This document shows positions 1 through 46,300 of a stretch of DNA of 46,300 bases, one piece after another (position 1 is the first letter of the stretch; every line of letters starts with the position of its first letter). Location: positions 1 to 46,300 of the IMG/VR virus record IMGVR_UViG_3300013102_000013; one strand, written 5' to 3'. This DNA comes from a virus. A model generated the notes under the pieces. That model saw only the letters and a program-made list of their open reading frames with translations, ran no database searches and had not been told where the DNA came from. Both the position numbers and the translations under genes were made by a program.

Positions 1-785
1 ACGAGATCCTGCGGGATGGATTGCAGATGTTCATTGACGAGAAAGACGCAAATACGCTGAAACAGATCAAGGTTGTCAAAGAGGATGCCGCGAGAGACAT
101 TGCCGAACTGCGGATGCTTAACAATGATTTGGTCGCAAGCATTGAGGACTTGGAGAACACAGCAACTACGCTGCGAAGTGACCTGTTTGAAAAGACTGAG
201 GAACTGGCAGACATGGAAGCGAAGAGAACGGCGCAGCAGCTCATCATAGAAGAGCAACAGGCAGAGAATGACCGTCTCAAGAGCCAAGTGACCGACCTGC
301 AAACAGAAGCCGCCATCGGAGCGAGAGAAGCTGTGAAGGTGATCACGTCTGAGGACCTGAAAGCCAAGGCAGACGCATACAAGCAATCCATTCAGGACTC
401 GCTGATTCCGGTTACAAACATGCGGTGGGACGAAGACCACAAACCCGCGCAAAGCCAGTACAAGGCAGAGCTTGCAAAGACGGGGGAAACGATCACATTT
501 TCTTGGTTACACAAAACCAAGTACCGGGAGGTTACACAGGCAGAAGCCGACACGTTTCGAACCGAGTACGAAGCCGCGCAACAAGCTAGTACAGATAGCA
601 CAGGGGTTTTGGAGATGGCGGAACAACCTGTAGAACCTACGGTGCCTCCCATTCAAGACGAAGACAGCACAACCGCTGGATTGGCTGCTGCGGCATCAAC
701 AGTGGCTGGAGAGACAGTTACACGGGAAGAGTACAACCAGCTCGAAGAAAGAATCAGCGCTCTCGAAGAGAGATTCTATCTATAA
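1..785 (+). CDS. Coiled-coil phage protein, C-terminal part (gene wraps round the map)
   Basis: This is the 3' part of a gene that starts at 45886 and runs through the right edge of the window, because bases 1-123 repeat at 46178-46300. The joined protein is about 358 residues. The N-terminal two thirds is rich in E, K, Q, L and A in heptad-like spacing and should form long coiled coils. A less charged segment follows around the WDEDH and FSWLHKTKYREV stretches, then a Pro/Thr/Ala-rich linker and a short C-terminal coiled coil ending ISALEERFYL. I do not recognise a family. It is the last gene before the small conserved protein at 823 and follows a strong extended -10 promoter at 45835. A structural or scaffolding-like role is possible but not shown. 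Confidence 0.8.
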   Translation, partial: EILRDGLQMFIDEKDANTLKQIKVVKEDAARDIAELRMLNNDLVASIEDLENTATTLRSDLFEKTEELADMEAKRTAQQLIIEEQQAENDRLKSQVTDLQTEAAIGAREAVKVITSEDLKAKADAYKQSIQDSLIPVTNMRWDEDHKPAQSQYKAELAKTGETITFSWLHKTKYREVTQAEADTFRTEYEAAQQASTDSTGVLEMAEQPVEPTVPPIQDEDSTTAGLAAAASTVAGETVTREEYNQLEERISALEERFYL

Positions 786-822
786 CAAGCTGGACGAGCC
801 ATAACTAAAAGGAGCGATGGAC

Positions 823-1119
823 ATGTTTCCAACAGTGGGAAGAGTAGTTTATTACAAAAGCTTGGGAAGTCCTAACGGAGAGTTTGAAAGCACAGACCGC
901 GCTGCAATCATTACACAGGTTCATAATGCTACATGCGTGGGACTGTGTATACTTAATCCTAACGGGATGTATTTCAACGAATCGGTTGTTCAAGGTCAAG
1001 AAGCAGGTAAATGGGATTGGATGCCGTTTCAGAAAGGTCAAGCGGCAAAGACGGAAGAACTGGAAAGATACATTAAGAACCAGGAAGTAGACACGAGAGA
1101 ACCGCAAGCAGATAAGTAA
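823..1119 (+). CDS. Small conserved phage protein (MFPTVGRVV-type)
   Basis: 98-residue soluble protein. The ATG at 823 is preferred over the in-frame ATG at 817 because GGAG at 811-814 is 8 bases upstream of 823 and only 2 from 817. The pattern of a GRVV/YY start, an RAAIITQVHN core and a later VGLCILNPNGMYFNES is what I recall from small conserved proteins of unknown function in phages of both Gram classes, often encoded near terminase or replication genes. The C-terminus is charged and low complexity (Q, E, K). No catalytic residues are evident and no function is assigned. Confidence 0.75.
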   Translation: MFPTVGRVVYYKSLGSPNGEFESTDRAAIITQVHNATCVGLCILNPNGMYFNESVVQGQEAGKWDWMPFQKGQAAKTEELERYIKNQEVDTREPQADK

Positions 1120-1146
1120 ATCCATCTATCCAAGGGGAGGATAAAC

Positions 1147-1536
1147 ATGGACTGGAAACAATCCTACAGTGACATATGCGCTGAACTGAGCATCCTACAC
1201 TTACACGAGTTAGAGCTTAGAAAGCGCTGGGAGAAAGCAAGACAAGCCATGGACGAGCACGTGCTACCGCTGGATAAGGCACTAGAGTATTACAACAGAG
1301 CGGCAGAGATCCTAACGGCACATGTGGAAGAGTGCGAACGTGTAGAAGCCATTAAGAGGGAAATGGAGTCACACATGGAGCAATTCACTAACAAGGCAGA
1401 TGTAATATTGTCCAAACAGATGCAAGGGTATGGACTGAAGGAAATATCAGCAATGACGGGGTATTCTTACGGATATGTTCGGCAAATGGCGGCAAAATAT
1501 AACAAAGAACGAACAGACAATGCAAAGATTTCGTGA
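1147..1536 (+). CDS. Helix-turn-helix protein, possible late-gene regulator
   Basis: 129 residues behind a GGGGAGG ribosome site. Residues 1-90 are a charged helical region. The C-terminal 40 residues contain a sigma-region-4-like helix-turn-helix (GYGLKEISAMTGYSYGYVRQ) and a basic tail. This arrangement, a coiled-coil body plus C-terminal HTH just before the terminase genes, resembles ArpU/RinA-type late transcription activators, but I cannot assign a family. The stop codon overlaps the extended -10 element of the promoter for the non-coding RNA that follows. Late-operon activation is inferred from position only. Confidence 0.7.
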   Translation: MDWKQSYSDICAELSILHLHELELRKRWEKARQAMDEHVLPLDKALEYYNRAAEILTAHVEECERVEAIKREMESHMEQFTNKADVILSKQMQGYGLKEISAMTGYSYGYVRQMAAKYNKERTDNAKIS

Positions 1537-1542
1537 TAAAAT
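1514..1542 (+). promoter_or_regulatory. Promoter of the structured RNA/tRNA unit
   Basis: An extended -10 element (TGATAAAAT, 1534-1542) has a CAGACA -35-like hexamer 17 bases upstream at 1514-1519. The predicted start near 1549 falls just before the first long hairpin of the non-coding region. The -10 overlaps the stop codon of the upstream gene, as expected for an independently transcribed RNA. Predicted from sequence only. Confidence 0.5.
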
Positions 1543-1645
1543 GTAATTGTGAGGTAGTAAGACACGGTAACGCGCGAACCGCCCCTTGTCTTGCTACCTT
1601 GCCCACCTCATTCCTCCGGGGAGCAGCCGATGTTCCCCAAAACAT

Positions 1646-1719
1646 GCTCACTTAACTCAGCCTGGTAGAGTAATCGCCTTATATGCGATCAGTCGGTGGT
1701 TCAAGTCCATCAGTGAGTA
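1646..1719 (+). tRNA. tRNA-Ile, anticodon UAU
   Basis: A complete cloverleaf can be drawn. Acceptor GCTCACT (1646-1652) pairs with AGTGAGT (1712-1718), with one G-U at the end. D stem is ACTC/GAGT. Anticodon stem ATCGC (1673-1677) pairs with GCGAT (1685-1689) round the loop CTTATAT, with anticodon TAT at 1680-1682. T stem GGTGG/CCATC encloses the loop TTCAAGT. The discriminator base is A and CCA is not encoded. It would read AUA directly, whereas most bacteria use a lysidine-modified CAU tRNA for that codon. It lies inside the larger structured transcript. Confidence 0.88.
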
Positions 1720-2192
1720 TAAACTTGGGGCGTGGGCCGAACAAATTCGGCGGTGTAGATCCACGGAACGGCATGAAGCGGCAACCGTTCACATTTATAC
1801 GTTGAGTAAGGCGCTATAATGGATGGCGGAATATAGACGCAGACGTTAGAGCGAGTTGAGGATGCGATACAGAGAGCCTGCCTTAAGCGGCGGACGATGT
1901 ATACAGTAGCTGGCCCTCGTTCAAGGGTGAGAGTCCCTTGATCCATGAATAGCCCTTTACTGAGCGTGTAAACGTTCTAAGTTGACATGTGCGTTATGAC
2001 GGTTAAGTTCCACTTAACTTAGTACATGTGAGCATGAATCATACTTGGGACTAGGCTAACCTGGGCCTGAGTGCATACTACGACTATTGCAAGATAGCGT
2101 ATGGGGAACCTTATGTAGCTGGTGTGGATTATGTCCGGCGGGGACAAGGCAGAACACTTGACGAGTGATAAGGGTTAGGGTGTTCAATCATT

Positions 2193-2223
2193 AAGAGTAG
2201 CAGATAACCCTGTTACTCTTTTT
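2193..2223 (+). terminator. Rho-independent terminator ending the structured RNA
   Basis: An 11-bp uninterrupted stem (AAGAGTAGCAG with CTGTTACTCTT, one G-U) has a 6-nt loop and runs into TTTTT at 2219-2223. It lies 23 bases before the next start codon and defines the 3' end of the tRNA/ncRNA transcript. Confidence 0.88.
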
Positions 2224-2245
2224 CCAGTATTACGGAGGTGATAAC

Positions 2246-2416
2246 ATGCTAGGCCCAATGATCACACAAGAGAGCATAGATCGGTCACCATGGTGGTTCA
2301 GGGCCTTGTTCTACACGATGTGCATTTCATACCTAGCAGTAGGCGCGGTAAGCCTTGTTATCTCTTATCCGATCAATGTAATGAAGCTTGTGTGGAAGAA
2401 AATAGCGCATAATTAA
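2246..2416 (+). CDS. Small single-span membrane protein
   Basis: 56-residue reading frame with a strong site (GGAGGTGAT) 7 bases before ATG. The N-terminus is hydrophilic, with an SPWWF motif, followed by one hydrophobic segment (about residues 21-47, ALFYTMCISYLAVGAVSLV) and a short basic tail. It is the first of three consecutive tiny hydrophobic proteins placed between the structured RNA and the terminase genes. No family recognised. Confidence 0.65.
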   Translation: MLGPMITQESIDRSPWWFRALFYTMCISYLAVGAVSLVISYPINVMKLVWKKIAHN

Positions 2417-2445
2417 AGTTATACGCTTAAAAGGAGTGCTAAATC

Positions 2446-2565
2446 ATGATGGGACTATTCGATGATACGAAATGGTATGAATGGATATGGCTAATCCCCA
2501 TCATGTTAGCGCATGCAGCGGTTGAATCATTGAAATTAATCACGCAAAAACGTCACATCAAATAA
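2446..2565 (+). CDS. Tiny membrane-associated peptide
   Basis: 39 residues behind AAGGAGTG. Aromatic- and hydrophobic-rich centre (WYEWIWLIPIMLAHAAVE) then a basic end (QKRHIK), suggesting one short membrane helix. No known family. Support is the ribosome site and its place in a row of similar short genes. Confidence 0.5.
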   Translation: MMGLFDDTKWYEWIWLIPIMLAHAAVESLKLITQKRHIK

Positions 2566-2623
2566 ATTTAGTCTCCGAAATTACGGGCATTATATCGTAA
2601 ATAAGTCAGAAAAGGTGAAAATC

Positions 2624-2701
2624 ATGCCCTGGTGGTGCTATTGGCTACTCATTGATCTAGCCATCATGATGCTAATATGGGGTAGAGAGGAACGGAGGTG
2701 A
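2624..2701 (+). CDS. Very short hydrophobic peptide
   Basis: 25 residues behind AAAGGTGAAA, nearly all hydrophobic and Trp-rich (PWWCYWLLIDLAIMMLIW), ending in GREERR. Its stop codon lies within the ribosome-site region of the next gene, suggesting translational coupling. Function unknown. The case rests on the ribosome site and the clear membrane-peptide composition. Confidence 0.4.
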   Translation: MPWWCYWLLIDLAIMMLIWGREERR

Positions 2702-2706
2702 AGAGG

Positions 2707-2925
2707 ATGGACCAGAAAGCACTGCTTAACAACTGGATGAACTTCATGGGCAACAAAATCCCAAGCGGTCCACCAAAACTAAAGAGCATACAAGTCAGCC
2801 CGGAAGTGTTTGAAAAACTCCAAGCGGAAGCACAGACGGGCGATGCTGTATCACAGTATTTCGGGTTACCTGTTGAGGTCGTACCCAACCTACAGGGAAT
2901 CAATTACATTTATGAAGAGAGGTGA
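2707..2925 (+). CDS. Hypothetical protein upstream of terminase
   Basis: 72 residues. The ATG at 2707 is preferred to an upstream in-frame GTG at 2698 because GGAGGTG ends 6 bases before it. Soluble, with a Pro-rich segment (KIPSGPPKLKS) and a helical centre (EVFEKLQAEAQTGDAV). Ends YIYEER. No family recognised. It overlaps the alternative upstream starts of the next gene. Confidence 0.6.
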   Translation: MDQKALLNNWMNFMGNKIPSGPPKLKSIQVSPEVFEKLQAEAQTGDAVSQYFGLPVEVVPNLQGINYIYEER

Positions 2926-2929
2926 GGAC

Positions 2930-3094
2930 GTGAAACATGCAGCAGCGGGAAAGGAAGTACATGAGTGTGAAAGAAAACCTGATGCTATGGGCACCATCTT
3001 TGTTACAGAAAAAGGATGGAATATCCAGGTAGAAGAACACGGAGACATTGAGCCTATCCAGTATTGTCCATACTGTGGAACTAAATTAGTTTAG
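2930..3094 (+). CDS. Small zinc-ribbon-like protein
   Basis: 54 residues from a GTG start behind a GAGAGGTGAGG-type site. An upstream in-frame ATG at 2912 is possible but lies inside the preceding gene. The C-terminus carries CPYCG, and His and Cys residues occur near the N-terminus (HECERK), so a small metal-binding fold is plausible. It ends 16 bases before the terminase small subunit start. No specific function. Confidence 0.55.
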   Translation: MKHAAAGKEVHECERKPDAMGTIFVTEKGWNIQVEEHGDIEPIQYCPYCGTKLV

Positions 3095-3109
3095 AGGGAG
3101 GTGAACACA

Positions 3110-3595
3110 ATGGCAGGAAGACCAAGCAGATATAAAGCAGAGTATGCGGAACTAGCTTACAAGTTCTGTTTGCTTGGTGCTGATGATAACAGACTAGCTG
3201 AAATGTTTGAAGTGGATGTATCAACTGTTAATCGTTGGAAGCTTGCGCATGCATCATTTTGCGAGTCCATAAAAAGAGGTAAAGAGATAGCTGACGCTAA
3301 TGTGGCCCAACAACTCTATCATAGGGCTACTGGTTACAGCCATCCTGAGGTTATTACAGCTTCTTACCAAGGACAGATTACCGACAAGGTAGAAGTTGTA
3401 AAACATTACGCGCCAGATCCTACAGCAGCTATCTTTTGGTTAAAAAATCGTCAGCCTAAACAATGGAGAGACAAGCAAGACATTGAACACAGCGGCGAGG
3501 TTAAACAGACCGTTAGTCATGACCTCAAACAACTGTCACCGGAGGAGCTGAAGAACCTTGAGCAAATCCTTGCAAAAACTTCCGAGCCTGGATGA
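3110..3595 (+). CDS. terS: Terminase small subunit
   Basis: 161 residues. ATG at 3110 follows GGGAGGTGAACACA. The N-terminus (AGRPSRY) and the helix-turn-helix at about residues 25-50 (RLAEMFEVDVSTVNRWK) match DNA-recognition domains of phage terminase small subunits. The middle holds the frequent NVAQQLYHRATGYSHPE and AAIFWLKNRQPKQWRDK elements. It binds the packaging site and recruits the large subunit. Its 3' end overlaps the large-subunit gene by 38 bases, and this close coupling supports the call. Confidence 0.88.
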   Translation: MAGRPSRYKAEYAELAYKFCLLGADDNRLAEMFEVDVSTVNRWKLAHASFCESIKRGKEIADANVAQQLYHRATGYSHPEVITASYQGQITDKVEVVKHYAPDPTAAIFWLKNRQPKQWRDKQDIEHSGEVKQTVSHDLKQLSPEELKNLEQILAKTSEPG

Positions 3596-5093
3596 AGTCA
3601 GACAAGCTAGGGCTTATGTAGACTTCAGTTACTTTGTAGACTACGACAGCGAGTACAGGGACCGCGAGGGAAAGCACCTTGACGTTTTAGACGAAACGCT
3701 AATGAAAGTCTCTACTGGTGAACTACGGCGTGTCATTGTGACTATGCCCCCACGACATGGGAAGTCGGAGCGAGTATCAAAGAAATTCCCGGCTTGGCAC
3801 GTGGGTAAGAACCCGGAGGATGAAATCATTCTTGCTTCGTATTCCATCGACCTCAGTAGAGGATTCAGCCGGATTGCTCGTGATACACTCAGTGAGCAGG
3901 TGGACATCTTCGGTAGTGTGGTGGATCCCAACAACAAGAGTGCGGAGTCCTGGAGCATTGAGGGACACCGTGGAGGCGTTACTGCTGCAGGTGTAGGAGG
4001 TTCCATCACAGGTAAGGGTGCAAGGATCGCCATCATTGACGACCCTGTGAAGAACGCAGAGGAAGCTAATTCAGAAGTGATGCGAGAAAAGGTGTGGGAA
4101 TGGTACACATCTACCCTATACACACGCTTAACACCAGACGGACGTATCGTAGTCGTTATGACCCGCTGGCATGAAGACGACCTCGTAGGACGGTTACTCA
4201 AGAAAGAAGCAGACGAGTTAAAGGAAGGAACACACGAGGGCGAGCGTTGGACAGTGATCAACTTCCCGGCACTGGCAGAAGACAATGATTTCTTAGGCCG
4301 TGCTGCAGGAGAACCACTCTGGCCGGAGTTTGGCTTTGATGCTAAGCGTATGAGCCAGATCAAGTCCGATGTTGGCTCTTATGTATTCAATGCCTTATAT
4401 CAGCAGAGACCGAGTGCTGCAGGGGGAACCATCTTCCAGCGAAAACATTTCAAGTACTTTGCAGAGGAAACCAAGTATGTGTCCATGCAGTACTTCATTG
4501 TAGGGGATCGGCGATACGAGAAAGATCAGTGCCGCATCTTCCAAACCGTAGACACGGCAAACAGTGAGAAGACGATCAATGACTACTTTGCTGTAACAAC
4601 GTTCTACATCACACCAGACAACGACATCCTCATTTATGATGTATACCGGACACATATCATCGGACCAGATCAAAAGCCGCTCATGAAGGAACTGAACCAC
4701 CGCTACCGTCCATCCTTCCAAGCGATAGAGGACAAGACTTTCGGAACCAACCTCATTCAAGAAATGACCCGCGAGGGAATGACGGTCCTTCCGATCAAGG
4801 TCGATAAGGACAAGGTTACCCGTAGCTTACCCATAGCTGCACGGTATGAGTCAGGGAAAGTGTACCACCGGGAGAACGCACCGTGGTTGACAGACTTTGA
4901 AGACGAGCTACTAAGCTTTCCCCGTGGTAAGCATGACGATCAGGTTGATACGATCTCGATTGCCGGGGAGCTTGTGCATACAATGGTCTATGATGGTACA
5001 CCGTGGACGGCATCGCCAAACTACAAGGACAACAAAAACTTTGATGAAGACGATGACGAACCACAAACAGAAAGGGGCTGGGCCAACTGGTAA
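3558..5093 (+). CDS. terL: Terminase large subunit (packaging ATPase/nuclease)
   Basis: 511 residues from a TTG start with GGAGGAG 10 bases upstream. Walker A PPRHGKS is at about residues 64-70 and Walker B IAIIDDP at about 157-163, followed by the ATPase coupling region (VVVMTRWHEDD). The C-terminal RNase-H-like nuclease shows its acidic positions in QTVDTANSEKT, QAIEDKTFG and GKHDDQVD. The enzyme pumps DNA into the procapsid through the portal and cuts concatemers. Length is normal for the family, and the small subunit (overlapping) and portal (next large gene) flank it. The cutting mode (headful or cos) cannot be read from this gene alone. Confidence 0.95.
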   Translation: MSKSLQKLPSLDEVRQARAYVDFSYFVDYDSEYRDREGKHLDVLDETLMKVSTGELRRVIVTMPPRHGKSERVSKKFPAWHVGKNPEDEIILASYSIDLSRGFSRIARDTLSEQVDIFGSVVDPNNKSAESWSIEGHRGGVTAAGVGGSITGKGARIAIIDDPVKNAEEANSEVMREKVWEWYTSTLYTRLTPDGRIVVVMTRWHEDDLVGRLLKKEADELKEGTHEGERWTVINFPALAEDNDFLGRAAGEPLWPEFGFDAKRMSQIKSDVGSYVFNALYQQRPSAAGGTIFQRKHFKYFAEETKYVSMQYFIVGDRRYEKDQCRIFQTVDTANSEKTINDYFAVTTFYITPDNDILIYDVYRTHIIGPDQKPLMKELNHRYRPSFQAIEDKTFGTNLIQEMTREGMTVLPIKVDKDKVTRSLPIAARYESGKVYHRENAPWLTDFEDELLSFPRGKHDDQVDTISIAGELVHTMVYDGTPWTASPNYKDNKNFDEDDDEPQTERGWANW

Positions 5094-5293
5094 CCATTGC
5101 ACTCACTGTCACGATAGGCATTCTTGTGCTGTTCATCGGCTATCAGATGCGTGTTATTGACCGCTTGACCGATAAGATCATGGCAAAGGACTATGTCGAA
5201 TACAAGCAACTAGAAGCGCCTGTAACGCCTTTAGACCTGCCCAAGCATAAACCTAAGAGCTGGGCAGACGAAGTGCATACAGACGAAGATTAG
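5087..5293 (+). CDS. Small single-span membrane protein between terminase and portal
   Basis: An open frame runs from after a stop at 5054 to TAG at 5291-5293. No ATG precedes the membrane segment. The best start is CTG at 5087, 9 bases after AAAGGGG, giving 68 residues: one hydrophobic span (TIALTVTIGILVLFIGYQM), then a charged tail (VIDRLTDK) and a Pro-rich end. It would overlap the terminase gene by 7 bases. The ATG at 5150 would lose the membrane span. The frame and composition look real; the start codon is uncertain. Confidence 0.5.
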   Translation: MVTIALTVTIGILVLFIGYQMRVIDRLTDKIMAKDYVEYKQLEAPVTPLDLPKHKPKSWADEVHTDED

Positions 5294-5303
5294 GAGGTGA
5301 CGC

Positions 5304-7379
5304 ATGAGCCTATTGGAACGCACCAAAGAAAAGATTGTCGGAATCTTCGACATTGAGAACAAAAAGCCGATCATGGAGCCGATCAATACACCGGTACAAC
5401 AAAAGATGCTGGATGTGGTCGATCAAGATTGGCAAGTCTACAAAGAGTTTAAGCAAGACTTTGACGATCAATGTGAGCTGGAGAAACAGATCTATGCCGG
5501 GGACCACTGGAAAGACCTTCGCCCGGACAGCGCCATTAAGATGCGTCCGAGTAACGTGGACAACATTGCCGGCGCGCAGATTGATGCCATCTTAGGCAAG
5601 ATCACTGGCTGGGATCCGTTCCCGGACTTTGAAGCCCAAGACGAACAGGATGAACAGAAAGCAAGGGACCTGAACGACTTCATCCCGTTTGAACTTCGGC
5701 AGATTGGCTTTCGCACCAAGTATGGACTAGCCGTCAAGAATGCGGTGTTACATGGTCCGCTCATCATGCAGATGGCCTATGACCCTACGGTCGAAGGTGG
5801 ACGAGGACAGAACCGCTATGACGGGCAGAACGATATCATCCCGGTCGAGCTGGACAACTTCTTCCCAGACCCGCGCGTGAGAGACTTCATCTATCTGCAG
5901 AAGATGGGCGCCATCATCAAACGGTTTCACCACACGATGGAGTACATCCGGGAACGGTGGGGAACGCAAGGCGATAAGGTATTTCAAGACAGCACATCCG
6001 GTGGAGATCACTCACAAAGCGACTTCAACCACACCGAATACAGCAGCGGACAAGCCCACACATACCGCAACACCGCTGAAGTGCTGGAATACTGGTACAG
6101 AGGGCTTCCCAAGGTCATTACGAAGGAAGACAAGGCACTGTTCGAGGAACAGGCACAGACGCTCCTGGAGAGCGGCAAGGACCCATCGGAAACGGTCGCC
6201 AAGGTTGACGGCACGATGGAAGGCGTTCACTGCATCTACGTGACCACCAATGGTGTGTTCTTGGAGCACAAGGCGTATGTGTATGATCACGGTAAATATC
6301 CATTTAGCGCACGTACCATTTGCCCAATTGACGGTTACATATGGGGAAAGGGCTTTATGCGAGATATGGTCAAGCCGCAGCAGATGCTGAACCGGTTCGC
6401 AGAACTAGCGGTAGAGACCATGAGCAAACAGGGTAACGCCGGTATGATGTACGAAGAAGGAGCCATAGGTAAGAACCAAGTAAGAGTGTGGCAAGAAACA
6501 CGCTCCACACCTGGAGCTATGTTGCCTGTAGCTATGGGCGGGATCTCCGGGAACAAAGTCAAGGAACTGCAGGGTGTAGACGTACCCACAACCGTGTTTA
6601 ACATGATTCAGCATTACCTTGATATGCTACAGAAGATCCCGGGACAGTTTGACAGCGCGAACGGACAGGCGTCTAGCAACGTCACCAGCGGCGAGCAAGC
6701 CAAAGCCCTCATATCTGCAGCTAGTACCCGTTTAAACACCGTCACGGACGCCATACAGGAGACGCTACAGGAAGTGTTCTCGCAGTACATCGAGCTAATA
6801 GCACAGTTTTACACGACTGAACGCATTGCACGAGTGACCGGACGTAAGGTAAGCATGAGCCGTGATAGCTTAGTCAATAGTGTGCCCACACAGATGGAGT
6901 TTGAAACCGGGGAAATTAAGGATCTGGTGGAAGAGTACGTACCGCTGTTTGATATCAAGGTGAATATTGCTGCGGACAAGCCGGTTGACCGTGAGTACTG
7001 GATTCAAATGGCGTTTAACCTGGTGGGTACAATGGACCCGGCTACACAAATGCCTATGATTGACGCTGAAGCGGTTCGGTACACCATCGAGAACGGGCGT
7101 ATGGAGCCGATGAGCGTGATTCAAGAGCGAATGCAGCAGCAAATGAACATTCAGCAACAGATGCAAGATCTTCAGATGCAGAACGAACAACTTCAAGCAG
7201 AGAATCAGGCGACCCAGCAACAAGCACAGCAAATGGATCAGCAACTGCAGCAGGTTAATGAGGAAGACAAACAGTTTGACCGGTCCATGCAAGAGCAGAA
7301 AATGCGACTGGAAGCAACAAAAGTTGCAGGAGATTTGCTAACAAAGAGCGAAACTAACAGTGTTAGTAAAAAGTCATGA
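5304..7379 (+). CDS. P22-like portal protein
   Basis: 691 residues behind TAGGAGGTGACGC. Length and layout fit the long portal proteins of P22-type short-tailed phages: an N-terminal wing/clip region including RPSNVDNIAGAQIDAILGK, a central body (DNFFPDPRVRDF, EYWYRG) and the stem-like segment SSNVTSGEQAKALISAAS. The C-terminal 90 residues are a Gln-rich coiled coil (about residues 605-660, repeated QQQM/QLQ units), consistent with the helical barrel that P22 portal projects into the capsid. It forms the dodecameric DNA channel and the docking site for terminase and for the adaptor proteins at 10.6 and 14.7 kb. Confidence 0.92.
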   Translation: MSLLERTKEKIVGIFDIENKKPIMEPINTPVQQKMLDVVDQDWQVYKEFKQDFDDQCELEKQIYAGDHWKDLRPDSAIKMRPSNVDNIAGAQIDAILGKITGWDPFPDFEAQDEQDEQKARDLNDFIPFELRQIGFRTKYGLAVKNAVLHGPLIMQMAYDPTVEGGRGQNRYDGQNDIIPVELDNFFPDPRVRDFIYLQKMGAIIKRFHHTMEYIRERWGTQGDKVFQDSTSGGDHSQSDFNHTEYSSGQAHTYRNTAEVLEYWYRGLPKVITKEDKALFEEQAQTLLESGKDPSETVAKVDGTMEGVHCIYVTTNGVFLEHKAYVYDHGKYPFSARTICPIDGYIWGKGFMRDMVKPQQMLNRFAELAVETMSKQGNAGMMYEEGAIGKNQVRVWQETRSTPGAMLPVAMGGISGNKVKELQGVDVPTTVFNMIQHYLDMLQKIPGQFDSANGQASSNVTSGEQAKALISAASTRLNTVTDAIQETLQEVFSQYIELIAQFYTTERIARVTGRKVSMSRDSLVNSVPTQMEFETGEIKDLVEEYVPLFDIKVNIAADKPVDREYWIQMAFNLVGTMDPATQMPMIDAEAVRYTIENGRMEPMSVIQERMQQQMNIQQQMQDLQMQNEQLQAENQATQQQAQQMDQQLQQVNEEDKQFDRSMQEQKMRLEATKVAGDLLTKSETNSVSKKS

Positions 7380-7591
7380 AGAAAGTCAAAATAAAGCTAG
7401 ACACTGAGTTATACCACGACTGGGGAACTGTGATGAAATGTTGTGGTAAAACAAAGTGGTTCAACAAAGGAGATTTGGAGCCGGGGAACATGTGGAACTG
7501 CACTGATTGCGGTAAATTGTTGCTCGTTGTTGATCATGAAGGTGTAGCTTATTACGTTGGTTCACCTGTATTTGATAGAAAACGCACGTAA
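7376..7591 (+). CDS. Small zinc-ribbon-like protein
   Basis: 71 residues; its ATG overlaps the portal stop (ATGA), indicating coupled translation. It contains CC (MKCCGKT) and CTDC, two Cys pairs about 25 residues apart, typical of a small zinc ribbon. The rest is beta-rich. Unknown function, in the head operon between portal and scaffold. Confidence 0.65.
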   Translation: MKKVKIKLDTELYHDWGTVMKCCGKTKWFNKGDLEPGNMWNCTDCGKLLLVVDHEGVAYYVGSPVFDRKRT

Positions 7592-7660
7592 TGGGCTGCT
7601 TGTGAGACTCATTCAGCCCCAATTCAAGCCCCTGCCATAGGGCTATAAGGAGTGTTACCC

Positions 7661-8557
7661 ATGAGTGATGAACAAATCGCCAGCCAGAGCGAAGACGTTC
7701 AAGAAGATGCAGTACAAGGTGCCTTGGCAATGTTTGATCTATTGCCGGAGCAAGTTGAAGAACAAGAAATCGAGACCGAGGAAGAACCTCCCGCCATAGA
7801 GGAACCGACTGACGTCTTCAAGGTGAAGTTCAATAAAGGCGAAGTCGAAATTCCCAAAGAAAAATGGGAAGAAACCATGCAGATGGGACTTGCCTTGCCC
7901 AAGGAACGTGAGCGCAAGGAACAATACGAATCAGCCTTGAAACGAGCCGCCAAACTCGCAGGGTATGACGATGTTAATCAGTATCTCACGAACCTGGACA
8001 CCATTGAACAACAAGCCATTGAACATAAATCGAATGAAATTGACGCTTTGAAACAGCAGATGCTTCAGGAATATGCGGATGCCGGCTTTGATCCAGCCAC
8101 GCTGGAGAACTTCATCGACAATCACCCATTGTTTGTGAACGCTAAAGCTACAGCGGAGCGGGAACAGCAAGCCCTCGCTGCACAGAAGACGCAGCAAGCC
8201 GAGGAAGCAAAACTTCAGGGATGGAAAGACCTGTTTGCCAAGTATCCCACACTCGCTGAGACCATGAGCGAAGACGGTAAGGCAGAATGGTTCACGCCTG
8301 AACTGGAAGCCAAGGTAGCCCGCGGGTATGACCCTATTGATGCTTACGAACTGGTGAACCGAAACACCATCACTGCTGAGGAACGCCGACTTGCTGAACA
8401 GAACGTGCTTAAACAACAACGGCTGAATAAACGTGCTGCAATCGGTACGGATACTGCTCCAGCAGACAATGAACCCGCAGTACCAAAGGAAATAAGTGAC
8501 GCTTTTGCGCTATTCGGACTTGATCCGAAAGCTGCTAAAAAATACATTACAAAGTGA
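7661..8557 (+). CDS. Capsid scaffold protein
   Basis: 298 residues from ATG 7661 (AAGGAGTG 9 bases upstream; an earlier in-frame TTG at 7652 is less likely). Very acidic N-terminus (Glu-rich residues 1-55), then the segment VFKVKFNKGEVEIPKEKWEE and a long charged coiled coil (about 80-185). The C-terminal third is helical with a basic patch (LKQQRLNKRAAI) and ends DPKAAKKYITK, which could bind coat protein. Composition, size and position between portal and major capsid are those of internal scaffolding proteins that shape the procapsid and leave before DNA enters. Confidence 0.82.
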   Translation: MSDEQIASQSEDVQEDAVQGALAMFDLLPEQVEEQEIETEEEPPAIEEPTDVFKVKFNKGEVEIPKEKWEETMQMGLALPKERERKEQYESALKRAAKLAGYDDVNQYLTNLDTIEQQAIEHKSNEIDALKQQMLQEYADAGFDPATLENFIDNHPLFVNAKATAEREQQALAAQKTQQAEEAKLQGWKDLFAKYPTLAETMSEDGKAEWFTPELEAKVARGYDPIDAYELVNRNTITAEERRLAEQNVLKQQRLNKRAAIGTDTAPADNEPAVPKEISDAFALFGLDPKAAKKYITK

Positions 8558-8568
8558 GGTAAACAACT

Positions 8569-8988
8569 ATGCCAGCAGGATTCAATTTTGTTTTCAATGA
8601 CTACGGCGCACCTTCACACCGTATTAGTTCCATTATGGCGACAAACGCCGAAGCATTCACCGACGGTGAAGCGGTTAAACTTGCTTCGGGTCGATGGACA
8701 AAAGCTACAAACGGTGCGAACATTGCCGGATTTGCTAATCAAACACTTGCCGCAGGTACGAATCAGTACTTGGATGTTGTCCTTGCCCGTGAGGGTGACT
8801 GGTTCGAAGCTCCTTACACTGGTACGCCTGACGTAGCCTTTGTTGTAGGCTGTGAAGTGGCAGACGTTGCAACCGATGGAATGTCTGTACTCGCGTCTGA
8901 CGTGACTGGTGGCCCGTTCTCTGTCCTTGAAGTCAACACCGTTAAAGCAACATGCAAGATCAAAGTCAAAAAACGGGTCTTTTCATAA
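8569..8988 (+). CDS. Probable capsid decoration or cement protein
   Basis: 139 residues, beta-rich, Gly/Ala/Thr-rich. Segments such as FTDGEAVKLASGRWTKAT and NIAGFANQTLAAGTNQYLDV suggest a compact beta-barrel of the kind seen in head decoration proteins. It lies 11 bases after the scaffold gene and 17 bases before the major capsid gene, the usual place for a decoration protein. No diagnostic motif was found; the assignment rests on position and composition. Confidence 0.6.
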   Translation: MPAGFNFVFNDYGAPSHRISSIMATNAEAFTDGEAVKLASGRWTKATNGANIAGFANQTLAAGTNQYLDVVLAREGDWFEAPYTGTPDVAFVVGCEVADVATDGMSVLASDVTGGPFSVLEVNTVKATCKIKVKKRVFS

Positions 8989-9005
8989 GAGAGGGGTAAA
9001 ATAAC

Positions 9006-9974
9006 ATGCAAACAGCACTCCAATGGGACAAAAACGTCCTTGAACCGGTATTCCGTGAACTGTATACACGCGAAATGAGCAACAAAAAGGACTACGTTCC
9101 GGCGATGTTCGATGTTCAGAAGTCCGACAAGGCGACTGAAAGCGTTGAAATGATCGGCGGCGAAGGGCTGATGGAGGATTGGAAGTATTCCAACAACCAA
9201 GTCAAGTACGAAGATGTGGATCAACTATGGCAGAAATACTTCACACACGCCAAGTACTCTTTGGGCCGTGAGATTGATCGTGATTTCGTGGACGATCTGA
9301 AACTGACTGCCATTCGTGACCGCATCCGTTCTTTGGCTGATGCCGTATACAAAACGCAGCAGTACCAGGGCGCACAGTGGTTCAACAACGGTATGCTCAC
9401 TACAACCGCCGTGGACTACCGTGGACGCACGTACAACGCCGCTCTGCCGGATGGACAAGCCTTGTTCTCCACAGCCCATCCGTACAGCCCTACCAACGCT
9501 ACAGACACTCAGTCCAACTTGATTACCGATGTGCTTTCCATTGACTCCTTTGACACAGCGTTTGTGAAAATGCAGGGGTGGAAAGACGATAAAGGAAACC
9601 TGATGTCCGCTATGGGCGACACCTTGTTCGTAGGTCCTGCTCTTCGCCGTACTGCACTGCAAATCGCCGGCCTGCCTGACCCAGGGTCTAAGATGAACTA
9701 CGAGCCAGGAAGCGCAGACTTCAACCAGAACGTTTATGCAGACGGCAGTATCAAAGTCGTGGTTAATCCGTTCTTCTCGAACTCCACACAATGGGTGCTG
9801 GCTGACTCAACGCGAATGATGAACGCCATGAAGTGGTTTAACCGACGCTTGCCCGAGACTGGCTCCATTACAGACTTTGACACGGAAATCGCCAAATACA
9901 AAGTTGTGAAACGCTGCTCATTCGGTACGATTGACTGGTCGTTTGCTGTTGGATCTACTGGCGCAGGTGCATAA
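9006..9974 (+). CDS. Major capsid protein (HK97 fold, gpT-like)
   Basis: 322 residues. The charged helical N-arm, the segment SLADAVYKTQQYQGAQWFNN, the loop DGQALFSTAHPYSP and the C-terminal beta sheet (SIKVVVNPFF, WVLADST) match coat proteins of the Mu gpT-like/HK97-fold group often found with P22-like portals. The order scaffold - decoration - coat is as expected. It builds the icosahedral shell. A GAGAGGGG ribosome site precedes ATG. The coding sequence is strongly codon-biased, consistent with high expression. Confidence 0.9.
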   Translation: MQTALQWDKNVLEPVFRELYTREMSNKKDYVPAMFDVQKSDKATESVEMIGGEGLMEDWKYSNNQVKYEDVDQLWQKYFTHAKYSLGREIDRDFVDDLKLTAIRDRIRSLADAVYKTQQYQGAQWFNNGMLTTTAVDYRGRTYNAALPDGQALFSTAHPYSPTNATDTQSNLITDVLSIDSFDTAFVKMQGWKDDKGNLMSAMGDTLFVGPALRRTALQIAGLPDPGSKMNYEPGSADFNQNVYADGSIKVVVNPFFSNSTQWVLADSTRMMNAMKWFNRRLPETGSITDFDTEIAKYKVVKRCSFGTIDWSFAVGSTGAGA

Positions 9975-9985
9975 GGGGGTAGCGT

Positions 9986-10303
9986 ATGAATACTTCATCG
10001 ATTGGCATTAAGAAGATCGGTTCACCGGAAAAAAGCTTTGTCTCTGACCTGTTTGTCGTGACAGCCACTATTGATCCTGCAAGCTTGGCTACGGTCACAG
10101 GAGCAGTCACAGCGGCAATCACAGTCACTGGCGCGGCTTTGGGCGATCGGGTCGAGCTGTTTCCACCGGCCGACATGCAGGGCGTGCATGCTTTCGGGTA
10201 TGTGTCCGCTGCAAATGCGGTGAAAGTATCCTTCTTTAACCCAACTGGCGCGACCGTGGATCTCGCTTCGGGGTCATGGACAATCCATGTGATTAGGAAG
10301 TGA
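9986..10303 (+). CDS. Small beta-sandwich structural protein
   Basis: 105 residues behind GGGGGTAGCGT. It looks like an all-beta domain: alternating Val/Thr strands (ATVTGAVTAAITVTGAAL) then DRVELFPPADMQGVHAFGYV and WTIHVIRK at the end. Short proteins of this pattern commonly follow the major capsid gene in short-tailed phages and also occur as tail-fibre end domains. Likely a virion component; exact role unknown. Confidence 0.6.
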   Translation: MNTSSIGIKKIGSPEKSFVSDLFVVTATIDPASLATVTGAVTAAITVTGAALGDRVELFPPADMQGVHAFGYVSAANAVKVSFFNPTGATVDLASGSWTIHVIRK

Positions 10304-10308
10304 AGCGG

Positions 10309-10479
10309 ATGGAACAAAAGGTCGGATTTGAAACCAGCGTGAAACAAAACAAAGTCAGATATGTCGCTCTGCAGCGCATCAAGCCAGACATGAACGCTTC
10401 TGAAAAGAAGGGTGCTGAAATCTGGAACGAAATGGTGAACTGGATTCGTGACCATGGCGGAATGGAGGACAAGGAATAG
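10309..10479 (+). CDS. Small hypothetical protein after the capsid genes
   Basis: 56 residues with start 5 bases after the preceding gene and a GAAG-type site. Charged, helical, Lys/Glu-rich (KPDMNASEKKGAEIWNEMVN) with a C-terminal WIRDHGGMEDKE. No family recognised. Its stop codon is embedded in the terminator stem that closes the head-gene transcript. Confidence 0.6.
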   Translation: MEQKVGFETSVKQNKVRYVALQRIKPDMNASEKKGAEIWNEMVNWIRDHGGMEDKE

Positions 10480-10500
10480 GGGGCTTCGGCTCCCTTTTTT
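10479..10500 (+). terminator. Rho-independent terminator closing the head genes
   Basis: Stem GGGGGC/GCTCCC with a TTCG tetraloop, followed directly by six T residues. The first base of the stem is the last base of the preceding stop codon. Tail genes downstream therefore need either partial read-through, which would lower tail relative to capsid expression, or another promoter. Confidence 0.85.
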
Positions 10501-10511
10501 CTTTATAAACT

Positions 10512-10769
10512 ATGACAAAATACCGTATAGAAATAGATGCCTTAAATGCTATGATAGAAGCACAGAACAAAACCAATGAACTGCTGGAAAAGCTATTGGA
10601 GGTGAATCATGTTAGTACAGGACATACTGGAAGAGATCATCGAGAAGCTGCCGGAGAACACCATGCCCGTAGTGTCAATACTGCGAAAGATAACCCAAGT
10701 AAGGGACAGGCTACTACGAAACCTAAGCGCGTCACAGGCGCAAAGCGAGGCGCTAAATCAAACGTTTGA
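10512..10769 (+). CDS. Possible coiled-coil protein overlapping the adaptor gene
   Basis: 85 residues. The first 33 form a good amphipathic helix (IEIDALNAMIEAQNKTNELL); the remainder is basic and low complexity (KPKRVTGAKRGAKSNV). It begins 12 bases after the terminator with no Shine-Dalgarno sequence, and its last 161 bases overlap the adaptor gene in another frame. Either a genuine overlapping gene or a frame that only looks coding at its 5' end. Uncertain. Confidence 0.35.
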   Translation: MTKYRIEIDALNAMIEAQNKTNELLEKLLEVNHVSTGHTGRDHREAAGEHHARSVNTAKDNPSKGQATTKPKRVTGAKRGAKSNV

Positions 10770-11220
10770 TCTAACAGCCGGGAACGGTGAACTAGCGCTC
10801 ATATGCCCTCCTGACAACGTGACAGAGGTCGCTATTCGTAATGCCATCTACACCAATGTGACGTACAACGATGATTCCTTAGACTGGCTCAGAATCCCGC
10901 TGAAACACTTCAATGAGCAAGAACGTGACCCGTACTATTACTTTGTTGCGGGAAAGATCGGTGTATATCCACCGCCACTGTATGATACGTTCTACGGGAT
11001 TAAAATATTCTACACGCAGGTGATCGGCGCTCTGACCTTGGATGATCTGAACAACGGTAGCGGGTTTGACCCGAACTTTGACATGCTGCTGGTGTATGGC
11101 GTGTTAAAAGATATTCTACCCACCGGAAACGAATACTATTCACGCTATCAAGAGATATATGAAGAATACCGCAATGCCACAAGCGGGTATGAACACTTTG
11201 TCATAAAGGGGCGCTGGTAA
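10609..11220 (+). CDS. Head-tail adaptor protein
   Basis: 203 residues behind TTGGAGGTGAATC. The mainly helical N-terminus (ILEEIIEKLPEN) and C-terminus (YYSRYQEIYEEYRNAT) around a beta insertion (AIYTNVTYNDD, GKIGVYPPP) match the topology of T7 gp11/P22 gp4-like adaptors that ring the portal. A second protein of the same general type lies at 14745. It is the first clear tail-module gene after the capsid terminator and overlaps the next gene's start by one base. Confidence 0.65.
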   Translation: MLVQDILEEIIEKLPENTMPVVSILRKITQVRDRLLRNLSASQAQSEALNQTFDLTAGNGELALICPPDNVTEVAIRNAIYTNVTYNDDSLDWLRIPLKHFNEQERDPYYYFVAGKIGVYPPPLYDTFYGIKIFYTQVIGALTLDDLNNGSGFDPNFDMLLVYGVLKDILPTGNEYYSRYQEIYEEYRNATSGYEHFVIKGRW

Positions 11221-12920
11221 TGACACAATATCCATGGAGCAACACAACTAATAACATCGCTGCCGAGAATGATTCGAGGTATGAGACGCCGGGAGGAGCG
11301 CAAGCAAAGGCAGATGCCGCTCTGGAGGACGCGAAAGAGTACACTGATGCTAAACTAGCCTTGCCAGAACTGCCGATTGCGAATGAAGCCATTGTAGAAC
11401 GTCACTACCGCACGGAGAGTGTGAGTACACGGACTATTGCACAAAAGGCAGTTACACGCTCAAAGATCGGCACAGGTGCGGTAGGTTCGCAAGAACTTGA
11501 CCCCACGTTGTTGCAGAACTATGGAGATATTGCGGTACAAGCGAAGTTTCAAGAAGTTGATGAACAGTTGGCGGATATAGCGCTTAACGTCAAAAATTAT
11601 GGAGCTATAGGTGACGGAGTGACCGACGATACTGCCGCAATTCAGGCAGCAATAGATACCGCAGCTGCAAACGGATACGGATCGGTATATATTCCCGAGG
11701 GAACTTTTATTTTTACTGCTTTCACCTTGAAGAGTGGAGTTACTATTAGAGGTAATGGGGTAAGATCAACGGTTCTCAGGTCTCTTCTAATAACGGGTCC
11801 GTTCGTAACCATAGAAGGGATAACGGGCGCGCCGCTTTCGTACATGGGATTCGAGCAACTTATCATCATAACTCCTAATATAGGTCCAGGAGAGACATTG
11901 CTGCAGATGTCTAAAGCTTATTATTTCCAGTGTACCGATGTTAGATTTTTTGGAGGGTCCTTGAGACAGGGGAAAGGCGTGCATGCGATAGGGTCAAACG
12001 TAGGTTATTATGGAACCTTCACCCGCGTTGGATTCTCGTCATTCGACATTGGCGTGATGCTACAGGACAGTGCTAATGCCCACCGTTTCTTTGCCTGCGA
12101 TTTCTATAACTGTAACATCGATGCTGAGATCATCGACTCTAATGGTATTAACTTTTTTGGATGTACTTTTCAAGATTTCCATAAAAAAGCTGTTTATTTT
12201 AATGATTCAGGTGCAGGTAAAACTAATCGTAATAGCTTATTTGGCTGCTACATTGAGGCAATCGGAAGCGGTACAGAAGTTGAGTGCGGGATCGAAATAA
12301 ACAGTACAACACGAACAACGATGCTATACGGAAATTTATATAACAATTTACGATCAGCACATCCTGAGGTAATTGACGGTAGCAAAACTACGACACGTTT
12401 AGAATGGGGGAGTACTTCGTATTCTGAAACGTTAAAACTTCCTACATTCACAAACTTTCCATCATTCGATGATGCAACCAAACCATTAGCGATTTCAGAG
12501 ACAAGGGGGTCAATTGCCCATCTAACAACCACCGGACAAGTTGATAAGCTAGGGGCGATAATGAACAACGCTGCTGGTACTCCCCTCTGGTCGCAGGTAA
12601 TGGTGGCAGTAAGCAATGTTTTAAATCTATCAGGGTTAACGCTACAAAATGGAAAAATTCAGCAGTTTAATGATGGAAACATTTTACTTGGAACGTTAGC
12701 TGATACGACAGAGAGACAGTTGAATTATGATACTGGTTTTAAAATGGTTAGGTATCATGATGGTGCTGGTTGGCACTACTTACAAGGGAATCGGTCAGGA
12801 ACAACTGCCAATAGACCAACGATACGATTTGTAGGGATGGAATACTTTGATGCCACACTAAACAAACCTGTGTGGTGGAATGGGACGGTATGGGTTGACG
12901 CTACAGGCACAACAGCTTAA
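11220..12920 (+). CDS. Tailspike/receptor-binding protein with pectate-lyase-like beta-helix
   Basis: 566 residues. Residues 1-40 are a short virion anchor (PWSN...AEND-SRYETPGGAQ) shared with the protein at 13117. A helical linker follows. The signature NYGAIGDGVTDDTAAIQAA occurs at about 124-142, marking the pectate-lyase-superfamily right-handed beta-helix, and Gly/Asn-rich repeated strands continue to about 400. The C-terminus (GTTANRPT...KPVWWNGTVWVDATG) is a small beta domain common at the tips of phage tail proteins. Probable role: binding to, and perhaps cutting, a cell-surface polysaccharide. The catalytic residues cannot be assigned by eye. Confidence 0.88.
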   Translation: MTQYPWSNTTNNIAAENDSRYETPGGAQAKADAALEDAKEYTDAKLALPELPIANEAIVERHYRTESVSTRTIAQKAVTRSKIGTGAVGSQELDPTLLQNYGDIAVQAKFQEVDEQLADIALNVKNYGAIGDGVTDDTAAIQAAIDTAAANGYGSVYIPEGTFIFTAFTLKSGVTIRGNGVRSTVLRSLLITGPFVTIEGITGAPLSYMGFEQLIIITPNIGPGETLLQMSKAYYFQCTDVRFFGGSLRQGKGVHAIGSNVGYYGTFTRVGFSSFDIGVMLQDSANAHRFFACDFYNCNIDAEIIDSNGINFFGCTFQDFHKKAVYFNDSGAGKTNRNSLFGCYIEAIGSGTEVECGIEINSTTRTTMLYGNLYNNLRSAHPEVIDGSKTTTRLEWGSTSYSETLKLPTFTNFPSFDDATKPLAISETRGSIAHLTTTGQVDKLGAIMNNAAGTPLWSQVMVAVSNVLNLSGLTLQNGKIQQFNDGNILLGTLADTTERQLNYDTGFKMVRYHDGAGWHYLQGNRSGTTANRPTIRFVGMEYFDATLNKPVWWNGTVWVDATGTTA

Positions 12921-12932
12921 GTAGGAATTATC

Positions 12933-13001
12933 ATGGACATGAAGATACCAATAACTATGCCCCGTCTGTGGATTCTGGTGCAGTTGATTGCTGAGCATTA
13001 G
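12933..13001 (+). CDS. Possible 22-residue peptide
   Basis: A short open frame (MDMKIPITMPRLWILVQLIA and two more residues) with only a weak AGGAA site upstream, between two tailspike genes. Hydrophobic. I list it because this interval otherwise holds no gene before 13043; it may be chance. Confidence 0.2.
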   Translation: MDMKIPITMPRLWILVQLIAEH

Positions 13002-13042
13002 GCCCAAACTGTTCACCACCATAAACCGAAAGGAGGCAACAC

Positions 13043-13120
13043 ATGTCAACAAAACTCAAACAACTCCAAGCCGCAGCCAAAGCCAAGACGGCGGCAGGAC
13101 AACGAGGTGACCACGCATGA
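13043..13120 (+). CDS. 25-residue basic peptide coupled to the SGNH tail protein
   Basis: A perfect AAAGGAGGCAACAC site precedes ATG. The product is Lys/Ala/Gln-rich and helical (STKLKQLQAAAKAKTAAGQ). Its stop overlaps the start of the 13117 gene (ATGA), so it could act as a coupling leader for the second receptor-binding protein or be a tiny structural peptide. No family recognised. Confidence 0.5.
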   Translation: MSTKLKQLQAAAKAKTAAGQRGDHA

Positions 13121-14733
13121 CACTACCATGGCAAGGCACCACACCGGAGATCAGCGCAGAAGCAGACTCGCGGTATGAAACACCGGGAGGGGCACAGAAC
13201 AAAGTAAACGTCTCACAGGCGTACTTTCTAAACTTACTAAAAATTGCGGTCACAGGTCTAAATAGTGGGTCTGAATCGGCAATAGCAAGGTACAGCGAAC
13301 CGTATGGCATTGCATATGAGTGGTTGCAAGACCGCTTAGATGAAGCGGACAGAAGAGATATCAGTTATGAAAACCGGATCTCACTTCAACCTATTGCAAT
13401 TGATCGCTTCCGTGTATTGTCTAGAGAGCTTAACAAAGAGTCTGCTATTGTTGTTATTGGGGATTCAATTTCCGAAGGTTCCACAGCAACCGATTTCCAA
13501 AATGATGCTTATGTGGGCATCCTCAGGAAAGCATTGAACATAGAATATGCAAACAAAAACTTTGGTTATGAAAGTGTTTATGTCGATCCTACCAAAAACA
13601 AATACCACACCTTAAGTTCGTTTAACTTCTCCTTAGACCTTAACCCTAATTATTACGGGGGAGTAGTGGCAAAAAGCGTTATCAACGGCGCTTATTTGAT
13701 TACAACATACATTGGAAAGGACCTAAAGTTAGTCTATGCAGGACGTGCAGACGGTGGTGTTTTAAGTGTGACAGTAGACGGAACGTTATGGGGTTATATA
13801 GATACTAGCGTGATCGGTAATTATCCAAATGGTTGTATCTCACTTCCGATCATTACCTCAACGTGGGACGAGCATGTTGTCATTTTTCAAAAAACAGACA
13901 CCAAACCGACGGATATTTGTGGAATGATTTACTATGAAGACGTGAATAAGTTTCAGCCGATGGTTCAAAATGTGAGTCGTTCGGGCATTTATGCGTCACA
14001 GATCCCTAACACCATCTTAGAACAGTACACTGAAAACAAAATGGTGATCCTTGCGCTTGGCGTGAATGATTTCGGAGTTTCTGCTTCGGTTTCTTTGTAT
14101 CGTTCAAAACTAGAATATGTCGCAAGTCGCATTGCTACTAGTAAAGGGACGCTGATCTTCGTTGATTTCATATTCAGTGAGCCATCCTCAAACCTTTATA
14201 AAAAAGCGATGCGAGAAGTGGCGTTGTCTTATCCGCAGTTCGGTTACATCGACTTTGCAAAAGTTTGGTTTGGTAACACTGCTGAAAATATAGCTTCGGG
14301 ATTATTAAATCCAGATGGCGTTCATCCTACTGACTACGGGCATGAACAGATTGCACAGGTATTATTGCGTAATCTTAACCTGCCTTACTCCAAACAATCA
14401 GTTAAATACGTTCCAGATCCGAGCTTCGTACCCCTAAGTTTGAAAAATGGATGGACAGCGTTCAATTCTGGCACAGACATCCCCGCTTATCGCTTAGGAA
14501 TAGAAGGGATATTGACACTACGAGGGATTCTTAAACCAGGTACATTATCCGTTGGGGTTGTGATGGCTACTCTTCCAAAAGGGAGAAGACCTAAGAAATT
14601 AAAAGTCATTGCAACCACAGCCAATGGATTGCCTACGGAAATTAAGATCAACACAGACGGCACCGTTGTTTTGTCAGGAGAGAACGGAGCGGACTTTGTA
14701 ACCTTGGATAATATCAGCTTTCAGATTGATTAG
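13117..14733 (+). CDS. Tail protein with SGNH/GDSL hydrolase domain
   Basis: 538 residues. Residues 1-30 (LPWQ...AEADSRYETPGGAQNK) match the anchor of the beta-helix tailspike at 11220. From about residue 108 comes an SGNH esterase-fold domain: block I VVIGDSISEG with Ser117, the conserved Asn in LALGVNDFG, and the Asp400-x-x-His403 pair in NPDGVHPT. A beta-rich C-terminal domain follows (about 430-538). Such enzymes remove acetyl or acyl groups from surface glycans, so this is probably a second receptor-binding enzyme acting with the beta-helix protein. Codon usage is more AT-rich than in flanking structural genes, consistent with module exchange. Confidence 0.85.
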   Translation: MTLPWQGTTPEISAEADSRYETPGGAQNKVNVSQAYFLNLLKIAVTGLNSGSESAIARYSEPYGIAYEWLQDRLDEADRRDISYENRISLQPIAIDRFRVLSRELNKESAIVVIGDSISEGSTATDFQNDAYVGILRKALNIEYANKNFGYESVYVDPTKNKYHTLSSFNFSLDLNPNYYGGVVAKSVINGAYLITTYIGKDLKLVYAGRADGGVLSVTVDGTLWGYIDTSVIGNYPNGCISLPIITSTWDEHVVIFQKTDTKPTDICGMIYYEDVNKFQPMVQNVSRSGIYASQIPNTILEQYTENKMVILALGVNDFGVSASVSLYRSKLEYVASRIATSKGTLIFVDFIFSEPSSNLYKKAMREVALSYPQFGYIDFAKVWFGNTAENIASGLLNPDGVHPTDYGHEQIAQVLLRNLNLPYSKQSVKYVPDPSFVPLSLKNGWTAFNSGTDIPAYRLGIEGILTLRGILKPGTLSVGVVMATLPKGRRPKKLKVIATTANGLPTEIKINTDGTVVLSGENGADFVTLDNISFQID

Positions 14734-14744
14734 GGGGCGTTTGA

Positions 14745-15305
14745 ATGTTAATTAGTGCGATCATTACAGAAGCGGACATTATCGTCCCGAATGAAGTTTC
14801 CGTCCAAGATAAAGTCATTGTTTTGACAGCGTTAAACCAAGACTTTTTTAATGTGGTTAAGATTCCGCGAATCGCTACTTTTATACCCATTAAAGACCAG
14901 ACGAATTACAGTTTACCTACCGATGTCAGACTTAAAAACATTGACCTTGTGATGTGTGGCGTAATCAAGTATAAAGAGCTTCTACCTAGCGCCACTAACC
15001 CTATGGAGAACACTTTCACTTTTGATGATTCCGTGTATACCCTTTCTTTACGTCCTGCACCGTACCAAGCAGGGCTACAAGCGCTTGTGAGATATAATCG
15101 TATTGCGACTAGTATCTTTAGCTCAACTAACTTAAATGTATCGCCTGATTTCCCAGAGGAATACCATTATAGTTTGGTGCTTGGACTAGCTGCTTACCTT
15201 GCTCAAACGCAGGATGATGCGATTAAAGCTTCAAACTATGAGAACCAATACAAAGCGATGTGGAACGTATCAGCACAAAACTACGCCAAGGAGGTAACGA
15301 AATGA
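14745..15305 (+). CDS. Second adaptor/head-completion protein
   Basis: 186 residues. Beta segments (NYSLPTDVRLKNIDLVMCG, YTLSLRPAPYQAGLQALVRY) lie between an N-terminal helical part and C-terminal helices (YHYSLVLGLAAYLAQTQDDA, YENQYKAMWNVSAQNYAKE). The general plan is like the adaptor at 10609, though direct similarity is weak by eye. Its stop overlaps the start of the nozzle gene by 4 bases. Likely part of the ring stack connecting portal to tail. Confidence 0.6.
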   Translation: MLISAIITEADIIVPNEVSVQDKVIVLTALNQDFFNVVKIPRIATFIPIKDQTNYSLPTDVRLKNIDLVMCGVIKYKELLPSATNPMENTFTFDDSVYTLSLRPAPYQAGLQALVRYNRIATSIFSSTNLNVSPDFPEEYHYSLVLGLAAYLAQTQDDAIKASNYENQYKAMWNVSAQNYAKEVTK

Positions 15306-16687
15306 TTCAATACCCGTTATCCCAGGCGCAGGACGTGGGCGGCAAACTCTCACCTGTCACCAACCGAGTATTCAAAGGCGTGAACACCTACGATTCCCTC
15401 ATGATTGACGACACCTACTTCACAGACTCCCGCAACCTTTCCACCGAATCCTTCCCGGCTGTTTCCACAAGGCCGGGATATTCCGTATTAGGAACCTATG
15501 GAACTGCTGTATTGGGCATAGGCTTCTACAAGTCGGAACTTCATGCCGTGTTCAATGACGGAACGTGGAGACGTTACAATGGAAGCTGGACCACTCTCGC
15601 GTCTGGTCTATCCACGACAGAGAAATGGGCGTTCACGGTCTTTCAAGGCGCATTCAGTGAAATCAACCTAATCGGCGCTAACGGAGTGACCACAAAGCGG
15701 TACAACGGATCTATGGTGGCTGATTTAACTGGAGCGCCGGCAGGACTAAGATACGTCACCACGTACTCTAATCGGATATGGGGAGCGGTAGGCAAAGAAC
15801 TTCACTCCTGCCAACTCGATAATGCGGAAGTCTGGAACGTGTTCACGGCTACGGACGACGATCCCTTTATCAAGGACACCGAATCCATGCGCGGGGAAGA
15901 CATTCAAATGCTTTCGGGGAGCTTGTCTAAACTAACTATAGGTATGCGTAACGCACTGTTTGAACTCTATGGTGACTTAACCTCTAACTTCTCTGTAAAG
16001 CTCGTTGTGGACGATGTGGGCGTGTTAAACAACGAATCCGTATGCACACAGCGTGGCATGATGCGAATCATTGACGAACAAGGGATCTACGACTACAGCG
16101 GCGGCACGATACCAGACAAAGAATTCTCCGATATTGTAGGCGGCTACCTGGGAACGCTCAGCAATACATGCGCCGGTGCCGATGTAGATAACTTATACTT
16201 TAAGACCACAACGAATACTACTTTAGTCTACGATTCACGTACCGGCGTGAATGCGTGGTCTGTATGGTCTGGATTCAACCCTACGGCCTTCGCTTCACTG
16301 GACAATCAAATGTATGTCGGCGACTCTACGGGCCGTGTACTCAAGCTAGAGGGGCTGACAGACGGTGGTACAGCCATAGCGTGGTATGCCATAACCAAAC
16401 CATTCACCAATGCGTCCATAGCCCAAAAAATGCGGTGGTATAAAATGTTTGTTGTTGCGGAACTAGCTGAAGGTAGCACGTTTAAAGTCGAGTTGTCCAA
16501 ATCAGTAAGCGGCAGCGATTGGGAAACGGTGCAGAACATTACCGGTGGCGGATTAGGCGCAAGGAGAATCATCATTCCCGTATCGAAGTATGCGATTGAA
16601 AACTATATCCGGGTGCGTTTTAGTGGTACGGGATACATGAAAATGCACGAATACACCAGAGTACAACGGCAACTACCGCTTTATTAA
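15302..16687 (+). CDS. Tail nozzle/hub protein (P22 gp10- or T7 gp12-like)
   Basis: 461 residues from ATG 15302, with AAGGAGGTAACGA upstream (the longer frame from 15260 lacks such a site). Repeated beta blades with aromatic/Gly motifs (IGFYKSELHAVFNDGTWRRY, RYVTTYSNRIWGAVGKEL, FASLDNQMYVGDSTGRVLKL) indicate a beta-propeller, as in the nozzle proteins of T7-like and the gp10 stabilisation proteins of P22-like phages. It would close the DNA channel below the adaptors and carry the tailspikes. Size and order fit a short-tailed virion. Confidence 0.78.
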   Translation: MIQYPLSQAQDVGGKLSPVTNRVFKGVNTYDSLMIDDTYFTDSRNLSTESFPAVSTRPGYSVLGTYGTAVLGIGFYKSELHAVFNDGTWRRYNGSWTTLASGLSTTEKWAFTVFQGAFSEINLIGANGVTTKRYNGSMVADLTGAPAGLRYVTTYSNRIWGAVGKELHSCQLDNAEVWNVFTATDDDPFIKDTESMRGEDIQMLSGSLSKLTIGMRNALFELYGDLTSNFSVKLVVDDVGVLNNESVCTQRGMMRIIDEQGIYDYSGGTIPDKEFSDIVGGYLGTLSNTCAGADVDNLYFKTTTNTTLVYDSRTGVNAWSVWSGFNPTAFASLDNQMYVGDSTGRVLKLEGLTDGGTAIAWYAITKPFTNASIAQKMRWYKMFVVAELAEGSTFKVELSKSVSGSDWETVQNITGGGLGARRIIIPVSKYAIENYIRVRFSGTGYMKMHEYTRVQRQLPLY

Positions 16688-16698
16688 GGAGGGTTACA

Positions 16699-17325
16699 AT
16701 GGCAACATGGAAATCATCTGCTTTGTCCGCACCACCGCAGACAGAAGATGTGGCAGAACTACGGACCTATCTGAAGACTACGATCAATCAGTTTGCGATA
16801 ATGATGAAAGAGCTTGATTACGTATTGAACGGTCAGATTGATTTTCGTAACGTTCGTGCTAAATCTATTGATGCTGAACGATTAACTGTAGATGAACTGT
16901 CTGCAATCACCGCAAACATGGGTAAATTAACTTCCGGGGAGATTTATGGTGCATACATCGCAACAAGAGAGGCCGCATACCCTAGAGCGGAAATGAAGAA
17001 TACTGACGACCTGTTTGGAACATACTTCGATGCCGACAACTATATTAAGTACAAGGCAGACTATGCCGGCGCTCCTGCTATCGAGTTTTACACAGCAGGA
17101 ACATTAAGAGCCAGACTCAGCACACTACTAGGCGGACTGCAGGTCGATTCACCAAACGGGACAAATCTAGACGGGATCAATCGGTTTCAAGATTGGACAA
17201 AGATACTTAACACCGCCACAAATCGAACGCTTCAAGACGAATTAGACGACATAAACGATTATTTTGCGTTGATTAATTCCAGCTTAATTTCGATTGATGC
17301 CCGGTTAACGGCCGGCGGTCTGTAA
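16699..17325 (+). CDS. Tail protein, possible trimeric needle/fibre component
   Basis: 208 residues. N-terminal helix (TEDVAELRTYLKTTINQFAI), then the segment NVRAKSIDAERLTVDEL followed by ITANMGKLTSGEI, a pattern frequent in phage tail-tip and fibre proteins before a receptor-contact region. A short beta domain (about 95-150) and a C-terminal helix end it. Located directly after the nozzle gene, so a tail needle or plug is plausible. No enzyme motif. Confidence 0.6.
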   Translation: MATWKSSALSAPPQTEDVAELRTYLKTTINQFAIMMKELDYVLNGQIDFRNVRAKSIDAERLTVDELSAITANMGKLTSGEIYGAYIATREAAYPRAEMKNTDDLFGTYFDADNYIKYKADYAGAPAIEFYTAGTLRARLSTLLGGLQVDSPNGTNLDGINRFQDWTKILNTATNRTLQDELDDINDYFALINSSLISIDARLTAGGL

Positions 17326-17330
17326 AATAC

Positions 17331-17361
17331 TTTACATGTAATGAAAAATACTCCATATTAT
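17331..17361 (+). promoter_or_regulatory. Possible promoter for the exported stalk-domain gene
   Basis: TTTACA at 17331-17336 and TATTAT at 17356-17361, spacing 19, in an AT-rich gap after the tail gene. The spacing is long, so confidence is modest. With the terminator at 17924 it would make the next gene an independent unit. Confidence 0.4.
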
Positions 17362-17394
17362 AGTTAATATCAAACGTGTGGAGGAATGGTAAAA

Positions 17395-17904
17395 GTGAAA
17401 AAGTATGTGGTAGGATTCATTGCCGGTCTGGTGTTTGCGTTATCATCTTCGGTGTTTGCTGAAGATATAGGCGGTTTAATCGGTAAAAAGATCGAAGGAA
17501 CGGCAAACGTCAATCTTGATGGAAAAGTGATTGGTTCGGCGGTCATCATAAACGGAACCAGTTATGCCCCGGTACGAGTGGTAAGTGAAGCTGCGGGTAT
17601 GGATGTTGGTTATGAGAAAGGAGTCGTCAAATTGAAACTTCCTGAAATACCGAAACCCAAAGTAAAAACAGTTGAAGAACTATCTGCAGATCTTGCAGAA
17701 TATCAAGCAAATGTACAGGCGACAAAAGAAGCTGTGGCGCGAATCCAGGATAACATTGCATCCGGTAAGTTTGAAGGAGACGAACTGGCCTACCTTCAAA
17801 CCAGTTTAGACCGCGGGGAAAAACAGATTTCAAATGACGAACAAAGAATTGCTGATATACAAGCGAAATTAAACGAATTGCAAGCGACAACTGCCAATAA
17901 TTAG
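17395..17904 (+). CDS. Exported protein with copper-amine-oxidase-like stalk domain
   Basis: 169 residues from GTG 17395, placed 10 bases after GGAGG; the in-frame ATG at 17386 is only 1 base after it. A clear signal peptide (KKYVVGFIAGLVFALSSSVF, cut after VFA) is followed by a stalk domain (about 40-80: VNLDGKVI, INGTSYAPVRVVSEAAGMDV) and a long coiled coil (about 95-165). Stalk domains are typical of Paenibacillus cell-wall proteins, so this looks host-derived. It has its own candidate promoter and a terminator inside the tail cluster, the layout of a moron. A cell-surface role, such as lysogenic conversion or exclusion, is inference. Confidence 0.8.
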   Translation: MKKYVVGFIAGLVFALSSSVFAEDIGGLIGKKIEGTANVNLDGKVIGSAVIINGTSYAPVRVVSEAAGMDVGYEKGVVKLKLPEIPKPKVKTVEELSADLAEYQANVQATKEAVARIQDNIASGKFEGDELAYLQTSLDRGEKQISNDEQRIADIQAKLNELQATTANN

Positions 17905-17923
17905 ATTAAAATAGAAGTAGCCG

Positions 17924-17952
17924 AAAGAGTGCCAGCCTAGGCGCTCTTTTTT
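17924..17952 (+). terminator. Rho-independent terminator after the stalk-domain gene
   Basis: 10-bp stem AAAGAGTGCC/GGCGCTCTTT (one G-U), 6-nt loop AGCCTA, then a run of T to 17952. It isolates the stalk-domain gene from the ejection-protein genes downstream. Confidence 0.88.
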
Positions 17953-17972
17953 ATTTCAAAAGGAGGGTTATC

Positions 17973-19433
17973 ATGGCTTATGATCTATCCGCAATACGTA
18001 AAGCCAAGCAGACGTATAAGACACCAAAAGCCGTAATGCCAGCGCCGCTACAGGCAGTCAAGGCGTTGTCAAGCACCGTCCCAAATAAGACAACCACACT
18101 ACCTGTAATGGCCGCACAGGCGATGGCAACAAATACGCCGGCCGTCCCCCGCACTGAACAAACACTGAACACCATTCAGAGCGCGGTGAACAAGCCTTTT
18201 CAGTTTAACGCTGACACGGACCATGGTTATCAAGCAGCATTACGAGCGGCACAGCAGAATCTTCAAGTGAGCCAGAAGAACACGAACGCACAACTCCGGG
18301 CCAGCGGGCAAGGGAAATCATCTTACTCTGAGACAGTGGCGAATCAACTCGCGAATCAGTCTAACGAAAACATTGCGAATAACATCTTACCACAGTATGT
18401 GCAGCAAGCTTATCAGCAGTACCAAGATGGCATTTCCAATCAATCGAATCTATACGGACTGCAGTATCAGCAAGACGTAACCACACCGCAGAACGAAGCA
18501 CAGATTACCGGAAACTATGTACCTCCTGCTGCTAAAGCCGCTATTGACAACTTACTGCAGTTGAAACAGCAAGCGGAAACCAAAGGCATCACTGCTAATG
18601 ACCGCGCCGCACTGAGCCAGCAAGCGGACGGGATCCGTGCACAGCTTCAGGCAATGGGGATTGATCCTGCGAAGTATGGGGCGAATGTTAGTGCAGCACA
18701 GGCCGGGGCGATTAATCCAGGGATTCGTACACTTGCCGGACAAGCTCAAGATACAAGCAAACAAGAGTCACAGTTTAACCAAGGAATTACTACAGCACAA
18801 TTAACCGGAGTCATGCCAAACGGAACTAAAACAACCACCGAACAGCAGAGACAACTTGCAAACCTCTGGACTGCAGCGGAACAGACTGGAACTATACCGA
18901 ACGAACTGGCGACATTGTACGGATTGCCACAAGGAACGCAAACGCTTGCGGCTAAACAGTTTGCACAGCAGTTAGCGGTCAGCCAGCAGAACGCAGACAC
19001 CTCACAGGCCAGCGCTAAAAGTAGCATGAATAACAACAGCTTTGGGCGATTGATGGACGTATGGAAGGCTACGGGCGCCGCTCCTAGCGGACTTGAAGCG
19101 TATGGCGTGGCTCCAGGAGAACAATGGTTCCAAGAAGCTGCTCAGATTAAAGAAAACAGCATGACACCGCAACAGGTGTTGTCGAACATCCGCGAACTGT
19201 ACCAAGAACCGATCATGACCACAACGACAAACAGTTTAGGACAACCGGTGCAAGAGGACAGCGGAAAAACAAAGTTAACCACGGAACCAACTAAGCGCAA
19301 GCAGATGTTTGATAACGTGGTAGACAGCGGACTCTCCAACACGGAGACCATGCAGGTTCTTTCATCCCTTGGATTCTCCAAAGAAGAAATCACGAAGATG
19401 TATAACGAGGGCCTTTCATCGGGGGGGCAGTAA
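17973..19433 (+). CDS. Internal virion (ejection) protein, zero-frame product
   Basis: 486 residues behind AAAAGGAGGG. Extremely rich in Gln, Ala, Asn, Thr and Ser, mostly helical, with no Trp-rich enzyme core. This composition and position, between tail and the giant 1510-residue protein, fit internal or ejected virion proteins of short-tailed phages. The last codons read TCG GGG GGG CAG TAA. The seven G residues, followed after 5 bases by a strong hairpin, could shift ribosomes to the -1 frame, fusing this protein to the glucosaminidase domain encoded next (about 623 residues in total). Confidence 0.78.
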   Translation: MAYDLSAIRKAKQTYKTPKAVMPAPLQAVKALSSTVPNKTTTLPVMAAQAMATNTPAVPRTEQTLNTIQSAVNKPFQFNADTDHGYQAALRAAQQNLQVSQKNTNAQLRASGQGKSSYSETVANQLANQSNENIANNILPQYVQQAYQQYQDGISNQSNLYGLQYQQDVTTPQNEAQITGNYVPPAAKAAIDNLLQLKQQAETKGITANDRAALSQQADGIRAQLQAMGIDPAKYGANVSAAQAGAINPGIRTLAGQAQDTSKQESQFNQGITTAQLTGVMPNGTKTTTEQQRQLANLWTAAEQTGTIPNELATLYGLPQGTQTLAAKQFAQQLAVSQQNADTSQASAKSSMNNNSFGRLMDVWKATGAAPSGLEAYGVAPGEQWFQEAAQIKENSMTPQQVLSNIRELYQEPIMTTTTNSLGQPVQEDSGKTKLTTEPTKRKQMFDNVVDSGLSNTETMQVLSSLGFSKEEITKMYNEGLSSGGQ

Positions 19434-19459
19434 GCCCCACGGCCTCGGCTAGTGGGGCT
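19421..19459 (+). promoter_or_regulatory. Candidate -1 programmed ribosomal frameshift signal
   Basis: Slippery run of seven G (19421-19427), a 5-nt spacer that holds most of the zero-frame stop, then an 8-bp perfect stem AGCCCCAC (19433-19440) with GTGGGGCT (19452-19459). The geometry is typical of -1 frameshift sites. There is no T run after the hairpin, so it is not a terminator. The -1 frame is open from here into the glucosaminidase domain, which lacks its own ribosome site. Confidence 0.7.
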
Positions 19460-19843
19460 AAACTCAACAGTACATTGAGTGGAGTCTTAAAGGGAACTGG
19501 AGATGTGTTTTCAACCGTGGGGACGAAATACGGTATTGATCCTGCATTACTTGCGGCAATTGCCGTACATGAGACTGGAAACGGAAGCAGCAACGCGGTA
19601 AAGAATAAAAACAATGTGGGCGGTATGATGGGCAAGAATGGTCTCATGACCTTTAATAGCCTGGAGGAAGGCATAGAAAAGATGGCCTCAAACCTTAAAC
19701 GAAACTACATTGACAAAGGGTTGACCACGATTCAACAGATTCAAAAGAAATACGCTCCAGTAGGAGCCGATAACGACCCTAACGGACTTAATAACTATTG
19801 GGTTAACGGTGTGACACGATATTATAATATGTTCTCTAAGTAG
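19427..19843 (+). CDS. Glucosaminidase (peptidoglycan hydrolase) domain, probably a -1 frameshift extension
   Basis: The open frame is entered from the seven-G run and encodes about 138 residues. After a Ser/Thr/Ala linker comes a FlgJ/LytD-type N-acetylglucosaminidase domain: YGIDPALLAAIAVHETGNGS with the likely catalytic Glu in HETGNG, then KNKNNVGGMMG, SLEEGIEKMASNL and KKYAPVGADNDPNGLNNYW. The only possible independent start, TTG 19475, has no ribosome site. The enzyme would open the cell wall locally while the genome is injected, as virion-associated murein hydrolases do. Tethering to an ejection protein by frameshifting would keep its copy number low. Confidence 0.8.
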   Translation, partial: AVSPTASASGAKLNSTLSGVLKGTGDVFSTVGTKYGIDPALLAAIAVHETGNGSSNAVKNKNNVGGMMGKNGLMTFNSLEEGIEKMASNLKRNYIDKGLTTIQQIQKKYAPVGADNDPNGLNNYWVNGVTRYYNMFSK

Positions 19844-19853
19844 GGGGTGGAAC

Positions 19854-22800
19854 ATGTCAACGCTTGACTTTAGCAAGCTACGCAAACAGAAGCAATCTCA
19901 ATCAGAATTAGATTTTGAAGCGTACCGCAATCGTCAATTGCGTGAGGAACAGCCGGCGCCACAGGTTGTTTCTCCGCAATCACAACTGCTTGAATCAACG
20001 CTGAAAAGTGTAGGTGTAGGATCCGAAAAGCAAAGTTTGCCTACACAGGGAATTGATTTTAAAGCGGCACAAGCGAATAAACCATTTGAAGGAAAGCTTC
20101 CTGCTGCTGATCTATTGCAAACTAACCAAGGGATACAGCAAACTTTGCAAGGGAAAGTGCCTGCAGCTAACTTGGTACAGCAGACCGGCCGTGGACCTGA
20201 GAATGCTTCTGCAGCAAATGACAAAACCATTTTTGACCGCATTGACGATTTCAACGCCTTTGGTGATCGGATGCAATCAGCTAGTACGTTTGGATTAACA
20301 AAACTGGTGGACCAAGCGTTTACCAAGATCGGTCCGGACGCATCCCGTCAAGCAGCGCAAGAACGACTAGACCGCGCGGAAGAAGCCAAAGGCGGGATTG
20401 TAGCCGATGTGTTAGGCTCTCTGGTTAGCGGTAAGACCGCGTATGACGTGGGCGGTAAATTAGTCGCGCCAATCGTGAAAAACTCGTCTAAGGCTGTGCA
20501 GAACCTGGTTAAAGGTACAGCAGCAGGGGCGCTATGGGAAGCACCACGACAAGTCAGTGAAGAAGTGGGCGAACGCTTCGGCGGGGATCAACAGTCTTTA
20601 GGACAACGCGCGGCGAATGTTGGTATTTCTGCCGGCTTGGGCGGACTCACTGATCTAGGGATTAACGCCGGGGGAGCATTATCGAAAGGGATTAAAAATC
20701 AGATTGTGGGTAAAGCGGTAGGTGGTGCTGTTGGCGTGGGTAGTTTGGGCGCGGCCATGGGTACAGCGAATGAGATTCAGGAAGCCATGTCAGGGCAACA
20801 GCAGTCTTTAGGCGGGAGATTGAAAGACGTTGGTCAATATGCGGCCGCTGGAGCTGCAATTGGCGCTGCTGGCGGTGCTTTATTTAGCAGATTCATGAAG
20901 AATAGAACGCCGATTGAAACGCCAACAGCAGATGTGGTCCCTGAATCCGCTCCGGGCATCCTTAAGGCCAGAGTTGTCACAAAGCCGGGACTTAATCAAG
21001 TGTTAGAACAAATGAAGCCACTGGTCACTGAGCGCATGACACCACCACTTGAAAACCCGAACGAATTAGCAAAATGGATTCAACGAAATTTCAAAAACGC
21101 TGGTGATGATATTTCACTGAATGAAATCCGCAAACTGGATTATGAAGAAATGCGTTCGCTCAGTGAGGAAATCCGCAAACAATTAACCGTGGAAGAATCT
21201 GCCCGAGCGGTAGCCAAGGACCTTGGATATGACTATGACAAGTTATTATCTTCCAAGAGCATTCCTAAAGATCTGGTCGAACGTGCCAAGAAGACGCAGG
21301 AACTACAGGAAGCTTATGGGGTAAAGAGTCCTGTTACGCGTACAGACGTGGTGAGATCAAATCTTGACGTTAAACCGAAAACGGAGATCACGGAACCTGT
21401 CAAATCACAAGCAGACGTTTCTACGGCAAAAACTGAGATCAAATCAAATGTTGAACCTAATCCGGTATCTGCAGAACAGATGGGAAGTGCTTCTGAACCT
21501 TCGCCACGTTCAACTGAAATCACAACAAGAGAACAGGAAATCAACGCCAAACCATTTAATGAACTCACGCAGGACGACATTGAATACTTACTTGAACAAT
21601 CTAAAGCACCTGAAACCATGAGCGCAGCAACAAACGATTTACAACCGGCCGCAGCACAACAACAGGATCTATTTACGGACCTGTTTGGCGAACAGAATCT
21701 AGGCATCAGCGCTAACCGCTCCAGCATCAGGGGACAAGGACCGGTCACTACCGAAGACATGATTGTAAGCCGTTCGATCCGCAATGACAAAGAAGGCGCT
21801 GTAGAGGCTGTCAAAGCACAAGTAAGAGCCGCCTATCAAGATCATGTGGATGCACTCGACCCACTGAAAAAGCTAGGTGACGATGTGTACGATACGGCCA
21901 TGGATGCAAACCGTGCCAACAACATTGCAAACGTCATTGTGGATGATGCGTTTGTGAACATGCAAGGTGAAGTGATTGGCGAAAGCTTGAAGGACGTATT
22001 TACCAAAGTGGCCAGAGGGCAAGACAAGAAATTCCTTGACTTCCTCAACCTGAAACGGGCTACCACGCGCATGAAGCGTAACGAGAAAGTGTTCGATGAT
22101 CGTCTGCAAATGACACCGGAGAAGGTAAATGAACGCATTGATTACCTGGAACGTACCTACCCAGGGTTTGAAGCCATCTCAAACGATTATTATAACTTCT
22201 GGAATAACGTCCGGCAGATTGGCGTAGACGAAGGACTCATTTCTCAGGAGATGAAAACAGCGCTTGAATCTGCAGAACCTTATTACGTTCCGCAAATGCG
22301 GCAGTTCTCACGTTCCGAAAAGCCGGGGAGAGACTTTATAGCCAAGAGTAGTAAACAATCGTTAAGCGGTCAGAAGGCGCCGATCCAGAAGCTATCCGAA
22401 GGCGGTTCTGGTAGACCATTGGTGGATGCACGGAAGTCCACGATTGAAGCGGTAGGCGCTTGGACTAATGCTGTTATGCGTAACCGTGCGTTACAACCTG
22501 TAGCAAGAGCGCTGAAAGAGAACCCGGATGCGTTCAAAGGGATTGTTTCTGTAGTGGATAACACCGCGAACGTATCTAAACAATCTATCGGCGACATTAA
22601 CGCCATCATTCAAAAAGACGGCATCGAAGGATTGATCAACGCTTTCGACAACAACTTTGAAATGGTGATGAACAAAGGTAAAAACATCAACCTTGATGAA
22701 GAGAATATCCTGCGGGTCATGGTAGACGGCGAACCTATGTATATGCGCGTAGAAGATCTCGAAGTAGTCAAAGCGGCTATCTCGATGGGACCGCAAGCAA

Positions 22801-24386
22801 CAAGCCTTTTAACCGATGTCATGGGCGCTATGTCTAATGCCACTAAACGCGGCGCTACAGGACTCCTAGCGCCTGTATTCGCGGTTAAAGGCGCGACTAT
22901 GGATTTAGCATCCTCTGCGATTCAGGCGCGTAATCCAGTCAAACAGGCGGCTTATACCGTGTACTCCATTTTCTCCGGTATTGGCGATGCACTTGACATT
23001 CCAGGTCTTCGAACATGGGCACAGGAATACCGTAGGCAGGGCGGCGGTTACTCTTACGCCTTAAAAGGTGAACGCAATGTCAACAAGTCCATCGACAATC
23101 TCACGCGTTACCCAAAGCTTTCCGGGCGTAACGCGTTGAAAACAGGCAAGAAGATTGTTGCATCACCCTTCAACATTCTTGAAGGCATCGGAAACATTGC
23201 CGAAAACGCACCACGCATAGCGGCTTCTCGCATTGAATTAGAGCGGTTAGGCGGGGAAATCACACCGGAGAACATCCGCAAAGCCATGAATGCGGGTAGA
23301 GAAGCGACAGTAAACTACTCCCGCAAAGGACTTAAAACGTCTGAGATAGAATCTATTGCCCCTTACAGCAACGCAGCCGTACAAGGTACACGTAGAGTGC
23401 TGAAAGCATTTAAAGACAATCCTGTGCGGACGACAGCGGCTGTAGGCGTGATTGCAGTCATTCCTAAACTCATTGAATACTCGCGCTTTCATGATGATGA
23501 AGACTATAAAAACATCCCGGCGCGCGAACGGATGCGGCATACCTTTGTCAGCAAGAATGCAGACGGTTCGTTTGTAAAGGTTCCGCTGGACCCTGCGTAC
23601 ACTTCATTCGGTGAAATGACCATCGAAGGACTACGGGCATTTAAAGACGGTGACTCTAAAGCGTTTAAAGGATCTATGGACGCGCTGGTGAACGCATGGA
23701 CACCGCCAATGTTGACCGGACTACTCCAAGGGTTGACTAAGGACACAGGCGTACAAGGAAGTTTAGCAGGACTTGCTAACGCGACAGTATTCGGACCTCC
23801 AACTTCCATTATCTCCAACAAGAGTTTTACCGGATCGCCGATTGTTCCGCAGTCTATGGAAGACCGTAGCGGACGCAATCAGTATGACGAAAAGACTTCC
23901 GCACTCGCTAAGAAAATCGGACAATGGACAAACTTCTCTCCAGTCATGACGGACTACATTATCAAGTCATACGGTGGTGATGCGGCGCGGATCGGATTAC
24001 CGCTAACTTCTTCACTTGGACAGGGTAACGTCAGAAACACACTGCTGCGGAACTTCATCACGGACCCAACATTCACGAACACGCTGTCGGAAGACTTCTA
24101 TGCTGCTAAAGACAAGCTGAATGAGGCCTATGCCAACTTCAACGAGGTGGGCGAAGAACTACCGTCCTGGTACAACGATGATCTGCGAAAAGCCTTAAAC
24201 TCTTCGGCAAAAGATTCTGTATCTAAAAGCTTGTCTGAACTACGGAACTATAAGAAACAGATAACTGCGGATAAGTCACTGAATGATAAAGAACGCACCG
24301 CCAAGCTGAAAGAGATTCAGGAGCAGATCAATAATATCTACATCCGGGTCAATTCAGCACTGAGTGAGAGCGGAGTGATCAAATGA
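19854..24386 (+). CDS. Giant internal virion (ejection) protein
   Basis: 1510 residues behind AGGGGGTGG. Residues 1-170 are polar and Gln-rich with a repeat (FEGKLPAADLLQTNQGIQQT, then QGKVPAANLVQQT). Residues about 215-345 carry Gly/Ala-rich, glycine-zipper-like hydrophobic segments (GISAGLGGLTDLGINAGGAL, YAAAGAAIGAAGGALFSRFM). The remaining 1100 residues are long, mainly helical and charged. There is no tape-measure-like uniform coiled coil and no tail-tube gene nearby, so it is better read as an ejected protein that spans the envelope, like T7 gp16 or the large proteins of N4-like and P22-like phages. No transglycosylase motif seen; the hydrolase is the separate upstream domain. Confidence 0.8.
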   Translation: MSTLDFSKLRKQKQSQSELDFEAYRNRQLREEQPAPQVVSPQSQLLESTLKSVGVGSEKQSLPTQGIDFKAAQANKPFEGKLPAADLLQTNQGIQQTLQGKVPAANLVQQTGRGPENASAANDKTIFDRIDDFNAFGDRMQSASTFGLTKLVDQAFTKIGPDASRQAAQERLDRAEEAKGGIVADVLGSLVSGKTAYDVGGKLVAPIVKNSSKAVQNLVKGTAAGALWEAPRQVSEEVGERFGGDQQSLGQRAANVGISAGLGGLTDLGINAGGALSKGIKNQIVGKAVGGAVGVGSLGAAMGTANEIQEAMSGQQQSLGGRLKDVGQYAAAGAAIGAAGGALFSRFMKNRTPIETPTADVVPESAPGILKARVVTKPGLNQVLEQMKPLVTERMTPPLENPNELAKWIQRNFKNAGDDISLNEIRKLDYEEMRSLSEEIRKQLTVEESARAVAKDLGYDYDKLLSSKSIPKDLVERAKKTQELQEAYGVKSPVTRTDVVRSNLDVKPKTEITEPVKSQADVSTAKTEIKSNVEPNPVSAEQMGSASEPSPRSTEITTREQEINAKPFNELTQDDIEYLLEQSKAPETMSAATNDLQPAAAQQQDLFTDLFGEQNLGISANRSSIRGQGPVTTEDMIVSRSIRNDKEGAVEAVKAQVRAAYQDHVDALDPLKKLGDDVYDTAMDANRANNIANVIVDDAFVNMQGEVIGESLKDVFTKVARGQDKKFLDFLNLKRATTRMKRNEKVFDDRLQMTPEKVNERIDYLERTYPGFEAISNDYYNFWNNVRQIGVDEGLISQEMKTALESAEPYYVPQMRQFSRSEKPGRDFIAKSSKQSLSGQKAPIQKLSEGGSGRPLVDARKSTIEAVGAWTNAVMRNRALQPVARALKENPDAFKGIVSVVDNTANVSKQSIGDINAIIQKDGIEGLINAFDNNFEMVMNKGKNINLDEENILRVMVDGEPMYMRVEDLEVVKAAISMGPQATSLLTDVMGAMSNATKRGATGLLAPVFAVKGATMDLASSAIQARNPVKQAAYTVYSIFSGIGDALDIPGLRTWAQEYRRQGGGYSYALKGERNVNKSIDNLTRYPKLSGRNALKTGKKIVASPFNILEGIGNIAENAPRIAASRIELERLGGEITPENIRKAMNAGREATVNYSRKGLKTSEIESIAPYSNAAVQGTRRVLKAFKDNPVRTTAAVGVIAVIPKLIEYSRFHDDEDYKNIPARERMRHTFVSKNADGSFVKVPLDPAYTSFGEMTIEGLRAFKDGDSKAFKGSMDALVNAWTPPMLTGLLQGLTKDTGVQGSLAGLANATVFGPPTSIISNKSFTGSPIVPQSMEDRSGRNQYDEKTSALAKKIGQWTNFSPVMTDYIIKSYGGDAARIGLPLTSSLGQGNVRNTLLRNFITDPTFTNTLSEDFYAAKDKLNEAYANFNEVGEELPSWYNDDLRKALNSSAKDSVSKSLSELRNYKKQITADKSLNDKERTAKLKEIQEQINNIYIRVNSALSESGVIK

Positions 24387-24529
24387 TTGAATTTGATCCT
24401 ACCGAATTTCAACACGGCCTATCCGCCGCTACCTTGCTCCTAATCGCTGCATTCCACGGGGATGAGATCGCTCAGTCCCTAGACCCGGAGGCGGTCCCTA
24501 TAGATGTGGATACTGGACTTTTGCTATGA
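24383..24529 (+). CDS. Small protein at the start of the lysis cassette
   Basis: 48 residues; ATG overlaps the stop of the giant protein (ATGA), so translation is coupled. Centre is moderately hydrophobic (GLSAATLLLIAAFHG); the rest is acidic (DPEAVPIDVDTG). No family recognised. It overlaps the next frame by 26 bases. Confidence 0.55.
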   Translation: MIEFDPTEFQHGLSAATLLLIAAFHGDEIAQSLDPEAVPIDVDTGLLL

Positions 24530-24845
24530 TCTTGCTTACTTCCTCTACAAAAGCGCTGATACGTTTAAATGGGATGCACTCATTATCTATGTGATTTATC
24601 AAGTGGGACGAAGAAACGGAATGCGCCTCTTCAAGAGATACTTGGAGGGGCATTTTCCTATCCTGCAATCGGAGGATGCACAATGGAAACTTTGGGTAAT
24701 GAAACAGATCGAAAGTATAAACGGGGCAAGATTCATACCCCAAAAAGAATACCGTGGAGTTACGCGCTCAAGGGGATATTTTCAGAGGAATGGAATTACG
24801 TCTGCGACATCATCACCAATGGCTATAAACCAGGAGGTAAACGAA
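24504..24845 (+). CDS. Open membrane-segment frame continuous with the amidase
   Basis: From ATG 24504 (GGAGG is 13 bases upstream) a frame runs without a stop into the amidase. Its first 65 residues look real: aromatic helix, hydrophobic span (WDALIIYVIYQVGRRNGMRL), then QSEDAQWKLW. The following 50 residues are less protein-like and overlap a better frame at 24683. Either this is an N-terminally extended, membrane-tethered amidase, or a separate small membrane gene whose stop has been lost. The amidase probably also starts internally at 24846. Confidence 0.45.
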
Positions 24846-24853
24846 ATGAATGA
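24683..24853 (+). CDS. Small hypothetical protein overlapping the amidase leader
   Basis: 56 residues in a different frame from the amidase extension, behind CGGAGGATGCACA at good spacing. Basic N-terminal half (NETDRKYKRGKIHTPKRIPW) and an ordered-looking end (ALKGIFSEEWNYVCDIITNG). Its stop overlaps the amidase start region, suggesting coupling. Function unknown, possibly a lysis accessory protein. Confidence 0.5.
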   Translation: METLGNETDRKYKRGKIHTPKRIPWSYALKGIFSEEWNYVCDIITNGYKPGGKRNE

Positions 24854-25724
24854 ACCCTATATCGTTGTTGTCGATGCTGGACACGGAGGTGTAAAAGGTA
24901 CGCCCAAAGCAGATACTGGGGCTGTGAGTAAGTCAGGAAGGTACGAAAAGGATTTCAACCTTGCTGTGGCGCTAAAAGTAGAGGCGCTGTTTGTGAATCA
25001 TCCACAGGTTGTGATTAAGTTAACGCGCTCCACGGATGTGTTTATCGAACTCCCGGAACGTGCCAGAATCGCCAACAGTCTGAAAGCCGCAGCTTTTATC
25101 TCCATTCATGCGAATAGCGGGGCGTTATCATCTGCCGGGGGAACCGAAACACTGTACACCAAAGATTCTGCATTCGCCAAGCACATGCACCCGTACATTC
25201 TAGCTGCAACCGGACTCAAAGACCGCAAAGCCAAATATCAAAACCTTGCCGTGGGCCGTGGTGCGAATATGCCGTTCTGCCTACTGGAGCCGGGATTCCT
25301 TTCCAACAAAGCGGAAGAAGAACTCCTGTTCAGCGAAGACTTCCAAAACCGTTTTGCCGAATCAATCGCTAAAGGCCTGTGTGCCTTTCTACAAGTCCCG
25401 TACAGCGTTCCTACCACTCCACCCATACAAACACCGGGACTTACCACAATCAGCGTTATAGCGAACGCACAGACGTTTACAGGATACCTGCTGAACGGTA
25501 TTGCATGGATTCCCGCTCGTCCGGTGCTGAATTACCTTAATCCACTCTGGACGTTCAAGGATAAACAGATTATCTTAAACGGCGCTCCGGTTGAAACGAT
25601 GCTCGTAGACAATCAGTCATACATCAAAGCGCGGGACGTTATGCCGATTAGCCGTGTATTCTTCGACAACACCACAGCACCAAAACGCATTGACATCTTT
25701 CCACTATTGGAGGTACTAAAATGA
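24846..25724 (+). CDS. N-acetylmuramoyl-L-alanine amidase endolysin with stalk domain
   Basis: 292 residues from ATG 24846, 8 bases after AGGAGG; the same frame is open back to 24504. Amidase_3 fold: zinc His in VVVDAGHGG, Glu in RYEKDFNLAV, His in FISIHANSG and the catalytic Glu in CLLEPGFLSNKAEEE. A Thr/Pro linker (VPTTPPIQTPG) leads to a C-terminal stalk-like domain (about 200-290: FTGYLLNGIAWIPARPVLNY) that probably binds the cell wall, the same domain type as in the 17395 protein. It cuts the amide bond between muramic acid and the stem peptide for lysis, and the holin follows directly. Confidence 0.92.
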   Translation: MNEPYIVVVDAGHGGVKGTPKADTGAVSKSGRYEKDFNLAVALKVEALFVNHPQVVIKLTRSTDVFIELPERARIANSLKAAAFISIHANSGALSSAGGTETLYTKDSAFAKHMHPYILAATGLKDRKAKYQNLAVGRGANMPFCLLEPGFLSNKAEEELLFSEDFQNRFAESIAKGLCAFLQVPYSVPTTPPIQTPGLTTISVIANAQTFTGYLLNGIAWIPARPVLNYLNPLWTFKDKQIILNGAPVETMLVDNQSYIKARDVMPISRVFFDNTTAPKRIDIFPLLEVLK

Positions 25725-26074
25725 ATGAAGTATGGCAAGCGGTACAACCGCAAATCATCCCCGTCATTATTGCTATTGTCGGTATCTTAGCTTCTATTGT
25801 CTTGGGTATGCTGGCTATGCTTCAAACGAGGGTTAAACTATGGCTGGAGACAAAAACCACCGTAGCACAGCGGGAGACGATCCACCGCATTGCTCTGGAA
25901 GCCTACGCTTATGCTGAGAAGGAATACAAAGATCAGAACAGCGCCAGCAGCTTAAAACTGAATGCAGCGTTCTCCTATGCGTCTGAGGTGCTGGGTAAAG
26001 CAGGAATCAAGATCACAGCCGAAGAGATTAAGGGAGCCATTGAAAAAGCGGTGCAGGATTATAAGAGGTCCTAA
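25721..26074 (+). CDS. Holin, LLH family
   Basis: 117 residues. ATG overlaps the amidase stop and follows TTGGAGGTACTAAA. One N-terminal membrane helix (IIPVIIAIVGILASIVLGML), then a cytoplasmic amphipathic helix region with RETIHRIALEAYAYAEKEYK and SYASEVLGKAGIKITAEEIK, the layout of LLH-type phage holins of Gram-positive hosts. It permeabilises the membrane to trigger lysis. The stem of the terminator begins within its last codons. Confidence 0.88.
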   Translation: MNEVWQAVQPQIIPVIIAIVGILASIVLGMLAMLQTRVKLWLETKTTVAQRETIHRIALEAYAYAEKEYKDQNSASSLKLNAAFSYASEVLGKAGIKITAEEIKGAIEKAVQDYKRS

Positions 26075-26089
26075 CGGGCTTCTTTTTTT
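26063..26089 (+). terminator. Rho-independent terminator of the late (lysis) transcript
   Basis: 9-bp stem AAGAGGTCC/GGGCTTCTT (two G-U pairs) with loop TAAC, then T residues to 26089. The stem starts inside the holin gene. Confidence 0.85.
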
Positions 26090-26100
26090 ATTTACCATGC

Positions 26101-26129
26101 TTGCAAACAAACAAGCGTTGGTGTATATT
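26101..26129 (+). promoter_or_regulatory. Promoter of the accessory cluster
   Basis: TTGCAA (26101-26106), 17-base spacer, TATATT (26124-26129). It sits just after the lysis terminator and 20 bases before the ribbon-helix-helix gene. Near-consensus sigma-A geometry; it may be autoregulated by that gene. Confidence 0.7.
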
Positions 26130-26148
26130 GAATTCAGGAGGTGTCAAC

Positions 26149-26292
26149 ATGGCACAAGTTACATTGAACACAAGAGTAAGTATTGAAGCGCACGACAAGT
26201 TGAAAAAGTTCACGGCAGAAACAGGTAAATCAATTTCAAGTGTGGTTGAGAAAGCAATCCTCGAACACATCAAAAAGGAGAATGAAGAATGA
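26149..26292 (+). CDS. Ribbon-helix-helix DNA-binding protein (Arc/CopG type)
   Basis: 47 residues from ATG 26149 (AGGAGGTGTCAAC). An N-terminal beta strand (AQVTLNTRVSIEA) is followed by two helices (AHDKLKKFTAETGKS, ISSVVEKAILEHIKKE), the complete RHH fold that dimerises to bind operator DNA. Its stop overlaps the start of the Rha-like gene by 4 bases. A repressor of the 26101 promoter is a reasonable inference. Confidence 0.8.
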   Translation: MAQVTLNTRVSIEAHDKLKKFTAETGKSISSVVEKAILEHIKKENEE

Positions 26293-26990
26293 GCCCACTA
26301 TCTTTAATCCTTCAAGGTAAAAAAGCTTGCGTAAACAGCAGAGAAGTTTCGGAGATGATTGACCGTCCGCATAACGACTTAATGAAGACGATCAGAACGT
26401 ATTCTGAACATTTGACTGAGGGGAATTTCTCCCTAAGTGATTTCTTTATGGAATCGTCTTATTCTGACTCTACAGGTAGAAAGCTTCCTTGTTTTTTGAT
26501 AACTAGGAAGGGCTGCGATATGATCGCAAATAAAATGACTGGTAAAAAAGGAACTTGGTTTACTGCCGTATATGTAAACAAGTTTGTTGATATGGAAATG
26601 GCGTTAATGCAAAAGCAGTCCAGCGAATGGTTACAAACTCGCCATCAAGGTAAACTGACTCGCCGGAACGAAACAGACGTGCTTTCTGAACTTGTTGTGT
26701 ACGCCAAGGACCAGGGAAGCACGCATGCAGATATGATTTACACGAACTACTCAAAGATGGTTAATAATGCGGTTGGCATTAAAGGCGGTCAACGTGAATT
26801 TGCTACAGATAAAGTATTGTCTGTAATTGCGATGATCGAAGATACAATTATCCATACCGTAAAAGAGGAAATGGAACATGGAGTGTATTACAAAGAGATT
26901 TACAAGCATTGCAAGGAAAAAGCAAATGCAATGATGCAGTATATTTACCTTCCGTCTGAACGTTTATTGATCGGAAGTGGTCAACAATGA
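26289..26990 (+). CDS. Rha family phage regulatory protein
   Basis: 233 residues. The N-terminal 100 residues match the Rha domain: VNSREVSEMIDRPHNDLMK, FSLSDFFMESSYSDSTGRKL, CFLITRKGCDMIANKMTGKK. The C-terminal half (TDVLSELVVYAKDQGSTHAD, YTNYSKMVNNAVGI) is a second helical domain often found in these antirepressor-like proteins. Rha proteins are typical of temperate phages and prophages and affect growth in host-factor-defective cells. Translationally coupled to the RHH gene upstream and the protease downstream. Confidence 0.85.
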   Translation: MSPLSLILQGKKACVNSREVSEMIDRPHNDLMKTIRTYSEHLTEGNFSLSDFFMESSYSDSTGRKLPCFLITRKGCDMIANKMTGKKGTWFTAVYVNKFVDMEMALMQKQSSEWLQTRHQGKLTRRNETDVLSELVVYAKDQGSTHADMIYTNYSKMVNNAVGIKGGQREFATDKVLSVIAMIEDTIIHTVKEEMEHGVYYKEIYKHCKEKANAMMQYIYLPSERLLIGSGQQ

Positions 26991-27655
26991 AACGTATCTT
27001 AGCAGCTTTAATCCTCTTATTCACAATATTACCCACAACCGCATGGGGATATGTGTACAACGAGCCGCACACCTTCCAGTCCCAACTTGAAACCGCCAGA
27101 TCCAAAACGGTACGGGTGGTTCTGGAAAACGTAGAACGTTATCCATGGGCGACATTCTATTCCCTTGTAACCGCAGCTACAGGAACAATGATCGGTGACG
27201 GATACATTCTAACCAATCATCACGTAATCGACTTTACGCACAATGAAATTGATATTGCGCTGTATGACGGAACTATAACCACCGCTACACTGATTAAATC
27301 CGACAAAGACAAAGATTTAGCACTCCTGCACATTGATTCTACCGCAGAAGGATTCATCTTTTCAACTACGGAACCATACACCGGACAGTCGATCATGACC
27401 GTAGGACAGCCCACAGGACTGCCACAGTGGAGTTTTAGCGAAGGTGTCATACAAAGTATCGATCAACCCGCTACAATGACCACAGGAGAGTCCTACACGG
27501 CAATTATGACGGATGCAGAGGTGAAGCAAGGAAACAGCGGAGGGCCGCTGCTGAATGAACGCGGCGAACTGGTTGGCATTGTGAGAGCGGCGAACGTAGG
27601 ACATTCTTTTGCAGTTACGCTGGAGGATGTAAAAAAATTTTTGGAGGGGATTTAA
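26987..27655 (+). CDS. Exported trypsin-like (HtrA-type) serine protease
   Basis: 222 residues. Signal peptide about 1-21 (RILAALILLFTILPTTAWG). Chymotrypsin-fold triad: His79 in LTNHHV, Asp110 in KDKDLALL, Ser184 in GNSGGP, with oxyanion Gly182. No PDZ domain, so shorter than HtrA/DegP. It should act outside the membrane or in the wall space. Such an enzyme is unusual in a phage. It is coupled (4-base overlap) to the Rha-like gene and followed by a Cys-rich small protein. Surface remodelling, moron or counter-defence roles are possible but unproven. Confidence 0.88.
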   Translation: MKRILAALILLFTILPTTAWGYVYNEPHTFQSQLETARSKTVRVVLENVERYPWATFYSLVTAATGTMIGDGYILTNHHVIDFTHNEIDIALYDGTITTATLIKSDKDKDLALLHIDSTAEGFIFSTTEPYTGQSIMTVGQPTGLPQWSFSEGVIQSIDQPATMTTGESYTAIMTDAEVKQGNSGGPLLNERGELVGIVRAANVGHSFAVTLEDVKKFLEGI

Positions 27656-27656
27656 G

Positions 27657-27845
27657 ATGAGGACTGGAGCATTTAGAGATAAAGAATGCACATGCGATTG
27701 TGGCAATAAACATGAGTTGTATGGTGGAATTGGATATGAAACTGTGTCATGCGAAGGATATTCAAACGGGCAACCAGACGGAGGGAAATACGTTCACATT
27801 GTTCGTTGTAAAAAATGCAATTCCATCAGCGAATTAATTGAATAA
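27657..27845 (+). CDS. Small Cys-rich (zinc-ribbon-like) protein
   Basis: 62 residues, start one base after the protease stop with GGAGGGG upstream. Two Cys clusters, CTCDCGNKH and CKKCNS, about 35 residues apart, likely bind one zinc. The middle is Gly/Tyr-rich. No signal peptide, so it stays in the cytoplasm unlike its neighbour. Last gene before a terminator. Confidence 0.65.
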   Translation: MRTGAFRDKECTCDCGNKHELYGGIGYETVSCEGYSNGQPDGGKYVHIVRCKKCNSISELIE

Positions 27846-27857
27846 GCTTATTATTTT

Positions 27858-27887
27858 AGACCTACCTTAATTGGCTGGTCTTTTTTT
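27858..27887 (+). terminator. Probable Rho-independent terminator
   Basis: AGACC (27858-27862) pairs with GGTCT (27877-27881), with two further C-G pairs inside across a 2-base mismatch, then seven T residues. Marks the end of the RHH-Rha-protease unit. Confidence 0.7.
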
Positions 27888-27925
27888 CTGCCTATGCACA
27901 TACCTATGTACCAGGAGGCGATAAC

Positions 27926-28141
27926 ATGTTAACTCTGGCTCTAATCCCCTTGGCTAAAATCGCTGTCGTTGGCTTGGCTGCTCATGTCGTGGAACACCGC
28001 TTAGAACTCGCAGGACACGCTAACAAGATTGTGCTGGTCAAAATTGCTACCTATGTACTTTGTGCCGGGATTGTGAGGATTGAATGGCGTTCGATGTTCT
28101 GGGCAGCGGGTGCAATGTTCGATTTGAACACAGGTTTATGA
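27926..28141 (+). CDS. Small membrane protein before the FtsK-like gene
   Basis: 71 residues behind CAGGAGGCGATAAC. Two hydrophobic segments (LTLALIPLAKIAVVGLAAHV; KIVLVKIATYVLCAGIV) with basic residues between. It may form a membrane partner for the FtsK/SpoIIIE-like ATPase encoded next. No family name assigned. Confidence 0.7.
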   Translation: MLTLALIPLAKIAVVGLAAHVVEHRLELAGHANKIVLVKIATYVLCAGIVRIEWRSMFWAAGAMFDLNTGL

Positions 28142-28224
28142 TCATGTAATTGCACGTTTATCAAGAATCATGTAATACAAGCCAAAACGTTGACGTAAAG
28201 CCAAACAAAGGAGTTGTTAAAAAC

Positions 28225-29397
28225 ATGCTGGAGCTAGGAGCAATGAAATTGATCGGAGCGGGGGCAAGTGCGGCCAGCGCGTTTGTCGTATGGCGTTCCT
28301 CCCCGGAGCAAACGATGCACCGCAAACTATCCGCCTTACTGCGGACGCAAGACTTCCACATGACGATGCAGGGCTACAAGGGCAAGCAGGTGCGCGCATA
28401 TCCCATCGTCAAGAAAGTCGTGACGTTCATCGACCGCACACAAGCCACGTTTCAAATCCCTGTAGGCGTTGATCCGAGCGAACTTCATAAACGGGCTTGG
28501 CTGTTTAAACAAACCTTTGGTCATAACGCGGAACTCACTCAGGTGGATTCACGCCGGTTCATATTAAGCGTCTACAGCCAATCCTTGACCGCCTACGAGT
28601 ACGATGTGCTGAAAGTGAAGGAATGTATCAAGAAACACAAACTGCCCGTCTACGTTGGTCGTATCCGCTCTGGTGAGGTGTCGTATGATATGGTAGATCA
28701 TCCGCATTTACTCATAGCTGGAGAGACTGGCAGCGGGAAGAGTGTAGCCCTACGCTCCATCCTGACCACGCTCCTTTGTAACCGGGATAACTTAGAGCTG
28801 TATTGTGCAGACATGAAGCGGTCAGAGTTTCACTTGTTCCGGGGAATCGCAAAAGAAGTCGTTATGGACGTTCCCAGCCTTTCCCGGTTAGTGCTGAAAC
28901 TTCGCCACGAAATGAAACGGCGCGGTGATCTGATGGACGCTGCCGAAGTAGCACACATTGATGATCTTCCGAAGAAACTCCCGTACATTGTGCTGGCCGT
29001 GGATGAAGTGGCATTGCTGCAAAAGGAAAAGGACCTCATGTCCGGTATCGAAGAAATATCCACCATCGGCAGAGCGCTTGGCGTGTTCCTCATCTTATCC
29101 ATGCAGCGTGGAAGTCGCGAGGTCTTGGACGGAAAGTTAAAGCAAAACTTAACAGTCAGAATGGCCTTTAAACACGCAGACGAAATCAACAGTCGAATAA
29201 CGATTGGAGAAGGAGGCGCGGAGCATTTAACTCAAGCCGGCATGATGATCTACAAAGGTGAAGACACACAGACCGTGCAGGGGCCGCTCCTAAAGCTTGA
29301 TACAGCACGCGAACTTCTTAAACCATACCGCAAGTCACCGGAGAAGGAAGCCGTCCCGGAAGCGCTTCCAGAAAGTTTGGAGTGGGGTGAACTATGA
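28225..29397 (+). CDS. FtsK/SpoIIIE-like DNA translocase ATPase
   Basis: 390 residues from ATG 28225 (AAAGGAGTTGTTAAAAAC; an upstream TTG at 28150 lacks a site). Hydrophobic N-terminal segment (GAMKLIGAGASAASAFVVW), then an FtsK/HerA-type motor: Walker A LLIAGETGSGKSVALRS around residues 162-178, Walker B YIVLAVDEVALLQ around 254-266, and LGVFLILSMQRGSREVLDGK carrying the sensor region. No gamma DNA-reading domain. Related ATPases act as coupling or translocation proteins in Gram-positive conjugative elements. Paired with the replication-relaxation gene, this suggests a plasmid-like DNA transfer or segregation function acquired by the phage. Confidence 0.88.
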   Translation: MLELGAMKLIGAGASAASAFVVWRSSPEQTMHRKLSALLRTQDFHMTMQGYKGKQVRAYPIVKKVVTFIDRTQATFQIPVGVDPSELHKRAWLFKQTFGHNAELTQVDSRRFILSVYSQSLTAYEYDVLKVKECIKKHKLPVYVGRIRSGEVSYDMVDHPHLLIAGETGSGKSVALRSILTTLLCNRDNLELYCADMKRSEFHLFRGIAKEVVMDVPSLSRLVLKLRHEMKRRGDLMDAAEVAHIDDLPKKLPYIVLAVDEVALLQKEKDLMSGIEEISTIGRALGVFLILSMQRGSREVLDGKLKQNLTVRMAFKHADEINSRITIGEGGAEHLTQAGMMIYKGEDTQTVQGPLLKLDTARELLKPYRKSPEKEAVPEALPESLEWGEL

Positions 29398-29996
29398 TTG
29401 CCCGCGACAAAGCTATCCTAGACGACTTAGAACGCTTCCGTGTGCTTGACCGTGACTTAATCGCTGACCTTCACTTTAGCCACACGAAACAGCCCATCAC
29501 CCAGGCTAACACGGTACTTAAACGCCTACGCCGTGATAAATACATCACTTGTAGCACGGAGCGCCGCAAGTATATGTATTTCCCCGCAGATAAGCACATT
29601 AAAAAGGACTCACAGAAGATCAATCATTTTCTCGAGCTGGCTCACTTCTACAAGGAGATCCGCAAAGTGAACGAACCTAAAATATTCACCGTCGAGCCTA
29701 AATACGGCAAGGGACTGATGGAACCGGACATATTCATGATCTGGTGCGGATTGAGTTGGTTCGTGGAGATCCAAAGAACTGTTTATACCGACAAACAATT
29801 TCAGGAGAAACTAAATCGCTACGAGCAGTATTTCCTGTCTCGAGCATATGAGCAGGAAAGCTGGCAACCCGAGCATAAAAAGGTTATGCCCATGTTGTGG
29901 ATAAGCGGTGTCGGCAGGTACAACATCGGTGTAAGATCATTCCGAGTGTTTCAAGAGGATGTACAGGGGATGGTAGCGCTGCTTAAAAAGAAATAG
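29394..29996 (+). CDS. Replication-relaxation family protein
   Basis: 200 residues, coupled to the FtsK-like gene by a 4-base overlap. N-terminal winged helix (DDLERFRVLDRDLIADLHF, NTVLKRLRRDKYITCSTERR) and a C-terminal domain with EPDIFMIWCGLSWFVEIQRT, the acidic D...ExQ pattern of a restriction-endonuclease-like fold common in this family. These proteins usually sit beside FtsK/TcpA-like ATPases on plasmids and integrative elements, and are thought to act at origins. Role here inferred from that pairing. Confidence 0.82.
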   Translation: MIARDKAILDDLERFRVLDRDLIADLHFSHTKQPITQANTVLKRLRRDKYITCSTERRKYMYFPADKHIKKDSQKINHFLELAHFYKEIRKVNEPKIFTVEPKYGKGLMEPDIFMIWCGLSWFVEIQRTVYTDKQFQEKLNRYEQYFLSRAYEQESWQPEHKKVMPMLWISGVGRYNIGVRSFRVFQEDVQGMVALLKKK

Positions 29997-30016
29997 CCCT
30001 CATTTGAGGGCTTTTT
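29995..30016. terminator. Bidirectional terminator between convergent operons
   Basis: AGCCCTC/GAGGGCT stem with loop ATTT, T run on the plus strand at 30012-30016 and an A-rich stretch before the stem that gives Ts on the minus strand. It separates the plus-strand accessory genes from the minus-strand operon ending here. Confidence 0.85.
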
Positions 30017-30155
30017 GCTTTAAATACTCGATTTCATAAAACAACTTGCGTATTTCCTCTTTAGTAAGAGTTACTATCCCGTCATGCTTTACATATCTCA
30101 GTATCATATCTTTTTCCGCATCCGTTAAAAATACATTGTTTTTGTCTTCGTACAT
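30000..30155 (-). CDS. Small hypothetical protein, end of the minus-strand operon
   Basis: 51 residues, behind AAAAAGAGGTGTACGCA on the minus strand. Charged helical protein (LTDAEKDMILRYVKHDG, TKEEIRKLFYEIEYLKQK). The last codons enter the bidirectional terminator stem. No family recognised. Confidence 0.65.
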   Translation of the reverse strand: MYEDKNNVFLTDAEKDMILRYVKHDGIVTLTKEEIRKLFYEIEYLKQKALK

Positions 30156-30170
30156 TGCGTACACCTCTTT

Positions 30171-30326
30171 TTATTTATATATACCACCACAATTGTTGTA
30201 ATAATGACTTAAACATCCGGGACATATGAATCCGTAGTCAACAATGTTAAAGCACACTTTTTCCTTTTCGCAAATTACACAGTTTGCTTTCCTCAAAGAT
30301 ATTTTATGTTGCCATATTTCCTTCAA
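30171..30326 (-). CDS. Small zinc-ribbon protein
   Basis: 51 residues from a TTG start with AAAGGAAT 10 bases upstream. It carries CVICEKEKVC and CPGC, i.e. two CxxC pairs about 20 residues apart, plus a further Cys. Overlaps the next upstream gene by 4 bases. Likely metal-binding; function unknown. Confidence 0.55.
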   Translation of the reverse strand: MKEIWQHKISLRKANCVICEKEKVCFNIVDYGFICPGCLSHYYNNCGGIYK

Positions 30327-30520
30327 TGGTTACCATTCCTTTCATCAAGCCTTTGATTCCACTTTGCAACGATATACCATTTTAAAAGCAATTCCTTTGT
30401 TTCTAGAGGGATTTCGTTCACGTACCTATTCAATTCATGATTGTTCCAATCGTCACATTCGATGAACTTCGATTCAATCTCTGCGCTTACCTTTTGAAAA
30501 TCAGTAGGTTCCTCGCTCAT
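30323..30520 (-). CDS. Small hypothetical protein
   Basis: 65 residues from the ATG at 30520 (minus strand), with GGAGGAAAAGACG upstream; the longer in-frame version has no site. Acidic, helical, Trp-containing (ECDDWNNHELNRYVNEI, LLLKWYIVAKWNQRLDE). It overlaps the HNH gene end by 4 bases. No family recognised. Confidence 0.65.
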   Translation of the reverse strand: MSEEPTDFQKVSAEIESKFIECDDWNNHELNRYVNEIPLETKELLLKWYIVAKWNQRLDERNGNH

Positions 30521-30843
30521 CGTCTTTTCCTCCTTCCCCGGTGTTCCTTCGTATGACACTTTGCACACAGATAAATCAAATCACTGTCCCGTTCATTCCC
30601 GATCCGCTCATAAGTCAAATGATGTAGGTGGAGTGCTTCCGTACATCGGCAGCGGGTACACTTATACTTATGTCTGCTGCGATACCGTTTCTTCACCGCT
30701 CGCCAGTGCCGGGACTTTAAATAGTCACTGTAGCGATCAAACGTCTCACCTGTGTCTGTGCAATAAATGCGGCGTTTCTTTTCACCAATCAGCCAGCGTG
30801 TGAGTGCTTGGGCTAGACGGTAGATGATGGGGTTTTTACGCAT
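30517..30843 (-). CDS. HNH endonuclease
   Basis: 108 residues. Zinc-bound HNH core: CTRCRCTEALHLHHLTYER, then DLIYLCAKCHTKEH with the closing CxxCH. N-terminal basic region (KSRHWRAVKKRYRSRHKYK) probably contacts DNA. Free-standing phage HNH enzymes act as nicking or homing endonucleases, or assist packaging. This one is in an early-type minus-strand operon away from terminase, so packaging is less likely. Confidence 0.85.
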   Translation of the reverse strand: MRKNPIIYRLAQALTRWLIGEKKRRIYCTDTGETFDRYSDYLKSRHWRAVKKRYRSRHKYKCTRCRCTEALHLHHLTYERIGNERDSDLIYLCAKCHTKEHRGRRKRR

Positions 30844-30985
30844 TCTTCATGACCTCTAACTCTTTTTTAACGCGTTCTAATTCGCAAAATAAATATTCTA
30901 CAACGTCAATCAGTGAATATCCATTTTGTTCGATTGGCAAATACCTTCCGCATGCCAAAAACACCAAAACGTCTTGTTTCTCCAT
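30836..30985 (-). CDS. Small hypothetical protein upstream of the HNH gene
   Basis: 49 residues behind AAAGGAGTGAAGA. Helical (EYLFCELERVKKELEVMKN), overlapping the HNH gene by 8 bases. No family recognised. Confidence 0.55.
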   Translation of the reverse strand: MEKQDVLVFLACGRYLPIEQNGYSLIDVVEYLFCELERVKKELEVMKNA

Positions 30986-31070
30986 CTTCTTCACTCCTTT
31001 CTGTTAGGATAGACGGTTAAGGTTAATTTAAACTGGTGGGTTCATCCTTTCTTATGTTCTATATGATTCC

Positions 31071-31214
31071 CTACAGTTCCATCCAATCTTTAATGACCAT
31101 CATTTTCACATATTCCAACATGCCCATAATCTCGAAGTAACTGAGTTCATCTTCATTCAGAAAGTCCACGTTTCCGTCAACAATATTCAACTCAATTACG
31201 ATTTTCTTTTTCAT
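31071..31214 (-). CDS. Small hypothetical protein
   Basis: 47 residues; ATG overlaps the stop of the gene at 31211 (ATGA). Starts with a beta-strand-like KKKIVIELNIV, then an acidic helical part (EDELSYFEIMGMLEYVKMMV). No family recognised. Between it and 30985 is an 85-base gap in which I see nothing. Confidence 0.6.
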   Translation of the reverse strand: MKKKIVIELNIVDGNVDFLNEDELSYFEIMGMLEYVKMMVIKDWMEL

Positions 31215-31531
31215 CCTAAATCCACATTTCCGGCAGATGTTTTATCCACTTTATCTTTAATGGTCATTAAAATGTCTAAGAACGCATTCACTAATTGTAT
31301 CGGATATTCCATTCCGTCCGGTTGATCCATCATTTCCATTAAGTTCTTGGTAACAAGAGGAATCTCCTGTTCGAGCAGTCCCTTGATTTCCAGCAATGCC
31401 ACAAGGTTAAGCATGTTGTACACACGTTCGGTATCGTGATCGCTGATTGTTCCGTTCTCGATTCCTTCTTCTAAGTTCTTACTTGCTGCGAATCCTTTAG
31501 TGAGGTGTTTTAAGCGGTCTTTAAAATCCAT
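31211..31531 (-). CDS. Hypothetical protein, first gene of the minus-strand operon
   Basis: 106 residues behind AAAAAGGATGATGACAA on the minus strand. All-helical and acidic (NLEEGIENGTISDHDTERVY, LLEQEIPLVTKNLMEMMDQP). No motif recognised. It is the first gene after the long structured non-coding stretch, so that stretch may be its 5' leader. Confidence 0.7.
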   Translation of the reverse strand: MDFKDRLKHLTKGFAASKNLEEGIENGTISDHDTERVYNMLNLVALLEIKGLLEQEIPLVTKNLMEMMDQPDGMEYPIQLVNAFLDILMTIKDKVDKTSAGNVDLG

Positions 31532-31589
31532 TTGTCATCATCCTTTTTAATATATTTTTGTATTGACTTAAAGCACTGAAACAAGCACG

Positions 31590-31937
31590 GGTAATGGTGA
31601 ACCAGAAGCGAGGAAGAGCAGAGAGAGCCTTAACGGCCCACTAAGACAATCACGGTATAAAGGAGCCACCGCCGTTTCGTTGTCGCTCAAGAGAAGATGC
31701 GCCCAGGTCTGCCATTACCGCATACGGATATTATCCGGTTCTCTTGTGAGTGTGATACAGGACGCTTACTTCTGGGATATTCGTCATCACCAAACAATAT
31801 GCAGTCCCTCTACAACGAGTCTTGCACCTAACCGGATGTACGGGCAGGGATGTTGTTTAACGTGTTCTTCCATCAACACGGAGGTTAAAGACGCTAAAAA
31901 CGCCTACCCAACCCCCACAAGGATCGAATAAGCGTCT
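31590..31937. other. Gene-free region dense in long complementary segments (candidate structured RNA, strand unknown)
   Basis: No plausible gene from 31532 to 32253. Perfect complementary segments: GGTAATGG (31590-31597) with CCATTACC (31712-31719), enclosing AACGGC/GCCGTT (31632-31637/31671-31676); ATCCGGTT (31733-31740) with AACCGGAT (31830-31837), enclosing GTGAT-GACG/CGTC-ATCAC (31752-31764/31782-31790); CGTGTT/AACACG (31861-31866/31875-31880), flanked by TTTAA/TTAAA; AGACGC/GCGTCT (31889-31894/31932-31937). All of these are mutually nested or side by side, so they can form together. It could be an independent plus-strand RNA, or part of a leader of about 550 nt for the minus-strand operon. 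No terminator was seen at its plus-strand end. Confidence 0.45.
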
Positions 31938-31961
31938 GGTATACAATAATACACAAGTGGA

Positions 31962-31991
31962 TTGAAAAAACACCCTGTATCATGTTATAAT
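31962..31991 (+). promoter_or_regulatory. Strong promoter of the 70-nt small RNA
   Basis: TTGAAA (31962-31967), 18-base spacer, consensus TATAAT (31986-31991) with an extended TGT just before it. The predicted start is near 31998. It is one of the best-matching promoters in the window, and the first reading frame it faces is 250 bases away beyond two terminators. Confidence 0.82.
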
Positions 31992-31997
31992 AAACGT

Positions 31998-32067
31998 ATA
32001 TTCAGTCGATGTGCAGAATCGGCTGTACATGAGTCATAACCGTTGGTCGCGGTTGATGGCTCTTTTT
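31998..32067 (+). ncRNA. Candidate 70-nt two-hairpin small RNA
   Basis: Between a consensus promoter and a strong terminator. Hairpin 1 is CAGTCGAT (32003-32010) with ATCGGCTG (32018-32025) round loop GTGCAGA; hairpin 2 is the terminator. No start codon with a ribosome site. It lies wholly opposite the transcript expected from the minus-strand promoter at 32086-32114, so it could be a cis-antisense regulator of that leader. It may also act in trans. Predicted from sequence only. Confidence 0.62.
32031..32067 (+). terminator. Rho-independent terminator of the small RNA
   Basis: GAGTCAT-AACCG (32031-32042) pairs with CGGTT-(G bulge)-ATGGCTC (32050-32062), 12 bp with one G-U, then TTTTT. Confidence 0.85.
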
Positions 32068-32085
32068 GTTGTCTTTATACGTACT

Positions 32086-32114
32086 ATTATACCACCATTA
32101 CCCAATACTGTACA
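32086..32114 (-). promoter_or_regulatory. Minus-strand promoter facing the minus-strand operon
   Basis: On the minus strand: TGTACA, 17-base spacer, extended -10 TGGTATAAT (plus positions 32086-32094 for the -10, 32109-32114 for the -35). The predicted start near 32079 would give a 550-nt leader before the gene at 31531, passing through the small RNA and the structured region. Confidence 0.62.
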
Positions 32115-32127
32115 TGCTAGATTTAAG

Positions 32128-32156
32128 AGTCTCCTTCTATATAAGGGGACTTTTTT
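32128..32156 (+). terminator. Second plus-strand terminator
   Basis: 9-bp stem AGTCTCCTT/AAGGGGACT (one G-U), loop CTATAT, T run 32151-32156. It backs up the small-RNA terminator and insulates the repressor promoter from upstream transcription. Confidence 0.78.
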
Positions 32157-32190
32157 GTGCAATTATTTTTAAAAAGATGAATAATAAGTG

Positions 32191-32219
32191 TTGCATTGGC
32201 GCATCATATGATGTATAGT
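32191..32219 (+). promoter_or_regulatory. Early/repressor promoter with palindromic operator
   Basis: TTGCAT (32191-32196), 17-base spacer, TATAGT (32214-32219). The spacer contains a perfect 12-bp palindrome, CATCATATGATG (32202-32213), directly next to the -10: the expected position for an XRE repressor operator. It drives the XRE gene at 32254 and probably the early genes after it, so autoregulation is likely. Confidence 0.72.
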
Positions 32220-32253
32220 AGTAAACAAGAGGTGAACGAAACGAGGTGACACA

Positions 32254-32439
32254 ATGACAATCAGAACTGGGCTAATTAAGGCCATGATGGAAGCGAGAAC
32301 TAATGACACTCAACTTGCAAAAGACATTGGAGTAAACAGAACCACCATCTATCGCATTAAGCGGGGAGGAAACACAAGCACCGATGTTCTGGAAAAGATA
32401 GCAAAAAAGTTAAACGTTGATTTAAAGGAGTTGCTGTAA
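32254..32439 (+). CDS. XRE-family helix-turn-helix repressor
   Basis: 61 residues, a bare Cro/C1-type five-helix HTH: NDTQLAKDIGVNRTTIYRIK is the turn and recognition helix, followed by TDVLEKIAKKLNVDLKELL. ATG follows CGAGGTGACACA. It lies directly downstream of the palindromic operator, so it probably controls its own promoter and the early/lysogenic decision. Its fold resembles the C-terminal HTH of the next gene, suggesting a common origin. Confidence 0.85.
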   Translation: MTIRTGLIKAMMEARTNDTQLAKDIGVNRTTIYRIKRGGNTSTDVLEKIAKKLNVDLKELL

Positions 32440-32949
32440 ATGAAAAATATCTTTGAAACATCTGGGGAAATAACAAAAATACACACGCCAAAGGGATTTA
32501 TTCTTATAGACACCGAAGATTTAGAAAAAGTATCAACCGTAGCGAAGGGTAAAACCTGGCACATAATAAACGGTTACGCACGTTGCGGAAACATCCTAAT
32601 GCATCGGGTTGTAATGGAGACTCCAAAAGGATTTGTTCCAGACCATTTAAACTTCATAAAATTTGATAACAGAAAATGCAACTTGGAAAACGTAACACCA
32701 TCCGAAAATTCAAAACGAAGACCGCCTACAACAAAGATTGAATTTGTAAAGATTAAAAAACACCGCGTAGACACAAAGCTTTCCGATGTGATGTATAAAA
32801 AGAAGGTAAGCGCCTCTGAGCTGGCACGTGAGATTGGTAAGTCCCGGCAGACAGTGAGCATGCTGAAAAACGGAAGAGCAAGCACAACGGTTGAAACGTG
32901 GAAAGAGATTGCGAAATACTTGCAGGTTGATTTGAACGATATTATCTAA
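32440..32949 (+). CDS. HNH-like nuclease domain fused to an XRE HTH
   Basis: 169 residues, starting immediately after the preceding stop. Residues 1-95 resemble the HNH domain of phage homing endonucleases: LMHRVVMETPKGFVPDHLNF and DNRKCNLENVTPSENSKRR, with the H, DH and N-rich positions present. Residues about 115-169 are a Cro/C1 HTH (SASELAREIGKSRQTVSMLK). The DNA-reading part is thus a repressor-type domain rather than the usual NUMOD or AP2 modules. It may target the phage operator or have become a regulator. Whether the nuclease is active is unknown. Confidence 0.75.
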   Translation: MKNIFETSGEITKIHTPKGFILIDTEDLEKVSTVAKGKTWHIINGYARCGNILMHRVVMETPKGFVPDHLNFIKFDNRKCNLENVTPSENSKRRPPTTKIEFVKIKKHRVDTKLSDVMYKKKVSASELAREIGKSRQTVSMLKNGRASTTVETWKEIAKYLQVDLNDII

Positions 32950-32961
32950 GGGGGAAATGAA

Positions 32962-33129
32962 ATGGATAACAAAATAAGAATCATCATGCTGATTGATCAC
33001 TGGATGGATACAAACGAAGAATCAGACGTTTTAGCTGACAGAATCATTAATCAAGTGGATGTTAGTGAATTAAATAATGACAAACCACGATTCAGAATGG
33101 ACGCAGAAGGAAATCTTACACGCATTTAA
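32962..33129 (+). CDS. Small acidic hypothetical protein
   Basis: 55 residues behind AAGGGGGAAATGAA. Acidic and helical (RIIMLIDHWMDTNEESDVL), ending in a short basic/beta part (PRFRMDAEGNLTRI). No family recognised; early-gene operon. Confidence 0.6.
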   Translation: MDNKIRIIMLIDHWMDTNEESDVLADRIINQVDVSELNNDKPRFRMDAEGNLTRI

Positions 33130-33179
33130 TCCCTGCATCGAAACGACCGAACAGCTTAGTGAAACGGAGGCCGTAAGAA

Positions 33180-33317
33180 TTGACCCACATTCAGAAAGCA
33201 CTAGAAGAAGTAAACCACGCACTCATGGAAATACCCGTAAACAGTAAAGCCTTTAGACACCTATGTGTCGCAAGAATGGAACTACTCGCAGCTATTCAAA
33301 AGGAGGAAACAAAATGA
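33180..33317 (+). CDS. Small helical protein (TTG start)
   Basis: 45 residues from TTG 33180, 10 bases after ACGGAGG. Helical (IQKALEEVNHALMEIPVN; CVARMELLAAIQKEE). Overlaps the next gene's ATG by 4 bases. No family recognised. Confidence 0.5.
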   Translation: MTHIQKALEEVNHALMEIPVNSKAFRHLCVARMELLAAIQKEETK

Positions 33318-33688
33318 GCAACCTTATCAAAGCCAATCAAATCAAACCCACCGGAGTGGTGCTGACACTTTCACAAAAGAAAGCGATTGACATTCTTCTA
33401 AGTGATCCGTATTACACGCCAGAAGTCATTGTAAATCATCATGCAAAAGATAACTTACAACGGTGGGATGATGGATGTGAGCCGCTGAACGGAATGCCAC
33501 TTGACACCTTAATCCGTGCCTTATACAGACCCGAAGACATCACCATTCGGCAAACTATCGAGGAACAACTGTTGGATTACTTCGAAATTCAGCAGAAAGC
33601 GCAAAGCGCAATGCAGGACAGAACAGAGGTAGCAGTCAAGAAAGTACTGAACATCATCGGAATGAAAGTAAAGGGGATAAACGAATGA
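33314..33688 (+). CDS. Hypothetical protein, copy 1 of a duplicated pair
   Basis: 124 residues from ATG 33314 (AAAAGGAGGAAACAAA). Paralogue of the 33880 protein: shared start (SNLIK-NQIKPTGVVLT), shared middle (LDTLI-ALYRPEDITI-QT-EEQLL) and identical end (IIGMKVKGINE). The central region differs. No known family. It probably arose by tandem duplication of this gene and its small neighbour. Confidence 0.7.
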   Translation: MSNLIKANQIKPTGVVLTLSQKKAIDILLSDPYYTPEVIVNHHAKDNLQRWDDGCEPLNGMPLDTLIRALYRPEDITIRQTIEEQLLDYFEIQQKAQSAMQDRTEVAVKKVLNIIGMKVKGINE

Positions 33689-33867
33689 TGCCATACTTAC
33701 CAGAATTACACTACTGTTGTGTTTGTAAAGAGTATCTGGGACCAGATGACGGAGATGGTATATGCCCTGAATGTGACATTGACGAAGACGAAGAACCTGA
33801 ATACCACTACGAAACAGACACAGAGAAGCTTGCAGACCGAGGCATAAAACAATCTGATTTTATCTAA
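33685..33867 (+). CDS. Small zinc-ribbon protein with acidic tail, duplicate unit 1
   Basis: 60 residues, ATG overlapping the preceding stop. CVCKEY...CPECD gives two Cys pairs for zinc. The acidic tail EPEYHYETDTEKLADRG is nearly identical to the 34393 protein, even at DNA level (33797-33840 and 34439-34482). Function unknown. Confidence 0.65.
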   Translation: MMPYLPELHYCCVCKEYLGPDDGDGICPECDIDEDEEPEYHYETDTEKLADRGIKQSDFI

Positions 33868-33879
33868 GGAGGAAACAAA

Positions 33880-34239
33880 ATGAGCAACCTTATCAAATCC
33901 AATCAAATCAAACCCACCGGAGTAGTGTTAACGCAGAAGGATTTTGACAAGATAAATGAACTAAAGAAAGAAAACTCAAAAGACGATATTGTGTTCGATC
34001 ATACTCATAGCGATTTAACTTCACTAAATCATTTATCGCTTGACACACTAATTATCGCCTTATACAGACCCGAAGACATCACCATTCAGCAAACGGTCGA
34101 GGAACAACTACTATACACGTTCGAAAAGAACAAAGAAGTATTCGAAGAAAATGGGGAGCAGTATTGCAACGGTATTTTGACCGGAATGATAACAACTTTG
34201 CACATCATCGGAATGAAAGTAAAGGGGATAAACGAATGA
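33880..34239 (+). CDS. Hypothetical protein, copy 2 of a duplicated pair
   Basis: 119 residues from ATG 33880 (TAAGGAGGAAACAAA, identical to copy 1). Conserved ends and middle as in the 33314 protein. The variable regions are Lys/Glu-rich here (ELKKENSKDD; EKNKEVFEENGEQY). No family known. Confidence 0.7.
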   Translation: MSNLIKSNQIKPTGVVLTQKDFDKINELKKENSKDDIVFDHTHSDLTSLNHLSLDTLIIALYRPEDITIQQTVEEQLLYTFEKNKEVFEENGEQYCNGILTGMITTLHIIGMKVKGINE

Positions 34240-34406
34240 AGTGCGGCAGATGCGGAAAAGAGCACGAATCAGTATGGATTCGCAGAACGAACACGGCATA
34301 CGTAGAGGAAGAACTGAATTGGGTACTTGAATGTGACGAATGTACTGAGGAGACAGAGGGCTTTTGGAAAATGATGTGGGAGGAACATGGACATGGATAT
34401 TACTGA
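34236..34406 (+). CDS. Small zinc-binding protein
   Basis: 56 residues; ATG overlaps the preceding stop (AAGGGGATAAACGA site). CGRCGKEH near the start and CDECTE later make a four-Cys zinc site; Trp-rich end (GFWKMMWEEHGHGYY). It takes the place of the zinc half of the unit-1 protein. Overlaps 34393. Confidence 0.65.
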   Translation: MKCGRCGKEHESVWIRRTNTAYVEEELNWVLECDECTEETEGFWKMMWEEHGHGYY

Positions 34407-34509
34407 ATACGAAGAAGATCAACGCGAAGAGGAAGAACCTGAATACCACTACGAAACAGACACAGAGAAGCTTGCAGACCGTGGCTTGAGTTGGAGGGAT
34501 TTTATTTAA
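34393..34509 (+). CDS. Short acidic protein sharing its tail with the 33685 gene
   Basis: 38 residues from ATG 34393 (GGGAGG 9 bases upstream; ATG 34387 is too close). Very acidic head (DITEYEEDQREEEE) followed by the shared EPEYHYETDTEKLADRG tail and SWRDFI. Looks like the acidic half of the duplicated zinc protein after the zinc half was separated or lost. Confidence 0.5.
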   Translation: MDITEYEEDQREEEEPEYHYETDTEKLADRGLSWRDFI

Positions 34510-34748
34510 TGAATACAAACATGAGTAGAAAAAAAGATTTATGCGGATTGAAATTCGGCAGACTTACAGTGATTAAAGACGTTGGTAGAACTAAAAGTAA
34601 CTCAGTTAAGTGGTTATGTAAGTGTGAGTGTGGAAATGAAAGTATAGTAATTGCAGCAAATTTAATAAAAGGTAATACGAAAAGTTGCGGATGCTATTTT
34701 TTAGAAAGAGTAAAACGAATTAGGAGGAAACCAAATGACACCAATTGA
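34509..34748 (+). CDS. AP2/HNH-associated zinc-ribbon-type DNA-binding protein
   Basis: 79 residues; ATG overlaps the previous stop. The pattern LCGLKFGRLTVIKDVGRTK, WLCKCECGNESIV, NLIKGNTKSCGC is what I recall from phage AP2/homing-endonuclease-related proteins: a beta-hairpin and C-x-C-x-C-G...C-G-C zinc site. The catalytic C-terminal half of the longer versions is absent, so probably a DNA-binding remnant. Confidence 0.65.
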   Translation: MNTNMSRKKDLCGLKFGRLTVIKDVGRTKSNSVKWLCKCECGNESIVIAANLIKGNTKSCGCYFLERVKRIRRKPNDTN

Positions 34749-34911
34749 ACGCTTAACCGCCGTACTAGCTCGCTTGAACGCACTAGACAGTGACACTTCA
34801 GATCGACATGCCAGCAACTACAGCCGTTTAACTGAAATTGCTTCTTTTATGGATGATCTGGCAGACATCACACAACAGCTTGAAACTGCCATTATAGAAC
34901 TGGAAGGATGA
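34735..34911 (+). CDS. Small helical hypothetical protein
   Basis: 58 residues behind TTAGGAGGAAACCAA, overlapping the previous gene by 14 bases. Helical (RLTAVLARLNALDSDTSDRH; MDDLADITQQLETAIIELE). No family recognised. Confidence 0.6.
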   Translation: MTPIERLTAVLARLNALDSDTSDRHASNYSRLTEIASFMDDLADITQQLETAIIELEG

Positions 34912-34962
34912 ACCACAATAAAGACTGTATTAGATATTTTAAACCATTACAAAGGAGGACAT

Positions 34963-35340
34963 ATGCTTACTTGCGGATATTGCGGAACAGAAGCCGTATG
35001 CGTCACGACAAAAGAGTTTTACGGCAGAGACTACGGAGCCAACGTGTGGAAGTGTACCACCTGTGACGCATATGTAGGCACTCACAAAGGTTCTAAGGTT
35101 CCTTTAGGCACACTTGCGAACAAAGACCTTAGAGCGCTACGGAATCAAGCACACGCCATTGTAGACCCATACTGGCAGAAATACAAAATTGGAAGACACA
35201 TCATTTACAAGATGCTTGGAAAGTTTATGGGAACTGAACCAAAGGACACACACATCGGAATGTACAACGATGAACAATGCACGAAGATCATTCAAGGATT
35301 TAAGCAGTACATGAGTGAAAATTATGAGTGGAGGAAATGA
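34963..35340 (+). CDS. Zinc-finger protein of DUF3268 type
   Basis: 125 residues behind AAAGGAGGACAT. N-terminal zinc finger CGYCGTEAVC...WKCTTCDAYVGTHKG, then NKDLRALRNQAHAIVDPYW and a helical C-terminus. This matches the phage zinc-finger domain family known as DUF3268. Function not established; located in the early gene block. Confidence 0.75.
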   Translation: MLTCGYCGTEAVCVTTKEFYGRDYGANVWKCTTCDAYVGTHKGSKVPLGTLANKDLRALRNQAHAIVDPYWQKYKIGRHIIYKMLGKFMGTEPKDTHIGMYNDEQCTKIIQGFKQYMSENYEWRK

Positions 35341-35342
35341 CC

Positions 35343-35486
35343 ATGCAAACCCGCCACACTTACCGCGAACTCGCAAAGATCGCCAAACAACGAGGAACCC
35401 TTACTCCGGTACTCCTGAGAGTCTACCTGCTAAACATGGCACGCCAATACCGCAAAGAGCAAGCAGCTAATGATCTACACAACTGA
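35343..35486 (+). CDS. Small basic hypothetical protein
   Basis: 47 residues, ATG 3 bases after the previous stop behind GTGGAGGAAATGACC. Basic and helical (TYRELAKIAKQRGTLTPVLL; YLLNMARQYRKEQ). No family recognised; a small nucleic-acid-binding protein is possible. Confidence 0.55.
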   Translation: MQTRHTYRELAKIAKQRGTLTPVLLRVYLLNMARQYRKEQAANDLHN

Positions 35487-35499
35487 GGGAGCTGATGAA

Positions 35500-35676
35500 A
35501 TGGGAATCGCTAATTTATTCAAACGATGGAACGACAACGCAGACAAGCTAGAACAAGAACTCGCACAAGCCTATGACCGGATCACTGAACTAGAAACGCA
35601 AAACGTACATCTTACAGCAGAGAACGAAGATTTGCGCTGTGAACTCGAAGCTATGGCAAATAACCAATACGACTAA
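35500..35676 (+). CDS. Small coiled-coil protein
   Basis: 58 residues from ATG 35500 (GAGGGAGCTGATGAA). After FKRWNDN it is one continuous heptad-type coiled coil (EQELAQAYDRITELETQNVH). Lies directly before the ERF gene; may oligomerise. Function unknown. Confidence 0.6.
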   Translation: MGIANLFKRWNDNADKLEQELAQAYDRITELETQNVHLTAENEDLRCELEAMANNQYD

Positions 35677-35689
35677 GGGAGAGATACCA

Positions 35690-36358
35690 ATGAGCGAAGA
35701 ACAAGCCGAACAGAAACCAATGAACCTTTATCAAAAAATCAACGCCGTTATGCGTGACATTGAATACCTTCAAAAAGACGATAGTGTAAGCACTGGAAAG
35801 AGCAGTTACCGCGCATTGTCCGAGGAGAAGGTCACAACTGAGGTTAGACGCGCTTTAATCAAGTACGGCTTAGTTATACTGCCCGTAGAGATAGAACACC
35901 GTAGAGAGGAACTGAGGGACTCTGACGCGAAGCTGAAAGGATACTTAACCATCACAGACGGAAGATACAAGATTGTAGACATTGATACCGGACAATCAGA
36001 AATCATTGTATCCAGCGGCAGCGGTTCAGACACTCAAGATAAGGGAATAGGCAAAAGTCAAACCTATATGTACAAATACTTACTTTTGAGAACATTTGCA
36101 ATCCCATCCGGCGAAGATACTGATAAAGTGAGCAGCGCTGAACTTGACGAAAAACATCAGCAAGAGATACAGAAAAAAGAAGAAGCAATCATGAAACAAA
36201 TGCTAGCAAAGTGGAAAGTGCTTGCCGGGAAAGAAGACGGTTTCGACAAGTGGGTCGAAGAAACCAAAGCAAAAGGAGCCACACTACAGCAAATGCACGA
36301 ACTACTGGCAACACGCTTGTTGAACAAAGCAGAGGAGGACAAGAAAAATGCTAAATAG
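35690..36358 (+). CDS. erf: ERF-family single-strand annealing recombinase
   Basis: 222 residues from ATG 35690 (AAGGGAGAGATACCA). ERF core: [40 protein letters not shown], then the glycine-rich [20 protein letters not shown] and [16 protein letters not shown], which is the ERF superfamily signature. A C-terminal helical tail follows. It anneals complementary single strands during phage recombination and concatemer formation. SSB overlaps by 11 bases and RusA occurs in the same early region, so this is the phage recombination set. Confidence 0.9.
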
Positions 36359-36797
36359 AGTCGTGCTTATAGGTCGCCTAACACGTGACCCGGAGCTTAG
36401 ATACACTCCTGCGGGAGTGGCTGTAACACAATTCACACTTGCCGTGGATCGCAGCTTTAAACCGGAAGGTGGAGAACGTGAAGCAGACTTTATACCAATC
36501 GTGGTATGGAGACAAGCAGCAGAAGCATGCGCTAACTACCTTCGTAAAGGTCGCCTGACCGCCGTAGAAGGACGCATACAGGTTCGTAACTACGAGAACA
36601 ACGAAGGGAAGCGCGTATATGTCACGGAGGTTATAGCGGACAATGTGCGTTTCCTGGAGAAAGCAGAAAGCAACGAACGTCCAGACGTTGACAGAGCGCC
36701 TAGCGGAAACACTTATCAGCGGAATACTGGAAGCAATGATCCATTCAGTGGTGACGGAAAACCAATTGACATTTCGGTTGATGATTTACCATTCTAG
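36348..36797 (+). CDS. ssb: Single-stranded DNA-binding protein
   Basis: 149 residues. Complete OB-fold [63 protein letters not shown], ending in the acidic tip DISVDDLPF that recruits partner proteins. It binds single-stranded DNA in replication and works with the ERF protein encoded upstream. Confidence 0.95.
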
Positions 36798-36805
36798 GAG
36801 GAACT

Positions 36806-37189
36806 ATGGCTAACATAGACGAGTACATCATAAACATCATGAAATTACGCTCCGAAGCAGACAAGCTCACTGATGATAATCCGGGAGGACTGATTTCTAA
36901 AATCAGTCTTCTCACAACCTGCTTAATGTACATTGGACGCGTATCCAGCCAAATAGACGGAGATTACAAGCGACTGTATGCCAAACGCAAGCACGCTCAT
37001 GCTATTGCCTTTAGAGACGCAACCAAGAACAAAGCAGCAGAAGCAGAAATAGCGGTATATGAGTTAAGGGAGCAGGAAGCTGATCTATATCAGGACATGA
37101 TGCGCTGGAGAAACGCCTTTAGCAGCACAACCGAAGAACTTCATGCACTGAAATTGAAGCTACGAATTGACCACCAGCAAGGAGGATAA
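36806..37189 (+). CDS. Hypothetical helical protein in the recombination block
   Basis: 127 residues behind TAGGAGGAACT. Almost wholly alpha-helical, basic/charged (YAKRKHAHAIAFRDATKNKA; RWRNAFSSTTEELHALKLKL), resembling small helical proteins encoded next to phage SSB genes. No motif assigned. Confidence 0.65.
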   Translation: MANIDEYIINIMKLRSEADKLTDDNPGGLISKISLLTTCLMYIGRVSSQIDGDYKRLYAKRKHAHAIAFRDATKNKAAEAEIAVYELREQEADLYQDMMRWRNAFSSTTEELHALKLKLRIDHQQGG

Positions 37190-37190
37190 C

Positions 37191-37496
37191 ATGCCACCAT
37201 ACACCAAAGCAGACCAACTCCGCAGCAACCGTAAAAGCCCCAAGAGAGCCGCAAGAGGCAAGTTCAGCGCCGAGACTATACGTGCTATCTACGAGCGTGA
37301 CAACGGGGCTTGTGTGAAGTGTGGAACGTCCTCAGACCTTGAGGCTGTTCCTCATCATATCATCTACCGCAGCCAGCTCGGAAAAGGCACAATCGACAAC
37401 GGTTGTGTCATATGCAGACCGTGCCATAACTGGGCGCATAGATGCCGTGAAGGTCGCGTATGGTTTGAACAGTACCGGGAAGATCATTTACTTTAG
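37191..37496 (+). CDS. HNH endonuclease (second)
   Basis: 101 residues from ATG 37191 (AAGGAGGATAAC). Basic N-terminus, then the core CVKCGTSSDLEAVPHHIIYR, NGCVICRPCHNWAHR: CxxC, HH, N and CxxCH all present, so it appears intact. In the replication/recombination block; its nicking role is unknown. Confidence 0.82.
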   Translation: MPPYTKADQLRSNRKSPKRAARGKFSAETIRAIYERDNGACVKCGTSSDLEAVPHHIIYRSQLGKGTIDNGCVICRPCHNWAHRCREGRVWFEQYREDHLL

Positions 37497-37507
37497 GAGG
37501 AATAAAA

Positions 37508-37771
37508 ATGGCAGGATTTAAAGAGGTTGTTTCTAAGTTAGAGGACAACGGGAAAAGCGCGGTATTCATGAACAATATTAAAGGATTTCAAAAAAGAAAA
37601 AATAACGATGAAATCACATGTATTGTTGAATCCGGTTTAGGTGTAAAAGTTATATCAGCTAATGCCGTTCTGTTTACGATAGTCATTGATAAAGATGAAT
37701 TTGAAAGGATTTGCAACGAAGTTGACTCCGATTCGACCGAATCCGCTAAGCAAAGCGAGGCCGAACAATGA
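37508..37771 (+). CDS. Hypothetical protein
   Basis: 87 residues behind TTAGGAGGAATAAAA. Mixed alpha/beta: FKEVVSKLEDNGKSAVFMNN, then two beta strands (ITCIVESGLGVKVISANAVL), acidic C-terminus. No family recognised. Its stop overlaps the next start. Confidence 0.65.
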   Translation: MAGFKEVVSKLEDNGKSAVFMNNIKGFQKRKNNDEITCIVESGLGVKVISANAVLFTIVIDKDEFERICNEVDSDSTESAKQSEAEQ

Positions 37772-37878
37772 AATGTTACTTCATCCAGCGAGCCATACAC
37801 CATCTAATAAAAGGAGAATACGAACGCTCCATATGGTTCATTAAATGCCTACAAAACTCTGAGGAGGAAGAAGCATGA
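37768..37878 (+). CDS. Tiny basic protein
   Basis: 36 residues; starts within an ATGA overlap and ends within another, so it is coupled on both sides. Sequence KCYFIQRAIHHLIKGEYERS then WFIKCLQNSEEEEA. No family recognised. Confidence 0.5.
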   Translation: MKCYFIQRAIHHLIKGEYERSIWFIKCLQNSEEEEA

Positions 37879-38063
37879 TATCACTACCACGTCAACTCAA
37901 CCAACTCAAAGCCTGGGAGCAGGATCTCACTGTCCATGAAATCCAACTACAAGAAGCCATACAGCGCAATAACCCGTTTGAAATCGAGCATCACACTCAC
38001 ATGTGCCATTATATAAGCAAAAAGATCCTTGATCTAGAGGCAGAAATTAACTATACCGCATAG
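37875..38063 (+). CDS. Small helical protein ending in the repeated junction sequence
   Basis: 62 residues behind GAGGAGGAAGA. Helical and His-rich (KAWEQDLTVHEIQLQEAIQR; EIEHHTHMCHYISKKIL). Its last five codons (AAC TAT ACC GCA TAG) are the 15-bp sequence repeated after the next gene. Confidence 0.65.
   Translation: MISLPRQLNQLKAWEQDLTVHEIQLQEAIQRNNPFEIEHHTHMCHYISKKILDLEAEINYTA
38049..38063 (+). repeat. 15-bp direct repeat, copy 1 (second copy at 38336-38350)
   Basis: AACTATACCGCATAG at 38049-38063 recurs exactly at 38336-38350. Copy 1 forms the end of the 37875 gene; copy 2 follows the stop of the Lar-like gene and leads into the terminator. Removing 287 bp between equivalent points would restore gene, stop and terminator in one block, so the Lar-like gene looks like an insertion with a duplicated junction. 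Confidence 0.85.
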
Positions 38064-38075
38064 GAGGAAATAATA

Positions 38076-38336
38076 ATGAGTAAAGAAAAACTTAAAACTT
38101 GCCCTTTTTGTGGAGGTAAAGCAGAAATTACAGTTAGTGATGCAGAGGGTAATAGTCGGGATGAAGAGTATGAACTTGATCCGTGGTCAGGGTTATCGTT
38201 TCGCATTTCACACACTCATGAAGACAATGAAAATTGCCCAATCGCTGTGTATGAAGGTGACGGTGGAGAATTAGGCATTTACCTTTACGATAGCAGAGAA
38301 GAAGCGACAGAAGCATGGAATAAAAGACACGGGTAA
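38076..38336 (+). CDS. Lar-like restriction alleviation protein
   Basis: 86 residues behind TAGGAGGAAATAATA. LKTCPFCGGKAEIT at the N-terminus and REEATEAWNKRHG at the C-terminus are the two ends of the Lar family pattern (zinc CPFCGG plus EAxEAWNxR). Lar proteins ease type I restriction, so this may protect phage DNA on entry; in many phages the family is annotated only by similarity. An acidic insert (about 25-60) makes it longer than some members. Flanked by 15-bp direct repeats, pointing to recent gain. Confidence 0.75.
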   Translation: MSKEKLKTCPFCGGKAEITVSDAEGNSRDEEYELDPWSGLSFRISHTHEDNENCPIAVYEGDGGELGIYLYDSREEATEAWNKRHG

Positions 38337-38348
38337 ACTATACCGCAT

Positions 38349-38368
38349 AGCGCCTTCGGGCGCTTTTT
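38349..38368 (+). terminator. Rho-independent terminator of the early operon
   Basis: AGCGCC/GGCGCT stem with a TTCG tetraloop and a TTTTTG tail. It ends the long early transcript just before the replication promoter. Confidence 0.88.
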
Positions 38369-38407
38369 GTTTGCGGAAAATAGTTCTAAATAACTGGAAG
38401 ATTAATC

Positions 38408-38436
38408 TTGACATTGAAAGCGCATGATAGTAATAT
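38408..38436 (+). promoter_or_regulatory. Replication-operon promoter
   Basis: Consensus TTGACA (38408-38413), 17-base spacer, TAATAT (38431-38436), directly after the early terminator and 28 bases before the HTH gene. Confidence 0.8.
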
Positions 38437-38463
38437 TAAGTCAAGGAAAGGCGGTGACACAAA

Positions 38464-38631
38464 TTGCTAAAGATCGCGGATGTCGCTAAAAAGTATCAAG
38501 TGTCTGAACCCACAATTTACCGCTGGATGCGTGAAGGGATGCCAAAGTACAAACTAGGCGCTAATACACGCTTCGATGAATTAGAGGTAGACAAATGGGT
38601 CAAGGAAGTTAAAAACCAAATTAAAGAGTAG
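38464..38631 (+). CDS. Excisionase-type (MerR-like) small HTH protein
   Basis: 55 residues from TTG 38464 after AAGGCGGTGACACAAA. LKIADVAKKYQVSEPTIYRW is the winged-helix recognition segment and the wing GANTRFDELEVDKWVKEVK completes the helix-turn-helix_17 fold. Named after excisionases, but no integrase is present, so it more likely regulates the replication promoter or assists the origin in the next gene. Confidence 0.75.
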   Translation: MLKIADVAKKYQVSEPTIYRWMREGMPKYKLGANTRFDELEVDKWVKEVKNQIKE

Positions 38632-38640
38632 GTGGTGATA

Positions 38641-39519
38641 ATGGACGATTTCGTACCAGTCGACAGGGACATTGTAAACCACTGGATCTATAAAGATGCT
38701 GAATACTTCAAAGTGTGGTTTGAAATGCTGCACAGGGCGAGGTACGCAGTTGATCCAAAGGTGGACATTGAAAAAGGACAAGTGTATACGATTAACCAAG
38801 GTGAGTTTATGTTTGGTCGCCCAAGCTGGAGTGAAAGACTTGGAATAAGTGAACAGAGATTGAAAACGCTTATGAAGAAATTGATAGATCACAACATGAT
38901 TTCTCTAACCATCACTTATCGGTACTTCTCCATCTACAAACTCACTAATTACGAAAAATACCGAAAAAGCAACCAGCAGAACAACCAGCAGAAACACCTA
39001 GAGCCACAAGGGTTTGAGACACTTACCAACCAGCAAACTAACCTGCTGTCAACCAGCTGCTATCCTGCTGCTAACCTGCTGTCAACCACAAAAGAAGAAA
39101 GAAGTAATACAGAAGAAAAAAAGAAAGACAGTTTAAAAGATATATCAGCGCAAATAAAAGACTTGCGCTCTAGCTATTCGGAATCAATGGTTATTGTTTT
39201 GGATGAATACCTAAAATTCATCGCTGAAACAAGATCAAGCAAAAAGATTGCGGACAGCGTTGTTTTGAAGATACTTGAATACTTCGATGATTATCCACAG
39301 GTAATTGTGGAATATGCAATGAAAACGCATATGCACATGGTTGATAAAAAGTCAGCCAAGGAGAATTACACTTTCGGGATACTTCGAGGGATGAAGGGAA
39401 AGGAAACGGAAGCTTCTGCAAAGGTGATGATGTTTGACCGTGTGAAAGAAGCAGCTCCAGCAAAACAATCATGGGAAGCATTCGGCGAGGAACTGAAAGC
39501 TAAGGGGTTAATGCGATGA
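38641..39519 (+). CDS. Replication initiator (phage O/DnaD-like) containing the origin
   Basis: 292 residues from ATG 38641 (AGGTGGTGATA). N-terminal winged helix (SWSERLGISEQRLKTLMKKL, SIYKLTNYEKYRK), a Gln/Asn-rich low-complexity linker (about 110-160) encoded by DNA repeats, and a helical C-terminal domain (about 185-260) like phage replisome organisers. Initiators of this kind bind repeats inside their own gene and load the helicase; here the primase-helicase follows directly. The family name is uncertain; the role as initiator is well supported by layout. Confidence 0.75.
   Translation: MDDFVPVDRDIVNHWIYKDAEYFKVWFEMLHRARYAVDPKVDIEKGQVYTINQGEFMFGRPSWSERLGISEQRLKTLMKKLIDHNMISLTITYRYFSIYKLTNYEKYRKSNQQNNQQKHLEPQGFETLTNQQTNLLSTSCYPAANLLSTTKEERSNTEEKKKDSLKDISAQIKDLRSSYSESMVIVLDEYLKFIAETRSSKKIADSVVLKILEYFDDYPQVIVEYAMKTHMHMVDKKSAKENYTFGILRGMKGKETEASAKVMMFDRVKEAAPAKQSWEAFGEELKAKGLMR
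38971..39088 (+). repeat. Iterons of a probable replication origin
   Basis: Core AACCWGC occurs six times (near 38971, 38983, 39028, 39040, 39051, 39073). The longer unit AACCTGCTGTCAACCA occurs exactly at 39040-39055 and 39073-39088. Directly downstream (39089-39150) the DNA is very A-rich, a candidate unwinding element. The position inside the initiator gene parallels lambda O/ori. Confidence 0.72.
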
Positions 39520-41696
39520 AAGATTTTGAAGTTGTAAGAGAGCACTATGACATCGTTGAGTATGTGAGAACCTTCGTACACTTGCGGAAGTCGGGAAAAA
39601 CCTTCACAGGATTATGTCCACTACACGGAGAGAACACCGCGTCTTTTACCGTTGATCCAGCAAAGCAGTTATTCTACTGCCACGGATGCAATGAAGGTGG
39701 CGACATTATCAAGCTTCACCAGCTTATGGAGCGGTTTGGAACGCCATACGAAGCGCTGGAGGACTTGGCACAACGTAAAGACATTCCGTTATCGTCAACA
39801 ACCGATGAGGGATACCAGCGAAGAAAAGAGTTTCAGAAGACGCAAAGAAAACTGATTGATAAAGCGAACAGCCAGTCAGGAAAGAAAGAAGCTGTTGAGT
39901 ACATCCTTCACAGAGGATTGACCCAAGAGTCTGTTACAAAGTTCCGCATAGGGTACGGTCAAAAGAATCATAGCCTTATTATCCCACTTGCAGATCATCG
40001 AGGGCTTGAGGTTGGATACTGTGAAAGATACATTGGCGAACCGCCGCAAGGATTCCACGGGAAGTATAGACTTCCTTCGGAGAATACGGAATCACCTTAC
40101 TACAACGAACTTTTTAAGAAGACGGAGTTTTTGTTTAACGAATACAACTCACGCAAGGCGCTAAAGAAAGAACAACACTTACTGGTGTTTGAGGGACAAC
40201 TAGACGCAATCAGCGCAGATCAAATAGGATTCCCGGCTGCTGTGGCTTATATGCAATCCTCACTGGCTAAGGAGCAAGCCAAGAGAGTGTGTGCGCTTGC
40301 TGAGGAAAACACGGTTATCGTGTTGGTTCCAGATCGCAATAAATCGGGTATGGCGAGCATAGCGAATAACTACCACCTGTTGAGGTCGATACATCAAAAG
40401 TGCGTGATTAAAGTTTTGCTGTTACCGCTGCAACTAAAAGACGGAAAAGAAATGGACTTTAACGATTACGTTAAAAACGGAATGGATCGCACTCAAGCAG
40501 AGTCATACATAACCTTCGCTGAAATCGGACTGCTAGAAGTGATGATGCTAAACACTAATGACATTCTGTTACAACAACAAAACGCCGCCGAAATCATGTC
40601 AGAGATCACAAACCCATATATACGTGATCATGTATCTGTATTCCTTGCAGACCGCTGGAAGATGGACGTACAGAAGGTTCAGGGGATGCTATCGGTTAAA
40701 CCTCAAACAAGCTTGTACGAGAAGTACAGAACCATAGACGATATGTATGATTCATTCATGGGCAGGATCACTAAAACCAACTCAGGTAATTTGAAACTAG
40801 GATATCCGCAGCTTGACCGGATACTTAACAGCGGAATGGGAGTGCCCACAGGATGGGTTCTGGTGTACTTGGCTAGATCATCGGTTGGTAAGACGGCTTT
40901 TGCCTTGAACGTTATACAACATGCAGTAACCGTTCAAAACGTGGGATGTAACTTCTTTTCGTTTGAACAGCAAGATTCGGACTTATACCCTAAACTCGTT
41001 TCGATCAATGAAAATATCACACAAAATCAAGTGTATGAGGATTACGGGGACTTTGGTAACTACGATCATCACCAGACACTAAAACAGGCGTACAAAGATG
41101 GGTTACTCGTTTTTGAACACCAAAGATTGACCATTACAGAAATTGAAGACCTAGTAAAGATGGCAGATCAGCAATACTTCGATAACATCCCATGCAAAAT
41201 CATATTGATTGACTACCTGGGATATATCAAAACGCAGGGGTTAAGACGGTATGAAGAAATAAGCCAGCTAACCGCAGAGATTAAACAGGTAGCCAAGAGA
41301 ACGAATAAACTCATTATCTTACTGGCACAAACGAGTAGGGGAGAAGGTAAAGGATCGTCAGACGGTTCAAAGCCCGTAAGTTTCTCTGATGCGAGAGATA
41401 GCGGAACGATTGAAGAAAACGCAGATATACTGCTTGGAGCTTATCGTCCTGAACTTAATAACGAATTGGACTCACAGGAACTTATACAGGTCTTAGACGA
41501 TTATCATGTTCAAATCCTAAAGAATCGCGGTGGACCATCTGGTGCAGATTTAACCTTCAAGTTTGATAAACCGCAGCAGATCATAAGAGAGTGGAGGGAA
41601 GACGAAAAGAGCGTTCTAATTGCTAAAAAATATGATGAATGTTGCAGATTAGGCACGGAAGAAGAAAGAACGTTAAGTCTAAGGGGGATACAATGA
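39516..41696 (+). CDS. Bifunctional primase-helicase
   Basis: 726 residues, coupled to the initiator gene by a 4-base overlap. CHC2-type zinc finger: Cys34, His37, Cys55, Cys58 (LCPLHGEN; FYCHGCNEGGD). TOPRIM primase core with LLVFEGQLDAISADQIGFP around 220-240 and VLVPDRNKSGMAS. C-terminal RecA/DnaB-like helicase with Walker A SSVGKT near residue 459 and IILIDYLGYIK and LIILLAQTSRGEGKG motifs. Same domain order as T7 gp4. It primes and unwinds at the fork. No DNA polymerase gene is seen, so the host polymerase is probably used. Confidence 0.93.
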   Translation: MKDFEVVREHYDIVEYVRTFVHLRKSGKTFTGLCPLHGENTASFTVDPAKQLFYCHGCNEGGDIIKLHQLMERFGTPYEALEDLAQRKDIPLSSTTDEGYQRRKEFQKTQRKLIDKANSQSGKKEAVEYILHRGLTQESVTKFRIGYGQKNHSLIIPLADHRGLEVGYCERYIGEPPQGFHGKYRLPSENTESPYYNELFKKTEFLFNEYNSRKALKKEQHLLVFEGQLDAISADQIGFPAAVAYMQSSLAKEQAKRVCALAEENTVIVLVPDRNKSGMASIANNYHLLRSIHQKCVIKVLLLPLQLKDGKEMDFNDYVKNGMDRTQAESYITFAEIGLLEVMMLNTNDILLQQQNAAEIMSEITNPYIRDHVSVFLADRWKMDVQKVQGMLSVKPQTSLYEKYRTIDDMYDSFMGRITKTNSGNLKLGYPQLDRILNSGMGVPTGWVLVYLARSSVGKTAFALNVIQHAVTVQNVGCNFFSFEQQDSDLYPKLVSINENITQNQVYEDYGDFGNYDHHQTLKQAYKDGLLVFEHQRLTITEIEDLVKMADQQYFDNIPCKIILIDYLGYIKTQGLRRYEEISQLTAEIKQVAKRTNKLIILLAQTSRGEGKGSSDGSKPVSFSDARDSGTIEENADILLGAYRPELNNELDSQELIQVLDDYHVQILKNRGGPSGADLTFKFDKPQQIIREWREDEKSVLIAKKYDECCRLGTEEERTLSLRGIQ

Positions 41697-41968
41697 GATA
41701 CTCAGACTTCGTTGAACATACCAAACGGATGAAAAACCGCGAAAGGGGTGATTACTTCAACCAATTATCCGAAGAAGAAAAAGTAGAATTGATTGATGAT
41801 TACAACGAAGGCGCAACAAAAGAAAAAATGTTCCTCCAAGTTCGACTGATTGGAGCAGCCGAAATGATCGAAGAGGAACAAGACAAAGATAATCCAGATG
41901 TAGGTAAGATTAGAGAATGGCTAAGGATATATGAGAAGTTAGCGGAAGAGTATTTCACTTTAGGATAA
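41693..41968 (+). CDS. Hypothetical helical protein
   Basis: 91 residues from ATG 41693 (AAGGGGGATACA), overlapping the primase-helicase stop by 4 bases. Charged, helical (SDFVEHTKRMKNRERGDYFN; KIREWLRIYEKLAEEYFTL). No family recognised. Confidence 0.65.
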   Translation: MRYSDFVEHTKRMKNRERGDYFNQLSEEEKVELIDDYNEGATKEKMFLQVRLIGAAEMIEEEQDKDNPDVGKIREWLRIYEKLAEEYFTLG

Positions 41969-42025
41969 GCCTATTAACAGTATACCCAAAGAACCACCAA
42001 ATAATAACTAGAGGAATGATGGAAA

Positions 42026-42316
42026 ATGAAAAATGAGATATTTAGTTCATGTTGTGCATTTGGAGGAATGACAGAGGAAGTTCATGTTTTAAAATCAGAA
42101 TGCCCAATTAAACGAGAGTTAGGAAGCAGAGAAATTGAAAATATATTTGGAGAGAATAAAGGTCAGAAAAGAGAAGAATGCACATGCATTTATATCAGTG
42201 CTTTTGGCGGAGGCGTTAAACCTTGTGAACATTACAAAGGAACAAAGAAAGTGACGCGGAATAAAAAACCTAAGTATTTAATTAATTGTGCTGCGTTGGA
42301 AGGTGCTGACTTATGA
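42026..42316 (+). CDS. Cys-rich hypothetical protein
   Basis: 96 residues with AGAGGAATGATGG upstream. Cys residues scattered (SSCCAF; ECTCIY; KPCEHY; INCAAL), possibly metal-binding. No family recognised. Overlaps the next start by 4 bases. Confidence 0.6.
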   Translation: MKNEIFSSCCAFGGMTEEVHVLKSECPIKRELGSREIENIFGENKGQKREECTCIYISAFGGGVKPCEHYKGTKKVTRNKKPKYLINCAALEGADL

Positions 42317-42609
42317 AACGTATACCCACAATGAGTATAAACCCATGGGGAATGAGTATGAGCAAGATCATCCCCAACACGTTAGGCCACAAACTATCTT
42401 TTGCAGTAGACAAAGACAAAGGCGAAATCCACATCAGCACGGATCCGGGAGAGCACATGGCACTGGTAACGTACCCTGAAATGATCCCGATCATCAAGAG
42501 TGTGCCGCTAATCAAATGGATCAAGGGAGAGCTGGGAGAGCGGAACTATAGCAAAATGCCGATTGAGCTTAGCGAAAACAAATTCATTGTGAAGGTGGGA
42601 GAGAAGTGA
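42313..42609 (+). CDS. Hypothetical protein
   Basis: 98 residues, ATG overlapping the preceding stop. Beta-rich N-terminal part (KLSFAVDKDKGEIHISTDPG) and a helical centre (EMIPIIKSVPLIKWIKGEL). No family recognised. Confidence 0.6.
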   Translation: MKRIPTMSINPWGMSMSKIIPNTLGHKLSFAVDKDKGEIHISTDPGEHMALVTYPEMIPIIKSVPLIKWIKGELGERNYSKMPIELSENKFIVKVGEK

Positions 42610-42884
42610 GCAACATGGGATTTGGAATGTGGTGTGAAGGTGACACTCCATCCTGTTATGTCGGACCAAAATCTAATTACACCAAAGAAGAGTTTGAAAA
42701 AGAGTGTGAACAAGATGCTGATGGTTACTTTGAATTTTTCGATACAAAAGAAGCTTATGCGAGATTTTATCCGGTAGCGCCAGAAGGGATTGACAGAGAA
42801 GGCGGAACATATTCGTTTTGTAATTCAGGTAGAGGTGCTTTTCCGGTATGGGTAAGAGACGTAAAACCGAAAAAGGAGGAATAA
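42606..42884 (+). CDS. Hypothetical protein
   Basis: 92 residues from GTG 42606 (GTGGGAGAGAA); ATG 42615 is an alternative. Acidic, aromatic (KEEFEKECEQDADGYFEFFD; YARFYPVAPEGIDREGGTY). No family recognised. Confidence 0.6.
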   Translation: MSNMGFGMWCEGDTPSCYVGPKSNYTKEEFEKECEQDADGYFEFFDTKEAYARFYPVAPEGIDREGGTYSFCNSGRGAFPVWVRDVKPKKEE

Positions 42885-42885
42885 C

Positions 42886-43059
42886 ATGTACGCCGTACTT
42901 CAATGGAACCATGACGCACCTATCGACTCTTTGCCGATGGTAATAGCTGAACGTTTAACCGAGGAACAAGCGAACCTAACGGCGCGCATGAACATGTCAC
43001 AGTATCACCGGAAAGTGATCACGATGGAAGAACTGGCAGACATGCGTAAAACGCCATGA
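42886..43059 (+). CDS. Small hypothetical protein
   Basis: 57 residues behind AAAAAGGAGGAATAAC. YAVLQWNHDAPIDSLPMVIA then ERLTEEQANLTARMN, a short beta strand and helix. Its stop overlaps the next start. No family recognised. Confidence 0.6.
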   Translation: MYAVLQWNHDAPIDSLPMVIAERLTEEQANLTARMNMSQYHRKVITMEELADMRKTP

Positions 43060-43328
43060 GTGACGAAATCAAACGAAGAAGACAGGAGAGCTTGGACAGA
43101 AGTGAGATGCAGCGCTCCTGGAACGCCGCTGAGTGGCTTATACGCGAAAGAGTGGAACAACTGGACCATCTGCTATTTAAACTCTCTCAGGAAGCTTCTA
43201 CACTGTCTGTGAGCGTGGCATACCGGAACAAGTTTATGGTGGAACACTTAATCGAGATGATTGATCAAGTCGCAGCAAAGCGGGAAGAAGAGGAACGGCA
43301 GGGAGTGAGAGGACGAAAGAGAGGGTGA
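43056..43328 (+). CDS. Charged helical hypothetical protein
   Basis: 90 residues, overlapping start. Highly charged helices (DEIKRRRQESLDRSEMQRSW; MIDQVAAKREEEERQGVRGR), basic end. Possibly nucleic-acid-binding; unknown. Confidence 0.6.
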   Translation: MSDEIKRRRQESLDRSEMQRSWNAAEWLIRERVEQLDHLLFKLSQEASTLSVSVAYRNKFMVEHLIEMIDQVAAKREEEERQGVRGRKRG

Positions 43329-43333
43329 AGGGA

Positions 43334-43516
43334 ATGAGACTAACTACAGCGGTAGAGTTAATGAGAGTGCATCAGAAGTGTCCGCAATGTAACAGCGGGA
43401 TGATTGGAAACGGAGAAGGGACGCTAGTGGTGACAGAGGATGTATTTAAGCGCACCTGCAAGTGTGGGTGGAGCGTAGAAGTGAATCCGAAGTCCGAAGG
43501 GCATCAAATCGACTGA
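43334..43516 (+). CDS. Small zinc-ribbon protein
   Basis: 60 residues from ATG 43334, with GAGGGTG 7 bases upstream (GTG 43325 is the alternative). CPQCNSGMIGNGEGTL and CKCGWSVE give two Cys pairs, a zinc ribbon. No specific function. Confidence 0.6.
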   Translation: MRLTTAVELMRVHQKCPQCNSGMIGNGEGTLVVTEDVFKRTCKCGWSVEVNPKSEGHQID

Positions 43517-43574
43517 ACAACCCAGCGAAGCGGGGGCCGACAAAGGCAATTAAAATCATAAAGGAGAGAAGAAC

Positions 43575-43916
43575 ATGACACCAGAACGGAAAGAAGTAAT
43601 CAAGGAAGACGCTCAGTACGAAGTAAATGCTGGCTACGGACACGGTTCATCCGACATAAGTAACCAAGAAGCATTGGAGTTGCTGGCTGCTCTAGAAGAG
43701 ACAGAGCAACAAGCAAAGGGATGGAAAGAAATATCCGTTAAGCAGACAAATGAATTAGTTGAGGCGCAGCATAACATATCCCGGCTAACCAAGGCGCTGG
43801 AAAGAATCATGAACGTTACTGGTGCAGATTACGAGGAATCCTTTAACAAGGCTATCAATATCGCATACTTGGCTTTAGGACTTGGGGAAGGAGCTAAGAC
43901 AAATGAAAACCTATGA
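43575..43916 (+). CDS. Hypothetical helical protein
   Basis: 113 residues behind AAAGGAGAGAAGAAC. Acidic start, coiled-coil centre (ELLAALEETEQQAKGWKEIS; EAQHNISRLTKALERIMNVT). No family recognised. Overlaps the next gene by 14 bases. Confidence 0.65.
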   Translation: MTPERKEVIKEDAQYEVNAGYGHGSSDISNQEALELLAALEETEQQAKGWKEISVKQTNELVEAQHNISRLTKALERIMNVTGADYEESFNKAINIAYLALGLGEGAKTNENL

Positions 43917-44064
43917 AGCAGGAACCAAACTACACACCATCGCCACCATCAAGAAAGTAAAGAACGGAATACCAACGGTACTACACATAGAGGGAAGACG
44001 CTACGTGTATGAGCCACAGGGAAGTATGCAAATGGAAACAGTGAAGGAGGTACACCCCCAATGA
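43903..44064 (+). CDS. Small beta-rich hypothetical protein
   Basis: 53 residues from ATG 43903 (GGGGAAGGAG). Beta pattern (KLHTIATIKKVKNGIPTVLH; RRYVYEPQGSMQMETVKEV) like small SH3-type domains common in phage early regions. Its stop overlaps the next start by 4 bases. Confidence 0.6.
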   Translation: MKTYEAGTKLHTIATIKKVKNGIPTVLHIEGRRYVYEPQGSMQMETVKEVHPQ

Positions 44065-44702
44065 CCCAAACACCCCAACCACCGAGAGATTGGCAAAAGG
44101 ATATGGAGATGTGTGAGAAGGTCAAAGATTCAAAGTGGTTGACGCTTGAATCGAGCGCAACGGCCGTCTGGCAACGCGGAGGATTAATGAGCACCATATG
44201 GGAGGGAGTAGATGCAGAAGCTCTCCAGCAGTACAAGGCAGCCCTTCCCTACTGGCTCCAAGAAGCCAAGAAATGGCGCGAACGATACGAGCAGCGACCA
44301 ACATTTGAATTGCTGGAAGCAGCTCAAGCCCTATATGAGCACCACAATGCTCGTGCTGATGAAGCCGAAAAACAAACTAAGGTCTACAAACAATCCTACG
44401 AGGGTACATTGACCGCCTGGGAATCCGAGAAAGCCCGTGCAGCCGCAGCGGAGGAAGAGGTACGTTACCAAAAAGGAGTTACAGAAGACTACGCCAAGGG
44501 ATACCGCCTGCAGGAGTTACGAGCGATTGCAGCAGAGGCCCGGGAACAACGGCTGAAAGATGCGGTAAAAACGATCAAAGAATTATCGAAGTGGGACGGT
44601 ATATCTCAGTACTTGGATCGCTGCTATATCGAAGCACGAGACGTACTTGCCACTATTTACCCGGATACCACAGAGCCAAAGGAGGTAACAGATAATGAGT
44701 AG
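44061..44702 (+). CDS. Coiled-coil hypothetical protein
   Basis: 213 residues behind GAAGGAGGTACACCCCC. The first 70 residues are Trp-rich (SKWLTLESSATAVWQRGGLM); about 75-170 is a long charged coiled coil (RADEAEKQTKVYKQSYEGTL; ESEKARAAAAEEEVRYQKG). C-terminal helix ends EVTDNE. No family recognised. Confidence 0.65.
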   Translation: MTQTPQPPRDWQKDMEMCEKVKDSKWLTLESSATAVWQRGGLMSTIWEGVDAEALQQYKAALPYWLQEAKKWRERYEQRPTFELLEAAQALYEHHNARADEAEKQTKVYKQSYEGTLTAWESEKARAAAAEEEVRYQKGVTEDYAKGYRLQELRAIAAEAREQRLKDAVKTIKELSKWDGISQYLDRCYIEARDVLATIYPDTTEPKEVTDNE

Positions 44703-44904
44703 TGGTATCAAAAGACATCGCCGTACATCACCTATGCCTATCACCTCAGACTTCCCACCACCGAACCGAGCGGTAACCTACAGCGAATGTATCACACGCC
44801 AAATGACACCACAGGAGTATACAGACATGTTAGCGAAGTATGGACCACCGAAGATGAAACTAAAGGACGGACCGGGACGGATCTGCGAGAAAAGGAAGGT
44901 GTAG
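44695..44904 (+). CDS. Small Pro-rich hypothetical protein
   Basis: 69 residues, overlapping the previous gene by 8 bases with AAAGGAGGTAACAGATA upstream. Basic/Pro-rich start (KRHRRTSPMPITSDFPPPNR), then QMTPQEYTDMLAKYGPPKMK. No family recognised. Confidence 0.6.
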   Translation: MSSGIKRHRRTSPMPITSDFPPPNRAVTYSECITRQMTPQEYTDMLAKYGPPKMKLKDGPGRICEKRKV

Positions 44905-44906
44905 AA

Positions 44907-45011
44907 ATGGGATTAACAGATGTTTTGTTTGTGGGATTGAATTGTTTTCTTCTAGGGGCATGCGTTGTGAATATGGCTTATTGCTGGCCTGAAAGGAAGG
45001 ACAAACGATGA
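44907..45011 (+). CDS. Tiny single-span membrane protein
   Basis: 34 residues behind AAAGGAAGGTGTAGAA. One hydrophobic span (LFVGLNCFLLGACVVNMAYC) then WPERKDKR, so N-out/C-in is likely. Overlaps the RusA gene by 4 bases. Unknown function. Confidence 0.55.
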   Translation: MGLTDVLFVGLNCFLLGACVVNMAYCWPERKDKR

Positions 45012-45418
45012 TTGAATTTACAGTATACGGAGAAGCTACTGCCCAAGGCAGACCAAGAGCAACAACCATCAACGGAAAAGCGCGGATGTACGATCCTGCA
45101 AAGTCGAGGGATTACAAAGACTATGTAAGACTGGTCGCAAGCGAACACGCACCGAAAGAATTGTTAAAAGATGCGCTCCTTGTCGAAATCATCATTTACC
45201 GGAAGATCCCGAAATCTTTCAGCAAAAAGAAGACAACAGACGCAGAGCGCGGATTGATCGTACCCACTTCAAAACCCGATGCGGATAACTACTTGAAGGG
45301 AATCAGCGATGCTTTAAACGGGGTGATATGGAAGGACGACAGCCAAATCACTGATGCTATTATACGCAAAAGATACAGCGATAAGCCACGTATGGAAATA
45401 AAAATACAAGAAATATGA
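45008..45418 (+). CDS. rusA: RusA-family Holliday junction resolvase
   Basis: 136 residues. RusA fold: FTVYGEATAQGRPRATTING at the N-terminus and the catalytic acidic block SKPDADNYLKGISDALNGVI with WKDDSQI, giving the required Asp residues. It cuts four-way junctions made by the ERF/SSB recombination pathway, which helps terminase receive unbranched DNA. Coupled to the small membrane gene upstream. Confidence 0.92.
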   Translation: MIEFTVYGEATAQGRPRATTINGKARMYDPAKSRDYKDYVRLVASEHAPKELLKDALLVEIIIYRKIPKSFSKKKTTDAERGLIVPTSKPDADNYLKGISDALNGVIWKDDSQITDAIIRKRYSDKPRMEIKIQEI

Positions 45419-45437
45419 TCATGAAGGAGGAAAGGAA

Positions 45438-45617
45438 ATGATGGAAGAAGCAAAGTCGAAAATGTACGAGATTGTGTATAAGTTCATGACTGATAACAGA
45501 ATTAGTTGTGAAGACTCCATTTATCAAACAGATAGAGCGATTGAAAACGCTTATGAACTGATGGGAGACTTGTACAAAGCAATCGAACCATTCTTACCGC
45601 CAAACGAGGATGAATGA
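45438..45617 (+). CDS. Small acidic helical protein
   Basis: 59 residues behind AAGGAGGAAAGGAA. Acidic helices (EEAKSKMYEIVYKFMTDNRI; YQTDRAIENAYELMGDLYKA). Its stop overlaps the next start. No family recognised. Confidence 0.6.
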   Translation: MMEEAKSKMYEIVYKFMTDNRISCEDSIYQTDRAIENAYELMGDLYKAIEPFLPPNEDE

Positions 45618-45790
45618 TGAAATACGCCAACCTAAAACCACACTGGCACCACTTTGACGGCGTATCCATCCTCACAGACTCCCAGCAGCGCATTCTAGGC
45701 TATATACAGCCCATCGGCAGTCAAATACACCGCGAGTACATAAGAGGGCTTAAAACAGCCACAGGGAAGCTGCACAAACGTCCACCCTGA
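45617..45790 (+). CDS. Small hypothetical protein, end of the replication operon
   Basis: 57 residues; ATG overlaps the previous TGA. Beta/basic (KPHWHHFDGVSILTDSQQRI; REYIRGLKTATGKLHKRPP). No family recognised. Confidence 0.55.
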   Translation: MKYANLKPHWHHFDGVSILTDSQQRILGYIQPIGSQIHREYIRGLKTATGKLHKRPP

Positions 45791-45834
45791 ACCTAGTATA
45801 TTACCCAAAATTGATAGGCTAAAAACGGTAGCGA

Positions 45835-45843
45835 TGGTATAAT
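45835..45843 (+). promoter_or_regulatory. Extended -10 promoter of the wrap-around gene
   Basis: TGGTATAAT, a perfect extended -10, 43 bases before the start at 45886. No good -35 at 17 bases; TTGATA lies 21 bases upstream. The same TGnTA-AAT type of element occurs at 1534, 31983 and (minus strand) 32086. Confidence 0.65.
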
Positions 45844-45885
45844 AAAGCTATTGACAAAGCATTTACATGTAAAGGGGATATGTTA

Positions 45886-46300
45886 ATGAACGTGGAAGAG
45901 TTGAAGCAACAGCAAGCGGCCATCGAGCAGCAGATCGTGGATATTGACCAAGGAAACAAGATCGGGGATAAGGCAGCGCTGCAAAATGAAGTTGTAGCCA
46001 TCATCAACAAGATCAGCGAATTGGAGTATCAAGCCAAACTGGAGCAAGAAAAACAGGTGATTGAGGAAGAGTATGTAGCGCTGGTAGAAGAAACCAAAGC
46101 ACAAACAGCTTCTCTGCTTGAAACACTCAGCATTGGCGGTCTCAGCATCAGCCAATTGTCTGCGAGTGAGGAAGCATACGAGATCCTGCGGGATGGATTG
46201 CAGATGTTCATTGACGAGAAAGACGCAAATACGCTGAAACAGATCAAGGTTGTCAAAGAGGATGCCGCGAGAGACATTGCCGAACTGCGGATGCTTAACA
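45886..46300 (+). CDS. Coiled-coil phage protein, N-terminal part (continues at base 1)
   Basis: Start ATG 45886 is 8 bases after AAAGGGG; ATG 45880, in frame, is only 2 bases from it. The first 106 residues before the ATG equivalent to base 27 are coiled coil (NVEELKQQQAAIEQQIVDID, then EYQAKLEQEKQVIEEEYVAL). The frame continues without a stop through the 123-bp overlap into the 1-785 part. Total product about 358 residues. Confidence 0.8.
   Translation, partial: MNVEELKQQQAAIEQQIVDIDQGNKIGDKAALQNEVVAIINKISELEYQAKLEQEKQVIEEEYVALVEETKAQTASLLETLSIGGLSISQLSASEEAYEILRDGLQMFIDEKDANTLKQIKVVKEDAARDIAELRMLN
46178..46300 (+). repeat. Terminal overlap: 123 bp identical to bases 1-123
   Basis: Exact copy of the first 123 bases of the window, in direct orientation, within one continuous reading frame. 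This means the window is a circular (or circularly permuted) map written with a short overlap; the non-redundant length is 46,177 bp. Confidence 0.95.

Follow-up and report, generated by a model that had tools for sequence, protein, structure and literature searches.

The window analysed here is a 46.3-kb stretch of DNA, positions 1 to 46,300 of the IMG/VR virus record IMGVR_UViG_3300013102_000013, and it belongs to a phage of the Firmicutes type. The region under study, a leader at positions 1549–2223, is placed between an HTH-type regulator gene and the terminase genes. The regulator gene (1147–1536, plus strand) is an open reading frame of 129 aa directly upstream of the leader, with a weak PHROG match of unknown function. 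The leader is followed by small genes, a putative small-terminase gene assigned by its position (3101–3595), the large terminase gene (3558–5093, Terminase_6N) and then portal and head genes. At megablast sensitivity the first 12 kb of the window retrieved no matching phage from an annotated phage collection, and BLAST of the leader region against 50,697 phage records matched tRNAs alone.

A sequence-only reading of this DNA had proposed a large non-coding RNA of about 675 nt, rich in local structure and holding no credible gene. Our analysis upholds this description: the region is strongly folded, parts of it covary, and the list of open reading frames shows just frames of 77–87 aa across it, short ones on both strands. 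The minimum free energy of the region is −247.6 kcal/mol, with a z-score of −5.8 against shuffled sequences (−4.4 on repeat), which bears out the dense local structure. The folding excess is strongest 5′ of the tRNA (z −5.8) and around positions 1786–1982 (z −3.4); the segment 1983–2190, when folded alone, is not significant (z −1.0). The complete tRNA-Ile recognized earlier was confirmed at 1645–1720 on the plus strand, with the anticodon UAU, by ARAGORN and by the Rfam tRNA model (61 bits), and a tRNA-Ile lies at the matching place in L002/L290, L028, L030 and L289 (L-numbers denote the other loci or stretches compared with the window, whose own leader is labeled W).

Directly in front of the leader lies a putative late promoter (1514–1542, plus strand), with a −10 box TAAAAT at 1537–1542, a weak −35 element at 1514–1519 and 9 of 12 matches. 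The earlier promoter claim stands in part: the spacing of the −10 box to the 5′ hairpin is unchanged in relatives, while promoter-like sites in the region are not above chance (1 found, 3.7 expected). The 5′-terminal hairpin (1549–1602, plus strand) was identified by folding and by covariation in 6 sequences, among which 100% of the cells are paired, 9 of the 16 pairs display two-sided change and the covariation score is 0.625, as compared to 0.243 when shuffled. Covariation across homologues, named as a test by the sequence-only reading, is therefore present in this hairpin, and it is also present in the tRNA-like bodies described below. A hairpin module, TGACGGTTAAGT...ACTTAACTTAGT, lies at 1980–2031 (plus strand) and occurs in the leaders L028 and L016 as well. 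At the 3′ end, the 11-bp intrinsic-terminator hairpin with its T run (2193–2223, hairpin 2193–2220, plus strand) is clear in the fold, as had been claimed, and is identical in the two near relatives L289 and L290; a simple terminator scan did not list this hairpin. Folding also places a local 8-bp hairpin at 1618–1638 (plus strand), which competes with the 7-bp pairing of 1632–1638 with 2103–2109 previously suggested to enclose the tRNA. We rejected this enclosing helix, which is at chance level: about 14 such 7-bp matches are expected in 675 nt (our own estimate, 675 squared / 2 / 4^7), its 5′ strand is already engaged in the local hairpin, and the close relative L289 has the same tRNA without the partner region.

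We reached the same locus in other phages via relatives of the terminase and of the regulator, relatives of the 129-aa regulator serving as bait for other leaders, and examined 75 regulator loci. Where leaders were read, a −10 box and a 5′-terminal hairpin come first, then a middle part that varies, and a terminator comes last; a tRNA was called in 10 of the 75 loci and a tRNA-Leu-like D-motif found in 19. Among relatives, the length and the content of the leader differ module by module. The flanks of L005 and L008 match closely, and between them L005 has a tRNA-like module, about 120 bp long, that L008 lacks. The leaders of the window, L290 (identical to L002) and L289 are largely identical, and each holds a different cassette at the tip of the same long helix; L289 and L290 retain the helix flanks of the window but not its tip; L290 has an additional tRNA-like gene and L289 is without further modules. 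The cassette of the window (1824–1946) is 94% identical to that of L164/L301, in which the flanks are unrelated. The leader is a string of exchangeable modules, not one fixed fold as in GOLLD or ROOL. The closest host-linked leader resides in a prophage of Paenibacillus ottowii, whose regulator is 98.6% identical to that of L005, and related prophages were found in Paenibacillus, with a tRNA-like body in those of P. ottowii MS2379 and P. brasilensis KACC 13842. Altogether, these comparisons demonstrate, at the level of sequence, a predicted separate modular leader RNA encoded where the late region of the phage begins.

Further arrangements were observed in individual leaders. At the helix tip that holds the tRNA-like body in the window, L002 (5023–5075) carries a mini-elbow of about 45 nt with the T-loop TGAGAGT. 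The same locus also has, at 4756–4850, an ARAGORN call of tRNA-Phe(AAA) of 94–95 nt that recurs in L304 (580–673); its anticodon region looks abnormal, which makes it a possible second tRNA-like body of non-Leu type. In L295 (3597–4050) a single leader combines, in series, a tRNA-Ile with two tRNA-like bodies that differ from each other. At the leader position, L311 (3271–3348) displays a tRNA call whose anticodon loop (gtgg) is unusual and L350 (4571–4664) a tRNA-Leu(GAG) call, the latter being a possible ancestor-like state. Short direct repeats (for example TTGGCAGG and TTTTGCA) lie just 5′ of the leader promoter in L016 (4198–4250), L005 (3749–3800) and L010 (4549–4590) and may be bound by the neighbouring regulator. 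We discarded the long gaps of L035 and L039, which resembled giant RNAs, as opposite-strand open reading frames occupy them.

The sequence-only reading had overlooked a tRNA-Leu-type body at 1819–1946, which has an acceptor, a D-arm and a T-arm, and in which an 80-nt insert takes the place of the anticodon arm. All of its parts are on the plus strand. The 5′ strand of a long helix (1791–1823) ends in the acceptor strand ATGGA (1819–1823), so that the tRNA-like body sits at the helix tip; T8 and the D-arm, TGGCGGAATATAGACGC, follow at 1824–1840 (D-arm 1826–1840), the exact motif being found in 101 viral stretches. The insert occupies 1841–1920, its last base, T, corresponding to tRNA position 48, and precedes a T-arm of 7 bp with the loop TGAGAGT (1921–1941). 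The 3′ acceptor strand TCCAT (1942–1946) closes the body and continues into the 3′ strand of the long helix (1942–1975), both helix strands being seen in the fold. When constrained to the tRNA-like fold, the body lies 1.9 kcal/mol above the unconstrained minimum (−65.8 versus −67.7), with tertiary contacts not counted. ARAGORN called no tRNA at 1819–1946. In an antisense test, the longest exact match of the insert to the window's own genome was 10 nt (shuffle median 11), and the inserts of two prophages gave matches at chance level against phage and host DNA.

The exact D-motif TGGCGGAADATAGACGC was found in 101 stretches of viral contigs, most of which have the same architecture, and a T-arm of one of three types lies 3′ of the D-motif in 92 of 127 motif matches, versus 0.15 in shuffles. 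Bodies were picked blind to the acceptor; their T-stems had to show 6/7 pairs, so that T-stem pairing percentages are partly selected. The acceptor halves pair at 6/7 positions or more in 91% of type II (n=54), 86% of type III (n=14) and 93% of type I bodies (n=44), as compared to just 15%, 33% and 15%, respectively, when acceptor halves are swapped. Across 57 bodies of types II and III, 96.5% of the cells are paired and two-sided changes occur in 283 cells (88 when shuffled); the covariation score is 0.743, versus 0.183 when shuffled and at most 0.167 with slid partners, and most acceptor pairs show all four Watson–Crick types. The D-stem, which was part of the search pattern, is invariant in the sampled set, and one apparently compensated D-stem (ATG/CAT) was seen in L016. 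A prediction of compensated ATG/CAT D-stems failed: the motif had 12 matches and two uncompensated controls 6 and 3, none of which is a body. Altered 17-mers thus give approximately 3–12 matches, which is the chance level for such motifs, compared to 101 for the true motif. A blastn search with two other bodies found nothing.

The two loops of the elbow change together. D-loop GAG goes with T-loop AGNRTGG, GAT/TAT with TGNRAGT and TAGGT with TGCAAAT; further partners are TGT/TGG with TTCRANY and GAT/GTT/TAG with [TA]ATCRAAT. In types II and III, a change of T-loop residues 1 and 5 from T-A to A-T accompanies a change of the third D-loop residue, in keeping with the T54-A58 pair of the T-loop. 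Given the abundant compensatory change in the acceptor and T-stems and the coordinated change of D- and T-loops, the predicted fold of the body is under selection, and the existence of several alternative elbows argues that the fold itself is selected and not one recognized surface. The class is a predicted tRNA-Leu body without the anticodon arm. The acceptor length is 5–13 bp in type II, with no fixed discriminator and a 3′ CCA in few, and the T-stem is 7 bp in types II and III, which brings the acceptor and T stack to 14–16 bp instead of 12. In the type I bodies L082, L097 and L099, A-CCA is encoded immediately 3′ of the acceptor helix, the arrangement of true tRNA genes.

The inserts range from about 13 to 244 nt, are hypervariable and share no common anticodon arm. 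Their last base (position 48) is T in 98–100%, and the helix that closes them stops some 2 nt short of the T-stem, at the place taken by the variable arm in tRNA-Leu. This closing helix reaches at least 6 bp in 52% of inserts versus 18% of shuffles, and 25% of inserts are pseudoknotted with it versus 7%. Similar inserts are found with different elbows (L150/L162 versus L333, 87%) and with different elbows and acceptors (L115 versus L241, 85%; L233 versus L273, 94.5%, both of the latter with paired acceptors). Scaffold and payload exchange independently, and across a broad phage class the predicted body keeps its tRNA core (U8, D-arm, residue 48, T-arm and acceptor helix) and its insert varies freely. 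Extra T-arms or a seemingly whole small tRNA are nested in the inserts of L097 (2736–2833), L167 (1094–1230), L108 and L111.

Genome records that carry bodies include Paenibacillus, Neobacillus, Chryseobacterium, uncultured Clostridia and Bacilli, Dehalococcoidales and others. One copy per genome was present in the 13 genomes searched, and 5 of 300 genomes of the P. ottowii family had a body; such low frequency and single copy are as expected for prophage cargo. Upstream of bodies lie genes for transcription regulators and sigma factors, and downstream genes for small terminases, the best-represented function, and thymidylate synthases. Many bodies are outside late leaders, for instance near thymidylate synthase genes. 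In L011, a DUF3800-VII RNA (4213–4302) and, on the other strand, a twister-sister ribozyme (2740–2810) lie near a type III body.

The closest kinds of RNA are tRNA mimics, namely YrlA Y RNAs, tmRNA, plant-virus tRNA-like structures and the yjdF riboswitch. Like tRNA-Leu (class II), the bodies have U8, the D-arm GGCGGAA...AGACGC, T48 after a variable-arm-like helix, a T-arm and a closing acceptor helix. They differ from tRNA-Leu in that an insert of about 13–244 nt replaces the anticodon arm, the T-loops are non-tRNA, the T-stem is 7 bp (types II and III), and in place of a 7-bp acceptor with A73 and 3′ CCA they have a variable discriminator and rarely a CCA. In tmRNA the anticodon arm of a tRNA body has given way to a long insertion that contains pseudoknots, and in this respect it resembles the bodies; ARAGORN detected no tmRNA in the window, there was no Rfam tmRNA match, and we rejected a tmRNA identity, with neither a model match nor a tag reading frame found. 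The yjdF riboswitch is a natural RNA homologous to tRNA with a D-loop/T-loop elbow (PMC9142559), and elbow mimicry has been reviewed (PMC4810234). Unlike the bodies, yjdF is a ligand-binding mRNA element related to tRNA-Lys rather than a phage cassette bearing a variable insert. The scanned bodies matched no family in Rfam 15, and we found no description of the class in the open papers searched; the class is apparently undescribed. ARAGORN and Rfam miss it because the anticodon arm is gone.

We assign a probability of roughly one half to the reading that the region encodes a modular late-leader RNA, in which a natural, nuclease-resistant tRNA scaffold displays a variable structured payload; the anatomy of this RNA is well supported, while its function is what we infer. 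The leader RNA would accumulate late in infection, its ends protected by the 5′ hairpin and the terminator, and the tRNA-Ile would be released from it by normal processing. The tRNA core would act as a compact nuclease-resistant platform that presents the insert payload in late infection, and payload and scaffold would be swapped between phages by recombination. Several elbow solutions together with a T-stem length foreign to tRNA in types II and III suggest that the requirement is for the fold, not for recognition by a single tRNA enzyme. On a wider scale, we tentatively propose that the anticodon-less tRNA-Leu scaffold, with its at least four interchangeable elbows and its exchanged hypervariable payloads, may constitute a modular RNA effector system, akin in its principle to exchangeable protein effectors, that occurs in phages of Firmicutes, Bacteroidota, Chloroflexota and others.

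The main rival to the scaffold reading is that the body is an anticodon-less decoy, which would occupy a host tRNA-binding factor (an anticodon nuclease or another tRNA-targeting defence, a tRNA enzyme or the ribosome) and be uncleavable at the missing anticodon, the insert adding specificity or bulk. The conserved tRNA body and the absent anticodon are what such a model needs, and the diversity of inserts fits an arms race. We nevertheless regard it as doubtful: the elbow has several alternative sequences, an acceptor and T stack of 14–16 bp (types II and III) instead of 12 is a poor copy for many tRNA enzymes, most bodies are without a 3′ CCA, and that of the window is embedded in a long helix. 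A cis-acting role is unlikely, namely that the element provides processing signals, the transcript being cut by RNase P or tRNA-processing enzymes, or controls transcription or translation of the late (terminase) operon. The leader does sit at the start of the late region, the true tRNA-Ile must be processed out, and a tRNA-like fold in an mRNA leader can enhance translation (PMC9142559). Against this, a terminator lies between the leader and the terminase genes, the acceptor varies between 5 and 13 bp and is not followed by a constant discriminator or CCA, the relative L008 lacks a body altogether, and many bodies do not precede terminase genes.

The other explanations fare worse. Bacterial Y RNAs of the YrlA type, partners of Ro60, are non-coding RNAs with a tRNA-like domain, regarded as tRNA mimics and reported in phages (PMC12282133), a likeness that speaks for such an identity. 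It is nonetheless highly improbable, as the YrlA model RF02553 matched 0 of 6 phage records with type I–III bodies and in a seventh record, a bacterial genome, gave matches below cut-off and away from the body, and as no TROVE/Ro60 gene was present in 24 records including the window, a positive control being detected. GOLLD and ROOL resemble the leader in being ornate, phage-borne RNAs of several hundred nt near or around tRNAs (PMC12286853), and the similar length, the phage setting and the tRNA inside speak for membership; the sequence-only reading had placed the region in or close to these classes, and a member would form an RNA cage. This assignment failed in the Infernal comparison that the same reading had suggested: Rfam cmscan of the region up to E = 10 returned the tRNA alone, plus chance-level matches at E above 1; a direct search with the GOLLD model (RF02032) likewise found nothing at E values as high as 10, and in control genomes its matches were all sub-threshold; and the ROOL model (RF03087) had no match, as was also the case in control genomes, so that this search is weak when taken by itself. 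With no profile match, and with exchangeable modules in series whose length and content vary among relatives, we give membership hardly any credence. As little can be granted to the idea that the bodies are decayed tRNA-Leu genes, even if the D-arm is clearly tRNA-Leu-like and a tRNA-Leu(GAG) call occupies the same leader position in L350, since covariation in the acceptor and T-stems and the coordinated loops indicate selection for the fold, which refutes decay.

If the scaffold reading is true, these bodies would represent a large unrecognized phage class of tRNA-derived non-coding RNAs, and nature would be using the same tRNA scaffold that biotechnologists use for stabilizing RNAs. The hypervariable inserts would then be a new place to seek RNA-based phage effectors or counter-defences, and the function is open to direct testing in Paenibacillus prophages, given the clean exchange of cassettes and the pairs of leaders with and without them.
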